Source of the DNA: Agelas oroides
Taxonomy: Eukaryota; Porifera; Demospongiae; Agelasida; Agelasidae
Direction: 5' to 3'
DNA: 64,000 nt
Assembly: GCA_949130485.1 (NCBI GenBank)
Contig: OX422185.1
Span: 5,226,928-5,290,927, forward strand
Made by a program: the position numbers and the translations under genes. A model generated the notes under the pieces. The model had not been told where the DNA came from. It did no database searches and saw only the letters and a program-made list of their open reading frames with translations. Numbering within the stretch: position 1 is the first letter of the stretch; the number at the start of each line of letters is the position of its first letter. Shown here piece by piece: positions 1 to 64,000 of the stretch.

Positions 1-90
1 TATGTATTCTGCAATCTGATTTGAGCTCTCAGACCGGGGAGCTACCCCGCCCCATGTGCAAGAAAAGTCACTCAGAACACCAGACCCTCT

Positions 91-112
91 CTCTCTCTCT
101 CTCTCTCTCTGT
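91..112. repeat. (CT)n microsatellite
   Basis: This is a run of CT dinucleotides. It lies just upstream of the first R1 copy. Confidence 0.9.
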
Positions 113-173
113 GCCTCATTCCCAAGCTCTCACCAGCTCGCTAACACTGGAGTGTATAATATAACAATGAAGA

Positions 174-367
174 GATATAGACCTAGCAAGCAGCCAGGCC
201 TTCCAAAAATTTTGCTTGAGTTAGCTCATCATACAGCAAGTACTAATATAGAGGGATAGCTGCTGTCTTTATATACCCAGGCTTGTTCCTAACACTTGTG
301 GGTTTGTGTGGCGTCATGTGGTCATTGACAGTTTGAGATAGTCATGAGATATGAATCTAGTTATGCA
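174..367 (+). repeat. R1 dispersed repeat, copy 1
   Basis: It has the R1 hallmarks in order: TAGACC start, CTTCCAAAAATTTT, CTTTATATACCCAGGCTTG, ACACTTGTGGGTTTG, a CRE-like GGCGTCATG, ATTGACAGTTTGAGAT and TGAATCTAGTTATGCAT. The tail continues into the GCACATGCCTGAGCCTGGG segment that follows several other R1 copies. Confidence 0.75.
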
Positions 368-840
368 TCCATGGCACATGCCTGAGCCTGGGAACAAAGT
401 GAATACCTTGCCCCTTCCATCTCACGAAGACAACACACTGCCACACCATGCTTAGGTCTACCCTTGTTCCCAGGCCTTCTCCACCTCCAGTTTTTGATCG
501 CTTGCAGTATGCAAAAACGGAGGGAGAAGGCCTGGTGAATCTTACCAAGTGATCCACTGCATGCTCACAATAATAGCCTCGTTCCTAGGCTTTCCCTACC
601 TCCAGTGTTTGATCCCTTTTAGTACGTGCATAACCTCATTCCCAGACTCCCTGGCTCCAGAATGCAAATAGGTGGAATTAGGGCTTGGAACATTATATTC
701 GATCATTTAGCAAGAGGCAAGCAAGCAAGCAAGCATACACACGTGAGCACAATAGAGTCCTGCAGTGTGATATAAAGCAGACTAATGGCCTGAACTAGAA
801 CATTGTGGGGGCGAGCCTGAGCAAGCTGATACTATATAAG
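368..840. repeat. R1-trailing repeat with hairpin-family fragments
   Basis: There is no gene here. The stretch holds short TAGCCTCG/CCAGGCC and GATCGCTTGCAGTATGCAAAAACGG segments. It also holds a block of about 230 bases that recurs at 15815-16045, including the AAGCAAGCAAGCATACACACGTGAGC tail. These are remnants of inverted-repeat elements. Confidence 0.6.
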
Positions 841-983
841 TATCACCATAGTACAAAGCTATACCGGAAAATATCACGAGTTTGTTGCCGTCTGTATTGT
901 TACGAGTGCGCAGCATGAGTAACAATGCCAACGGCAACAAACAAGTGATATTTTTTCCGGTATAGCTTGGTACTATGGTGATA
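841..983. mobile_element. Hairpin MITE, 143 bp
   Basis: The arms are near-complementary: the left begins TATCACCATAGTAC and the right ends GTACTATGGTGATA. They enclose a small loop around position 910. Almost the whole element folds on itself. No clear target duplication is visible, so the insertion mechanism is unassigned. Confidence 0.75.
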
Positions 984-1370
984 ATGATTTTATCATATGA
1001 ACATTCGATTTCATTGCACGTTCAGATGTAAGTTGTTATGCATGCTTCAGTTATCTCCGCTGCAGGTCGCTGACGCTGCACTCTGGCAATAGCCCTTCAC
1101 ACGAGTTTGATCTTCGTAAAATATAAATTCACTCATGTAAAATGTACGGTATATAGCCGCAAGCATGTACGTACATATACACAAACACATGCACAATGCA
1201 GCCTCACTAATGTGGGGATCACTCAGGCTCGCCCCAATAACACTAGACCAAGCCTGCATGCACTCAATTTCCCGACATTCCAGGAATTCCAGATAATACC
1301 ATGTTACCTCCGTGTGCCGTGACGTCAGGTACGTGTGTTTTGCTGTATATTTATTCGTACACTGTTTACA

Positions 1371-1514
1371 ATGGCTATTTGTATGCAAGGTCTGAATTCT
1401 GTCATGCTGTATGCCTTCCTGCGACTTCGAGGTGAAGCGACGGTGCTAAAACACGAAAAGAAAGCTTCTATGAAGCATTTATGCTGGCTACTTATGGGTT
1501 TTGGCAAGTTATAA
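1371..1514 (+). CDS. Small conserved ORF (47 aa) in a repeat, copy 1
   Basis: ATG at 1371 opens a 47-codon frame beginning MAICMQGLNSVMLYAFLRLR and ending MGFGKL. The same frame exists at 40024-40167 with mostly conservative or silent differences. The flanking CAATTTCCCGACATTCCAGG block is shared too. It may be the first exon of a gene captured by an inverted-repeat element. I do not recognise the protein, and no splice donor is obvious after the last codon. The copy at 40024 lies inside a TIR-bounded element, whereas this one lacks clear TIRs. Confidence 0.4.
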   Translation: MAICMQGLNSVMLYAFLRLRGEATVLKHEKKASMKHLCWLLMGFGKL

Positions 1515-1545
1515 TTCGTGTTATGAAGTTATAGCTTACATTTGT

Positions 1546-1820
1546 GGTGTGAAGACGGTCCTGCGTCGACAGCATCGCTCAAATCTTCCCTTTACAGAAA
1601 AAGGAGAGAGAGGCTGCCCACAATACCAACCAGAGATGAAGTACAGTTCACTGGAGAGTTGGCCAAATGTACTAATGGGAACCAGTTTCTTCTCAAAAGT
1701 GCAAACAACATCCACATTTTTGCAACCGATGACAACCTCAATCTTCTATCCACAGCTGAAGATCTGTATATGGATGGGACAACAGAAGAGAAAATAGGAG
1801 AAAAGTTTGAAATACGCTAG
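1546..1820 (+). pseudogene. MULE transposase fragment, N-terminal side
   Basis: An acceptor-like CTTTACAG at about 1591-1598 precedes a frame reading KRRERLPTIPTRDEVQFTGE, then NQFLLKSANN and finally LNLLSTAEDLYMDGT. The LSTAxxLYMDGT block is typical of the region just before the catalytic core in animal MULE/FLYWCH-associated transposases, where MDGTF contains the first catalytic aspartate. The frame then leaves the homology (TEEKIGEKFEIR) and stops. This is an orphan piece rather than a working gene. The assignment rests on motif recognition only. Confidence 0.5.
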
Positions 1821-1826
1821 AAGAGT

Positions 1827-2960
1827 ATCATGGCGTACGGTAGTACGCCATATGTAGGGATGATCATGGCGTACGGTAGTACGCCATATGTAGGGATGAC
1901 CCCGAAAAAAAATGGCCGCCACATTAAAAGTGCACAAATAACACGCTTGAAATGTCTTCGTTAGATTAGTCAAAGGCCTGTATGAGCCATATCAGGCATT
2001 ATCGAGTGTTTTCATGAGCAAAAAGACTGTTAAGTTTGCTGGAAAGTATCGCTAAGCACCAGACCGGCAAGTCGCCAAAACGGACAAATCGTCTATCTTC
2101 TGACTTCTTCCTCTCACCGCGATAGCACGATAACGGCTGGAGCTTTTACAACGATTCAAACGCAAAACAACAGGATAAATCACTAGGTATTGCACCTGCC
2201 ACTTATCGGTCTAAAATAAAGAACTCAAACTTGTCGGCGATTCTCAGGTAATCACACACTTACGCTAGCTGCTACACGCCATTTTGCTCAAATTAAATAT
2301 GACTCATAATTACGTCACCAGGGTTCAACTGAGCACGTGGTTCAGTACTTCGTAGATCGAGAAGGTGAGAATTGTGATTGAGCGTTGCAGTTTGCAAATC
2401 TGATTTCGTGGATCAGTTGACGTGGTTGTGCTGCACTTTACATCGAACGCAATATGCGTAATGTCCGAAAGAAACGAGCGCAGGACAAGCAGAACTACCT
2501 GCGAAACTAAGGGGAAAAAAAGGCAAGCGTCCCGTAATAATTACTGGAAGGACCCGGAGAAACATAGGGCATCTTCCCGGGCGTCCTCCCATGCCTGTTA
2601 TTGGAAGGACCCTGAGACGAAAAGGGCGTCCTCCCATGCCTGTTATTGGAAGGACCCTGAGACGAAAAGGGCGTCCTCCCATACCCGTTATTGGGAGGAC
2701 CCTGAGACCAAAAGGGCATCTTCCAGGGCATCCTCCCATACCCGTTATTGGGAGGACCCTGAGAAAGGAAGGGCAGCTTCCCGCGTATCCTCCCATACCC
2801 GCTATTGGGAGGACCCTGAGAAAGGAAGGGCAGCTTCCTGCGTATCCTCCCATAGTAGTTATTGGAGGAACCCTGACAAAAAAAAGGGCAGCAGCTCGTA
2901 TGACTAATTTGAAGGCTGCAAAAGCCAAGCTCAAGTGGTATAGACGGTACTATGCCAGCT
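1827..2960 (+). mobile_element. Family A element, copy A1 (coding repeat)
   Basis: It starts with a 36-base unit duplicated in tandem (1827-1862, 1863-1898). Each unit contains the self-complementary hairpin ATGGCGTACGGTAGTACGCCAT followed by ATGTAGGGATG. The next 700 bases match copy A2 (5435-6180). They include the start of a coding region at 2454 and an expanded run of YWxDPE-type units. A third, inverted copy of the 5' end is at about 36120-36510. The autonomous element is not identified. Confidence 0.65.
2454..2907 (+). pseudogene. Family A ORF with YWxDPE repeats, broken
   Basis: ATG at 2454 starts MRNVRKKRAQDKQNYLRN, then hits a TAA at about 2508. A length change in the A-rich run at 2510-2521 moves the homologous frame into the one open to 2907. 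That frame encodes seven units of the form YWxDPE(T/K)xRASS, six of which keep the aspartate. Copy A2 is still open across the break. Basic (K/R/A)-rich repeats with YxxxPEK spacing are seen in front of large transposon proteins in invertebrates; the exact family is unknown. It is very unlikely to be functional. Confidence 0.5.
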
Positions 2961-3736
2961 AGTGTTTTAACCATCAAGTACTTCATATGACTTAGAACAC
3001 TAGCCACTGATATTCAATTTCAAGTTTTATTGTCAACTTTCACATTTCAAATTTGCTTGTTATAGTCATTTACATGCATATAGTACACATACAATGTTTA
3101 CTGCGAGTTGATGGTAGCACTTTGGCTGGTGTCTTCTTAACATCCTCCTTTTGTGTTGTGCCTGAGTCTTCATATTCCTCCAACGAAGCAAGTGGCAGCC
3201 TATTGGTAGCTTGGTATACTCAAACTCTAGTAGCACCGAGTCAACAGTGCATGGCTTCATTCCAAACTTCTGCACTATAGAGGTGGCCACAGAACTGGCG
3301 GTTGTTCAGCTCCACAGACCCCTATGCGTTCGTTTCAAACCGATTTAGACTATAGCTACTCACCATCAAACAGTTCTGTAATGGGGTCTTACGACTCAAT
3401 ACTCTGGTGACAGTCTATGGAGAGTTTTTCGGTGAACCCATTAGTAGTCCACGTGAAATGAGCACAGGATTTATAAGCTTGCATGCAAAGCCTTATTAAA
3501 CTCATCTGCTTTTCACTTGGTTTGTATGAGGCTTTGCTTGGACTGTACTTCTAAACCCCCCGAAGTTTGATGTTTGGATTGACGATTTCACTTCAAATCG
3601 TTTGAATTTAAGACAATTCTTAGCTCTTTCTACTATCATACTGTACACACCATGCATCTTCCCCTCGGCCTACCCTCCCATGTCACTTCTCTCTTACCAT
3701 TCCTAAAAAGCAATACAAAAAAAAAAGAGCAGGAAC
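2961..3736 (+). repeat. Family A downstream segment (R9)
   Basis: This matches 33950-34960 in the opposite orientation. Shared blocks include CAAATTTGCTTGTTATAGTCATTTA, the AACATCCTCC and GTCTTCATATTCCTCCAACG region, a GCTTTGCTTGG block, and GAAGTTTGATGTTTGGATTGACG. On the minus strand both copies show a related but damaged frame (here 3290-3066, residues TVDSVLLEFEYT; the other at 34588). This suggests an old 3' coding exon. Confidence 0.55.
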
Positions 3737-4529
3737 AAGTCACAAAAAAGTTTTCTGAATGAAAACAAGTGCATGTAGGGATGGAACCCTCAAAAACCAA
3801 CCAAACTAGATGGGAATGACACCACAACAATTTCACACCATCCCTACATCTTGTGCCATTTTGCCAACTATGCACACCAGTAAACTCTCTAGTCTATTCA
3901 CACCCACTAAATGAATACTAGCTGTAGTTAGCGCTGCTCACTCCACAGCCTTTTACATAAAGACAATCCATATCTGCCATGTTCAGCAGCAATAAAATTT
4001 CACAACATCACTTACTCCAACAGACCCAGCTCATGCACTTGACAGTTTCTGCATTCAAGACTAGTCTCACAAGCCAGACCCTTTCCGTTCCACAGTGCAG
4101 ATCGCTTTCAGTATTGGCACGCAGAGGAAGGCACTAAGAATCGTCATAAATGCTTTGAAGTGAAATTGTAAATCCAAACATCAAACTTCTTCCCTCTGTG
4201 TGCCGCATACTGAACGCGATTGGTGCTGCGCAGAAAGGGTCTGGCTTGCAAGACTAATTCAAGACAGACCATACCTGCCATCCTCAGCATAGCAACTCAC
4301 CCCCCATGCACATCAACATGCACTCCACACCCAGCACTACCCATCCCACTGCCTTCAACAACCCTCCTATGAACACAACTAACAAACACAAAGTATAGTT
4401 GGCAAAATGGCACAAGATGTAGGGATGGTGTGAAATTGTTGTGGTGTCATTCCCATCTAGTTTGGTTGGTTTTTGAGGGTTCCATCCCTACATGCACTTG
4501 TTTTCATTCAGAAAACTTTTTTGTGACTT
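3737..4529. mobile_element. Long-TIR foldback element B1
   Basis: The outer arms of about 130 bases are inverted copies. The left begins AAGTCACAAAAAAGTTTTCTG and the right ends CAGAAAACTTTTTTGTGACTT. Each arm contains a sub-module bounded by ATGTAGGGATGG and CCATCCCTACAT (3773-3849 and 4417-4493). A MULE-type element (4062-4256) is nested inside. Confidence 0.7.
4062..4256. mobile_element. MULE-type MITE, TAGTCTC family
   Basis: The termini are TAGTCTCACAAGCCAGACCC and GGGTCTGGCTTGCAAGACTA, flanked by a perfect 9-bp duplication ATTCAAGAC (4053-4061 and 4257-4265). A relative is at 29974-30172. A 9-bp TSD with long TIRs is characteristic of Mutator-like elements. No coding capacity is seen. 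Confidence 0.8.
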
Positions 4530-4599
4530 TATATATGGTATTAGCAAGTAAATGGTTTTTAGTATGTAGTGCGTATTCTGCCATCATTCATTTTCTAAA

Positions 4600-4700
4600 T
4601 GTATTGAAAAGCAAATGTAGACGAAATGGGAGTAGACGAAACGGTACAAAAAAATCCAGTAGACAAAATGGGAGTAGACGAAATGTATTTGCAACATGTG
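4600..4700. repeat. Short repeats of GTAGACGAAA
   Basis: AGTAGACGAAATGGG-like units occur four times. The reverse complement TTTCGTCTACT recurs around 9860-9900 and at 10556-10566, flanking the RecQ capture element. Confidence 0.5.
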
Positions 4701-4903
4701 ATGATTACAATCCCTCATGTCGATTTGGAGCTTCTATTTGCTGTATGGGATAAGGCCAGCCACCTTCGTACATGAGATAGGCAGTCCCCATCTCCCGATC
4801 ACCCCAGCATAGCTGATGAGGCCTGATATCAAATGCATCCCGTAACTTTGTATATAATTTTTAGGGAGATGTGGTTCATTGATTGCTCATGCTAAATACA
4901 GAT

Positions 4904-5161
4904 GTGGCAGTCCCGTGTAGAAATCGAAGGTTATTCCGTCGCGTATTTCGATCGCACCACTGCCTTCGAAGCGCCGTATCGCTGAACTTCCCTTAGGGCC
5001 GGGCTCATATGCGCTTCGTAGAATCATTAGATATTCATGCATCTACGAAACACGTATGAGCCCCGCCCTTAACGGAAGCTCAGCGGTACGGCGCTTCAAA
5101 CACAGCAATGCGATCAAAATACGCGACGGAATAACCTTTGATTTCTACACAGGACTGCCAC
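4904..5161. mobile_element. C1 palindromic MITE, copy 1 (258 bp)
   Basis: The ends are GTGGCAGTCCCGTGTAGAAA and TTTCTACACAGGACTGCCAC. The flanks AGAT/AGAT give a 4-bp duplication; the CAGATG context makes the exact boundary ambiguous. The two halves are inverted copies, with GGCGGGGCTCATA-type sequence near the centre. Other full copies are at 37083 and 60400. Confidence 0.8.
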
Positions 5162-5434
5162 AGATGTTTCAGTTTGTTTTCAATCAATACCACATATACT
5201 GTCATGTATAAAACAGTACTCCAACATCGCAGCGCAAGTTTTAGTGTATGGTTTCGATGACATAAGTGAATAGCAACAAAAACACAGTATATACAATGCA
5301 CAGTGCGTATACTTGTGTGATATCACTGTGAATGCAGACCCAGATTGACTGGGCCTTCCAAAAATTTGATGAACACCTGGGTCTGAGCCTACTTCTACAC
5401 TGGAGTACACATCCACCAAACAGCTGCCCTAATA

Positions 5435-6180
5435 TCATGGCGTACGGTAGTACGCCATATGTAGGGATGACCCCGAAAAAAAATGGCGGCCACATTCAAA
5501 GTGCACAAATGACACGCTCGAAATGTCCGCGTTAGATAAGTCAACGGCCTCCATGAGCCATATCAGACATTATCGAGTGCTTCCATGGGCAACAGGATCG
5601 TTAAATTTGCTGGAAAGCATCGCTAAGTACCTGACAGTCAAGTCGCTAAAAAAGGCAAATCGTCTATCTTCTGACTTCTTCTTCTTCTTCTTCTTTTGCT
5701 CACCACGATAGCACGACAACAGCTGAAGCTATTACAACGATTCAAACGCGAAAGATCAGCATAAATTACTGGGTATTGTACCCACCACTCATCGTTCTCA
5801 AAGAAAGAAGTCGAATTAATCGGCGATTCTCAGGTAACCCCACGCTTATGCTTGCTGCTATACGCCATTTTGTTAGAATAGAATATTCATAGCGATTACG
5901 TCAACAGAAGTTCAACAGCTACAGCACGTGAAGTTGGCATGCAGCTGCGGTTATTCTACTTCCGTAGAGAACTTGACGATCGATTGATTCCCAAACGATT
6001 GCATATGTTGCTACTTTCATACAGCAGTTGACGTACTTGTGCTGGATTTGACAAGGAACGCAGTATGCGTAACGTCCACAAGAAACGGGCGCGGGATAAG
6101 CAGAACTATCTGCGAAACAAAGAAAGCAAAAGGCAAGCGTCCCGTAACAAGTACTGGAAGAACCCGGAAAAACACTCTTA
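5435..6180 (+). mobile_element. Family A element, copy A2
   Basis: It begins with a single ATGGCGTACGGTAGTACGCCAT hairpin (5437-5458). It then tracks copy A1 through the CCATTTTGT-containing spacer to the coding start at 6065. Unlike A1, the coding frame is still open through KRQASRN and the first YWKNPEKH unit. Homology ends at about 6180. Confidence 0.65.
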
Positions 6181-6229
6181 CTCTCCAAGGGTTCCTTTAC
6201 CACAGTTATGCCTTACCTCTTTATGACCT
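6065..6229 (+). pseudogene. Family A ORF, truncated copy
   Basis: ATG at 6065 gives MRNVHKKRARDKQNYLRNKE, then KRQASRNKYWKNPEKH. After that the sequence departs from copy A1 and the frame stops after about 54 codons. It shows what the A1 frame looked like before its stop codon and frameshift, but the tandem repeat region is missing. Confidence 0.45.
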
Positions 6230-6572
6230 ATGTACCTGCCACCCACCATACACAACCTACACACACCTGCCCACAATGTATAACCAGCTATAGAAACTGT
6301 TCCTTGGACAACACACAACATACAGTGTTACAACCCTGTCATACAACAGAACAGGTAGACAGTCATGTATATACCACAGTGCCTTAGAACAACCACTCAC
6401 ACACACATGCACATACCCAATTAGACAACAGTTACACCCATGATTCCATTGTCAAGTGGATAAGTGCAAACAGCTAACATCCTCCAGAAATCCATCAACA
6501 TCAACAATAAACTACATAACAAGTCATTTCACTTGGGGTGTGGTTACACAACAACAAAAAAAAACAACAGAA

Positions 6573-7251
6573 ACAAGTCACAAAAAAGTTTGCCAAACGC
6601 AAACAAGCACATGTAGGGATGAAATCCTCAAAAACCAACCAAACAAGACGGGAACGACACCACAATACTTTTACACCATCCCTACATCTTGTGCCATTTT
6701 GCCACCTGTACACAACACAAAACCCTCTACATTTGTACTTATTAGCCCACACCAACCACAAACAAACATAGTACTTCACTCCATTCAACTATCTCACAAA
6801 ATAACCCATCCTTCACAAAGCATTACAAAATTACCACTACTCACTTCACAGCCACCTGTATACAAGACAACCCATATCTATCATGCTAAACAGGCATAAA
6901 ACTTAACAACATAATGCACATTCCAACATAACACACACACTCACCACTCCTCACTCACTCCACACCTTCTACACACAACTTGGACCATACCTGCTACACT
7001 CAGTAGCAACCACCAACAACACAACATACTCACTATGCACAACACACCCATGCCACACCCTTCCATCTACAAGACAACCCTCTTCTACACACAACTAAAA
7101 AACAAATACAAACACACAGTTTTGGCAAAATGGCACAAGATGTAGGGATGGTGTAAAAGTATTGTGGTGTCGTTCCCGTCTTGTTTGGTTGGTTTTTGAG
7201 GATTTCATCCCTACATGTGCTTGTTTGCGTTTGGCAAACTTTTTTGTGACT
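6573..7251. mobile_element. Long-TIR foldback element B2
   Basis: It has the same architecture as B1. The left arm begins AAGTCACAAAAAAGTTTGCC and the right arm ends GGCAAACTTTTTTGTGACTT. Each arm holds an ATGTAGGGATGG...CCATCCCTACAT module (6611-6688, 7140-7216; the right-hand one has TTCATCCCTACAT). The interior is AC-rich low-complexity DNA with no gene. Confidence 0.65.
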
Positions 7252-7689
7252 TTATACTCAGACTTGTACCTAACACTTGTGGGTTTTGTGTTCCGGCATG
7301 TGGTGTAATATTCATTGACAGTTAATGAGCATTCATTGGTAATAAGTGAGCTGTGAATCCATTCACACAGCGTGCCTCCGTTACCAGGCCTTCCCACCGT
7401 CCAGTTTTTGATCGCTTGCAGTGTGCAAAAACGAGGGCAAAGCCATTTTATCACATGAATGATGTCAGTGTCTACCTAGGCAGACAGAGGGGGGGAGGGG
7501 TCCGATCGAAAGAATGTATTTTGCACATGGGTTCTTTGTTTTGAACCAGGAGCAGTACCTTTTTTGCTTCAAGAACGTTCGAAACTCTAGCGCCTGAGGT
7601 AGAAACTATGGATAAGGCCTCAAGCTCATTCTTTCGATGGGGGACCCCTTTTCCTCCTCTTCAGTCCCCAAATTGCAATTATGAGAGTC

Positions 7690-7970
7690 TGCTTGATGTG
7701 ACAAGAAACGTACGAGCAATACAGTGACGACTATTAGATGCTGTCAGTAGCAAGTGCAGCCTCTCAGTCCTGCTGTCAGCCGTAGAAAGGAGTCGTACAA
7801 CACGAACAGCCCTATCGTTAGTCCAGTAATCATTGTCAGAAACTATTTGCATACGTGTGCATGTGCCGTATATAGTAGTCACAGCTACTATTCGAGGGCA
7901 GCATATATTTCATTCAGAGCTCCTGCTTGTACGGCTACCATTCGAGGGTGGTATCTATTCAAAGATATAT
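7690..7970. repeat. R8 repeat, copy 1
   Basis: It is related to 17395-17540, 45010-45240 and 56235-56475. All share the GCAGCCTCTCAGTC...GTCAGCCGTGGAAATG block and end in CTATTCGAGGGTGG motifs. On the minus strand all four keep an open frame with similar residues (RAVRVVRLLSTADSRTERLH here). Confidence 0.55.
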
Positions 7971-7973
7971 GGT

Positions 7974-8571
7974 ACAAGACTTAAAAAACATTAAAAATGT
8001 AAAAAGATGTAGGGATGGCATGCCAAAAAGTATGCAAACAAGGTAGGGATAATGCAGGAAAGCAAAGGTCAACATATTGGCAAAGCCCCATCCCTACATC
8101 TTTTTCACACTACAGCTGATGCAATGCTGCTAGATCATATTTATAGCCTCGTTCCTGAGCCGGCATGTGGGAGAAGGAAAGTGGCCTGGGGACGAGGCTA
8201 AAACCATGCCATGTACTTTAATGACACTTATATCATAAATCTGCAGTCTACTCTAACTCACTGCTTAAAGTTGTTGAAGTGGTTCCGTATAACAATGCTA
8301 CCAATAGGGTCATACTAGCCTTGTTCCCAGGCCACGTGGGAGAAGGAAGTGGCCTGAGAACAAGGCTACAGCCATGAACTGCCAGTAAAGGTTGTGAACA
8401 TTTTAAGAAGACCCCCATGCACTGTCTAACTGTAGTGTGAAAAAGATGTAGGGATGGGGCTTTGCCAATATGTTGACCTTTGCTTTCCTGCATTATCCCT
8501 ACCTTGTTTGCATACTTTTTGGCATGCCATCCCTACATCTTTTTACATTTTTAATGTTTTTTAAGTCTTGT
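7974..8571. mobile_element. Long-TIR foldback element B3
   Basis: Inverted arms of about 135 bases run from ACAAGACTTAAAAAACATTA to TAATGTTTTTTAAGTCTTGT. Each includes an ATGTAGGGATGG...CCATCCCTACAT module (8007-8100 and 8446-8539). The core holds two tiny TAGCCTCG...CGAGGCTA hairpins (about 8144-8200 and 8316-8368). Single arms recur at 39478-39620 and 58188-58320. Confidence 0.7.
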
Positions 8572-8860
8572 TTCTGTACTTTTTTGATGTTAATCTCAGT
8601 TACAGTTAGACCTAAGCCAAAGAAGAATATTTCAAGTGTAACCACAACACCAGAACTTGGAACGGCGTTGACAGTTTTAATAGTAGTGGTTACAGGCATG
8701 TAATAATATAGCCAGCTAGAACCTGCTGAAGGGCCAACCACTCTCCGTACCAAACTTTGTGAAACCAATTGCATGATTCAATTGTCAATCACATGACGAC
8801 TGACCAGCTGCAGCACAGAAAACTATCATACTGACAACTGACCATCCTAGCTTTACAGTT
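8572..8860. other. Unassigned spacer
   Basis: I see no gene, TIR pair or known repeat beyond short AT-rich stretches. Confidence 0.4.
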
Positions 8861-9095
8861 CACTAAAGCTGTGAGTAGGCAGCTGAATGCAGCGCCTTAC
8901 CTACGTGGTGTTCATAAGCCTTGCCCAATGTCGCGGGGGGAAAAGACCGTGCCAGTCATCATGCCCGCTTGTGTACTCTCGCTTCCAGACCAATGACCGT
9001 GGTTTTTGGTCTGGGAACAAGACTTCGTGTGCGCATGCGTACAAAATTAGAAAATGGCGTCCTAAGCAACGGACAGCAGCCTCAGAGTGTTGTGA

Positions 9096-9194
9096 ATGGC
9101 TTTTGTTGACCAGGGTGAATTTGAAGCTATGAAGACGCTGAGTGGTTGGGAAGCTGAGCGCTGTGATGAGCATCCGTTTCGTGCTAAAACCAAG
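9096..9194 (+). CDS. Possible first coding exon, unknown gene
   Basis: ATG at 9096 opens 33 codons, starting MAFVDQGEFEAMKTLSGWEA and ending HPFRAKTK, followed directly by a strong donor GTGAGT. Upstream is promoter-like sequence: TGCGCATGCGT (NRF1-like) at about 9028 and AAAATGGCG (YY1-like) at about 9049. The frame is phase 0 at its end. I do not recognise the protein and cannot place the next exon. It could be a captured exon in a repeat rather than a host gene. Confidence 0.35.
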
Positions 9195-9610
9195 GTGAGT
9201 ACTTGAGCCGTTTTCGAGTTATCATAATTTACAAAGTGGTCGGAACAAAGAAAGAAAGAAAGAAAGAAGAATACGAAAAATGGCACTTTTGCTATCGCAC
9301 ACTTTTGAGTTTAGCTGTCTTCCGCGTGGCTTTTGGCCACTTATATGAGTCTTGCTGATCACAAAGGCACTCAAAGAGGAGGCCTGGGCGCTTAAATAAG
9401 CTTTTTGCGTGTTTGTGGTGAAGTTATACGGCTTTTGCTTAAGTATTGCATATATTGTGCGTCGGCGCCATCCCTACATAGAGAGTCTACCGACTCTCTG
9501 ATATGCTTAAAGCAGTTTAAAACATTTAGGCGTTAAGGTGATAACTATTTTAACTTAAGGTGCTAAAACTGAGGAAACTGTTTCCTGACAATACTAGGAA
9601 GGTATATTTG

Positions 9611-9828
9611 TAGACCTAAAAAGGGTAGGTCTTCCAAAAATGTTCTATGTGAGTAGGCAAATTTCCACTCTATGCTGTACCATAAAACAGTTACCCAGCT
9701 GTCCTTATATACCCTGGCTTGTTCCCAACACTTGTGGGTTTGTGTGACGTCATATAGCATTGTAGTGTGTGATATTCATTGACAGTTTAATTAGTATTCA
9801 TATGTAGCTGTGAATTTACTCATGCAGT
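9611..9828 (+). repeat. R1 dispersed repeat, copy 2
   Basis: It has TAGACC, CTTCCAAAAATG, CTTATATACCCTGGCTTG, CACTTGTGGG and a perfect CRE-like TGACGTCA. The ending ATTTACTCATGCAGTG defines the second R1 subfamily. Confidence 0.75.
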
Positions 9829-9909
9829 GTACACCAGGGGATTTGGGCCTGGTTTGTCTACTGCTGTTTTGCCTACTGCTGTTTCGTCTACTTTAGGTTT
9901 GTCTAAACC

Positions 9910-10545
9910 TACCCTCGTACCCAGGTCACGTGGGAGGAGGGAAAAGTGGCCTGGTATCCACTGTTTGCGCATGCGTGAATGATTCCGGAAATCTTCCTCG
10001 AACGAGTCTGATTATGGACAAGTTACACGTGGTTGTTATGCGGAGAAATAACCAAACTAGATATACGGCTTGCAGTGTGGCAGCTGTAGCTGTGTTTACG
10101 CGACGATGGCTCCCATTATCAGAGACACAAGAAGTGATACGACAAGGACTACGCTACAACCACTGCCAGTTCCACCGTCACTGTGCTTGTAGTTGAAAAC
10201 AAATAGCAGAGTCTCATAGCAGATGGACTTCCCAAACCCCATGGGTAGCCACAGGAATACGTCTTTACCATCGCAGATACATTTGATCGCATCCAGCTGG
10301 TCTGCTTTCAAAGCGAAATCTCTCCAATACAACAAAGAGCGAACTTGACCGCTTTATCACTTTTACCTGCCATGTTCGCAGGATAAGCTCGAGACGGACC
10401 TGCTTCGGAGCTATACGGTAAAGATTAACAGTTCGTAAACGATGGTATACGATACCCCTTGAAATCATGGGGGATTTCGCGCATGCGCAAACAGTGGATA
10501 CCAGGCCACTTTTCCCTCCTCACACGTGGCCTGGGTACGAGGCTA
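9910..10545. mobile_element. MULE-type element carrying a RecQ-like fragment, copy 1
   Basis: The TIRs are about 75 bases, TACCCTCGTACCCAGG at the left and CCTGGGTACGAGGCTA at the right, with TATCCACTGTTTGCGCATGCG in each arm. The flanks GTCTAAACC and GTCTAACCT look like a 9-bp duplication with one indel. The interior holds a minus-strand helicase fragment. The closest relative is 24699-25316. The structure resembles a Pack-MULE, a transposon that has captured a piece of a host gene. Confidence 0.75.
10096..10335 (-). pseudogene. RecQ-like helicase fragment (motifs 0, I, Ia)
   Basis: The frame reads ALKADQLDAIKCICDGKDVF, then LWLPMGFGKSICYETL with a GFGKS Walker A, then SVVLVVSLLVSLIMG corresponding to motif Ia. 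RecQ-family helicases begin with this Q-motif, Walker A and VVxSPLxxLMxDQ order; here the proline of SPL is changed. Only about 75 residues of a domain usually over 300 long are present. No DEAH box, HRDC or zinc-binding region follows. It is a captured N-terminal helicase exon, not an enzyme. Confidence 0.65.
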
Positions 10546-10909
10546 GTCTAACCTGTTTCGTCTACTAATAAATATTTGGATTTTAAGGTTAGATTAGCTT
10601 CAATACATTATTATTTTGGTTTATGGAAAATCCTTTGTTCACTTTTAACCTTTCACTTTATGGAGGTAAAGGTGAAAGAAAGGTCAGAATTGTTGACAGT
10701 TTATGATTGATACTTGACATCGATTGATGCATGGTAACAATATTTAAGTAAGCCAGCACTCAGAGTATGAGTGCTGCTGAATTCATCAAGACCAAATGCG
10801 AAGCAAGATGCCTGCTTTATGCTGGCTACAAGTATACCCCAAATGGCTCGGACACTCGCAAATTTTTCCGCCATGTGCTTTACCATTTATCCCCATCAGG
10901 TATGTGAGG

Positions 10910-11149
10910 ATGGCTTGGGCAGGGCTAAAGGCAGACAAGCCTCAAGTTCATGGTATCGATGACTTCATCGCCTACTTTGAACGCACATGGCTGGGTGGTC
11001 AATTTGCTCCAGCCAAGTGGAACGTGTATTCAGAGGAGGGCCCTAGAACAAACAATAATCTTGAACGGTGGCACAGCAAGGTCAAAAATATTGCTGGTAA
11101 GAATCACCTGAACATTTTTGAGATCGTAGAACTCTTAGGCGTAGGCTGA
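10910..11149 (+). pseudogene. MULE transposase fragment, C-terminal side
   Basis: The open frame (ORF 10796-11149) contains KADKPQVHGIDDFIAYFERT, then WLGGQFAPAKWN, then GPRTNNNLERWHSKVKN and KNHLNIFEIVELL. The DFxxYFxxTW...GPRTNNxxExWHxKL pattern is typical of the end of animal MULE transposases. The segment upstream is off-frame. It complements the N-terminal remnant at 1546-1820 and is likely a relic of the machinery that moved the 9-bp-TSD elements. Confidence 0.55.
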
Positions 11150-11159
11150 TTGTGATCAA

Positions 11160-11924
11160 CATTCTACCTACTACACGATGCTGCACTGCTCTACAAATGC
11201 CCCTATTACGCTCAAACACCAACTAACTCCTAAGCTCTCTGCGCCACACTCACCTCTATCGGATCAGTCAAACAAGTGGACCGCTTTTTCTAACACTTGT
11301 GTAGTGAAATATTTAGACACTTGTGTGGTGAAACAATTAAATTTATGATGTTTATATTGTCAGTCCGCTGCTGGCTAGAGTACATTGAACAGCTGTCTTT
11401 ACATTGTCAGTCTCTCACACACACACTACTGGCCTAGCCTCCTTCCCAGGCCCCACCCAGCTTTCCGTCGCTTGCAGTATGGAAAAGCGGTAGAGGGCCT
11501 GGAATAATTATCACATGAGTGACGTAGAGGGTAGAGAGCCCCAATAACTAGATTCATACCTCAAACTAATGCTAGTGCATGTATATAAAGAATAGAAAGG
11601 TTGAGAACTGGTAACCATGGATACAGCAGACATGCAGTGTATATCTGCTTTCCATTGTACAGTTGGCAATTGACGACTACAGCTAGTGATACCCTGGCTC
11701 TCCTGATACTTCATAGTAGACTAAACACTAGGAACACTCCAGGCACTCCTTCCTATTGTAACTGTCAACCATAAAAAAATCCCCAGGTCAAGCAAAACTG
11801 CAAAAAAAAATTTTCACGCGAAATATTTTAAACACAAAAATTTCCCAATCTATGGTAGCACTTGCTTGCTATGGCTATACACAACCTCCTAAATTTTACA
11901 CACACAGAAACGTGACGTAAAACG
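11160..11924. other. Unassigned repeats, no gene
   Basis: The stretch holds one TAGCCTCCTTCCCAGGCCCC hairpin-family fragment (about 11435-11510) and AT-rich spacer. No coding frame or paired TIR could be supported. Confidence 0.45.
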
Positions 11925-12401
<477 letters not shown>

Positions 12402-12722
12402 CACTTGTGGGTTTGGGGGTAATTACTTTAAAATATATTCATTGACAGTTTAAGAGATATTCATTGGCAGTTTCAGGTATGAATCTAGTTATTGGGGCAA
12501 GCATGAGCTCAAACGAATGAGTTGATTTTATACAGTCATAATGTGACACTAATTTAACACAACAGCCATGGGTGGCAGTGGACATTAAGTATTATTATAC
12601 TGCTTCATTGTTGTTTTTTTTTTTGGTTGGCTTCTCCTCAACACACAATTTTTATGCTACGATGGGCAGGTGTAAAACCTAGGCTGAATAGTCTCGCTCC
12701 CAAGGCCTCTATAAGCCAGGCT

Positions 12723-14294
12723 TTATCATAGTAACAGTAGCACCCGAGTATCACACTAACAGTAGCACCCGAGTATCACAGTAACAGTAGCACCCGAGTA
12801 TCACAGTAACAGTAGCACCCAAGTATCACAGCAACAGTAGCACCCGAGTATCACAGTAACAGTAGCACCCGAGTATCACAGTAGTGCCCAAGTATCACAG
12901 TAACAGTAGCACCCGAGTATCACAGTAACAGTAGCACCCCGAGTATCACAGTAACAGTAGCACCCGAGTATCACAGTAACAGCAGCACCCGAGTATCACA
13001 GTAACAGCAGCACCCGAGTATCACAGTAACAGCAGCACCCGAGTATCACAGTAACAGTAGCACCCACGTATCACAGCAACAGTAGCACCCACGTATCACA
13101 GCAACAGTAGCACCTGAGTATCACAGCAACAGTAGCACCCACGTATCACAGCAACAGTAGCACCCGAGTATCACAGTAACAGCAGCACCCGAGTATCACA
13201 GTAACAGCAGCACCCAAGTATCACAGTAACAGTAGCACCCGAGTATGTACAGCAACAGTAGCACCCAAGTATCACAGTAACAGTAGCACACGAGTATCAC
13301 AGTAGTGCCCAAGTATCACAGTAACAGTAGCACCCGAGTATCACAGTAACAGTAGCACCCGAGTATCACAGTAACAGTAGCACCCGAGTATCACAGTAAC
13401 AGCAGCACCCGAGTATCACAGTAACAGCAGCACCCGAGTATCACAGCAACAGCAGCACCCGAGTATCACAGCAACAGCAGCACCCGAGTATCACAGCAAC
13501 AGCAGCACCCCGAGTATCACAGCAACAGCAGCACCCGAGTATCACAGCAACAGCAGCACCCGAGTATCACAGCAACAGCAGCACCCGAGTATCACAGCAA
13601 CAGCAGCACCCGAGTATCACAGCAACAGCAGCACCCGAGTATCACAGCAACAGCAGCACCCGAGTATCACAGCAACAGCAGCACCCGAGTATCACAGCAA
13701 CAGCAGCACCCGAGTATCACAGCAACAGCAGCACCCGAGTATCACAGCAACAGCAGCACCCGAGTATCACAGCAACAGCAGCACCCGAGTATCACAGCAA
13801 CAGCAGCACCCGAGTATCACAGCAACAGCAGCACCCGAGTATCACAGCAACAGCAGCACCCGAGTATCACAGCAACAGCAGCACCCGAGTATCACAGCAA
13901 CAGCAGCACCCGAGTATCACAGCAACAGCAGCACCCGAGTATCACAGCAACAGCAGCACCCGAGTATCACAGCAACAGCAGCACCCGAGTATCACAGCAA
14001 CAGCAGCACCCGAGTATCACAGCAACAGCAGCACCCGAGTATCACAGTAACAGCAGCACCCGAGTATCACAGTAACAGCAGCACCCGAGTATCACAGTAA
14101 CAGCAGCACCCGAGTATCACAGTAACAGCAGCACCCGAGTATCACAGTAACAGCAGCACCCGAGTATCACAGTAACAGCAGCACACGAGTATCACAGTAA
14201 CAGCAGCACCCGAGTATCACAGTAACAGCAGCACCCGAGTATCACAGTAACAGTAGCACACGAGTATCACAGTAACAGTAGCACCCGAGTATCA
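12723..14294. repeat. Minisatellite, 25-bp unit, about 62 copies
   Basis: The unit is AGYAACAGYAGCACCCGAGTATCAC. The array has a mixed T/C left part and a homogenised all-C core (about 13440-14045). A partly T-type tail follows. A few units have an extra C or an ACACGAG variant. A period of 25 is not divisible by three, so it is not coding. Confidence 0.95.
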
Positions 14295-14780
14295 TTTGAT
14301 CACTTTTAGTACGGGCACAGCCTCTTTCCCAGACTCTCCCACTCCAGAACACAATGGAAGACTACTCACTTAAATTTACAGTAAGTGGTTGGTCCAAACA
14401 AGAAAGCATACACATGCTGGCAATGGAATCTCGTTAGTGTGATAACACAAAGCAGGCGAACGAGGTTACAATAACACTAGCTACAGTTCTGAGAGAGGTG
14501 AAAGGAGGAGAAAAATAGAAAGAGGGAATTAAGTGAATACCGTGGTGTCAAATCAAACTGGACAGTATGGGGGAGGGGCTACAACTGGTCTAATAATGTG
14601 GACCAATTGATCGACTGTCAGACTGTGTCCCTCTTCAGTGGGGGTTCAGGGTGGGCCTCCAGGGCATGAACTTGTAGGTTATCCCAAGAGACTTTGCGCT
14701 TATTGTGAACCTTTATAAACCATGAGTCCCAAAATTAATAAAAATGCAATTATGAAAGTCTACCCATATAACAAGAAGTG

Positions 14781-14781
<1 letters not shown>

Positions 14782-14815
<34 letters not shown>
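14782..14815. repeat. (CA)n microsatellite
   Basis: This is a short AC run of about 17 units. Confidence 0.9.
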
Positions 14816-14817
<2 letters not shown>

Positions 14818-14840
14818 GTTTAATACAGGATTTTAAATCA

Positions 14841-15177
14841 CCATATTCCCTTGATTACTTCCCGCAGGTACTATTAATTTCAGACTGTACTTACCCGCAG
14901 GTGCAATATGATGGCTGGTTCAATTAACTTCAGCCTAGTCCGGCATGCGCTCCAGTCACGTGTGAGCCATCGAAATGCACATAACTGATGTCTTTGTACG
15001 GCACAAATACTAGGTACGTACACTGCAGTACAGCGCATGAGTACAGACAGCCTAGACAAGCGATCTGAGTCGTCCAAGTCATCCTCGTTGCCAGCAATGA
15101 GTGTGGCTGCGTAACCGTGCGGGAACTATTCGAGGGTGGGGTTAATTCAAGGGTGGGAAGAAATCAAGGAAATATGG
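14841..15177. mobile_element. TIR element with CCATATT ends
   Basis: The left end CCATATTCCCTTGATTACTT is inverted at the right (AAGAAATCAAGGAAATATGG). The next inner sequence ACTATTAATTTC pairs only loosely with GGGTTAATTC. A TA follows on the right, but the left flank is CA, so a TA duplication is uncertain. No recognised protein is inside. Confidence 0.6.
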
Positions 15178-15232
15178 TATATTGGGGAAACAGTGCTATG
15201 GCAGAGACACAGGAACAATACTACAAATGTGT

Positions 15233-15410
15233 GTTGACCCAGTTAAAACTAGGCCTTCCAAAAATTTTTCACCTTCAGGATGGTGCAACACCACTGTATC
15301 ACCGCTAGCCACAAATCAGTCACTTGTGGGTTTTGTGATGTCCGAGGTGAATTGTGATATTCATTGAAATATTAATTGCCAGTAAATGAGCTATGAATTT
15401 ACTCATGCAG
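15233..15410 (+). repeat. R1 dispersed repeat, copy 3
   Basis: This is a TTGACCCAGTTAAA-type start (second subfamily) with CTTCCAAAAATT and TCACTTGTGGGTTTTGTGATG. The TATA-like segment is lost. It ends ATTTACTCATGCAG. Confidence 0.65.
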
Positions 15411-16800
15411 TGTGTACCTAAACTACTGGTGGAACAGCCTCAACCTCTTCAATTACTGTTCACAAGGAGATGAATTGTGATGAAAAATAGGGAAGGCCTG
15501 GGATGATGGTCACATTGGCACACACACACACATTGGCATAGCGAGGTCACCAACGATGCCAGTGTACAGCATGGGCACACTACGTTTGTGAAATGTGGGG
15601 TAATGCATTAAGCAACTATATATGGTGGTATTGGGGTATGCTTCCTCAGGCAATATGCAGAAGCCAACTGAGAAGCCACTGCAAAGTTTTGAATTTTTGA
15701 AGCTATTTCTAGGTGACTGGCATTGCCGTCAATATACTCGTAGCTTCTCTTGCTGGTACCACCCACCTCTACTAGCTACCACTGTGACAAGAGACATAGA
15801 CCCAACAAGCAAAAACGGAGGGAGAAGGCCTGGTGAATCTTACCAAGTGATCCGCTGCGTGCTCACAATGGTAGCCTCATTCCCAGGCTTTCCCTACCTC
15901 CAGTGTTTGATCACTTTTAGTACATGCATAACCTCATTCCCAGACTCCCCGGCTCCATAACACAAATAGGTGGAATTAGGGCCTGGAAGATTATATTCGA
16001 TCATTTTAATTTACAGTAAGAGGAAAGCAAGCATACACACGTGAGCACAACCCGGAAATAAATTAACTTTGTGTGATGGCAATTGTTTAATGCTTTTTTC
16101 CCCAAGAACTGAAGCGTCAGGAAAGCCAAACGAAGCGCTGCAGAGCGAAAGAAGGAGCGTAGAAACTCTTTATAAAGTTATTTTGAACCTAGGTAAGCTT
16201 TTCAGAAGCAATATGTAACCGTTTACAAAGGATGCTTACCTACCGCATTTTGCGGGTAACGTCTTTGGCTTTTCTCGCTGATAACAAGGTGTAGCTCCAA
16301 AACTGGCTTGATATTTTGAAGCTCAAGGGCCGCTGTACCTTCATAGCTAGTGTTGTGCTTCTGCTTAAAACGTGGTCAATAAGTCCTTTTTACGATCGAG
16401 ATGATCGACGACCACGTTGGCATCTACCGTTCATTGTGTTCCGCCCCTCAAGGGCTTCTGGACCAACCCACTTGTATTAGTAGGGGAAGCCCCAACCTAA
16501 CCACAGACCAGATACAAAGCTTGTAGTTATTCGCACTGGGCTGTGATAAAACGCTTAGCCGTACCTTGACGTCTTTAGACGTAGTTAGTCAGTAAGGCAT
16601 GTAAATTTTTGATGGATTTATCCGTCATTCGCGTATAAAGGGTTAAATTTACGGTAAGAGTCCTACTCGATCATTTAAATTTACGGCAAGAGGCAAGCAA
16701 GCAAGCATACACGTCAATATACTCAGTAGCTATCGAATCACCTCTTGCTGGTACCACCCACCTCTACTAGCTACCACTGTGTATAACATAACAAGAGACA
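15411..16800. other. Repeat-derived spacer without genes
   Basis: 15815-16045 repeats the block at about 510-750. 15735-15795 and 16715-16800 share the TACCACCCACCTCTACTAGC sequence. The rest (16046-16640) shows no recognised gene, TIR pair or tandem repeat. Confidence 0.45.
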
Positions 16801-16982
16801 TAGACCCAACAAAAACCAGGCCTTCCTAAAAATTAATAATCCACCTAGATCAACAAATGGACAGCTGCTGTCTTTACATACCCAGGCTTGTTCCCAACAC
16901 TTGTGGGTTTTGTGTGACGGCATGTGGTAAAATATTCATTGACAGTTTGAGATATTCATAAACTATGAATCTAGTTATGCAT
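16801..16982 (+). repeat. R1 dispersed repeat, copy 4
   Basis: It has TAGACCCAAC, CTTCCTAAAAATT, TTACATACCCAGGCTTG, a TGACGGCA variant of the CRE-like site, and ends CTAGTTATGCAT. The trailing repeat continues to about 17340. Confidence 0.75.
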
Positions 16983-17394
16983 TTGATACAAGGCACATGC
17001 CTGAGCCTGGGAACAAAATACTCACTCCCTCACAAGACAACAGTTTACGCCACACCAGTTTCATGGAGTACCATGTGCTTAAGTTTCAACATGCAACTAG
17101 GGTATAACCAGGAAATGTTCAACAGATTTCACAACATACCCTCTCACAGTCTCTCACAGATCTACAATGGTAGTCTCATTCCCAGGCCTTCCCGACTTCC
17201 AGTGTGTTCGAGCACTTTTAGTAGTTGCGTCCCCAAATCCCACCCTCTCATGAGGAAAAACGGTCTGGTGAACCAAGTCCAATTTTTTGGGCTAGCACAC
17301 ACTCCTAAGACAGCGTAACCTAGCAACGTTACACTAAATCCGCTCAAAAAAGGTACGGATACATGGAAAGCCCACGGATACCAAGACGGCTGAA

Positions 17395-17540
17395 AAAGGT
17401 ACGTACCGGCAATACAGCTAGGTCGGATAGATGCTGGGAGTAGTATGCACAGCTTCTCAGTTCTGTGGTCAGCCGTGGAAATGGACATGGAAACATGTCG
17501 TAGAAAACAAACAGCCCTAGCACTAGCTCGGCATCCATCA
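17395..17540. repeat. R8 repeat, copy 2
   Basis: The GGTACGTACCGGCAATACAGC and CAGCCGTGGAAATGGACATGG blocks match 56235-56380 closely. It is followed directly by CA tracts. Confidence 0.6.
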
Positions 17541-17550
17541 TCAGCCTAAC

Positions 17551-17551
17551 C

Positions 17552-17592
<41 letters not shown>

Positions 17593-17618
17593 TCACACAC
17601 ACACACACATGCACACGC

Positions 17619-17695
<77 letters not shown>

Positions 17696-17757
17696 CACAC
17701 ACACACTACACGCATGCACACGCACACGCACACGCACGTACACGCATGCACACACAC
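17551..17757. repeat. CA-rich microsatellite complex
   Basis: AC runs are interrupted by CTT, GC and TA variants. They are followed by CT repeats at 17761-17776 and then the R2 repeat. Confidence 0.9.
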
Positions 17758-17780
17758 CGTCTCTCTCTCTCTCTCTGAGT

Positions 17781-18045
17781 CCACATAACAACATTAACCA
17801 AGTTACACAACTTGTAGATAACAATTAGTGATCCCACCCAACCAATTAACAATCATATCATGCCTACCTATGACATCATGAGAAAAGGTCAGTCACATGT
17901 AGAAGAGAAAGAAGAGAGCTCAACTAAAGAGAAGAATCTAGCAGCATCCATTGCCTTCCTAAGAGATAAGTCATAGAAATATACTTCTGGCATTGCTACT
18001 ACTTTTATTTTGCTGGTCTGTAAACAAAAACAATAGTTCAAGTAC
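17781..18045 (+). repeat. R2 repeat, copy 1, left part
   Basis: It matches 52690-52960 and 57041-57311. It ends with CAATAGTTCAAGTAC, whose last six bases are the left target duplication of the two-gene transposon. The R2 sequence resumes at 22034. Confidence 0.85.
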
Positions 18046-18084
18046 GGTCCGTGTATATTTCCGCCAAACCAAAATCCAATACGT
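18046..18084 (+). repeat. Left 39-bp terminal inverted repeat
   Basis: It is identical over 39 bases to the reverse complement of 21995-22033. Imperfect inverted similarity extends to about 18200, including GAATTTCGG-like and TTACCGTATT blocks. Confidence 0.95.
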
Positions 18085-18280
18085 AATGAGTTTCGAATTT
18101 CGGCAAATGAGCAATTTTCAAAATTCCAATCCAATCTCCAAAGTTTTGAAATTTGGATTTCGGTGACGTTACCGTATTTCCGAAATAACGAATTTTCGTT
18201 TTGAAATGTTGAAGTCTGAAAGCGTCGACTGTTGTTCACACGTTCCGACGTACCAGCGTAACTGAGATACTTCTTCACAG

Positions 18281-20102
18281 ATGGCAGCCCTGGAAGGCCT
18301 TGAAGATTACGTCAGGGAAAAGATCGAGAAAGAAGGCATGACACATTCCCAGCTGTCTCTTCGCCTCCGTGAGCTGTACCCGGGAGTGAGAGGATTAAGC
18401 GTCCGCTCCCTGGAGAGATTCTGTGCGAGCAAAAGCATTCGCAAGACCGCCCGGCCAAGTACTCAGCAACTAGACGAGGCTGTCTGTGGTGCCATAGCAC
18501 AGGTAATCAATTATTTGTGAGCCATTGCATAGTTTCTATACTACATTAAGTTGTGGTCACTCCTATATTAGGCTATAGATAGTTTTCATAGGGTGTGACT
18601 TCGCTTTGGTACAAAATACAGGCCAGAAAGTACTATTTGCCTTCCAGAATAGAAGACGTAATTCAATTTTTGCACTCATTCAATTTCTTTCACTCTTTAT
18701 GTTTAAGGTTGGTCCTACATATGGTCGTAAGACTATGACTGGTCTTCTGGCGTCACAGGGGCTTCGTGTCAGCCAGCAAAGGGTGGGTGAATCCCTCAGA
18801 AGAATGAATCCCACCTATCACCATGCTCGTAGGACAGCAACAGCAAAGAAGATCAATCCTGTCCCATATCGAGCCGACTATTTTGGTCATAAGCTCCACA
18901 TAGACCAAAATGAGAAGCTGGTGATGTATGGCGTAACACATATTTGTGCAGTTGATGGGTTCAGTGGAAAGATTGTGGGGTTCGTCACCATGCCTGTGAA
19001 AAACAACATTGAGATTTACACCCATTTTTTTAGGTAAGCTGAGAGCATAAATTTGTCTCGTAGATGCTCATTGCTACATGTAGTAATAACTTGGCGAGTT
19101 TATTGAGCTTATCGTAGCAGATTGACAACAATTGGACCTTCATCAGCTGTAATGACTAATAGCACAGATACATTTCATGTCTTAGGAACTGAATAGAATA
19201 TGTGCCATACCATACCTAACCCAAGTTGATACATGCCTCCTTTTGCAGGCCAATGTTACTGGAGTATGGTATCTGGGATCAAGTGCGTGTGGACCAGGGG
19301 AAAGAGTGGATACTCATGCTGTATACCCAAGAACTGCTGGCTGATCAACGTAGAAACACAAGTCGAGCTCCTCACCTCCAGACAACCTCTAAGATGGTAA
19401 CTTTTTTGTCCATCATCAGTCACTGTGTACATATTTTTGATTGTGTCACTTTATTAGCTGTTCCTGTTCCTCAGAACCACTGTGTCGAGCGTATGTGGGT
19501 AGAAATCAATGGACGAGTGAACTACCCAGTCAAGGCTTGTCTTGTGACTCTGGAAGAGAGGGGGGATATTGACCTAGATTGCCCCCACCAGAAATTTTGC
19601 ATCTCGTGGTTTTCTATTCGTGTTGCAAATATTGGGACCACTTTGGCCATTCAAGCATGGAACGAGCATCCAATACCAGGTACAGTGAACAGATTGGATG
19701 TGTATCTACATGCATGCTTATGTGAAACTTGGTTGTGTCACACTGATTTGTCTTTATGAGAATCTTTTGTCATTTCCAGGAGGTCGTCGAGGGGTACCAA
19801 ACCAGCTAATGCACAGAAACAATCAGGTGATGCCACTTGACCCTGCCCTGGTACCAGAGCCAGAGGATGCTGTCCAACAGTTTGAGATGCATGGTGGTCA
19901 TCTAACTCTCTTTAGTGCTTTTGGATGTGATCCACTCGAAGATAGGGAGGACTTGATCAAAGCAAGGGAAGAGGACTTTTATAGAAAATATCCTGACTTT
20001 GGTCATTTCTTTTACACAGTAGTGAACAATGATTACTCTTTGTTTCGTGAAGGTCTTCTGTTCTTTATTGATGTAAGTAAGCGCTTGGAGTGTGAACTAT
20101 AA
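18281..20102 (+). CDS. rve/DDE-type transposase, five exons, 407 aa
   Basis: The exons are 18281-18502, 18708-19033, 19249-19396, 19475-19679 and 19780-20102. All introns are GT-AG and all joins are in phase, giving 407 residues. Residues about 19-53 look like a helix-turn-helix (SQLSLRLRELYPGVRGLSVR) for DNA binding. The integrase-like core has candidate catalytic residues D140 (HIDQNEK), D198 (RVDQGKEW) and E237 (NHCVERMW), plus AVDGFSGKIVGF at 155-166. Such proteins are usually annotated as integrase-core-domain proteins in fish, cnidarians and sponges. Its job would be cutting and joining the element ends. The ATG at 18281 directly follows an acceptor-like TTCTTCACAG, so a 5' UTR intron is possible. 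No stop or frameshift is seen. Confidence 0.88.
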
Positions 20103-20240
20103 TAATTCTTGTGTGTTGCCCAGTTAAAAATGTTTTTATTGAACTTAGAGGGACCATCTAATGATGGTTAACAAGACAAAAAATAAAATAGTGGTTAACA
20201 TGCAAAGTTATAAGTACGCAGGTAAACAATGAATACTACA

Positions 20241-21621
20241 TTAGTCCAGGAGCACAGAAGGAACTTCCTCCTCCTCACGCTCTTCCTCAGTCTGGATTGC
20301 CTTTCTCACTTGAATTAAAAAGTCATCAAGTCCGCGAAGTAGCATCGTTTCATTATAACCCCTTGCAGCTCGGCATGACGGACAAGTTTTAGTAAGTGCA
20401 TCTTCTCCACTGTACCAACTATTGATACAGGACTCACACCCCAAAATCGTCTTGCAGCACTTTGTCACTATCACAGGGGGATTGATAGGCACAGTGTGAC
20501 ATACACGGCACTTAAATGTCTCTCGAAGGATGCGCTTGAGGCCCATGGGAATGCTGCTGTCGGCACTTAGTGTCATCATTTCACCAAGGGCCTCCTTGAT
20601 ACCCCCAACTTCACTGAGGATCATGTCGAGTTTTTCCTCCTTTCGTTCCTTCTTGCTCCTGGGCTCAAAATCTTCTTCATCTGAATCTAGGATAAGCGAC
20701 CGCTTCCAGCTAGAAATGGGAGTGCTGTCTCTGATGTCCTTCTGGCTAACAGCATACACCTTTCGACGAGGGCATTTCCAGAAAGACAGTCCTATACAGG
20801 AGAGATAATAAAATATGAGTGGTTATAGCTTATATATTTAGAGAAACTAAATGTACTGAAGCACACAAAACATCAACATTGAGTTGGCAACAACAAACCT
20901 TGAGTTGCTGGCGAATCTTCCAATGGAAGCCCATCACTGGTGACAAGGGTATATTCAGTCCCCCATCTCTTCTGGATGATGCCGAGAATGTGCTCAAGGT
21001 TTGCCGTACTTTCCACTAGTTCAAGATAGGTCTGGCTAATGGGCTGAAATTCCGCTTTTCTTTTTCCCTGTCGGCACATCGTTGCCTTCACCACTTTGAG
21101 GCTAAAACTAGCCACTCTCTTCGGAGCCGTCACTGAACGAAATGATGGAGGAGGAAGTGAGGATGTTGTGGGTGTGCTTGAAACTGTCACCAAAGATTGC
21201 TGGCGAGGGAGAGTGTTGGAGCGAGGCAACATGGATGCTGACAGTGCTGGACCCTCAACGACCAGAGTGGCATAAGCAGAGACTCCCAGGCTGCCCAGGT
21301 TGAAGTTCCCATTCTCCTGTGGAAAAAAAGCTGTCCCATCACAGTCATCTCGGAGCCATGTTTCGGATGGGTTGACCTGCATGACAATAGCAGTAGTGGA
21401 GAATATAATTGCTGTGGATTGGTGGGGAGGAATTACTAACTAATCGGTGGGGAGGAATTACTAACTAATCTCTACTCTGCACTGCTATGTTCGCAGATTA
21501 CACAAACATAAGATACCTGAAAAAGCCTTCTCAGGTTATCCACAGTGACTTGCTGCAGCTGTAGTTCATGTGTTCTCCCGTTACGCTGGAGAGTTACACG
21601 GGTAGCGGTAGGAGAAGCCAT
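20241..21621 (-). CDS. Transposon-borne RING-like protein, three exons, 377 aa
   Basis: The exons on the minus strand are 21621-21517, 21376-20899 and 20791-20241; joins are GT-AG and in phase (0 and 1). Residues 1-35 (MASPTATRVTLQRNGRTHEL on) run into NPSETWLRDDCDG, then a Ser/Pro/Thr-rich linker (about 75-125). Residues 239-248 are basic. A RING-like domain at 289-334 has cysteines C289, C292, C306, C307, C313, C316, C331 and C334. The C-terminus is Glu-rich. RING domains usually act as ubiquitin or SUMO E3 ligases, so it might modify transposase or host factors; that is inference. The ATG at 21621 is the only one before the conserved start. The gene is convergent with the transposase. Confidence 0.82.
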
Positions 21622-21994
21622 GCTGAAGTCGGGTCGGTGGCTGGCTGTAGGTCGCTCGGAGAGACTTGCTGCGTGGACGTAGCTGTATGTGGCTACACAA
21701 ATTGAACTGCATTTTATACGCAGAAATCCGGCCAAACAGGTGAGGAAAAAAGCTTTAGATGAACCAAGTGAGAACCGACTTGCAAGTAGCGTTGTTGTTT
21801 ACAACTCGATCTGTTGATTGACAACGAATATCCAAGTCTTTGAAGATTAATATTCACGAAATGTATTAAAACTTCGTTATCTTGGTAATACGGTCAACGT
21901 CGTCCAAAATCCAAAACTTTTGATTTTTGGAAATTGGACTGGGATTTCGAAATTTGGACTCCGCGCGCCGTATTCCGTAATTCATATTTAAACA

Positions 21995-22033
21995 ACGTAT
22001 TGGATTTTGGTTTGGCGGAAATATACACGGACC
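21995..22033 (-). repeat. Right 39-bp terminal inverted repeat
   Basis: This is the perfect mirror of 18046-18084. Imperfect inverted similarity continues inward to about 21870. Confidence 0.95.
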
Positions 22034-22545
22034 AAGTACTCATTTGATTCTCAGAGATTCAAGTTAAAGGTTAAATAGTCTATAGTTATCTAGCTACCAT
22101 AAGACCGATGACTCAAAGCATGTGTAAGATCGCATGTAGTGAGCCTACATGTTCCAAGCCCACATGCAGCATGTCCCAACTACCAGACTTAGCTGGACTC
22201 CATGTACATATGGGAGTGGCTCCGCCCTTTCTGTAGCCAATCACAGGTCGGGAGTTTAAAGGAGCCGAAACCTGTGTTTGTGCAAAGATCAGACTGGGAA
22301 CTCCCCTGATGACCAGCAAAAAGAAAACTGCAAACTGGAACAGGCGGAACAGTTGAATATGTAGTTACTGCTGTGATACTCCCATAGTAACGAGCTTTAC
22401 ATTACATTATTCAGCAATATCACACACATGCAGGACCCCCCAAAAGGAATATGTAACCAAAATTAAGTATCTCATCTTCACTGACCCATGGTGCAATGGA
22501 CACGTTCCCTGCCAATCTCCTTAACAGGAAGACTCTTAAACACAC
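22034..22545 (+). repeat. R2 repeat, copy 1, right part
   Basis: It starts with the second AAGTAC and continues TCATTTGATTCTCAGAG. It then follows the copy at 57312-57845, through TGGCTCCGCCCTTTCTGTAG and GATGACCAGCAAAAAG to AGGAAGACT. Only a few point differences separate the copies. Confidence 0.85.
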
Positions 22546-22546
22546 A

Positions 22547-22625
22547 CCTTGGTCCACTGTCCCAATCTTCATATCTCCTCTCCACGTGATGTGGTTTCCA
22601 TGGAAGCCAGGGACTCATGACGATA
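22547..22625. repeat. R11 short repeat
   Basis: The ACACCTTGGTCCACTGTCCC to GGGACTCATGAC block recurs at 54930-55010 and 56757-56830. Confidence 0.6.
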
Positions 22626-22915
22626 CAACATTACAGATACCGATGCCAATGCTTACAGTATCAATACTTGGTTCCTCACGATTTTGATACAATACGTAGC
22701 TGACACGGGTGACATGGCACATTTGGCAGCTGAAGGTAGGAAATAGGGACATGAGCGAGGACAAAGAGCCTCATGAAGAGCATTATTTGAAAGAATCTTT
22801 GGTACTACACCTTACATTGTTTGGTATCTATCAAAACGGGCCAGTACCAGCTAATAAAAGAGGATGGGGTCAGCACAGAGAATCTGGACCAGGTTTGCAT
22901 TTAGAACTAGAATAC

Positions 22916-23125
22916 GTAGACCCAGCAAACAGCCAGGTCTTCCAAAAATTTTCTTACAGAAATATACACGTTTAGGACACGTAGAAGTCGACACCAGGCC
23001 TTCTCTGCTGTCTTTATATACCCAGACTTGTTCCTAACACTTGTGGGTTTTGTACGTGTGACGTCATGTGGTAAAATATTCATTGGCAGTTTGAGATATT
23101 CATGAACTATGAATACAGTTATGAA
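22916..23125 (+). repeat. R1 dispersed repeat, copy 5
   Basis: It has TAGACCCAGC, CTTCCAAAAATTTT, CTTTATATACCCAGACTTG and a TGACGTCA CRE-like site. It ends ATACAGTTATGAAC. Confidence 0.8.
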
Positions 23126-23154
23126 CTGGCATCTACTAGGCACACGCCAGAGCC

Positions 23155-23763
23155 TAGCCTCGTTCCCAGGCCTTCCCCGGCTCCAGTTTTTGATCGCTTG
23201 CAGCATGCAAAAACGGAGGGAGAAGGCCTGTTGAATCTTACCATGTGATCCGCGGCACACATGACATCACAGGTTCTAGACACGAAGACATATTCACATT
23301 TATATCTCCAGCTACAGAGAAGCTAGAGAAACAAGACAAGTTCCAGCCGAAAGACAAGTCCTACCTCTAGAACATACCCGAGTCTGAAGCAGAACCGCTG
23401 AAGGATGGTTCCCCTGCAAGCGTTGCAAATCCAAAAGCGGCAGCTTTTTCGCTACGTTAGCTAAATTTTGTCACTGCAGATATTTCACACATGTCGTTTG
23501 GCAACCCTTCTGAGTTATTCCTTCTAGCTGGGATATGTTTTTTACGCTTGATGCTGTTCTCTGTCAGCGCTTGTCTCGTCTTCGTAGCTAGTACAGAACG
23601 CAAGATCGGTCTTCTCCCTAGCATGGCTGTACATATAAGCGTGACGACATGTGACGCCTGTGCCGCAGATCACGTGGTAAGATTCACCAGGCTTTCTCCC
23701 TCCGTTTTTGCATACTGCAAGTGATCAAAAACTGGAGCCGGGGAAGGCCTGGGAACGAGGCTA
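23155..23763. mobile_element. MULE-type element, TAGCCTCG family (609 bp)
   Basis: The TIRs are about 110 bases, TAGCCTCGTTCCCAGGCCTT at the left and AAGGCCTGGGAACGAGGCTA at the right. They are flanked by a perfect 9-bp TSD GCCAGAGCC (23146-23154, 23764-23772). An internal ORF from ATG at 23491 (MSFGNPSELFLLAGICFLRL on) may be a captured segment; I do not recognise it. Confidence 0.85.
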
Positions 23764-23816
23764 GCCAGAGCCTGGGAATGAAGTTAATACCCTTGGCTCT
23801 ATAATCACTGGACTGG

Positions 23817-23932
23817 ACTACTGGAATGGACTACTGGAATGGACTACTGGACTGGACTACTGGAATGGACTACTGGAATAGACTACTGGAATGGACTACT
23901 GGACTGGACTACTGGAATGGACTACTGGACTG
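23817..23932. repeat. Minisatellite, 13-bp unit, about 9 copies
   Basis: The unit is ACTACTGGAATGG, with ACTGG and AATAG variants. It starts about 50 bases after the preceding MULE-type element. Confidence 0.9.
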
Positions 23933-24165
23933 ACCGACCCTTCTTTGCACTAAAAATCATTTCATCTTCATCTTTGCCCACAATGGTCATTTGCAGGAAA
24001 AGTTGAAGACATCTGGCACTTGAATCTTGTAGCACCAATCAGATTACCAAACAAAACCATGTATATGTGACAACTTACCTACTTGGCAAACTTCAAAATG
24101 AACATGATTGGGGTGAGTCTGAGTGAGCCCTACACTAGCGAGCTGTATGGCGGATTTTTCATATA

Positions 24166-24661
24166 CCGTAGTCTCAAGAAAGAGCACCCATGTGTGGAGC
24201 ACTTTACTAGTCTGCCAAAGAGGGGGGTGAGCGCTCTTTGAAGCGTTTCCATGAAAGAGCGCCCTTACAGCGACTCATTGCCAAAATTCATTGGGCAAAC
24301 AATAACGTACAACGGAGCCACAGGCCTTGGAAGCTCACATTCTGACGGCAAGCAACACTCTGAACAGCAAAACACTGTGTAGCTAGTGACTACAACTCCA
24401 TTAGCCAGCCATGACACAAAGCCATCCTTTGGTAAAGTATAACACGAAGTTTTCTTACCTCAGATGTGCGTAGCACTTAACGCTGTGCTTCTTAACACTC
24501 CACGAGTGCGCTTCGACTAGCCACGCAAAGCTCACTCCAGGGTGGGCGCTCTTTCGATGGTGGGCATTCATTCAGGTCAACTTTGACCCTATACAGGATA
24601 TTGGACCAAAAGTAGAGGGTGGGCACTCTTTTGAGGGCGGGTGCTCTTTGCAAGACTACAG
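24166..24661. mobile_element. TIR element with CCGTAGTCTC ends and TA duplication
   Basis: The left end CCGTAGTCTCAAGAAAGAGC is inverted at the right (GCTCTTTGCAAGACTACAG). TA is present at 24164-24165 and 24662-24663. The ends resemble the HIRAN element at 32784 (CCGTAGTGTC). The interior shows no recognised coding region. Confidence 0.7.
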
Positions 24662-24698
24662 TATATATACTATCTGTCACATGTATTACATATGTGTC

Positions 24699-25316
24699 TA
24701 GCCTCGTACCCAGGCCATGTGGGAGGAGGGAAAAGTGACCTGGTATCCACTGTTTGCACATGCGTGAATGATTCCGGAAATACGAGTCCGATTATGGACA
24801 CGTTGCACGTGGTTGTTATGCGGAGAAATAACCAACCTAGATATACGGCTTTCAGTGTGGCAGCTGTGCTTACGGGGCGATGGCTTCCATTATCAGAGAC
24901 ACAAGGGGTGACACGACAAGGACTATGCTACAACCACCGCCAGTTCCACCGTCACTGTGCTTGTAGTTGGAAACAAACGGCAGAGTCTCATAGCAGATAT
25001 ATAGACTTAACAAATCCCATCTTTACCATCGTAGATACATTTGATCGCATCCAGCTGCTCTGCTTTCAACATGAAATCTCCCTTTCCAATACAACAAAGA
25101 GCGAACTTGAGCGCTTTATCAAAGTCTTCGCTTTTACCTGTCACGTTCGTGGGATAAGCTCGAGACGGACATGCTTTGGAGCTATACGGTAAAGATAAAC
25201 GGTTCGTAAACGATGGTATACAATACCCCATGAAATCATGGGGGTTTTCGCACATGCGCAAACAGTGGATACCAGGCCACTTCTCCCTCCTCCCACATGG
25301 CCTGGGTACGAGGCCA
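24699..25316. mobile_element. MULE-type element carrying a RecQ-like fragment, copy 2
   Basis: TAGCCTCGTACCCAGGCC is at the left and GGCCTGGGTACGAGGCCA at the right. A perfect 9-bp TSD ATATGTGTC lies at 24690-24698 and 25317-25325. It is collinear with copy 1 (9910-10545) but has lost about 25 bases near 25015, covering the Walker A sequence. Confidence 0.85.
25015..25190 (-). pseudogene. RecQ-like fragment, Walker A deleted
   Basis: The minus-strand frame reads NVTGKSEDFDKALKFALCCI, then GKGDFMLKAEQLDAIKCIYD and GKDGIC before stopping. The Q-motif region (LKAEQLDAIKCIYDGKD) is closer to consensus than in copy 1. The LPTGFGKS block is removed by a short deletion. It is non-functional, but useful because it shows upstream coding sequence. 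Confidence 0.6.
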
Positions 25317-25762
25317 ATATGTGTCTTTAGACTGTAATTTAATGCCACTGCGCGTTGCGTGCAGACAATATTTTCACTCAAGACTACTTTCCAGCATGTC
25401 TCTTCTCCCCTGCCGCCTCCCCCAAGCAATCACAATCCGAGTCGGACAAATAAAACATCCTCACACTGATGGCTGTAGCTAATTGTTGATAGAGTCTTGT
25501 ACAAGATTAACCCACTCAAACAACGTTATGATACCCAAGTAGAAATATAGAAACTGCTATGTGAAGATTAACAAACCTTTAATCTCAGTGGTCCTTATCA
25601 CAATTGAGCGTTAATTGCATGAGCTGATCTGGTGAGAGTTGATTTAGTATAACTTAATTTTTCTTAATACTTTGCCATGACAAGCCAGGGACAAGCCAGG
25701 GTATAGCGTGAGTGAGCCCCACACTAGTGGGTTCAACTGTGATTTTTCATTAGTGTGGTTGT

Positions 25763-25984
25763 ACAGACCCAGTGCAGTTTGACTGGGCCTTCCAAAAATT
25801 TGTGATAGAATCACCACTTACAAAACAAACTGAGTACACTTATACTAAACAGCTGTCCTTATATACTTTGGCTTGTCCCTAACACTTGTGGGTTTAGTGT
25901 GACGTCATGAGGTAGAATATTCATTGACAGTTGATGAGTATTCATTGCAGTCTGAGAGCTATGAATCTATCTAATCATGCAATG
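25763..25984 (+). repeat. R1 dispersed repeat, copy 6
   Basis: This is a second-subfamily start (CAGACCCAGTGCAGTTTGAC). It has CTTATATACTTTGGCTTG and TGACGTCA. The ATTCATTG is duplicated near the end. Confidence 0.75.
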
Positions 25985-25997
25985 ACTATTAAACTGA

Positions 25998-26257
25998 TAC
26001 AGAGGTTTTCAGGTTGGTTGTCCGCAAAAATTTGAAATCAGCTGACGCATGCGCACAAATACCCTCTGTTTTTCGTGTGTTGTGGTGTCAAGAGTACCAT
26101 CAAAACTAAACTTCAGTTCAAATTTGCTCGATTAGTGCCTTACGGACGCTTTACCTCGTATGATGTGTACCTTGGAGTTCATAGCGCATGCAAAAGAACC
26201 GGGAAAGGTCGCGCATGCGCAAACAGATTACAGACAACCAACCTGAAAACCTCTGTA
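25998..26257. mobile_element. TIR element TACAGAGGTTTTCAGG
   Basis: The left TACAGAGGTTTTCAGGTTGG and right CCAACCTGAAAACCTCTGTA are perfect inverted copies over at least 25 bases, through TTGTC. GCATGCGC motifs lie inside both halves. It is 260 bp with no coding region. Confidence 0.75.
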
Positions 26258-26291
26258 CCAATAGCCTCGTTCCCAGACCTCTCCAGGTAGT

Positions 26292-26848
26292 TAACCCTCG
26301 GCGTGCATGCGCAGCAAGGGTTACAGTACTTGGTCTGTGTGTGTGTCTGTGTGTCTGTTACTCAACATCTCACTTTTCACGTGATTATTCATGCCACAAA
26401 CAATACTAACCTTCTCAGTGGCGGATGAAGGTTGAAAATTTTAAGCGATTTCTCTGAAAATGCTTTGTTGCGAAGCTAGAGCATTTCCTGTTGGTACGGC
26501 TACATGATAAGTCGGCCATTTTTTACTCCGCGGAAAACGCGCATGCGTATGAATCTGGACCACGTGGCTATAGCGGACATTTTGTTCTCACTTGGGAGAG
26601 ACGTTCTTTGCGAGTTCGATTATTGGCTATTGGCAGTAAGTATGCCGCCAACAAAGGTATGCCCGCAATGTAAAGCTGCTGTACCTGTAATTTATCGTTA
26701 CGGTTTTGGATGCCACAAATGAATTGATATCGAAAGGCATACCATATCAACTCGAGAGCAAACGTCATGATACTACTGTTCACAAGACAGTGATTGATTC
26801 TAGTTAACACACAAGTACAATCACATGCACTGCTGCGCCGAGGGTTTG
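26292..26848. mobile_element. TIR element TAACCCTCGGCG with a small Zn-motif ORF
   Basis: TAACCCTCGGCGTGCATGCG at 26292 is mirrored by CGCCGAGGGTTT near 26836-26847. The interior contains a 26-codon ORF at 26642. The boundary on the right and the target duplication are not clear. Confidence 0.45.
26642..26722 (+). CDS. Short ORF with CPQC motif
   Basis: ATG at 26642 gives MPPTKVCPQCKAAVPV followed by IYRYGFGCHK and a stop. The CPQC knuckle with a following Cys/His resembles the N-terminal zinc-knuckle exon of invertebrate transposon or captured proteins (usually CPQCKAxVPxRxKxCxxC). The second half differs and it ends early, so it is probably a decayed or unspliced first exon. Confidence 0.3.
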   Translation: MPPTKVCPQCKAAVPVIYRYGFGCHK

Positions 26849-27157
26849 GCACTTCAGTGCCTTTCATTTTTTAGGCTCACAATAATCCTCAGAAGAGAAG
26901 AGTGGTGAAAAACAGGTGTCAGATCATTCATTGGCTTAATATGGTTTAGACCCTGGCAAGCTGGACTCAGTACAACAGAAGTAAGCTCAGCAAAAACTAA
27001 CAGTCCTGAGGTCAGGGAACGAGACTAGCACAGAGCCAACCGAAAGAAAAGAGGGTCTGGTATTCTTACAAAAAGGTTTCTTAATCGTTGCACACAAGAG
27101 CTTCAATCAGATGCAAAGATTTTGTTGAATGACAAAAATGATTTAGTTGGAGGTCAC

Positions 27158-27330
27158 ACACACACACACACACACACACACACCAGTGGAAAGGTGCAAC
27201 CTAATTAGGTCTTTCAAAAACTCAACGTGAAATCAGAAGTTACCCACTTGTAATTCTGGCATCCAGCTGCCATTATGCTGCTTTTTACACTGTGACTGTC
27301 ATTCAGTTGAGTTGTTAAGTCTCTGTTCCC
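27158..27330. repeat. CA tract plus R7 repeat, copy 1
   Basis: A CA run ends at 27182 and is followed by AGTGGAAAGGTGCAACCTAA, TTAGGTCTTTCAAAAAC and GAAGTTACCCACTTGTAATT. R7 recurs at 44221 and 57888, each time directly after a CA tract. Confidence 0.65.
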
Positions 27331-27705
27331 AGGCCTAGCAAAAACAGAGGGGTAAAACCTGGTCCACTTTATCACGTGAATGACATCAGTGTCTACCTAG
27401 GTAGTTAAGGGGGGGGAGGGATCCACCATTGAAAGAACGAGCTTGAGGCCTTTCTTGTAGTTTCTGTCCCAAGCGCTGGAGTTTGCACTCAATAGAATGA
27501 GTAGCATGTGGGGTATTAAGGCTGGCTATCTTCCTATTGAAACAATCTACACACCAAATGACCATATGGACTCACCCCCTAGCTACATGGGCTGTGTTGT
27601 GACATGAATCCCCAGCCATTCCCAATCTCTCACCAGCTAAGGAGGGAGGGGGTAGCAGGGAGAGCCTGGGAACAAGGCTAACATTGGTGTGGACATTTGA
27701 GAAGA

Positions 27706-27816
27706 CATAGATCCAGTGGATAGCCAGGTCTTCCGAAATTTTTGGAAAACGAACATTCAAAGAAACCTTGGACAGGTGGGTACCCTGGCTTTTTCTTAAC
27801 ACTTGTGGGTTTTGTG
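27706..27816 (+). repeat. R1 dispersed repeat, copy 7, left part
   Basis: It is interrupted at ACTTGTGGGTTTTGTG by the MULE-type element. R1 resumes at 28286 and ends near 28358. Confidence 0.7.
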
Positions 27817-28285
27817 TAGCCTCGTTCCCAGGCCCCACCCAAATATCGGGAAAGGGGCCTGGTGTCACTAGCAAAAATTCCCATATGTGCTGTGTCAGCA
27901 GTCTTCGTTTGGAGTAGAGGAATCACGTTTGTCCATTAGCAATTACTGAATTCTTGACACGTGAAAGTTGTAGACTCGTTCCAAGACCATTTGAAAATGG
28001 GAACGAGACTAACAGACTTTTCATAAACATCGAATTTCAGAAACTTAGAGCATAGTTACGTCTGCTAGGCTACTACTCTTGCCTCACAGGATTTGCCTGC
28101 AGTTGCTCCGTAGCAAGATCTGTTCATCTACTCTGTAATGCCATCGTCAACAGTAGCTGGCTACCACGTGATCACACAAGGCATGTAATTGTTACATAAT
28201 ATGTTGACTCAGTACATACGAGAAAGTTTGCAAGTGGCACCAGGCCCCTTTCCCAATTTTTTGGGTGGGGCCTGGGGACGAGGCT
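27817..28285. mobile_element. MULE-type element nested in R1 (469 bp)
   Basis: TAGCCTCGTTCCCAGGCCCC is at the left and GGGGCCTGGGGACGAGGCTA at the right; the arms pair over about 45 bases. The flanks GGTTTTGTG and GGTTTTTGC(G) fit a diverged 9-bp duplication of R1 sequence. The core shows no recognised gene. Confidence 0.75.
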
Positions 28286-28429
28286 AGGTTTTTGCGCTGC
28301 TTTGGTAAAATATTCATTGACAGTTAGAGATATTCATGAGCTATGAATCTAGTCATTCACTGGTACTACTTGTCAGCCTGGGACCAAATAGCCTCATACA
28401 CAGGCTCAGGGAGGGTAGGGAGAAAGCGT

Positions 28430-29400
28430 ATCATGGAAGTCAAGCTGGAAGCTCCTGCTGAGCTTACTTTCTCAGTAGTGCTGTCTACGATTGAGACCAT
28501 GAGCTATGGAAGTCGAGCTGGAAGCTCCTGCCGAGCTTACTTTCTCAGTAGTGCTGTCTACGATTAAGACCATGAGCTATGGAAGTCAAGCTGGAAGCTC
28601 CTGCCGAGCTTACTTTCTCAGTAGTGCTGTCTACGATTAAGACCATGAGCTATGGAAGTCGAGCTGGAAGCTCCTGCTGAGCTTACTTTCTCAGTAGTGC
28701 TGTCTACGATTAAGACCATGAGCTATGGAAGTCGAGCTGGAAGCTCCTGCCGAGCTCACTTTCTCAGTAGTGCTGTCTACGATTGAGACCATTAGCTATG
28801 GAAGTCGAGCTGGAAGCTCCTGCCGAGCTCACTTTCTCAGTAGTGCTGTCCACGATTGAGACCATGAGCTATGGAAGTCGAGCTGGAAGCTCCTGCCGAG
28901 CTCACTTTCTCAGTAGTGCTGTCCACGATTGAGACCATGAGCTATGGAAGTCGAGCTGGAAGCTCCTGCCGAGCTTACTTTCTCATTAGTGCTGTCCACG
29001 ATTGAGACCATGAGCTATGGAAGTCGAGCTGGAAGCTCCTGCCGAGCTTACTTTCTCAGTAGTGCTGTCCATGATTGAGACCATGAGCTATGGAAGTCGA
29101 GCTGGAAGCTCCTGCCGAGCTTACTTTCTCAGTAGTGCTGTCCACGATTGAGACCATGAGCTATGGAAGTCGAGCTGGAAGCTCCTACTGAGCTCACTTT
29201 CTCAGTAGTGCTGTCTACGATTAAGACCATGAGCTATGGAAGTCGAGCTGGAAGCTCCTGCCGAGCTTACTTTCTCAGTAGTGCTATCTACGATTAAGAC
29301 CATGAGCTATGGAAGTCGAGCTGGAAGCTCCTGCCGAGCTTACTTTCTGAGTAGTGCTATCTACGATTGAGACCATGAGCTATGGAAGTCGAGCTGGATG
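28430..29400. repeat. Minisatellite, 73-bp unit, about 13 copies
   Basis: The unit begins CATGAGCTATGGAAGTCGAG and ends CTACGATTAAGAC. Variants cluster (CTACGATTAAG versus CCACGATTGAG). The last unit degenerates after GAGCTGGATG. The period is not a multiple of three. Confidence 0.95.
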
Positions 29401-29660
29401 TTCACGCCAAACTTGCTCGCTGTTTAGTAACGCTGTATTTGGGATCATAAACTCAAACTAGCTTCATTGCTTACTCAGTAACAATAAAATCATGTGTGCC
29501 TGTAGCTTGTGAGGGCCTCCAGGGGCCAAAAACATGACAATATCTGACAATACATGTGAGACACGAATACCAAGCCTCGGTACCACTTGCTTACGTCACG
29601 CCTCCTTCACTATATAACGGTTCCTACGCTTATAGTCACAATTACCAAGCCTTGATCAGC
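29401..29660. other. Spacer after the minisatellite
   Basis: It includes a promoter-like ACTATATAACGG at about 29611. No coding frame or repeat is supported. Confidence 0.35.
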
Positions 29661-29671
29661 TGCACTATAGC

Positions 29672-29815
29672 AACAAGTCACAAAAAAGTTTTCTGAATGA
29701 AAACAAGCGCATGTAGGGATGGAACCCTCAAAAACCAACCAAACTAGATAGGAATGACACCACAACAATTTCACACCATCCCTACATCTTGTGCCATTTT
29801 GCCAACTATGCTTTG
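29672..29815 (-). repeat. Solo B-family arm
   Basis: It has AAGTCACAAAAAAGTTTTCTG, the ATGTAGGGATGG...CCATCCCTACAT module (29712-29788) and TTTTGCCAACTATG. It matches one arm of foldback element B1, without a partner arm nearby. Confidence 0.65.
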
Positions 29816-29973
29816 TGTTTGTTAGTTGTGTGCATAGGAGGGTTGTGGAAGGCAATGTGTTGGGTAGTGCTGGGTGTGGAGTGCAAGTTAATGAGTATGG
29901 GGAGTGAGTTATGTTGTGGGTGGCTGCAATGTAGTTGCTATACTGAGCATGGCATATGTGGTCTGTCTTGAAG

Positions 29974-30172
29974 TAGTCTCGCAACCCAGACCCTTTCCGT
30001 GCAACGCTGATCGCTTTCAGTATGCGGCACGCGGAGGGAAGAAGTTTGATGTTTGGATTTACAATTTCACTTTGAAGCGTTTGAATTTCTGACGATTCTT
30101 AGTTCCTCTGTGTGCCAATATACTGAAAGCGATTGGTGCTGTGGAACGGAAAGGGTCTGGCTTCCGAGACTA
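29974..30172. mobile_element. MULE-type MITE, TAGTCTC family, copy 2
   Basis: TAGTCTCGCAACCCAGACCC is at the left and GGGTCTGGCTTCCGAGACTA at the right. The flanks GTCTTGAAG and GTCTTGAAT match at 8 of 9 positions. It shares its interior with 4062-4256. Confidence 0.8.
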
Positions 30173-30324
30173 GTCTTGAATGTAGAAACTGCATGTGGAG
30201 GGCATGAGCTGGGTCTGTATGGTATGTCATGTTGTGAAATCTTATTGCTGCTGAACATGGCAAATATGGATTGTCTTTTATGTAGAAGGTTGTATATTGT
30301 TCAGTGTTCATTAAGTGGGTGTGA

Positions 30325-32165
30325 ATAGACTGAACAACCCAACTGTGTGAGGGAGCATGTGACAGAGACTGAACGACCCAACTGTGTGAGGGAACATGGG
30401 ATAGAGACTGAACGACCCAACTGTGCGAGGGAGCATGTGACAGAGACTGAACGACCCAACTGTGCGAGGGAGCATGGGACAGAGACTGAACGACCCAACT
30501 GTGCGAGGGAGCATGTGACAGAGACTGAACGACCCAACTGTGCGAGGGAGCATGTGACAGAGACTGAACGACCCAACTGTGCGAGGGAGCATGTGACAGA
30601 GACTGAACGACCCAACTGTGCGAGGGAGCATGTGACAGAGACTGAACGACCCAACTGTGCGAGGGAGCATGTGACAGAGACTGAACGACCCAACTGTGCG
30701 AGGGAGCATGTGACAGAGACTGAACGACCCAACTGTGCGAGGGAGCATGTGACAGAGACTGAACGACCCAACTGTGCGAGGGAGCATGTGACAGAGACTG
30801 AACGACCCAACTGTGCGAGGGAGCATGTGACAGAGACTGAACGACCCAACTGTGCGAGGGAGCATGTGACAGAGACTGAACGACCCAACTGTGCGAGGGA
30901 GCATGTGACAGAGACTGAACGACCCAACTGTGCGAGGGAGCATGTGACAGAGACTGAACGACCCAACTGTGCGAGGCAGCATGTGACAGAGACTGAACGA
31001 CCCAACTGTGCGAGGGAGCATGTGACAGAGACTGAACGACCCAACTGTGCGAGGGAGCATGGGACAGAGACTGAACGACCCAACTGTGCGAGGCAGCATG
31101 TGACAGAGACTGAACGACCCAACTGTGCGAGGCAGCATGTGACAGAGACTGAACGACCCAACTGTGCGAGGCAGCATGTGACAGAGACTGAACGACCCAA
31201 CTGTGCGAGGGAGCATGGGACAGAGACTGAACGACCCAACTGTGCGAGGGAGCATGGGACAGAGACTGAACGACCCAACTGTGCGAGGGAGCATGGGACA
31301 GAGACTGAACGACCCAACTGTGCGAGGGAGCATGGGACAGAGACTGAACGACCCAACTGTGCGAGGGAGCATGGGACAGAGACTGAACGACCCAACTGTG
31401 CGAGGGAGCATGGGACAGAGACTGAACGACCCAACTGTGCGAGGGAGCATGGGACAGAGACTGAACGACCCAACTGTGCGAGGGAGCATGGGACAGAGGC
31501 TGAACGACCCAACTGTGCGAGGGAGCATGGGACAGAGGCTGAACGACCCAACTGTGCGAGGGAGCATGGGACAGAGACTGAACGACCCAACTGTGCGAGG
31601 GAGCATGGGACAGAGACTGAACGACCCAACTGTGCGAGGGAGCATGGGACAGAGACTGAACGACCCAACTGTGCGAGGGAGCATGGGACAGAGACTGAAC
31701 GACCCAACTGTGCGAGGGAGCATGGGACAGAGACTGAACGACCCAACTGTGCGAGGGAGCATGGGACAGAGACTGAACGACCCAACTGTGCGAGGGAGCA
31801 TGGGACAGAGACTGAACGACCCAACTGTGCGAGGGAGCATGGGACAGAGACTGAACGACCCAACTGTGCGAGGGAGCATGGGACAGAGACTGAACAACCC
31901 AACTGTGTGAGTTGGGTTGTTCAGTCTCTGTCCCATGCTCCCTCGCACAGTTGGGTCGTTCAGTCTCTGTCCCATGCTCCCTCACACAGTTGGGTTGTTC
32001 AGTCTCTGTCCCATGCTCCCTCACACAGTTGGGTTGTTCAGTCTCTGTCCCATGCTCAGCCCAACTGTGTGAGGGAGCATGGGACAGAGACTGAACAACC
32101 CAACTGTGTGAAGGAGCATGGGACAGAGACTGAACAACCCAACTGTGTGAAGGAACATGGGAGAG
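30325..32165. repeat. Minisatellite, 39-bp unit, about 47 copies, with inverted block
   Basis: The unit is GAGACTGAACGACCCAACTG followed by TGCGAGGGAGCATGTGACA. The left half is mostly GTGACA and the right half mostly GGGACA. From about 31911 to 32058 nearly four units lie in the opposite orientation, then the array returns to the first orientation. Because 39 is a multiple of 3 and the unit lacks stops in several frames, long ORFs (up to 641 codons) appear on both strands; these are by-products. The unit is nearly identical to the dispersed repeat at 60668-60704. Confidence 0.95.
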
Positions 32166-32584
32166 AACTCTGTGCGTCAGCGCTCTATCCTTCTAAGGAA
32201 TGGGCTACAACAAACCTACTTACGAGCAAATTCAGGCGGTTTGTGAGTTTGTGAGGGGGGGGGAAGGATGTTGCCAGCTGTTATAGGCAAATTAGCTGAA
32301 CGTTGACGAATGAAATCAGGAAGTTTGCCGCTCCTTCACTAGCGACTGATGCTTCGATGGTTAGGGAACGCTGCTGACTCCTTGAAGGTAAGGCAAATCG
32401 AGCAAAAAAAAACCCGTAGAATATGTCTGACAATTGCATTCTTAGCACAATAATTAGGCATTCACTGGACAAGAAATTCAAACCAAGCCACCAGACATTC
32501 TTTGCCTTTGGGTTGGGAGCATTGGGGGGGGAGGGGGGGGAAGAGACTGGGAATGAGGTCAACAGTAGAACAAGAAAGATTAAT

Positions 32585-32783
32585 GTAGACCCAGCAAATC
32601 GCCAGATCTCCCAAAAATTCTCCGGAATGGAAATCCAGATTTCATTAAGACAAGACAACCAGCTAGTTATAGCCAGCTGCTGTCTTTATATACCCCAGCT
32701 TGTTCCTAGCACTTGTGGGTTTTGTGTGACGTCTGTAGTAAAATATTCATTGACAGTTTGAGTATTCATGAGCCATGAATATA
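32585..32783 (+). repeat. R1 dispersed repeat, copy 8
   Basis: It has TAGACCCAGCAAATCGCCAG, CTTTATATACCCCAGCTTG and TGACGTC. The tail ATGAATA is cut by the HIRAN element and resumes at 33556 with ACTTAAACTTATGCATC. Confidence 0.75.
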
Positions 32784-32881
32784 CCGTAGTGTCCCGTTAA
32801 TACGCCCCCCCATTTTGTACACTACATCCCGCCTAAAGTGGGGGAGGGGCTTATATTCGAGGATGCAATTAGTCTCGACTA

Positions 32882-32905
32882 TAAGCCCCCCCCCCCCCCC
32901 CCCCA
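32882..32905. repeat. Poly-C tract
   Basis: This is a run of about 22 C residues just inside the left end of the HIRAN element. Confidence 0.9.
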
Positions 32906-32956
32906 AAAGATTTTACGCAAGTGCTATGTACGCAATTAGGACACTTCCAACTAACT

Positions 32957-33319
32957 ATGGCAACGACTTTCAGGATCGAGAGTACTGTTCGCGGACATCA
33001 CGTTTACAAAGCTGCGTGGTCTCCCTACATCGGAGAAGAGCTGCCAGTTCAACGCGAGGTCAATAACATTCACGACGACTTCGCTGTAGCTGTCCTCAAG
33101 AACGGCAACACTGTCGATCATGTACCACGGGAAATTTCCAGAGTCTGCTGGTATTTCTTGCACAAGAGTGGCAGCGAGATGACTTGCATCGTTAATGGTG
33201 ACAGAAGACGTTCTGAAGTTGATGGGAAAGGACTCGTGGTTCCGTGCGTGTACATCTTCAGAGGGAAACAAAAACACCTTGACAGACTGATAAACCTGTT
33301 TGCTAAACTAGCAGCTTAA
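32957..33319 (+). CDS. HIRAN-domain protein, 120 aa, in a TIR element
   Basis: ATG at 32957 gives MATTFRIESTVRGHHVYKAA, then WSPYIGEELPVQREVNN, HDDFAVAVLKNG, VDHVPREISRVCWYFL and a C-terminal VVPCVYIFRGKQ. The order VRGxHxY..W.P.IGEEL...N..D.FAVAV...VGHVPR.IS is the HIRAN fold, which binds 3' ends of single-stranded DNA in HLTF/Rad5-type helicases. Here it stands alone, with no helicase. The upstream in-frame 12 codons begin without an ATG, so 32957 is the start. The frame is intact, so it may be an expressed captured gene or a useful transposon accessory; the role is unknown. Confidence 0.7.
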   Translation: MATTFRIESTVRGHHVYKAAWSPYIGEELPVQREVNNIHDDFAVAVLKNGNTVDHVPREISRVCWYFLHKSGSEMTCIVNGDRRRSEVDGKGLVVPCVYIFRGKQKHLDRLINLFAKLAA

Positions 33320-33949
33320 AACTTGGAACATCTAACCGGCTTTTCTAAAAGCCACAAAACTTACAAAAGATTCACCGACTACTATAGTCTTACTGAACGC
33401 ACTTGCAACGTATAGTAAGCACGTGTAGTTTTGATGTTCCAGAAGACGCTCACCGGGGGGCGTTATAACGAGTCAAACTACCCTGTGCAGGAACTTTGGC
33501 GGAAAAGAGGGGGGGGGCGTATTTTCGAAGGGGCCGTATTAGCGGGACACTACGGTACTTAAACTTATGCATCTGCATCAACTGAGCCTGGGAGCAAAGA
33601 TAATACCTTGTCCCTACTCTCTCACGAAGAAAAACAGCCTGCCACACCGATTTCTTGCACATATTGACATGAGACCAGCATGATGTAACCGAAAAAGAGC
33701 CAGAACTTCCATGTCACACCCCTGACTATCACCCTATTAAAACAATCCACATACGGCTGCTAGCTACATGTGTGCTGTGATGTGACATTGATATAGCCTC
33801 ATTTCCAAGCTCTCACCAGCTAAGGAAGGGTGAGGTGGTTATAGGAGGGGGTTAACAGGGAGAGCAGATCATTGGCGTGGACAGAAGAACAAAAAGACAT
33901 AGACCTAGCAAGTAGCCAGGTCTTCCTAAGACTAAGTGCATGTAGAGAG

Positions 33950-34960
33950 TTTTGTGGTGTACATAGTTGGCAAAATGGCACAAGATGTAGGTGTGAAATT
34001 GTTGTGGTGTCATTCCTATCTAGTTTGGTTGGTTTTTGAGGGTTCCATCCCTACATGCGTGCTTGTTTTCATTCAGAAAACTTTTCTGTGACTTGTTCCT
34101 GCTGTTTTTTTTTTTTGTTTTTTTTTTTGTAATTTATTAGGAATGGTAACAGAGAAGAGACGTGGAAGGGTAGGCCGAGGGAAGATGCATGGTGTGTACA
34201 GTATGATAGTACAGAACTTTTTTGTTCACAAAGAACTAAGAATTGTTATAAAGTCAAATGCTTCCAAGTGAAATTGTCAATCCAAACATCAAACTTCTTT
34301 ATCTGGGGGGTTTAGAACCCCAAGCAAAGCCTCATAAAAACCAAGTGCAAAGCACATGAGTTTTATGAGGCTTTGCACACAGGCTTGTAAATCCATAGAT
34401 CCCAACGCTGTGGTGTCAAACCGATAGATACTCACTGTAAAACTGTTGCTGTATTTGGTGTCTTATGACTCAATATGTGAGCTCTGTGGGCACGAAGGCT
34501 GCAGAGAGTTTTTGGTGAACCCAATAGTAGTCCACATGAAGTGAGCGAGAGCTGAACAACTGCCAGTTTCTGTGGCCGCCTCCTTTAGTGTGGAAGTTTT
34601 TGAATGAAGCCACCATTGACTCGGTGCTACTAGCTGCAATAGAGCAATTCGAAGACCAAACTAACAATAGGCTGCTGATTGCTGCGTTGGAGGAATATGA
34701 AGACTCGGGCACAACACAAAAGGAGGATGTTATGAAGACACCAGCCAAAATGCTACCATTAACTCTAAGTAAACTTGTATGTGTACTATATGCATTTTTG
34801 TTGTAAATGACTATAACAAGCAAATTTGAAATGTGCAAGTTGAAAAAAAAAATTGAATATCAGTAGGCTAGTGTTCTAAGTCATATAATCCACCTAGATA
34901 CGAAGTACTTGATGGTTAAAACACTAGCTGGCAACTTAACACTAGCTAGCAAGGCCGACC
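33950..34960 (-). repeat. Family A downstream segment (R9), inverted copy
   Basis: It matches about 2950-3880 in reverse. It includes a B-family arm (33960-34100) with one degenerate ATGTAGGG box, the AAACATCAAACTTC block, and a frame on the plus strand (34588-34806, ATIDSVLLAAIEQFEDQ) parallel to the damaged one at 3290-3066. An inverted pair of TAGTGTTTTAACCATCAAG-type sequence lies at about 34870-35010. Confidence 0.6.
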
Positions 34961-35323
34961 AGGTAGTGTTTTAACCATCAAGTATACCTTGTGTCTAGGT
35001 GGGTTATATGACTAGCAACTGACTAGATTACAAAATGACTTCAGCTATGGTCTAAATGGAAGTAGAAACCGCTGTACTTGCAAACTACATGTGCTTAGTG
35101 TGGGAGTCCTCATATTATGACACATATTCACTTTCATTTACAGCAGCTCTAGCAATACATACCTTATAATACTTCTCCTGGAAACATGCACATCTCCCAT
35201 GTTTTGCGTTATACTATATACCTGACTTTGGCTGTTGCCATCCGAAGTTCATCTTTCACAGTATTAAGCTAGTTCTCTGAACACGTGGTCAGTTGAGCTT
35301 CCAGGGGGGGGGGGGGGGGGGGG

Positions 35324-35726
35324 CAGAGGAGGGAGGACATTACGTCACGTAGTAGCGACAATTAGTACGCTCTGATGACATTCCAAGGGCAAGAATCGTG
35401 GATGCAAGTTACAAGGATCGCTCTATGGACTAAATCACGACGGGCGCATAGTGTTTTCAACTAAGTTGAAGCCATCTGGCTAGTCAAAATTTGTTATTAT
35501 GGCTCACCTCGCAGGCTAAGCTTGTAAGTTGCCAGTTTAACGCTAGGCGAGTCAAGGGAGGCTATTTATTTGCCAGACATGTTCGGTTTTGTCAAAAACC
35601 TTGCACGCCTATTGCGCCCATCGCTACTTTGTCCATAGAGCCGTTCATTTAGCTTGTATCCACACTTCTAGATCTCGGAATGTCAGTTAATTGTAGCTAT
35701 CACGTGATCGCGTCCTCCCTCCTCTG
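35324..35726. mobile_element. TIR element inserted in a poly-G tract
   Basis: CAGAGGAGGGAGGAC at the left and GTCCTCCCTCCTCTG at the right are inverted copies; the next ACGTCACGTAGTAGC and GTAGCTATCACGTGA are partly complementary. G runs of 20 (35304-35323) and about 18 lie directly outside both ends in the same orientation. This fits insertion into, and duplication of, G-rich target DNA. Confidence 0.6.
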
Positions 35727-35759
35727 GGGGGGGGGGGGGGGGGGCGTAGTTTCTACACA

Positions 35760-36100
35760 GCCAAAAATTTTCGGACCCGATACAGTTCCATTGCCAAAAA
35801 GTTCTGTTATGGGTGTATTTTCGGAACTCAATCAGTACCGCAGTAGCATCGGGACAGTATCAGATCAGTACGCACATATCAGACCTGTACAAATAGCATG
35901 TCTTAGGGCTGTTTTTGTCGAACTGATATAGAGCTGCAGAACTGATACAGATCCGATTTACAGTTCGGTATCAGACCCGTTGCCAAAAAGTTCTGTTGCG
36001 TTTCTGTGTACAGATCTGGATCAGATTGGTTCCAGTTCTGATTCAAAACGTACAATTTTGCTGTGTATGAATAATGTTATTGTAGCAAAATGGCGTATAG
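35760..36100. other. Spacer with internal direct repeat
   Basis: TTGCCAAAAAGTTCTGTT occurs at about 35791 and 35980, with CAGATC/GATCAGTAC-like motifs between. No gene is supported. Confidence 0.4.
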
Positions 36101-36119
36101 CACTAAGCATTAACATTGG

Positions 36120-36515
36120 AGTGCTTGGGAATCGCTGAAGAATAGTTCGAGTTCTACAATAACGATAAGTAGTGAGTGCAATACCCGGTGATTTATGCTG
36201 TTTTTTCGCGTTTGAATCATTGTAATAGCTTCAGCCGTCATCATGCTTTCCTGGCTGACAGTTACACTGACAGAAGAAAGAAGAAAGAAAGTCAGAAGAT
36301 AAGACGATTTGCCCGTTTTAGCGACTCGCCGGTCTGGTACTTCAGCGATGCCCTCCAGCAAAGTTAACGGTCCCGTTGCTCATGGAAGCACTCGGTAATG
36401 CCTGATATGGCTCATGGAGGCCTTTGACTAATCTAACGTAGACATTTCAAGCGTGTCATTTGTGCACTTTTATTGTGGCCGCCATTTTTTTTCAGGGTAC
36501 CGTACGCCATGATAA
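36120..36515 (-). repeat. Family A 5' end, third copy
   Basis: Read in reverse it begins ATCATGGCGTACGGTACC, so the terminal hairpin is half lost. It then follows GGCGGCCACAAT, TTGGCATTACCG-like and GACAGTGTAACTGTCAGCC-containing sequence of copies A1/A2. It is damaged and non-coding. Confidence 0.55.
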
Positions 36516-36614
36516 ATGTTGCACGTTATGGTGTCCCATGAAATACAGGACCTTTCTCTTCATCACACTCTGAGCCTAGGAACAAAGACCTAAGTGTGCG
36601 TATGTATGGTTGTG

Positions 36615-36826
36615 TAGACCCAGTTAAACTAGGTCTTCCAAAAATTTAGTGCATGGGGTCATAGCTGCTTCCGGTTACCGTTCTGCAGGAGCTTTAATGT
36701 GATGAGTGTCTCACTGCTCAGCAGCTGTCCTTATATACCCAGGCTTGTTCAGAACACTTGTGGGTTTGTGTGATGTCATCTCGTAGAAATATTCATTGAC
36801 AGTTAACGAGCTATGAATGTACTTAT
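36615..36826 (+). repeat. R1 dispersed repeat, copy 9
   Basis: It has TAGACCCAGTTAAACTAGG (second subfamily), CTTATATACCCAGGCTTG and TGATGTCA. Confidence 0.75.
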
Positions 36827-36960
36827 CAGCTCTGGCTGCAGTGAAGTGGAAAGAGTCAAACTTCATAGCATTTCACCATTACTCAGGAAAGGCAGGACAC
36901 AGTCAGGTGATAGTGACATTTACGTAGTGTACTCAACATGACACTCCAAGGGCAAGAATT

Positions 36961-37877
36961 ATGATATACAGGCCAATCCGTACGCCGGAAGACTTTATCA
37001 TGTTACAGTCTGACATTGATAGCCTTACATCTTGGACTGAACAAAATTTTCTACAATTCAATGCAGACAAATGTAAGTATATGTGGCAGTCCCGTGTAGA
37101 AATCGAAGGTTATTCCGCTGCGTATTTCGATCGCATTGCTGTGTTTGAAGCGCCGTACCGCTGAACTTCCGTTAAGGGCAGGGCTCATACATGCTTCGTA
37201 GATGCATGAATATCTACAGAATCTATGAAGCGCATACGAGCCCCGCCCTTAACGGAGGTTCAGCGATACGGCGCTTCGAAGGCGACAATGCGATCAAAAT
37301 ATGCGGCGGAATAACCTTCGATTTCCACACGGGACTGCCACATATGGTAATCTCCAGAAAACGTCAAACCAGCCTTTCCCTGGAGTCCCAGCCTCCACTC
37401 CAAATAAACGGTATCACCATGGAAAGAGTTGACAACTACAAGTACCTTGGAGTCTGGATAACATCCAACCTTTCTTGGAACAAACATATCACAGAAGTGT
37501 GTCGCAAAGCTAGGCAAAAGGTGGGCATCCTCTCGCAAATGCTACAAAAATGTCAACAATGCCACAATGCTGAAACTCTATCTTTCCTGTATTAGACCTG
37601 AACTAGAGTATGCTGCCAGTGTCTGGTCTCCTCATCAAAAGGGCCAAATTGACACTCTGGAACACAACCCACCTATTGAAATTGAGAGTTCCATCACTAC
37701 TCCCGATCTCACAGTCTCACCTTGAAAGTTCCATACGCTAAGACCAATGCATTTTACTATTCATTCTTTTGTGACACTCTTCGCCACTGGAATGCACTTC
37801 CACATGATATTGTTGACTCCTCTGATGCCGAACACTTCAAGAGTAAATTATCCGTTCACTTCAGAAACATGCATTAA
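36961..37877 (+). pseudogene. Non-LTR retrotransposon (LINE) reverse transcriptase remnant
   Basis: 36965-37082 encodes YRPIRTPEDFIMLQSDIDSL, then WTEQNFLQFNADKCKYM. A C1 MITE (37083-37341) follows, then VISRKRQTSLSLES, VDNYKYLGVWITSNLSWNKH and CIRPELEYAASVWSPHQKG (one frameshift). The end carries WNALPHDIVDSSDAEHFKSK in a shifted frame. These are the thumb and C-terminal motifs of CR1/Jockey-like LINE proteins. The copy is 5'-truncated, frameshifted, internally deleted and split by a transposon, so it is dead. Confidence 0.8.
37083..37341. mobile_element. C1 palindromic MITE, copy 2, inside the LINE
   Basis: GTGGCAGTCCCGTGTAGAAA is at the left and CACGGGACTGCCAC at the right. Removing it together with one ATAT restores the LINE frame across KCKYM and VISRK, so the target duplication is 4 bp (ATAT). 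Confidence 0.88.
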
Positions 37878-38100
37878 TTCCTATCTTCAGGAGCTTATGA
37901 GCAACGAAGCCGTGAAGGAGCATGTAACTACCGCGTACACCCGAGTGACATCCAAATCATTAGCGAACGAACTTCCAAATAAGGAAACCACTCTTCAAAT
38001 CAAGCGTCCTAGTGACGACATAAAAACCCACGTGTTCCGTAATAGCGATGTGAGAAATTTTACACTCACTCAGAACACCCCTTGACCTAGCCGCGGAGGA

Positions 38101-38244
38101 ATGGGCAAGCGAACAGGTGACGGCAAAAGCGGTCTGCCTCAAAAACGCGTAAGATTCGATGATGCCAGGACCCCTCACCGTTCTGAGGCGGCTTCGTTTG
38201 CGAAGCAGAGGCTACAGTTGCAGCAGGTATCTCCAATGGCTTGA
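38101..38244 (+). CDS. Small ORF, possible exon, unknown
   Basis: ATG at 38101 encodes MGKRTGDGKSGLPQKRVRFD, then DARTPHRSEAASFAKQRLQL, and reaches CAGCAG followed by GTATCT, a possible donor at 38227. Read through, the frame stops after 47 residues. It is basic at the N-terminus with an alpha-helical look at the end. I do not recognise it. It lies between LINE remnants and an A-rich tail at 38697, so it may belong to a retroposed unit. Confidence 0.25.
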   Translation: MGKRTGDGKSGLPQKRVRFDDARTPHRSEAASFAKQRLQLQQVSPMA

Positions 38245-38579
38245 TCGACTTCTTAAAATGCCGATAACAGCGGCTTCCATGTCTTTCAGTGTGTTTATGC
38301 CTGATATTCAAACTTCAAGAAGTACTCTTGTTCATTGTCTTGTGGAGTCTAGAGTCTGACTATTCTATTTCTTGTACTTGCAATTCTGCCATCGTTTATT
38401 TTCTCATGTAGCCTCAAGTAGGTGATAGACTGCATGATGCGCATTGCGCCTCACAAAAACGGAAATACGTAAGTAATCCGGATTTGGATGGAACCGGAGT
38501 TACACGCTCCTTCGCGGCTTCGCTCCTGCTATCTTTAAATAGTATTTTTTAACTACCTATACCATACCTAGTATAATAT

Positions 38580-38712
38580 TACTTACACACCCCCACATGT
38601 AAATGTATGTACTATATTTGTAATGTTGGGTCCACACTTGTATTAGCATCATGCTATTTGTGTATCTGTGCTCTATACATGCAAAATTATTACAAAATAA
38701 AAAAAAAAACAA
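38580..38712 (+). repeat. A-tailed retroposon-like 3' end
   Basis: The AT-rich sequence ends ATTACAAAATAAAAAAAAAAAC, an AATAAA-like signal merged into a poly-A run. It is consistent with the 3' end of a retrotransposed unit. Confidence 0.4.
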
Positions 38713-38754
38713 CCACAAGAAGTGCTCTAGGACGAAGTTTTTTTTACAGAAGTG

Positions 38755-39290
38755 AAACTGTCTGTCTAGTCAGAATTGCCTCTTATGACTAACCTAGTGT
38801 TGAACAGGTTAAGTCCGTGAAGTAAGTCTTAAGAAGCAATTTTGACTACTACCCAGCTCAGTCACAAACCCAATGTGTGCATCGTAACTTCATAAAGTAC
38901 GTCTCGTAGCTTGTGTTTTCTTGGATTCTTGCCCTTGGAATGTCGTCAGAGCACACTAATAGCATAGATGCATGAACAGCTGATAAGTCTACGCAGCACT
39001 ATGGCTCCGCCTTAACGGAAGTTCTGTGCTACAAACATGGTAACACGGTCGAAATACGCAACAGAATATAATGTTAAATTTCTACCCAGGACTGCCACAT
39101 ATGGTTTGTGAAAGAAATAGAACTGTCTGGCTAGTCAGAATTGCCTCTTGTGACTAACCTAGTGTTAAACAGGCAACTTAGTTACTACCCGATTGGCTTT
39201 AGCTCAGTCACAAACCCAATGTGTGCATCGTAACTTCATAAAGCACTTCTTGTAGAGTGGATTCTTGCTCTTGGAATGTCGTCACAACAT
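38755..39290. repeat. Tandem duplication (R6) split by a C1 remnant
   Basis: 38755-38955 and 39118-39290 share GTCTAGTCAGAATTGCCTCT, ACTAACCTAGTGTT and ACAAACCCAATGTGTGCATCG. The partial C1 MITE right half (about 38985-39100, ending GGACTGCCAC) lies between them. A relative of the CTTGGAATGTCGTCA end occurs inverted at about 35370-35395. Confidence 0.6.
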
Positions 39291-39477
39291 GATGTGACGA
39301 CATGTCCAGTCTCCTATGACGATCGTGAGAAATAACAATGAAAATTAGAGCTCAATTTCTTATGATGTCACTAGATACTAGGCTTAGCTCGTAACATGTG
39401 CACTGCACTATCGCAAGTCACAAAAATTAAACCCACAAAATTTAGTTAATATTCCCCCCACACCACATATGGTACAA

Positions 39478-39620
39478 GACTTAAAAAACATTAAAAATGG
39501 AAAAAGATGTAGGAATGGCATGCCAAAAAGTATGCAAACAAGGTAGGGATAATGCATAAAAAGCAAAGGTCAACGTATTGGCAAAGCCCCATCCCTACAT
39601 CTTTTTCACACTGCAGTTAG
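39478..39620. repeat. Solo arm of B3 family
   Basis: It has ACAAGACTTAAAAAACATTA and the ATGTAGGAATGG...CCATCCCTACAT module (39507-39600). It has no partner arm. Confidence 0.65.
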
Positions 39621-39818
39621 ACAGCATCCTTGAGAGCTGAATCTGCTCCCATCCATGCAGTTATTAATGCTGTGTATAAGCATTTGAGTTTTACACACTG
39701 ATTACTATGACCAGTCTGCAGTTCACTCAAGCTCAGGGTCTAGGTTGTACAAGAGGCATGTAACAAGAGTGCCACTGTCAATACAGACTTATGGTAGTGC
39801 CATAAAAGTACATGGTTT

Positions 39819-40485
39819 TAGCCTCATCCCCATGCCACTTTCCTCCTCCCACATGGCCCAGGCCCGTTCGAAAAATCAGAGAAGAGGGCCTGGTATCCAC
39901 TGTTTGTGCATGCGCTTAATTTCCCGACATTCCAGGAAATTCCGGATAATACCGTGTTACCTCCGCGTGCCGTGACGTCAGGTACGTGTATTTTGCCGTA
40001 TATTTAATCGTACACTGCTGACAATGGCTATTTCTGTGCAAGGCCTTGATTCTGCCGTGTTGTATGCCTTCCTGCGACTTCGAGGCGAAGCGACGGCGCT
40101 AAAACACGACAAGAAAGCATCTATGAAGCATTTATGCTTGTATCTTATGGGTTTTGGCAAGTTATAATTCGTGTTACGAAGTTATAGCTTACATTTGTAG
40201 TGTGAAGATGGTACTGCGTCGACAGCGCAGTTCAAGCGATAAGCGCTGGGGTCAGAAGGCCTGGGCAAAGGGCTAGGAGAGCAGCGCTCACCTCTTTGGC
40301 GTTATACTATAAAAGCCCATATGCCATACATGAACGTCATAGTTCATAACCACATGATGTTGGCCGTCATTTGACACATCCTTGCACAATTACACGTGAG
40401 CTGTACGCACTAATTAAGCGCATGCGCGAACAGTGGATACCAGGCCCTTTTCTCCGATTTTTCGAACGGGCCTGGGGACGAGGCT
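39819..40485. mobile_element. TAGCCTC-family TIR element with a small captured ORF
   Basis: TAGCCTCATCCCCATGCC is at the left and CCTGGGGACGAGGCTA at the right. The arms share GAGGGCCTGGTATCCACTGT and extend about 85 bases inward. Clear 9-bp flanks are not found. Inside is the 47-codon ORF at 40024. Confidence 0.7.
40024..40167 (+). CDS. Small conserved ORF (47 aa) in a TIR element, copy 2
   Basis: ATG at 40024 encodes MAISVQGLDSAVLYAFLRLR, then GEATALKHDKKASMKHLCLY and LMGFGKL. It is aligned codon for codon with 1371-1514. Both copies carry the same downstream TAATTCGTGTTA sequence. Several differences are silent, which hints at past coding constraint. The function is unknown. Confidence 0.45.
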   Translation: MAISVQGLDSAVLYAFLRLRGEATALKHDKKASMKHLCLYLMGFGKL

Positions 40486-40639
40486 AAATATGACATAGCA
40501 GCATATGCATCACATAGGTATGTGTGCCTTGTAGGTAGCTATCCAACTCATTGCTTAAGTTGCTTAACCCTTTAACAACCGATGATGCCTTTTGGCGTCG
40601 TCAGATTTTGGTCGCATGTTATCAGTTGGCACAATCCGT

Positions 40640-40920
40640 TTTGAAGATAGGTTCTGCGCTAGCAGAAAGGGTGGGACAGGGGGAGGTGGGTGGGTGCAAC
40701 GCTCTGGCTGACAGTGCATGGTGGCGGTTGCAGCTGCCTATAGAAAAGCTTTGGTCAATGCCGAGTGGGCCATTTGTCTGCTTTCTTGCACAAACGGGCG
40801 TAGAAAACACTCCTTTCACCTTGTACGGACTCCATTTCTGGCATTTTAAGCAGCTTTTAGTCCAGAGGAGCGTTCTCTGGTCGGAGGGCCCTGACTATTG
40901 AACGCTCGCTAATGAGTGGG
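40640..40920. repeat. R3 repeat, copy 1
   Basis: The GGTTCTGCGCTAGCAGAAAG start and GGAGGGCCCTGACTATTGAA end recur at 41770-42055 and 58535-58800. There are no TIRs and it is non-coding. Confidence 0.6.
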
Positions 40921-41048
40921 TATTTCTTCGATCAATTGGCGCAGCTACTATCATTATATTCACTGTTTTTGGGGTACCACGTGTTCTGATTGTGCAACGT
41001 ACCCTCTCATAGTCTTGTACACACACACACACACACATACATACAGCA

Positions 41049-41215
41049 AAAGTTGTCTTCTTCTCGTTGTCTTGTGTTGATTGTCCCCACTCTGCATGAA
41101 CTCTGATACTGTCATAACACTCAGGCTCCTCCACACACCGGGGCAACTGAAAATAAGAAGGAAGGGAGGGACGGGAGGGAGGGAGGGAGGGAGGGAGGGA
41201 GGGATGGAGGGAAAA
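41049..41215. repeat. R4 repeat with (GGGA)n tail
   Basis: The TTGTCTTCTTCTCGTTGTCTT to CACACCGGGG block is followed by a GGGAGGGA run. The same arrangement is at 61249-61460. Confidence 0.65.
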
Positions 41216-41265
41216 ATTTATTAACAGTCTGTGAGTTGTGAAGCAATATGCACTACACTACCATA

Positions 41266-41342
41266 GACTCAGGTTAATAAGCGCGGTTATGCAATCGAAA
41301 TACATGACGGAATAATCTTGGATTCTACACGGGACTGTCACA
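41266..41342. repeat. C1 MITE right-end fragment
   Basis: The CAATCGAAATACATGACGGA to ACACGGGACTGTCAC portion matches only the 3' arm of C1. Confidence 0.6.
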
Positions 41343-41670
41343 TGTACTTCATATCAGGACAAACATTTTACTCTCAAAGACTAGGCAGACACCAGCAGAA
41401 CCAAGCCCCACATTACATGTAGTGGGCGTGAAGCACATCCCTTAACCCCACCCCCTCACACACCTACACACCCTCACCTATCCCCCCACCCCACATCCCT
41501 TCACCTGCACCCCCTCACCTGAACTGCACTTTCTTCTTGCTACACTGCAATAGTCTCACATAACTATGGCATCCTGCAGATCCAGGAAGGGATTTGGAGA
41601 ACTTTGGATCTTGTCTCTGGTATCTAAGAGTTGTATTTCATTTGGAAGGAGATGGAGGGAGATAGATGTG
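41343..41670. other. C-rich low-complexity spacer
   Basis: 41440-41525 is CCCCTCACC-rich. No gene or TIR pair is found. Confidence 0.5.
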
Positions 41671-41769
41671 TGACTGATGGGGGCTTTAAAACCCTTTAAA
41701 CCCTATAGTGCACTTTTGGCTACATCACACTGCGCACTGCACAGAAAAGATAGTCATTGTGCATTGGCG

Positions 41770-42055
41770 CGCAGGTTCTGCGTCAGTAGAAAGAGTGGGA
41801 CAGGGGGAGGTGGGTTGGGTCACCCACAGGTTGCTGTGCACATGGTGGCTGCTAGGCTTGGCTATGAAAGGGCCATGGTTGGGACCGGGTGGGCCAATTC
41901 TCATCCTGGCTGCATGAACAGGCTTTGAAATTGCTACTATCACCTTGTAGGCGGTTCACTTCTGGCTGGGAATGCTGCTTGGATGCTGAGCAGGTGACAG
42001 TCAACTGACAATGCTGACTATTGCATGCCCCTTAATAAGTGGGCATGGCTAAGGT
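41770..42055. repeat. R3 repeat, copy 2
   Basis: This is a more diverged copy: GGTTCTGCGTCAGTAGAAAG, ACCTTGTAGGCGGTTCACTT, ending GCCCCTTAATAAGTGGGC. Confidence 0.55.
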
Positions 42056-42346
42056 CATGAGTTTGCTTATTCTGGCTGAAAGTCCACCTGGGTGCAGTTT
42101 TGGAGTCAGGGCTCAGACAGAAGCAAAGATATGGTGCGTTAGAGTCATGCATTTCTCAAAAGTAGGATTTAAAAAGTTTTAAACTGTGTACAGTATACAT
42201 TGAAATTTAAGAGGTAGGAGATCAAATAGCATTTGCTTAGCCTCCTTCTCAGGCTTCCCCACTCCTGGGAATGAGGCTAGCATTTGCTTGCTATGGCTAC
42301 ACACAATCTACTAAATGCCACACACTCACGCTCACGCACGCACATG

Positions 42347-42387
<41 letters not shown>

Positions 42388-42391
<4 letters not shown>

Positions 42392-42695
42392 CTCGTCCCC
42401 AGACTCCACCCTCTCACAAGGAGAAACGGTCTGGTGAACCAAGTCGAATTTCTTGGGCCAGCGCACGCTTTTACGATAATGTAACCTAGCAACAACCAAA
42501 ACATTTAGCGGCCAACCTGCTCAAAAAAGGCATGGATGCTCGAATGGAGATGAACAAATTTTACTGTTGTAAGGAAAGTGCTACGTAATAATTACCGATC
42601 TCGCAATCTCATTGGTAATTACCCATTTGGGTAATAAGCCCAAGAAATTCGACTTCGTTTCCCGCCAGGGAGGTGCACGTGGGCGGGGTACGAGA

Positions 42696-42698
<3 letters not shown>
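42388..42698. mobile_element. TAGTCTCG-family element inserted in a CA tract
   Basis: TAGTCTCGTCCCC is at the left and GGGGTACGAGACTA at the right, with inverted AAGTCGAATTTCTTGGGC / GCCCAAGAAATTCGACTT inside. CACACA repeats flank both sides, so the target duplication cannot be measured. Fragments recur at about 17231, 47711, 56040, 59905 and 62227. Confidence 0.75.
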
Positions 42699-42729
<31 letters not shown>

Positions 42730-42743
42730 CATGGAAACTGTGT

Positions 42744-42943
42744 TGACCCAATTAAACTATTAGGTCTTCCAAAAATTCACCTATGAATATAAGTAGGTCA
42801 TGTACGTTCCTTTGTTAATTTAGTGCGCCTCTGCTGCCTTATATACCCTGGCTTGTTCCTAACACTTGTGGGTCTGTGTGACGTCTGTATAAGATATTCA
42901 TTGACAGTTTATGAGTATTCATGAGCTGTAAATATAGTTATGC
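42744..42943 (+). repeat. R1 dispersed repeat, copy 10
   Basis: It has TGACCCAATTAAACTATTAGG, CTTATATACCCTGGCTTG, TGACGTCTG and an ending TAGTTATGCGCATC. Confidence 0.75.
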
Positions 42944-43195
42944 GCATCCCTACGAGGGAAGTTGGATTATAAGAATCATGCACGTGAACAAATTACTTTT
43001 CATTCTTAGGTATGCGGAAGTTCATACAGAGATTAGCTCTCATAGCAGCCAAGTTTGCCGGGGATCAATGTTTGGAACACTTGTGAAATATTGAGTCTTC
43101 CAAAAATCCATCTTGCAGTTTGCTCAGATAGCTAGGTACAAGTAACTATACACTGGTTCTACTAAACTATTAGGTATTTCAAAAAATTGCATAAT

Positions 43196-43299
43196 AGTTA
43201 GATGCTGAGACCGAGGGATCTACGCAATTTAGAAACCCGCTACTTAAAGGCCCTACGGTTTCTAAATCGCGTAGATCCCGTCGGTCGAAGCATCTAACT
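43196..43299. mobile_element. Hairpin MITE, 104 bp
   Basis: AGTTAGATGCTGAGACCGAG at the left is mirrored by TCGGTCGAAGCATCTAACT at the right. GGATCTACGCAATTTAGAAACC pairs with GGTTTCTAAATCGCGTAGATCC. It is nearly all stem. Confidence 0.8.
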
Positions 43300-44100
43300 T
43301 ATTTGAGTATGCTAGAAATACGGCCATTATACAACGCTACTTTTCAAACCAGGATGAGGACGGAACAACTTAGCTTGTTGCAGGGCGACGCCGAAACTTC
43401 TGTCTACTGTGTGAAAAAGGCAAAACAAGCTTCACTTTCACTGTTCGGCGGCTCGATGCGCCCTTGGCTCCACCTGCTATGCAGAAATTTACTCCCATCC
43501 GCAGCAGCGCCTGCCTCAAGAGAAGCTCCGCCCCTCTCTCCACGTTCGAAGGCAGCAGAGCGAAAGGAAAGACCACAGACTATTTTGGCATAAATGGTGA
43601 AGACCATGTGTCAAGAAACTCAGGGTGACACTATCACAAACCTGACAGTCCATCTGCACTGTTCTGGCCACCATAATTTGAACATCAGCATCAATGATGG
43701 GATTTGTTTACGTCCGTCCGTGTCAGTAGCAACTAATTATTCATGTTTTGTATCAACAATAATGTGTTTATATCAACAATTTTTTGATGTATCCATAAAC
43801 AATATTGTTGTTGCAAAACGTAAGTCTACCCTGGCCTGGGGGGTGGACTCTACATGTAGAGTCCACGGACGGTGGCTCTAAGTGATTTAGAGCCTTCACA
43901 CTGACCAATCAAATTCAAGCATTTCATGATAGCATACTCTAACTAGAGTTCGGACATCAAGTGCTTATCATTGCAGCTCTGCTATCTTACATACTCTGGC
44001 TTGTTCTTAGCAGTTGTGGGTTGTGATGATATATGGTGAAATATTCATCGAAATTTTGAGTTTTTATTTGGCTGTGAAGGTAGTTTTAGGGTAGCAGATT
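43300..44100. other. Unassigned region with two adjacent hairpins
   Basis: There is a GC-richer block at about 43390-43580 with open frames on both strands (none recognised). A perfect 24-nt palindrome lies at 43843-43866 and an 8-bp-stem hairpin at 43874-43894. A partial R1-like end (CTTGTTCTTAGCAGTTGTGGG) lies at about 44000-44090. Confidence 0.45.
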
Positions 44101-44119
44101 CGGGGGCATATGAGCATAT

Positions 44120-44400
<281 letters not shown>

Positions 44401-44483
44401 ACATAGCTATGGTGAAGAACCTGGGAACTGGTTACACCAACAGTAGTTTTCAGTTTGCTTGTTGCAAGACTTTTGCAATCTGC

Positions 44484-44559
44484 TGTAGGGATGGTGTGAA
44501 AGTGTTGTGGTGTTGTTCTTATCTAGTTTAGTTGGTTTTTGAGTGTTCCGTCCCTACAT
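44484..44559. repeat. Solo TGTAGGGATGG module
   Basis: TGTAGGGATGGTGTGAAAGT to CCGTCCCTACAT is an isolated B-family module without the outer arm. Confidence 0.6.
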
Positions 44560-45009
44560 ACGTAATTGCGTATGATAACATACCGGACACTACACCAATC
44601 ACAACAGACCAAAACTGAACCACAGCATCATTGCCCTTGACACAATTCAAGTCACATTCCCAGACCACTGAACATGGTCATCAGTCTGAGAACAGCAATA
44701 GCACACAAAAATAAGCACCTTTTTTTGTTGAATTATTGTGGGTGCATGGCCCCTTTGTGGGTGATATGCTACGTAGGCAAGACTCATTACATCCCCAAGA
44801 TTAAGGCCACTAAAACCAGTTGTGCATTGTGCAGTCACATGTGTACGCTTGTTTGCATTGCTTGTTTGTGCCCACTTACTATAAATGTTAAATGAGCGCA
44901 CTTACTTCGATCAGATGCCGTGGCTACTTTTTTTTTCACTGCTCGGCTTTGTGCAGCTACTATTTGAGGGCGGCATTTAGAAAGCTCGCAGACATCAACG
45001 ACACTTGGA

Positions 45010-45240
45010 TAAGGTATGTATGAGGGAGACAGTGACGAACACTGTCAGTAGTACACGCAGCCTCTCTGTCCAGCTGTCAGCCATGGAAATGAGTCGTACA
45101 ACACAAATAGCCCTAGTGCTAGCATGGTGACAGTCGTCAGAAATTATTCGCACACATGTACATGTACCGCGTCCACTAGCCACGGCTACTATTCTAGGGT
45201 GGTGTTTATTTTGTTCAGAGTTTCCAATTGTGCAGCTACT
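45010..45240. repeat. R8 repeat, copy 3
   Basis: The shared AGTACACGCAGCCTCTCTGTC and ATTCTAGGGTGGTGTTTATTTTG blocks are present. The minus-strand frame keeps STRAICVVRLISMADSWTER. Confidence 0.55.
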
Positions 45241-46090
45241 ATAGACCATGTGCCTGCGCGGGCGTGGTCCGTATATCATACTCGAGAGTATACGCTTTTC
45301 CGCATACTCATCGCCATTTTGTAGGGCAGTGGAATGTACACGTGGACCCCTTGTTGGCTCCCTACCAGCAATACTGACAACTGGATCGCTTAGAGTGGCT
45401 CACGTATTTTATAAGGCTAATAGCAATGTATGTCATACTGCAGCGATTTTAGATGCGGCTCATGGTAACGTTCAGCAGCCAGCTCACAACCTCGTCGCTG
45501 TATAAACTTGCCGTTCACAGAGCCATTTTTTGCCCTACGTTATGTCATCAGAATACCGACGCCTAGCCCGTGACGTCACTGCCACTCGTAACCACACCCA
45601 TTTAGGCACACAGTCTATTCGAGGGGGGTGGCTATTCGAGGGCAGTGTCTATTCAATGCACTTTGAGACAAAAAAAACTAAAAGGTTACTGCCAGACTGT
45701 AGCAGAGTCAGCGTGAAAGAGATTGACGAAGACAACTGTCGTTGAAGTACCCATGGCAACTTACTTCAGCATGCTACCTAAACTCACCATGATAGATCGT
45801 GACAGACCGTGACAGATCATGAAGACAGGTAGCTCAGTTAGAAACAGTGGTACAATGCTTATTCACAGCAGAGAGTCATGATTTGAGTGTGGAGCTTAGC
45901 CCATGCCTGTGTAGCTGCCCTGGCTGACAAATCCTGTTGTTATTCATACGTGGTATGTGTGCCATTTATAATGCAAAACCACCATTGTGCTGCTCGCCCA
46001 GGCTCGCCCCACAATGATCAAACATCTCCTGAGTAAAAGTAACACATACTATGCATGCTCCGAGACATAAGCTATTGTTGCTAAGCATGT
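45241..46090. other. Unassigned region upstream of the CD225-like exon
   Basis: Open frames at 45248-45505 and 45530-45745 lack recognised motifs and good start codons. A CTATTCGAGGG-type end is at about 45618. The first exon of the CD225-like gene could lie here, but I cannot support one. Confidence 0.35.
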
Positions 46091-46096
46091 GACCAG

Positions 46097-48617
46097 GTGA
46101 TCTATTGTGCAATAATTTTGACCAAACTATGGGCTTCTATTGGGGCTATACGCTCTTACTCAAGTCACCAGGCACTGTCTGGTACAGCCACTGTTAATGC
46201 ATTTGACAATATTATTGGTGTTGATTATACCTACGGTGATGAACTACCCACGAAGATTGTCCAGGCTACCCTATGTGCTGTGATGTGCTCATTCATTGCG
46301 ACTCCTCTTGCCCTGATCTGTATCATTCCAATGATACTTAGGCTCAAAAAGGTAAGCCTCATTCTACAACAGTTCTTATAATGCTAACAAGGGTAAATAT
46401 ATGATTTACAATTAGTCTATCAAGCTAGACCCGTCTCTCACCCTCCAGAAAGGTGAGAGATGGTCTAGCAGATGTTATTAGTATTCATAGTTCACAGCTT
46501 GTTTAATCTGCAGCCCTAAAACTGCACCAGTATTAGAGTTACATACTGCATGAAGCCAAGGTGTTGCTACAGTCTCAAAATGGAACAGTAGGATCTGATT
46601 GGTCAGCATCTCATGCATACTAATAACATCTGCTAGACCCTGTCTCACTTTTCTGGAGGGTGAGAGAGGGTCTAGCTTGATAGACTAGATTTACAGCTAA
46701 CAATAGACTAGAGTGAAATCAGTGAAAGTAGTACACAGTGCTCAGGCCACACAAGCAAGAATGCTCAATGTGCACAACAATAGTGTGTCTAGATTTGAAG
46801 CCACTAGCTCTCAGCTCAAACTGCCACTGAAATACTATTATTATCCAGTTGATATTTCTAACAGTATTTTCCTATTCCCGTGCCGTGCAATATCACACGA
46901 TGTTGCACGGGTAGTTATTGCACAGGTGTTATTGCACGGCTGGAACTATACACGGTATCCTAGCAACTACGGTGTGCTTTAATTAGAACCGGTGCGTTCG
47001 AACAGCGAGTTACTCGGTTGTTTGTGTGAGTTGAGACACGACGCTGTTGTGGTAATGGATAATAAACATTTTATTACACTCGTTAGCGTGCATATCGCGG
47101 TTATTGCACTCGTGGACTGCATTTTCACTCGCCTTCGGCTCGTGAAAATACCACGCCCACTCATGCAATAACTCGCGATATTGCACGCTAACTCGTGTAA
47201 TAAGGTATATATAATAAAAGAAGGCAGATGAGGAAGGCATGGTATGTCAAAACACAATGTGTGTGCAGCTTTGCATGTACCTTAATCTCCCGAAAATAGG
47301 CCCACCCTAACCCCCCTTTTTTTAATGAAGTTCTTGCAAAGGGTGCTTTTCTCTCGAACGTATGCCTGCCTATTTATGCCATGGTACATGCAGTTATGTT
47401 ACTGAGCAAAAAGCACAGCACTGCGCAAGAGGAGGGATTTACAAATGAAATTTGCTGTTATTGCATAAGCAAGCGGATGACAAAAGAGGCATTGCAGAAT
47501 CACTGCATCCATACATAACTAGGGCCAGACAGACTGCATGTGAGGTGGGCATATTTTCAAGAGAATATCACAACTCTTGAAAATATGTCCACCCCCCTCT
47601 TTGTGGAGCCACTTAAGTTTATTGCCCACGGGCATATTTACAGTATGTGATTCAGCTCAAGTTCTAACAGCACTGGCATATGATAAATAACCACTAGTAA
47701 GTGCATCACTAGTCTCGTGGCCAGACTCCACCTTCTCACGTGGAAAAACAAAGTTGAATTTCTTGGGCTAGTGCGTGCTTTTTATGACTAGTGTATATTC
47801 AATACATTTGGCACCACACTCGCTCAAGAATTGTTTAGAGGCAAAATTTTACTGCCATAAGAAAAGTGGTATACATAATAATGAACAATCTCATTGGTCT
47901 TAATAGGCCCCAAAAATTCACCCACCAGACCATTTCTTGCCAGGAGGCACATGTGGGCTCGGCATAAAACATTCAAGTGCATAGCCTTATTTAGAGAAGC
48001 CTCGCACGTTTAAATTACACATGCGTAGAAAGGTTGTCTTTGTGTTGTAGTTGTGAGAGCAGAGGAGATTGGAAGCTAGTAATTAGTGATGCTCGCGGGA
48101 TAGCAATTAGTGCTACATGAATGACATAATCGTACAGGCTACTGTTGACGCCCATAGTGAAATGTGAAATCACCTTACACAACAGTGCCCTCGCTTCAAG
48201 TGGCTCGTTGGGAATCACCTCATACTACTCTGTCCATCATCAAATACCGTAGCGGGCGATCTAGAGCTCACCTGGCAGTATCTACTGAGTGAGTTTCGTT
48301 CCGAGAATGCTTCACCTATAATAGGTACACTATAGGGTTTAAAGTGTTACCTGTGAGTGTTCCAGTAAAATAGAACTTGAGTCATGTGACTTGAACCACT
48401 CACAATTAAATGTTGTGTTTCAATACAAATTTTATTATTTCCATACTTACAGGCTGAACAGGTTCTTGACGAAGGGTCTTTAACGGATGCACGAAAGCAC
48501 TGCAGAACATCAAGAAACTATTGCGCTTGCTCTGGACTGTGGATCTGTATCTGGATATGTATTTTAGTACCAGTTGCTGTAATATTGGGTACAGTGTTAG
48601 GTTTAGTTGTACGATAA
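46097..48617 (+). CDS. CD225/dispanin-like membrane protein, two visible exons
   Basis: Exon A (about 46097-46351) encodes DYTYGDELPTKIVQATLCAV, then MCSFIATPLALICIIPMILR and LKK, a first membrane segment with cysteines. GTAAGC follows. Exon B (48453-48617) follows TTCCATACTTACAG and encodes AEQVLDEGSLTDARKHCRTS, then RNYCACSGLWICIWICILVP and VAVILGTVLGLVVR with a stop, the second membrane segment. The join is phase 0. The loop AExxLxxGxxxxARxxxxxSRN between two helices is the CD225 (IFITM/dispanin) layout, and IFITM genes also have an intron near this place. The upstream exon with the initiator is not found. The intron (46352-48452) carries MITEs. Role inferred only: intracellular membrane protein. 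Confidence 0.6.
46413..46687. mobile_element. TIR MITE in the CD225-like intron
   Basis: TAGTCTATCAAGCTAGACCC is mirrored by GGGTCTAGCTTGATAGACTA. The arms pair for about 70 bases, including GCAGATGTTATTAGTAT. The flanks GATTTACAAT and GATTTACAGC match at 8 of 10. Confidence 0.8.
47071..47203. mobile_element. Hairpin MITE, 133 bp, in the intron
   Basis: TTATTACACTCGTTAGCGTG is mirrored by CACGCTAACTCGTGTAATAA. A second stem, ATTTTCAC...GTGAAAAT, caps the middle around CTCGCCTTCGGCTCG. Upstream (46880-46940) are extra TATTGCACGG repeats. Confidence 0.75.
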
Positions 48618-48639
48618 GCCATACACTTGGTGTATGCAC

Positions 48640-49390
48640 GAACAGTGTGTACCAGGTTCTCTTCCCTCCTCCTCCGCACAATTACAAGAGCCTGGGAATT
48701 AGGCTAAGTTCAGCCACCTGACTGCATTTTATGCACAAGATGGCAGTCCCATCTCCCGGTCATCCCTGCGCCTGGTATTGGCCAAAATGTGTCCTGTGCA
48801 GTGGGTAGCTTTGCCTGCCTTTCTTTATTCAGAGGTTCATTGGTTGTTCATGTACTGTTCGTGCATACACCAAGTTCCCTTGGTAACCTACATACTACTC
48901 TTTACCATCAATTTCTGTTTACCAGCTGAAAGGCCGCACTGCAGAATTTGGGCGGTTTTGAAATCAGAAATAATATCGCTTTGACGGCAACGGTATGCAT
49001 TGCTTCATTCGAGGCGATCTGTGAACTTCAAAGCAAAAGATTGTGTCAGTCACGTGCCGCAGTGTTTAGCTGGAATGGACAAACACGTGGAGAATTCCTG
49101 CAAGCAAAGAGCTGAGTGCCTTCATCGCTCCTTCGTAATCATCTATACAGAGCATGGTCAGTGGCAAGCATCTGTCATACGGGAGAAGTCGGCATGCCTC
49201 GCAGAGGTTATTGTAACAGAGCAGATTTTATGGAAATTTCCAAATTCCCAGAAATCCTGGGGAAACTGAGCATGCGCAAACAGTGTGTACCAGGCTTTTT
49301 TTCTCTGCCCACGCATGAGAGCCTGGGAACGAGGCTAGACTTATCTATACAACAGGGTGCATGGAACACGTACAAGTGAGAAGAACCCAT
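48640..49390. other. Repeat fragments downstream of the CD225-like gene
   Basis: Right-end fragments of the TAGCCTC family lie at about 48645-48705 and 49225-49338. Both contain an AACAGTGTGTACCAGG block. The open frames in between (49000-49269) are not recognised. Confidence 0.45.
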
Positions 49391-49398
49391 TCTAGCAC

Positions 49399-49857
49399 TA
49401 GCCTCGTTCCCAGGCCTACCCCGTTTTTTGTTCTTCGGTTTGCGTTCAGTATAATACACGGAGGCGGAAGAGCGCGAAAAACGGGGAAGGCCTGGGAACA
49501 CTTGTCACGTGAATGACGTCTGGTGGACGCGAGGTGGACGTAGGGGGGGCGGTGCCCAACTACAAATAACGTACTAGACTTCATCAGCGAGCGCTCCAAC
49601 GATAGCCCGGACCACAGACATTCACGAGATCGACAGTACTTGACTTCACCGGTAAGAAACTCGCTCTATGGTTTATTGCACACGAATTTGTAGTTGGGCA
49701 CCGCCCCCCCTACGTCCACCTCGTGTCCACCAGACATCATTCACGTGACAGGTGTTCCCAGGCCTTCCCCGTTTTTCGCGCTCTTCCGCCTCCGTGTATT
49801 ATACTGAACGCAAACCGAAGAACAAAAAAAAACGGGGTAGGCCTGGGAACGAGGCTA
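49399..49857. mobile_element. MULE-type foldback element with about 165-bp arms
   Basis: TAGCCTCGTTCCCAGGCCTA is at the left and TAGGCCTGGGAACGAGGCTA at the right. The arms (49399-49565 and 49693-49857) are nearly identical inverted copies, through GTAGTTGGGCACCGCC. A perfect 9-bp TSD TTCTAGCAC lies at 49390-49398 and 49858-49866. The loop of about 127 bases has no coding region. The high arm identity implies a recent origin or gene conversion. Confidence 0.9.
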
Positions 49858-50202
49858 TTCTAGCACCTCCTCCATGTAACTGCCCACCCCCAATTTTTGG
49901 TGCTTGAGCTGCAGTCACCCATGGGGGCTTGCCAGGGACACTATAGTAAGCGCAAAAATCAAATTACTTCCCACAGCAAAACTTAAGGTGACGATGAACA
50001 ACCTGTGCGTGCGCTTATTTATAATTATATTCATGATGTATACCGCAAGTCCGAATACATTCCTACCATTACTAACTTTGCGTCAATTTTAGTGACTGCT
50101 TTTATTTTCTGTGGAAGATAACAGCTCTACGGCCTTCCGCATAAATTTTCAAGGTCGACTCATCAAGTTTTGCCAAAAAACTTTCTGGACAAACTGTCAA
50201 AA

Positions 50203-50324
50203 ATGGCTTTGTTGGTCGTGGGTTACGAAGAATGCTACTCAAAATTTTATGTAGCACCCACATTCCGAGTGCTGCTTGAAAATTGCCATCGACTTGACCT
50301 AGATACTTGTGTTAGGAGACTACG
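50203..50324 (+). CDS. Possible coding exon, unknown gene
   Basis: ATG at 50203 (context TCAAAAATGG) encodes MALLVVGYEECYSKFYVAPT, then FRVLLENCHRLDLDTCVRRL. It reaches TACG followed by GTGAGT, a strong donor, leaving phase 2. No matching acceptor or second exon is found before R1 at 50617. I do not recognise the product. The surrounding 49870-50600 is free of recognised repeats, so a host gene is conceivable. Confidence 0.3.
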
Positions 50325-50616
50325 GTGAGTTTGAGGGCCATCAGTAAGCAGATATTTGACGCAAAAGAGCTTATGTGAAGGCTTTGTTCTGGATGGTGTG
50401 GATTATAGGCTGCTAGAGCTGTTATGACCAAAACAGCATTATGTATAGCCTGGACTTTGGTATCTCCATAGACTTTTGAAGTGATAAAATACCTGCAAGC
50501 ACTCTAGAGTTATAACTCGGACATTCAATCGCATTTATTGAATTCTGAGATAAGACAGGTTGTTCATCACTGTTCTAGGAATCATGATTATTGACAGCCC
50601 GCTGACTTCCTACAAA

Positions 50617-50808
50617 TAGACCCAGAAAAGTCCAGGCCTTCCAAAAATTTTTTGTTCGATGCTGCTCTAAAATATTTCGATGAACTGAATCTTTGCGAAG
50701 ATGCTGTACAGCAGCTGTCCTTATATACCCAGGCTTGTTCCTAACACTTATGGGTTTAGGGTGACGTCACGTAATATATTCATTGAGCTATGAATCTACT
50801 TATAAATG
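50617..50808 (+). repeat. R1 dispersed repeat, copy 11
   Basis: It has TAGACCCAGAAAAGTCCAGG, CTTATATACCCAGGCTTG and a TGACGTCA CRE-like site. The tail is shortened. Confidence 0.75.
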
Positions 50809-51048
50809 TGGTAATTAGAGCCTGAGTGTGTACACACACACACACACACACACACCTCAGGGATGAAAATGATAGCAGCCTGAACTTTGTCAGACCACAA
50901 TGTATCACAGACGTAGATTATTTCGCGTGGCAATTATTTTGTGGTCTAGCCACTCCAATGTATTACACGAATACTTCGCAGGGGAAATTTTCGCAGGTAT
51001 AAGTTTGCTACATCACTAAACTTTAATAACTAGTGGCACGTGCGAGTC

Positions 51049-51264
51049 ATGAAGGAAGAATTGGTGATCGAGCTGTGTGTGCGTGGCTACCTTGTTTATA
51101 AAGACATTTGGGAAGCAGCTATCGGGGAAGAACTACCGTGTGAAGAAGAAACTAGGAACACTAAGGACAGATATGCCGTAGCAGTGAAAAATTTCGCACG
51201 CAAAAATATTCGCGGTCCCGCTTCAACCGCGAATATCGCAAAAATTTCTACACCGCGAATTTAA
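51049..51264 (+). pseudogene. HIRAN-domain fragment, truncated
   Basis: ATG at 51049 gives MKEELVIELCVRGYLVYKDI, then WEAAIGEELPCEEETRN and DRYAVAVKN. The first half of HIRAN is closer to consensus than in 32957. After about position 51195 the frame runs into GCGAATATTTTTGCG-like repeat DNA, and the second half (VGHVPR and beyond) is missing. TTCGCG-rich flanks on both sides (50910-50995, 51190-51270) suggest it sits in another TIR element. Confidence 0.6.
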
Positions 51265-51807
51265 CTACGGCTACAGTACCTTGGTCTGCCATCGCTGAAT
51301 GTTGTCCTGACATGATAATTATTATGGTTTATTGAGACAGTACAAATATATACATTATTACAGGATATACATGCTCGTCTTATGGTTGCTGGAACAATCG
51401 GTTCATGCCCTGGAGAAGTTTTTGAGCCCACACATCCTAGTCTCGTACTTTCGACAAACAACACACCAAAACATCGACACAACGAACTTGTCTTGGTCGT
51501 CCATACTAGCACATAGCCACGCTACAGACTGATGCTTCCTCTCATAAGTTGCCACTTGTGGAACGTCTCCTTCGACACTTGCCTTTTCGATCACTTCATT
51601 TGCCAGCCATCACTCGATCTCACAGCTGTGTTTCACTTGCGAACGCTTGTAGCCACTTTGATGACTCAGCATTTATTTTTACATGCGATTTGATTGTCGC
51701 AAGTGCATCTCTTGTCCAGTCAGAAGGACCAATCGCTGAGTAGAATGGGCGGCCAACCTAGCTATATAAGCGGATTTTGGCTGATGGCCGACTGTTATTT
51801 TCATCCC

Positions 51808-51945
<138 letters not shown>

Positions 51946-51959
51946 TGTCTAAGTGTACA

Positions 51960-52689
51960 TGTTCCGCGCAATCTGAGAATTTGCGCAATCTCGAGATTGC
52001 GTTGCGCATTTTCAGAATCCCGAGATTGCGTTCCAAACTCGAGATTGCGCAACTACAGTGCGCAATCTTGAGATTGCGCAAATTACGCATGGACATAGAA
52101 GAGACCTAGCTAATTGCTCAAAAAAGGGATGAAAGACGACAAGATAACGGTGACAGGAGATGACTTACGCGTCACAGCGTCAGCACCTGAGCGATTCAGT
52201 TCACTCGCTGACCCGGATAGGCGGAGGGCAGCATGGCGTCATCTCAGCCACGCTTCGCCATTTCGAACTCTCCACATGCTCAGTGTGAGGCACATGATAC
52301 GCAAGCGCATACCTAGTAGCATGAATAAATACAACTGTACGGCTGTAAGATATCATGTAGATGCACAAGAACTACTCTGTATCGCTCGGCACAAAACGTC
52401 TCGAAAACAGGCTTCCGTTGCTCATCAATACACAGCATTACTCATGCTTCCAGATCGCAATATGCCACCTACGGACGACGCTTATCAAGGACCTCTTCCA
52501 TCCTGCGAGCTACACAGTCATGACAGTAGATCACTCACAGTCAGGCGTTACAGCATGAAAGTTCGTAGGTATACATCTTGAGATTGGCACGTCTGTTACG
52601 CAATCTCGAGATTGGCTGCACAATCTCGGGATTCTGAAAATGCTCAACGCAATCTCGAGATTGCGTAAATTCTCAGATTGTGCGGAACA
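51960..52689. mobile_element. TIR element with clustered CAATCTCGAGATTG palindromes
   Basis: TGTTCCGCGCAATCTGAGAA is mirrored by TTCTCAGATTGTGCGGAACA. TACA is duplicated at 51956-51959 and 52690-52693. R2 copies at 17781 and 57041 show the uninterrupted junction (GAGTCCACATAAC). Repeated CAATCTCGAGATTGCG palindromes fill both ends. An ORF (ATG 52129 to 52581, 150 residues, MKDDKITVTGDDLRVTASAP on) has no recognised domain. Confidence 0.8.
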
Positions 52690-53245
52690 TACATAACAAC
52701 ATTAGCCAAAATTAGATACTCCACACAACTTGTGTAGATAACAGTTACTGATAGACACCCAACAAATTACCAATGATGTCATGGTCTACCTATGACATTA
52801 TGAGAAAAAGTCAGTCATATGTAGAAGAGAAAGAAGAGAGATCAACCAAAGAGAAGAATCTAGCAGCATCCATTGCCTTCCTAAGAGATAAGTCATTGAA
52901 GTATACTTCTGGCATTGCTACTACTTCCATTTTGCTAGTCTGCAAACAAAAACAATAGTAAGTATTCATTTGATTCTCAGAGATTCAAGTTAAAGGTCAA
53001 ATAGCTGTGACAGTCTGTAGCTACCAAGACACTGGTGACTCAAAGCATGTGTAAGATCGCATGTAGTGAGCCTACATGCTCCAAGCCCACAGCATGTCCC
53101 AACTACCAGACTTAGCTGGACTTCATGCACATATGGGAGTGGCTCCGCCCTTTCTGTAGCCATCCACAGGTCGGGAGTTCAAAGGAGCTGAAATCTGTGT
53201 TTGTGCGATGATCAGACTGGGAACTCCACTGATGACCAGCAAATA
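52690..53245 (+). repeat. R2 repeat, copy 2
   Basis: ACATAACAACATTAGCC through GTCATGGTCTACC and CTCAGAGATTCAAGTTAAAG to GATGACCAGC. It has AGTAAGTATTCATTTG where the two-gene transposon inserted in copy 1, so it is a second empty site. Confidence 0.85.
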
Positions 53246-53294
53246 AAAGTTTTAAAAGAAAGTAGCAAAACCATGCTAAATGCATGCTCACACA

Positions 53295-53942
53295 TAGTCT
53301 CGGAACCAGGCCCTTGCATGCGGAGGAGGAGGAAGGTCTGGTAAACTTGCATACATGCAAATTTGAAGTCCGCGGAATTTCGGTGGGATGAATCTGATTG
53401 GTTGATGACTGTGAAATTACATTTGTGCCCACGAAGGCACATGTTCGTGTAACAACAACATGGTGAATTTGACTAACGGATCAGTGATTGATACAAGAAT
53501 CGAAGCATCCATCATTCAACAAGCTTAGATATTCTCCAGCGAATCTCGAGCAGCTGGAAAGCTGTTATGAAAGGGATAGGAGTCTTCAGTTTCACTACCC
53601 AGGCAGTGGAACTGTGAAAGTCCCTCTGCTACGGTATGTTCATTGGGAATTTTTGGCGCATGGAAGTCACGGAGGCAGACATAAGTCCATCGTAGTTATT
53701 GTAAGCCCTCTGGAGGCGCTCATGCTTGATGTAGCCGAGGCATTCACGGCAATGGACACTCTCCAAGGTACTATCACTAGTATCTTCACAGTAGCTAATT
53801 GAGCACATGCATACTTGCACCAATCAACACCTTCAATTATTGCATAGGAAGCCTGCAAGGAGGCCATATCCCATAAAGTGTTTATGAATGAAAGTTTACC
53901 AGACCTGCCTTCTCAGCATGTGTGGGTCTAGTTCCGAGAATA
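53295..53942. mobile_element. MULE-type element with a possible helicase fragment
   Basis: TAGTCTCGGAACCAGGCCC at the left is mirrored by GGGTCTAGTTCCGAGAATA at the right, with AAGGTCTGGTAAACTTGCA / AAAGTTTACCAGACCTGCC inside. The flanks GCTCACACA (53286-53294) and CCTCACACA (53943-53951) match at 8 of 9. The interior carries an ORF of about 100 codons. Confidence 0.75.
53491..53802 (+). pseudogene. Captured ORF, possibly helicase motif Ia
   Basis: The open frame reads IQESKHPSFNKLRYSPANLE, then HWEFLAHGSHGGRHKSIVVI and VSPLEALMLDVAEAF. The VVIVSPLEALMLD stretch resembles motif Ia of RecQ-like helicases (VVxSPLxALMxDQ). No ATG starts the frame and no Walker A is seen before it. It could equally be an unrelated captured exon; the likeness is short. 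Confidence 0.3.
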
Positions 53943-54116
53943 CCTCACACAATATCCATATAGCTAGGTACCAGGTAGCTCAGCTTGATGGTACTCTGTA
54001 TAGTATATCACACACAAACAAGCACCTCCAAAGAAGAATTAGAGAAAAATCAACGATCTCATTTTCATTGACTCAAAGTGCGATGAACACGTTCCCAAAC
54101 ACACCGAATTATGTGG

Positions 54117-54302
54117 CCCTAATTAAAAACATCAGGTCTTCCCAAAAATTAATGCTTGGACAAAAACGAGTATATAGTTTGTACCTCACCATAAGCACCT
54201 TTGCTGCCCCTATATACCTTGGCCTGTACCTACCACTTGTGGGTTTTGGTGACGTCATATCGTGATTGCCATTTTGAGATATTCATGAATCTAGTTATGC
54301 AT
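54117..54302 (+). repeat. R1 dispersed repeat, copy 12
   Basis: It has GGTCTTCCCAAAAATTAATG, CTATATACCTTGGCCTG, TGACGTCA and CTAGTTATGCAT. The start is eroded. Confidence 0.7.
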
Positions 54303-54900
54303 GGCTTGCTTGGGTTGTTAACACAGAGACCCCAAGTTAGGCTAAGAACCATAGCAGCCATAGCTGCTACATCTCTTAGCCCTTAAGGCCACTATTTGTT
54401 GCATATTAGTTTTCTCATCTTTCTCTAAAGTTCATGCAGGCAGGCGGCCATTACCACTTTTATATCAACCTCAATAAAACTTCGGCTCCTACATTCGAGA
54501 GGTCACGTCCCCTGTGAAAGAAGCGCAAAATGTGGCATCAGTGGGCTGAGCGTTCCGATATTTTCGGGAAAGAGACATATTTTAGCTGGCTTATAATGTA
54601 CTGAGTAGTTTCAAATCGACATGAAACTCAGCATTACCAGCGGTACCACTCTATGACAAGCTATCCTCTGCAATCGTGGTGTTTCCTCTGAGCTGTTAGG
54701 TAGGGGTGGAGGGGTCCCCCATCGAAAGAACGAGCTTGAGGCCTTACCGTAAAATCGGGATATTAAGCACCAGTGCCTATTTTCGAAATTAGCAGCCAGA
54801 ATGGGAGCGCATACAGAGCACAAGATTAAAAAGTACATAATAACTTGGAGAAGGCACATTTTTAGATACACACACCTCTGGGCATGAGACAGTGGACACA
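54303..54900. other. Spacer with a GAGGGGTCCCCCATCGAAAG fragment
   Basis: The block at 54705-54750 recurs, in part inverted, at 7494-7645 and 27410-27470, all near AACGAGCTTGAGGCC. No gene is found. Confidence 0.45.
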
Positions 54901-54908
54901 AGTGTGTA

Positions 54909-55042
54909 CACACACACACACACACACACCTTGGTCCACTGTCACAATCTTCCTATCTCATCTTCTGTTATGGCTTTCATGGAGGCCCATGGCAGGAACT
55001 CATGATTGGTACCTGAAGGAAAGAGGGAGGGAGGGAGGGAAC
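54909..55042. repeat. CA tract, R11 repeat and GGGA run
   Basis: A CA run (54909-54929) is followed by CCTTGGTCCACTGTCAC...GGCAGGAACTCATGA and (GGGA)n at 55023-55042. The same order of CA, R11 and purine run is seen at 56692-56860. Confidence 0.65.
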
Positions 55043-55435
55043 AAGGCTGTGTAAGCAGTCTGACAAGCCAAGCTGCTTGCAGTCTGCAGTGTGTCAGCAA
55101 CTGGGTTTGTGTTCACAGTCAGCGAGGCTTCCTGCGATGGGTCCATTTTACAACGTGAAAAATGTCAATCAAAAGAGAGAGGCGGTGGGCAACTAAATGG
55201 CTAGTACAGTTAGTGAAACTGGGGAGAAGATTGCACACACACATTCACGCTTTTTACTCCTTTTCTATCCTTTGATGCTGCTCACATGTGAAGAATATCA
55301 AGCTCTTCCTGCCTGCACAACTTCAATGCTCACGTTCCGGAGGAGCCTGGGAACGAGGCTACTATATGCATACTGCAAGCAATCACATCTTAAAGTATCT
55401 CCTTAGTTATAAAACCCTTGCAGTCGGGGTGAGAA

Positions 55436-55489
55436 TGATGCAATAGTGACCTCGGTTCGTCTCGGTCACTATTGAGTCATTCTCGCCCC
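55436..55489. mobile_element. Short hairpin, 54 bp
   Basis: GGGGTGAGAATGATGCAATA pairs with TATTGAGTCATTCTCGCCCC, with GTGACC/GGTCAC closing the loop. Confidence 0.65.
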
Positions 55490-55779
55490 TCCCACTCTAA
55501 AACCTCAGAGATACTCATATTGGGTCACTAACTAGACATTCAAGGTAAGTAGTTAGTCCAAACAAGCAAGCATACACATGCGGGCACAATGAAATCCCAC
55601 TAGTGTGATAACACAAAGATATACAATACTGACTAACAGCCAGAGACACACTAGCAGCCAGAGTAACACCGCACCATTCATGTCACAAATACATACTTGG
55701 TAAAGGCTTCCTTAATTTACAAGTACATATGCCAGAGTGACACACACACACACACACACACAATGTCAGTGTAACCGTT

Positions 55780-55978
55780 TAGATCCAATTAAACTATTGA
55801 GCCCTCACTGCAGTTCACAGCAACTCATGCCACATAGTACCATACAACCAGATGGACAGCTGCTGCCTTTATATACCCAGGCTTGTTCCTAACACTTGTG
55901 GGTTTTGTGTGACATCATGAGGTAGAATATTCATTGACAGTTTGAGATATTCATAAACTATGAATCTAGTTATGCATT
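55780..55978 (+). repeat. R1 dispersed repeat, copy 13
   Basis: It has TTAGATCCAATTAAACTATTG, CTTTATATACCCAGGCTTG, TGACATCA and CTAGTTATGCAT. The trailing repeat follows to about 56060. Confidence 0.75.
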
Positions 55979-56234
55979 TGATACAAGGCTAATGCTTGAG
56001 CCTGGGAACAAAATACCTCACTCTCTCACAAGACAACAGCTTACGCCAGGTTACACTGTCTTAGGAGCGTGTGCTAGCCCAAGAAATTGGACTTGGTTCA
56101 CCAGACCGTTTTTCCTCATGAGAGGGTGGGATTTGGGCTAGCACACACTCCTAAGACCTAGCAACGTTACACTAAATCCACTCAAAAAAGGTACGGATAC
56201 ATGGAAAGCCCACGGATACCAATGACGGTTGAAA

Positions 56235-56475
56235 AAGGTACGTACCGGCAATACAGCTAGGTCGGATAGATGCTGGGAGTAGTATGCACAGCTTCTCAGT
56301 CGTGTGGTCAGCCGTGGAAATGGACATGGAAACAAGTCGTAGAAAACAAACAGCCCTAGCACTAGCTCGGCGTCCATCATCAGCAATTATTTGTACACAT
56401 ACTTGACAATGTGTGCCACATATATCATCCATGGCTAGTAATCGAGAGTGCCAACTATTCGAGGGTGGTGTCGAA
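56235..56475. repeat. R8 repeat, copy 4
   Basis: GGTACGTACCGGCAATACAGC through CCACATATATCATCCATGG to ACTATTCGAGGGTGGTG. On the minus strand it is open with ASARAVCFLRLVSMSISTAD. Confidence 0.6.
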
Positions 56476-56691
56476 AAGAAGTAGCTGGTTAGGGGTCTGG
56501 GAACAAGGCTAGGGAGGGCCCCAGTTACAATGGTCTTAACACTTTTGTGATTTGATGTGGTGGAATGCTCATTGCAGCTACGAATTTCTTCAACCACATA
56601 TGAAGCTTTCGGTTGGCTGTGCATGTGCAGATATAATTCCACATTTGCCAGAAGTTCTGTATTGTGTACACCTTCACACACACACACCTTC

Positions 56692-56700
56692 ACACACACA

Positions 56701-56760
<60 letters not shown>
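56692..56760. repeat. (CA)n microsatellite
   Basis: An AC run is followed by R11 (56757-56830). Confidence 0.9.
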
Positions 56761-56761
<1 letters not shown>

Positions 56762-56877
56762 TGATCCACTGTCCCAATCTTCATATCTCCTCCTCTGATG
56801 TGACTTTTGTTGAGGCCAGGGACTCATGACCGGTACCTGAAGGATGGATGAAGTGAGGGAGTAGCCTGGGTACAAGG

Positions 56878-57020
<143 letters not shown>

Positions 57021-57040
57021 CTGTCTCTCTGAGCTGAGTC

Positions 57041-57839
57041 CACATAACATTAACCAAGATTAGATAAGTTACACAACTTGTAGATAACAATTAGTAATCC
57101 CACCCAACCAATTAACAATCATATCATAGCCTACCTATGACATCATGAGAAAAAGTCAGTCACATGTAGAAGAGAAAGAAGAGAGATCAACTAAAGAGAA
57201 GAATCTAGCAGCATCCATTGCCTTCCTAAGAGATAAGTCATAGAAGTATACTTCTGGCATTGCTACTACTTTCATTTTGTTGGTCTGTAAACAAAAACAA
57301 TAGTTCAAGTACTCATTTGATTCTCAGAGATTCAAGCTAAAGGTCAAATAGCTGTGACAGTCTATAGTTATCTAGCTACCATAAGACCGATGACTCAAAG
57401 CATGTGTAAGATCGCATGTAGTGAGCCTACATGTCCCAAGCCCACATGCAGCATGTCCCAACTACCAGACTTAGCTGGACTCCATGTACATGTGAGTGGC
57501 TCCGCCCTTTCTGTAGCCAATCACAGGTTGGGAGTTTAAAGGAGCCGAAACCTGTGTTTGTGCAAAGATCAGACTGGGAACTCCCCTGATGACCAGCAAA
57601 AAGAAAACCGTGAACTGGAAACAACAGAACAGTCAAATATCTAGCTGCTACTATGATACCCCCACAGTGATAAGCTTAACATTACATTATTCAGCATGCT
57701 ATACCACACACATACAAGTCCTCCCAAAAGGAATAAGTTTAAAAAAAAAAATTTCAAAAAAATAAAAAGTATATCATTTTCACTGACTCATAGTGCAATG
57801 GACACGTTCCCTTCCACCCTCCTTGTTAGGAAGACTTTC

Positions 57840-57845
<6 letters not shown>
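57041..57845 (+). repeat. R2 repeat, copy 3 (empty-site reference)
   Basis: This is a full-length copy of about 800 bases without insertions. It contains CAATAGTTCAAGTACTCATT at 57297-57316, the unoccupied target of the two-gene transposon. It also contains the uninterrupted ACATAACATTAACC start that dates the insertion at 51960. Confidence 0.85.
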
Positions 57846-57876
<31 letters not shown>

Positions 57877-58055
57877 ACACACACACATATTGGTGGAAAG
57901 GTGTAACCTAATTAAGTCTTTAAAAAATCCAACGTGAAATTAGAAGTTATCCACTTGTAATACAGGCACCCAGCTGCCTTTACACACCCTGTGCTAGGAT
58001 ACAAACATTTACACTGTGGTTGTCACACAGTTTGGTTGGTAAGTCTCCATCCCAG
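57843..58055. repeat. CA tract plus R7 repeat, copy 3
   Basis: An AC run (57843-57888) is followed by TTGGTGGAAAGGTGTAACCT...CACACAGTTTGGTTGGTAAG. Confidence 0.65.
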
Positions 58056-58187
58056 GCAGTCATCAATCTACAAAACGGACCAAAACGGAACAGAGCCACT
58101 GCATACGGTATATACACTTTTGATGGTTTATATACTGTTGAAGTATAAATGTAAGAGGTGCCTTTTGATGGTCTATGTAACAAGACT

Positions 58188-58500
58188 TAAAAACATTAAA
58201 AATGTAAAAAAGATGTAGGGATGGCATGCCAAAAAGTATGCAAACAAGGTAGGGATAATGCAGGAAAGCAAAGGTCAACATATTGGCAAAGCTCCATCCC
58301 TACATCTTTTTCACACTACAGTTGGTGCATGGGGGTCTTCCTAAAATGTACCACAAGTTCACAACCTTTATTACTGGCAGTTCATGGCTGTAGCCTCGTT
58401 CTCAGGCCACCTCCTCCTCCCACATGGCCTGGTAATGAGGCTAGTATGACCCTCTTGGTAGCATTATGTTATACGGAACCTCTTCAACAACTTAAGCAGA
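58188..58500 (+). repeat. B3-family arm and R5 segment
   Basis: It corresponds to 8250-8571 in reverse. It includes the ATGTAGGGATGG...CCATCCCTACAT module (58213-58305) and a TAGCCTCGTTCTC...AATGAGGCTA mini-hairpin (58391-58443). Confidence 0.65.
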
Positions 58501-58534
58501 AACAAGGGTGAAGTGGAGTACATATACTGTTGAA

Positions 58535-58800
58535 GATAGGTTCTGCGCTAGCAGAAAGGGTGGGACCGCTCTGGCTGACAATGCATGACGGCTGTTGCAG
58601 CTGGCTATAGAAAGGGCCTGGTCAGCACTGGATGGCCCGTTCTTCTGCTTGCTTGTACAAACGAGCATAGAAAACGGTCCTTTCACCTTGTAGGGACTCC
58701 ATTTCTGGCCTTTTAGGCAGCTTTCAGTCTGGAGGAGCATTCTCTAGTCGGAGGGCCCTGATTATTGAACACTTGGTAATGAGTGGGTGTGGTCAGGGTC
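58535..58800. repeat. R3 repeat, copy 3
   Basis: GGTTCTGCGCTAGCAGAAAG to GGAGGGCCCTGATTATTGAA. Here it follows a B3/R5 segment directly. Confidence 0.6.
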
Positions 58801-58938
58801 ATGAACCTGCAAATAAACTTCTGAAGGAAGCTGTGGATCAAGTTTCTCAGGCTAACTCCAAGCAGAAGTGGAAATACAGGTGAAAGAAGGTGGGACAAGT
58901 CTGTTAAGGTAACGGGTTATATGTAACTAGGTAAATAG

Positions 58939-59010
58939 TCAGTAGTCTCCTCATAGTTTGGTTCCCAGAGCCTTCCTGCCCAGAAAGGAAGGGTCTGGGA
59001 ACCAAACAAG
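58939..59010. mobile_element. Small TAGTCTC hairpin
   Basis: GTTTGGTTCCCAGAGCCTTC pairs with GGAAGGGTCTGGGAACCAAAC, around a CTGCCCAGAAA loop. Confidence 0.6.
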
Positions 59011-59360
59011 TCTCATCATGCGTGCTACGCTTTTCCTGTTTTCTGGCAGATGCATGCATATATGCTAAACCAGGGTTCTTGACTGAGTCGCAGCAACTGT
59101 ACTAACCGGCACTTACAAACTTTTATTTACCGTTCAAATAGTACCACGGGCCGGTAACTAGACTATTTCAATGCTCAGTGCGAATATTTGGCAGTTACTT
59201 GAACCTGTTCTGTTCCAAAGAGTAATGACCACCCTGTGATGTGACATTGGTATAGTCCTCATTCTCAAGCTCTCACAGGCTAAGGTGAGCTAAGAAGGGG
59301 TTATTGTAGGGAGAGTCCCGGAAAGAGGCTATCACATGTGCGACAGCAGAACAAGAGACA

Positions 59361-59554
59361 TAGACCCAGCAGTAGCTAGGTCTTCCAAAAATTCTTCCAA
59401 GAACACAAAAACGTGTACACGCAAATGTCAATAAATGGGCAGCTGCTGTCTATATATACCCAAGCTTGTTCCCAACACTTATGGGTTTTGTGTGACGTCG
59501 TGGTAAAATATTCATTGACAGTTCGAGATATTCATGAACTATGAATCTAGTTAT
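59361..59554 (+). repeat. R1 dispersed repeat, copy 14
   Basis: It has TAGACCCAGCAGTAGCTAGG, CTATATATACCCAAGCTTG, TGACGTCG and CTAGTTATGAC. Confidence 0.75.
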
Positions 59555-59680
59555 GACAAGCACCTGCCGGAGACTGGGAACAAAACACCTTCACCTCACT
59601 CTCTCATTAGACAACAACTTTACACCACACCTATTTCTTGGAGTACCACACGTGCTTGGGTATCAACATGAGACTAGTCT

Positions 59681-59790
59681 TAGCCTCGTTCCCAGGCCAC
59701 TCCCAGATTATATCTTACAGCTGTGGAGAAAAACTGATTTTTCTCCACAGCTGCGAGACAAAATCTTGGAGTGTTCTGGGAACAAGGCTA
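59681..59790. mobile_element. TAGCCTCG hairpin, 110 bp, copy 1
   Basis: TAGCCTCGTTCCCAGGCCAC pairs with TGTTCTGGGAACAAGGCTA, with CAGTTTTTCTCCACAGCTG inside. The flanks AGACTAGTC and AGACTAGGG are similar. The copy at 61999-62108 sits in the same R1-trailing context, so both descend from one insertion before the host repeat was copied. Confidence 0.75.
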
Positions 59791-60399
59791 AGACTAGGGT
59801 ATAGCCAATAAATGTTCAACAGATTTCGCAACATATACTCTCTAACAGATCCCCAATGGTAGCCCCGTTCCCTGGCTTTTCCTACCTCCAGTTTTTGTTC
59901 ACTTTTAGCAGTCTCGTCCCCAGACGCCACCCTCTCATGAGGAAAAAACAGTCTGATGAACCAAGTCAAACCTCTAGAACTAGTGCACGTATTTACAACA
60001 GTGCAACGTTGAAATATCTTGCACTAAACCCACTCAAAAAAGCAGCAGAAATGAACCTTTGTTGACAAAACATATGTGTGTAGCAGTAAATGTGGTAGCT
60101 GCATGAAGCCACAAACACAACATGCTAAATTACACCATCCTTAAACTCTCAAAGAACTTCATTCCAAGCATCTTAGATGTTCAGAAAATGTGAACGGTTG
60201 ACTCTGTCCGGTAGCTGCTGGTACATCTGTAGATCTTCAGATCAGTTCACAAGTACTACGTTGGAGCAGAGAACCAACCCTGTGCCATTGCACGTGGACC
60301 CTACGTCTGACAAACACTGGTTGGGATGAACTTTGATGGACGGCTGATGCTCAGTTGCGGTGTCCCGGCAGTATGATAAGATACAAAGATTTACAATGT

Positions 60400-60660
60400 G
60401 TGGCAGTCCCGGGTGGAAGTCGAACATTACTCCGTTGTGTATTCCAATCGCAATAAGCATGTTTGAAGCGCTGTATCGCTGTAACTTCCATTAAAGGCGG
60501 GGCTCATATGCACTGTGTAAACTTATGAATACTTGACACATTCACAAAGCACGATGAGCCCCACCCTTAGCAGAAGTTCTACACTACAGCGCTTCAAAAC
60601 GCAGTAACGCAATCGAAATATGCAAGGGAATGTTGTGAAATTTCTACACGGGACTGCCAC
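60400..60660. mobile_element. C1 palindromic MITE, copy 3
   Basis: GTGGCAGTCCCGGGTGGAAG at the left and CTACACGGGACTGCCAC at the right, 261 bp. The flanks have diverged and no clear 4-bp duplication remains. Confidence 0.8.
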
Positions 60661-60667
60661 ATGTGGG

Positions 60668-60704
60668 TGCACACAGTTGGATTGTTAAGTCTCTATCCCA
60701 TGCT
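60668..60704. repeat. Single-copy relative of the 39-bp minisatellite unit
   Basis: CACACAGTTGGATTGTTAAG followed by TCTCTATCCCATGCTCCC differs from the inverse unit of the 30.3-32.2 kb array at only about three positions. Confidence 0.7.
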
Positions 60705-60909
60705 CCCAACAGTTTCTGTTGTACAAAGCTATGGTGAACACACTGGGAATGAAGTTACACTGACAGTGAAAGTGACAAAGGATCTGCAACGTGCTACATG
60801 TGTGTGCTGTGATGTGACACTGGCACATCCTCATTCCCAAGCTCTCATTACCTAAAGGGAGAGTCTGGGAATGAGGCTAAGATTGATGTGGATAGTAGAA
60901 CAAAAGACA

Positions 60910-61114
60910 TAGACCCAACAAGTAGTCAGGTCTTCCAAAAATTTTCGTGATTAAAATGGAAATAAACCCACAAGTGTTCGAACATGCATGAATAGCCGCT
61001 GTTCTTATATACCCTGGCTTGTTCCTAACACTTGTGGGTTTTGTATGACGTCATGTGGTAAAATATTCATTGACAGTTAGAGATATTCATGAACTATGAA
61101 TCTAGTTTCGCATT
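60910..61114 (+). repeat. R1 dispersed repeat, copy 15
   Basis: It has TAGACCCAACAAGTAGTCAGG, CTTATATACCCTGGCTTG and TGACGTCATG, and ends CTAGTTTCGCAT. Confidence 0.8.
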
Positions 61115-61157
61115 GGTACCCACTAGGCATATGCCTTGCCCCCTACCATCTCACGAA

Positions 61158-61187
61158 CACACACACACACACACACACACGCGCACG

Positions 61188-61235
<48 letters not shown>
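61158..61235. repeat. (CA)n microsatellite with GCGC variants
   Basis: AC runs are split by GCGCACGCACG. The R4 repeat follows from 61249. Confidence 0.9.
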
Positions 61236-61236
<1 letters not shown>

Positions 61237-61248
61237 ATATGTACCGCA

Positions 61249-61460
61249 AAATGTTGTCTTCTTCTCATTGTCTTGTGTTGATTGTTCCCCACTCTGCATG
61301 AACTCTGATACTATCATAACACTCGGGCTCCTCCACACACTGGGGGTAGGGGAACTTTATTAACACACCTGACAGAGGGAGGAAGGGAGGGAGGGAGGGA
61401 GGGAGGGAGAGAGGGTGGGAGGGAGGGAGGATGGAAGAATGAAAGAGAGAGAGGGACATC
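61249..61460. repeat. R4 repeat with (GGGA)n tail, copy 2
   Basis: TTGTCTTCTTCTCATTGTCT to CACACTGGGG, then a purine-rich GGGA run at 61376-61435, as at 41049. Confidence 0.65.
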
Positions 61461-61671
61461 ATAGCGTCTCTTGTGGGTATTAACTATTGGCACATCACTG
61501 GGATTGGATGGACATTGCTTTCCCTTTCTTTATCTACCTGATTTGTTGCTCATGAAGGCAAGTACATGTACAAGTGGCCTGTGGGAAAATTAGGAATTAG
61601 GACCTGAAAGATTTGTAAATATTTGGTCCAAGCAAGCAAGCATACACAGGGCATAAACTGGTGTTAAAAGT

Positions 61672-61876
61672 GTAGACCCAATTACATTGAGTCTCCCAAA
61701 AATTCACTGCGCTGGCTGTAAGCCCACGCGCTCTCTCTTTCTCAACTATACTGGCCCCTTTGCTGTCCTTATATACCCAGGCTTGCCCCCAACACTTGTG
61801 GGTTGTGTGACGTCCAGCGGTAAAATATTCATTGACAGTTTGAGATATTCATGAACTATGAATCTAGTTATGCATT
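61672..61876 (+). repeat. R1 dispersed repeat, copy 16
   Basis: It has TAGACCCAATTACATTGAG, CTTATATACCCAGGCTTG, TGACGTCC and CTAGTTATGCAT. Confidence 0.75.
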
Positions 61877-61998
61877 TGGCACCAGGCACATACCTGAACC
61901 AGGGAAACAAAATACTTTGACCTCACTCTCTCACGAAGACAACACTATACACCACACCAATTTCTTGGAGTGCTTAGGTATCAACATGAGAATAGTCT

Positions 61999-62108
61999 TA
62001 GCCTCGTTCCTAGGCCACTCCCAGATTTTATCTCGCAGCTGTGGACAAGAACTGTTTTTGCTCCATAGCTGCAAGATAAAATCTGAGAGTGCCCTGGAAA
62101 CGAGGCTA
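61999..62108. mobile_element. TAGCCTCG hairpin, 110 bp, copy 2
   Basis: TAGCCTCGTTCCTAGGCCAC pairs with TGCCCTGGAAACGAGGCTA. The flanks GAATAGTCT and AGACTAGGG match those of 59681. Confidence 0.75.
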
Positions 62109-62790
62109 AGACTAGGGTATAACCAAGAAATGTTCAACAGATTTCACAACATATACTCTCCATGGATCCCCAATGGTAGCCTCATTCCCAGGCCTTCCCT
62201 ACCTCCAGTGTTTGAGGACTTTTAGTAGTCTCATCTCCAGACCCCACCTAATTAATGAGGAAAAGCGGTCTGGTGAACCAAGTCAAATCTCTTGGGCTAG
62301 CGCACACTCTTACAACAGTGTAACCTACCCTAATCAAGATTGATGCAGACCAATGTACGTAAGACAGGGCTAAGGACATAAAGTAGTGCAGTACATAAGC
62401 TAAACGCTCTCTCTCACTAGTGTGTTGCCTTGAAACTCCCAGCACAAGTACTTCAACCAAGTCCATACACCCTGCCTATCTAGCTATAACTCAGTAACAA
62501 AATGGTTTGCTTCCACTACAGTCAATCATCCTAGCTCTGTTCTCCAGTGGTTATATTTTTAAAGATGTTTGGTGACTTGGATTTTTCACTTGCTCCTCAC
62601 ATGAGGACTGACTGCACCTGGGTACGAAACCAACGCATGGAGACCTTTACCTCTGCTTCAAGTAGGGCCAGGCTGCATGCTCACTGACGGCAGAGGTGAA
62701 CTTTAGCTAGCCAAAGTGAGAGCTGGTGAGAGCTTAGGAATGAGGCTATAATCCTTTTCACCTTTACTGTCAGTGTAACCTTGTTCCCAG
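62109..62790. other. R1-trailing repeat and spacer
   Basis: 62160-62330 repeats the CCTACCTCCAGTGTTTGA and GAAAAGCGGTCTGGTGAACC segment seen at 17180-17290 and 59870-59970. The remaining 62330-62790 shows no gene. Confidence 0.5.
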
Positions 62791-62793
62791 ACA

Positions 62794-63006
62794 TAGACCC
62801 AACAAATAGCTAGGTCTTCCAAAAATTTTTCTAGAAAACTGTCGTGATCATCTACGGATGGATAGAGATAGCCAGCAGCTGCTGTCATTATATACCCTGG
62901 CTTGTTCCTAATACTTGTGGGTTTGTGTGACGTCATGTGGTAAAATATTCATTGATAGTTTGAGATATTCATTGATAATATAAGCTATTCATTGACAACT
63001 AGTTAT
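62794..63006 (+). repeat. R1 dispersed repeat, copy 17
   Basis: It has TAGACCCAACAAATAGCTAGG, ATTATATACCCTGGCTTG and TGACGTCATG. The ATTCATTGA unit is repeated three times at the end. Confidence 0.8.
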
Positions 63007-64000
63007 ATGTGGCCGCCAAGGCCACTCTCACACAGAGCTGATTAGTTTCACAAGCCACACCCTTTGTAGAGAGAGGAAGGGTCTGGTCAAGCTGCAGCTG
63101 ACAAGTTGTCAATGAGGAACGCAAAAATCCACAGGGAACCTTCTGATTACTAGTCTGCACAGTTAAAGTTGCACAATCCTTGCCTTCTGCAAATAACAAT
63201 GATGACGTCATACGCTAGTGAATGTTATATGGCAATTACTGGCTAAATGATGAAACCAATTGCACACTTCTGCACAAAATCACACTCTGGCTGAAGGTGT
63301 GGCGTAGCTTAGTTTCCGGGCCCGCATTCAGCTTTCTGTCGCTTGAAAGAGCGGGGGAGAGAGAGCTTGGTACATATTCTCACATGCATGACATGAAATG
63401 CAAACTTTTTGAACTAAGAAGCAATATTTCGTGTGTTGGTTGAGCAACTACACATTCAAGGTTTGGTGCACGTGAGAGCTATCCTCAGCTAACTAGATAC
63501 ATGTATGTGTTCTCCACTCTTCTTCTGTTTTTGCACGATTAAACCTTTTCTACCATCCTTTCTATCTTGACATCATGCATGTGAGATTGTGTACCAAGTT
63601 CTCCGAACTTTTCTGCAGAAAGCTGGTCTGGGAACAACGAACCACATCTCATGAAGGCAGTTTATACAAATGAGGTCACCCAGTGCACAGGTTATATTTC
63701 AGCCAATAACAGGCCCCATCAGCTGTAGCAGGATGATCAACAGACTAAATTGTGCACTCATTGTCAAGGTGAAAGAGTTGACCCAGCTAAAGAAATGCTG
63801 AGATTTCCAAAAATTCACTTGTCACAAGTAGAGAAAGGAAAGTTGCGGATCAGAATTCAACTCAACAGCCCTCCCTTTAACTCTTACAGAGCGGTGGTAT
63901 TTTGCCTAATTCAACACATACTAGAAGCATTCTAAGTGTCTCTTTGCAGTTGCTGAGATTGTCATATAAGCTACCATCTTTTAATCCAACATGGTGGCTG
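63007..64000. other. Unassigned end of window
   Basis: It contains a partial R1 start (TTGACCCAGCTAAAG to TTTCCAAAAATTC) at about 63777-63815 and hairpin-family fragments at about 63310-63370. Nothing coding is supported. Confidence 0.45.

Follow-up and report, generated by a model that had tools for sequence, protein, structure and literature searches.

A DNA transposon of the sponge Agelas oroides with a predicted RING partner gene, probably a distinct relative of IS3EU-type elements

What kind of DNA transposon carries both a transposase gene and a gene for a RING-like protein, and duplicates six bases of its target? The question is raised by an element of 3,988 bp at positions 18046-22033 of a 64,000-nucleotide stretch of the Agelas oroides genome (the window; contig OX422185.1). 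Our analysis indicates that this is very probably an autonomous-looking transposon whose lineage carries a RING gene and is closely related to, yet clearly distinct from, IS3EU-type elements, with both lineages akin to IS3/IS481 insertion sequences. Sequence comparison established the paired inverted ends, the 6-bp duplication, a predicted DD38E transposase with a predicted RING partner, and the linkage of these two genes in several diverged families.

Boundaries and insertion site

The element begins with GGTCC and ends with GGACC. Its terminal inverted repeats (TIRs) at 18046-18084 (plus strand, starting GGTCCGTGTATATTTCCGCC) and 21995-22033 (minus strand) are identical at 39 of 39 bases, and inverted similarity continues beyond them at 75% over approximately 150-165 bp. 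The target-site duplication (TSD) AAGTAC is present on the left (18040-18045) and on the right (22034-22039), as an initial annotation of this DNA had reported. The target repeat also exists as an unfilled paralogue at 56878-57850 (plus strand), which has a single AAGTAC at its junction, 57307-57312. The left flank of the element aligns with 56878-57312 (91%) and the right flank with 57307-57850 (85%), and the two alignments share precisely one AAGTAC. From 57295 to 57325, all 31 bases are identical to the left flank, one AAGTAC, and the right flank of the element in succession. A second unfilled copy (52691-53243, plus strand, 88% identity) contains a single AAGTAT. These uninterrupted repeats bear out the earlier claim that the boundaries are proven by empty sites. 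A generalised end pattern occurred at 54 sites in the genome and its reversed control at 0, which excludes chance as the source of the ends. At the left junction the letters read TAC|GG, which raised the possibility of a concealed TACGG end of the IS3EU kind; this was rejected, given that the flanks of other copies are unrelated. An Rfam scan of the window gave one tRNA match, outside the transposon.

The predicted transposase and RING protein

Gene 1 lies on the plus strand with exons at 18281-18502 (containing the ATG and followed by a GT donor), 18708-19033 (first catalytic residue, D140), 19249-19396 (D198), 19475-19679 (E237), and 19780-20103 (stop codon). It is predicted to encode a five-exon DD38E transposase of 407 aa. 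The models of both genes rest on GT-AG splice signals only, and when spliced at these sites neither frame contains a stop. The gene 1 protein matched Pfam rva_4 (PF24764; E=1.5e-17, 64.4 bits, cut-off 26), in agreement with the earlier description of an rve-type DDE transposase. This integrase-like core covers amino acids 137-313, corresponding to 18894-19817 on the plus strand with introns included (coordinates derived by hand from the exons). Across its N-terminal part and core, the protein also matched the bacterial profiles for IS481 (NF033577, E=3.4e-7) and IS3 (NF033516, E=1.2e-5), with scores far below the family cut-offs. Bacterial IS3/IS481 elements have TG..CA ends (PMC10045372); the window element differs from them in its introns, RING gene, and GG..CC ends. 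The N-terminal region gave a weak HTH_21 match (E=0.035, below cut-off), and residues 1-139 contain two isolated cysteines and no CxxC. The integrase profile PF00665 was not reported for this protein at E<=1, and scored 0.18 and 0.0027 with the transposases of two relatives (L056 and L057), both below cut-off. A PDB search with the transposase, either as a single sequence or with an alignment, returned 0 matches.

Gene 2 lies on the minus strand with exons at 21517-21621 (ATG), 20899-21376, and 20241-20791 (stop codon). It is predicted to encode a protein of 377 aa with a C-terminal RING, whose cysteines, identified from the family profile, span aa 289-334 (approximately 20373-20510, derived by hand). 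The window protein alone matched Pfam zf-RING_2 weakly (E=0.12) and had no PDB match below 0.38. Two gene 2 relatives scored better with Pfam RING profiles (L056, 5.3e-5; L058, 2.7e-5), both below curated cut-offs. A profile of the gene 2 family matched RING E3 ligases in PDB, the best being 1z6u, 'Np95-like ring finger protein' (8.6e-8), which we take to be UHRF2, followed by UHRF1 (2.1e-6) and RNF8 (5.2e-5), with a RAG1 chain at E=0.19. The RING-like partner noted in the initial annotation was thus recovered at the level of the family.

RINGs that bind E2 enzymes have a hydrophobic residue between the first cysteines, a Trp after the sixth, and a CPxC ending, and the gene 2 RING has residues of this type. 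Its zinc-ligand pattern and family-profile similarity suggest that gene 2 encodes a putative RING E3 ligase. We consider it quite unlikely that the protein is instead a second transposition protein that binds DNA or the element ends through a zinc knuckle. Two-protein transposons are common, the spacing of the RING is unusual (C-x2-C-x10..12-C-C-x5-C-x2-C-x(n)-C-P-x-C), and a Cys replaces the usual fourth-ligand His, all of which would suit such a protein. The profile matches and the E2-binding residues argue for a ligase, as does the presence of a HECT ligase gene next to related elements (see below).

Relatives in the same genome

The window element has counterparts elsewhere in the genome, in other families that combine the two genes with ends resembling its own. 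One, at C21:4496169-4500623, has perfect TIRs of 611 bp, the TSD GTGTTT, and open reading frames for both genes. A RING relative was found within 5 kb of 13 of the 39 class-2 transposase loci as compared to 0 of 61 canonical loci, where approximately 0.0014 per locus is expected by chance. Judged from match strands, the two genes converge in 5 of the 13 pairs, diverge in 5, and run in tandem in 3, and one tandem cluster, on C2, also contains a second, divergent pair. The genes therefore co-occur in this genome, but not in the constant order for which the initial annotation had proposed a test. Short copies that have TIRs and lack the genes do occur, a circumstance that had been proposed as grounds for doubting the novelty of the element; such copies are normal for DNA transposons and do not refute the finding.

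The transposases of the families carrying the RING gene are 42-58% identical to each other. The RING gene is therefore old and has been kept, which argues against its being a passenger captured a single time. Between diverged families, where silent sites are saturated, amino-acid-changing and silent differences per site were, for example, 0.385 and 0.872 for gene 2 fragments and 0.281 and 0.857 for transposases; this large deficit of amino-acid-changing differences in both genes fits long-term constraint. The close pair L056/L059 shows little, with a dN/dS of 0.57 for gene 2 and of 0.67 for the transposase, the latter inflated by a frameshifted end.

Exact 6-bp TSDs flanked 9 of the 19 TIR pairs examined in the RING-carrying lineage, extending the earlier observation from the window element to its relatives. 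One of the nine (GGGTAT at C1:83086) sits in a repetitive flank. Among the remaining ten, two have mirror-image flanks, one is a chimera joining two families, one matches at 5/6 bases, and six have no or an unclear TSD. Because 17 of the 19 pairs were chosen by the end pattern itself, they give no measure of the uniformity of the ends; only L056, L057, and L058 were found via their genes. The ends of the window element and of the gene-found families start with GG (GGTCC, GGTCA, and GGTGA), with one end on C22 reading GGCAA. Canonical rva_4 elements of the same genome had TATGG..CCATA ends where ends were seen, and exact 6-bp TSDs in 8 of 8 examined from 11 end pairs listed.

Could the window element be a dead relic or an assembly artefact? 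Many copies in the genome are fragmentary or contain stops, and the mirror-image flanks are inverted duplications at two loci (C7:1612128-1615391 and C4:1451612-1452025). Against this stand the stop-free genes, perfect TIRs, exact TSD, and unfilled paralogue of the window element. In addition, a partial copy on another contig, C13, differs from it at 3 positions across a 1,616-bp stretch, which fits recent copying. A relic or artefact is accordingly highly improbable, and the initial view of a complete, autonomous-looking two-gene element holds for the predicted gene models.

Placement beside IS3EU-type elements

In a phylogenetic tree rooted by choice at the branch of LTR integrases, the RING-lineage transposases formed one clade (100/100 support) beside canonical IS3EU-type elements. 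The latter were represented by rva_4 rows from the same genome, some of which have the ends on which the name IS3EU-type is based here. The RING clade and canonical rows were joined against IS3 and LTR integrases with 94/93 support, with long branches flagged. Two LTR integrases (PF00665) from the same genome split off on a 100/99 branch. In this tree of rva_4 rows, IS3, and LTR integrases, the DDE core, which the initial annotation had proposed to compare with Ginger and gypsy integrases among others, fell beside IS3EU-type rows and away from LTR integrases. Ginger1 has an N-terminal HHCC zinc domain (PMC10045372) that is absent from the window transposase, and a Ginger/gypsy origin was rejected from this absence and from the tree.

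IS3EU/GingerRoot elements usually have 6-bp TSDs and TA..TA termini, with occasional TG..CA in GingerRoot (PMC10045372), and some fungal lineages carry alpha-kinase or TET/JBP accessory genes (PMC12730594). They share with the window element an IS3/IS481-like core, the 6-bp TSD, the lack of an HHCC domain, and, in some lineages, accessory genes. The ends of the window lineage, GGTC/GGTG.., depart from the published TA..TA. Catalytic spacing was DD38E in all 4 of the 5 RING-clade rows that could be measured as compared to 33-36 in canonical open reading frames of the same genome (18 of 22 measurable). A HECT ligase match was found near 21 of 61 canonical loci, where the window lineage has its RING gene, and within 10 kb of 0 of the 43 class-2 rows tested. 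IS481EU of parabasalids also has an IS481-like transposase; its TG..CA ends and TSDs near 4, 15, or 25 bp (PMC10045372) differ from GG..CC and 6 bp.

In an alternative reading, the element belongs to a divergent IS3EU family, inside that superfamily and with unusual ends, that captured its RING gene once. The shared Pfam core and 6-bp TSD favor this, as does the split of canonical rows from the RING clade with 51/63 support only, so that the RING clade could sit inside. The GG ends of the gene-found families, the DD38E spacing, the stem of the clade (3.2 changes per site), and the missing HECT matches speak against it, and we regard it as rather unlikely. By its sequence the window element is probably related to IS3EU at a deep level, with termini other than TA..TA. 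The earlier statement that no superfamily could be named therefore stands for the ends, DDE spacing, and partner gene, and is weakened by the rva_4 core, the probable tree position, and the TSD.

Scans of bacterial and archaeal genomes and of IMG/VR with the transposase alignment, using two short peptide patterns per scan, gave 72 and 80 pattern matches, none of which were confirmed. By tblastn against plasmids, a canonical transposase matched 666 records at below 60% identity and the L056 transposase matched 46 records at E up to 5. The plasmid matches listed were annotated as IS3 family transposase, as hypothetical protein, or not at all.

A possible role for ubiquitination

We propose that the transposase would bind the element ends through its N-terminal region, where the weak helix-turn-helix match lies, excise the element, and insert it by joining to the two target strands at points staggered by 6 bp. 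The RING partner may act in trans as an E3 ubiquitin ligase. Its most likely target would be a host silencing or repair factor that is removed or modified, with the transposase complex itself a less likely one. RAG-like transposons also have two genes and link transposition to a RING E3. The RAG1 RING, however, is part of the recombinase itself, whereas the RING here is predicted from a separate gene, and the RAG transposase type is unrelated to the IS3/IS481-like one.

To our knowledge, few DNA transposons are known to bring their own ubiquitin ligase, and a literature search gave no contradiction. Judged from predicted proteins, two related transposon lineages in one genome are accompanied by E3-type genes that differ in fold, RING and HECT, making it testable whether ubiquitination controls the transposase or disarms the host. 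The apparently young copy in the window, with both genes open and its unfilled site marked, is ready material for such tests. More tentatively, and with somewhat less than even confidence, we suggest that the RING-carrying elements may constitute an undescribed eukaryotic IS3/IS481-related lineage of superfamily rank, defined by GGT..ACC ends, a 6-bp TSD, DD38E, and a RING E3 needed by autonomous copies. The two lineages would then have independently taken on, or exchanged, E3 ligases, and ubiquitination would be a recurrent working part of such transposition or of escape from host silencing.

As a separate observation made by eye, the RING and HECT proteins may share an N-terminal domain.

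Ends and target site of the window element

The window (C3:5226928-5290927) lies in a 259-Mb genome, treated as eukaryotic on account of the spliceosomal-type introns in its genes. The element at 18046-22033 ends in perfect 39-bp inverted repeats and is flanked on both sides by AAGTAC. In an uninterrupted paralogous copy of the target repeat (56878-57850), a single AAGTAC occupies precisely the junction; another uninterrupted copy (52691-53243) has a single AAGTAT. This secures both the boundaries and the 6-bp duplication, and the limits, terminal inverted repeats (TIRs) and AAGTAC target-site duplication (TSD) proposed in the initial annotation are borne out by the flanks and the two unfilled copies.

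Related copies in the genome

The window element belongs to a lineage that comprises more than one isolated copy. A search of the genome with the end pattern GGTCMGTGTAYMTTTCSGCCAA, allowing two mismatches, gave 54 sites compared to none for the reversed pattern used as a control. We inspected 19 TIR pairs, formed by 17 facing pairs among these sites and two others found via their genes (L057 on C1 and L058 on C22); some are short copies with no room for genes. Exact 6-bp TSDs were present at nine (AAGTAC, CGGGAA, GTGTTT, GGGTAT, AGAGAA, CACTTG, TAGCTA, GTCCTC, and TATATG), with repetitive sequence flanking GGGTAT. The remaining 10 included one TSD matching at five of six positions (C22), one ambiguous TSD (C1:16253914), one joint between the ends of two families (C13:3309875), two pairs with mirror-image flanks, and five pairs at which no TSD was found (C13:7860541, two duplicated C5 copies, one on C6, and C2:17757368). 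The mirror-flanked elements at C7:1612128-1615391 (L063), where the perfect inverted arms span 2,760 bp, and at C4:1451612-1452025 (L071, L072) are either inverted duplications or assembly fold-backs.

A second family at C21:4496169-4500623 has perfect 611-bp TIRs and the TSD GTGTTT; each of its two genes is a single open frame, and the two lie head to head. Further families occur on C1, C22, C9, and C2. The copy at C13:3309875-3311614 (L002, L062) is a chimera, perhaps produced by template switching in gap repair. Its left 1,616 positions differ from the window element at three, its right side is the right-hand terminus of a different family, and it has no TSD.

The transposase and its RING partner

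Gene 1, spliced at GT-AG sites, encodes a 407-aa protein that matches Pfam rva_4 (PF24764; 1.5e-17) and has the catalytic triad D140, D198, and E237 (DD38E), in agreement with its initial annotation as an rve-type DDE transposase. Matches to the bacterial transposase profiles IS481 (3.4e-7) and IS3 (1.2e-5) were both well under the cut-offs of those profiles. Gene 2, also spliced at GT-AG sites, lies tail to tail with gene 1 on the opposite strand and encodes 377 aa. By itself it gave a weak RING match (zf-RING_2, E=0.12), and two relatives scored 5.3e-5 and 2.7e-5 against Pfam RING models, both short of the curated cut-offs. When the window protein was combined with six fragments, drawn from five further loci, into a seven-sequence family profile, this profile matched RING ligases in the PDB, namely 1z6u "Np95-like ring finger protein" (8.6e-8), UHRF1 (2.1e-6), and RNF8 (5.2e-5), which supports the RING-like partner first suggested.

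Loci were clustered into at least 61 canonical loci (with an rva_4 row of at least 105 bits, and called IS3EU-type after the ends of some of them), at least 39 class-2 loci (those that the window protein matches away from canonical rows, many of them fragments), and at least 34 RING loci; these counts are lower bounds, with 150 of 223 candidates scored in one search and 102 of 189 in another. Among the matches listed, a RING relative lay within 5 kb of 13 of the 39 class-2 loci versus 0 of the 61 canonical loci, where chance predicts about 0.0014 per locus. Of the check on co-occurrence in the same order that the initial annotation proposed, co-occurrence holds here and constant order does not: match strands at the 13 loci indicate five convergent, five divergent, and three tandem pairs, and among the tandem cases is one C2 cluster in which a second pair is divergent. 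Along with the ends, the 6-bp stagger and the catalytic residues of the transposase, we observed that the RING partner is retained across families with transposases 42-58% identical. Two of the 19 TIR pairs, C1:83086-84829 and C2:660774-662525, contained a RING match and no transposase match among those listed. The same was true near a gene 2 relative at positions 3237-4259 of locus L060 (C18:4017736-4018743), a locus that could represent a host gene or an element carrying RING alone.

Relationship to IS3EU-type elements

A tree was built from 36 rows, reduced to 27 by removing near-duplicates (five RING-class, 17 canonical, three bacterial IS3, and two LTR integrases). In this tree every canonical row carries the label "HECT", a match seen beside just a third of canonical loci. 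The RING class formed a single clade with 100/100 support, its stem 3.2 changes per site long, and the tree program flagged long branches. RING and canonical rows grouped at 94/93 and canonical rows by themselves at only 51/63; on this topology the RING class may therefore be the sister of IS3EU-type elements or nested inside them. DD38E was common to all four measurable rows of the five in the clade, and the corresponding D-E spacing was 33-36 in canonical ORFs (18 measurable of 22). The initial annotation could name no superfamily. This is right only in part: the rva_4 core puts the transposase beside the IS3EU-type elements of this genome, from which the window element is set apart by DDE spacing, ends, and partner gene. 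The window element is a real transposon that appears intact. It belongs to a distinct lineage that carries a RING gene, neighbors IS3EU, and is possibly a new superfamily.

Canonical elements with visible ends have TATGG..CCATA termini. TATGG-type ends occurred at 60 sites versus one in the reversed control and formed at least 11 facing pairs, and all eight pairs inspected had an exact 6-bp TSD. A canonical transposase match lies inside at least three of these eight (C1:31747302, C3:2658067, and C18:2723935), and isolated TATGGGG ends adjoin further canonical loci; ends of the remaining canonical families were not found. TA..TA termini and a TSD usually of 6 bp, given as IS3EU hallmarks in PMC10045372, are shared by the canonical elements with visible ends.

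HECT genes (PF00632) convergent with a canonical transposase were found in L086 at 5322-6231 (C9:7.24 Mb; 5.1e-7), in L087 at 4724-6401 (C1:27.56 Mb; 1.4e-8), and, more weakly, in L085 at 1325-2478 (C1:31.75 Mb; 0.11). Among the matches listed, HECT lay within 5 kb of 21 of the at least 61 canonical loci and within 10 kb of none of 43 class-2 rows. The 9.1-kb element at C1:31747302-31756435 (TSD AACAAT) contains a transposase and frames that appear HECT-like by eye, with no significant Pfam score. Fungal IS3EU elements bear alpha-kinase and TET/JBP genes, according to PMC12730594; on that account, turnover of accessory genes is a habit of the group.

Proposed roles of the two genes

Gene 1 would cut and paste the element. 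The product of gene 2 is probably an E3 ligase whose action would be directed at host control or at the transposase complex, a role suggested mainly by analogy with the HECT ligase gene adjoining related elements. Action on host control would fit the RINGs nearest gene 2, which are those of chromatin and DNA-damage ligases.

In the open-access literature searched we found neither IS3EU together with a RING finger and transposase nor IS3EU with HECT; IS3EU and ubiquitin co-occurred in two papers, with ubiquitin mentioned once in each in the text available. Among the open-access titles and opening abstract lines listed, none described such a transposase/RING gene pair. Proteins resembling both genes presumably exist among fish and coral predictions and, if so, could reduce the novelty of the pair.

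Elsewhere in the window are long tandem arrays at 12724-14294, 28433-29398, and 30327-31911, with units of 25, 73, and 39 bp and matches of 94-98%. A tRNA match at 12230-12302 on the minus strand scored 31.2 bits, just above the Rfam gathering score of 29, and ARAGORN reported no tRNA there; this stretch is possibly a tRNA-derived SINE.
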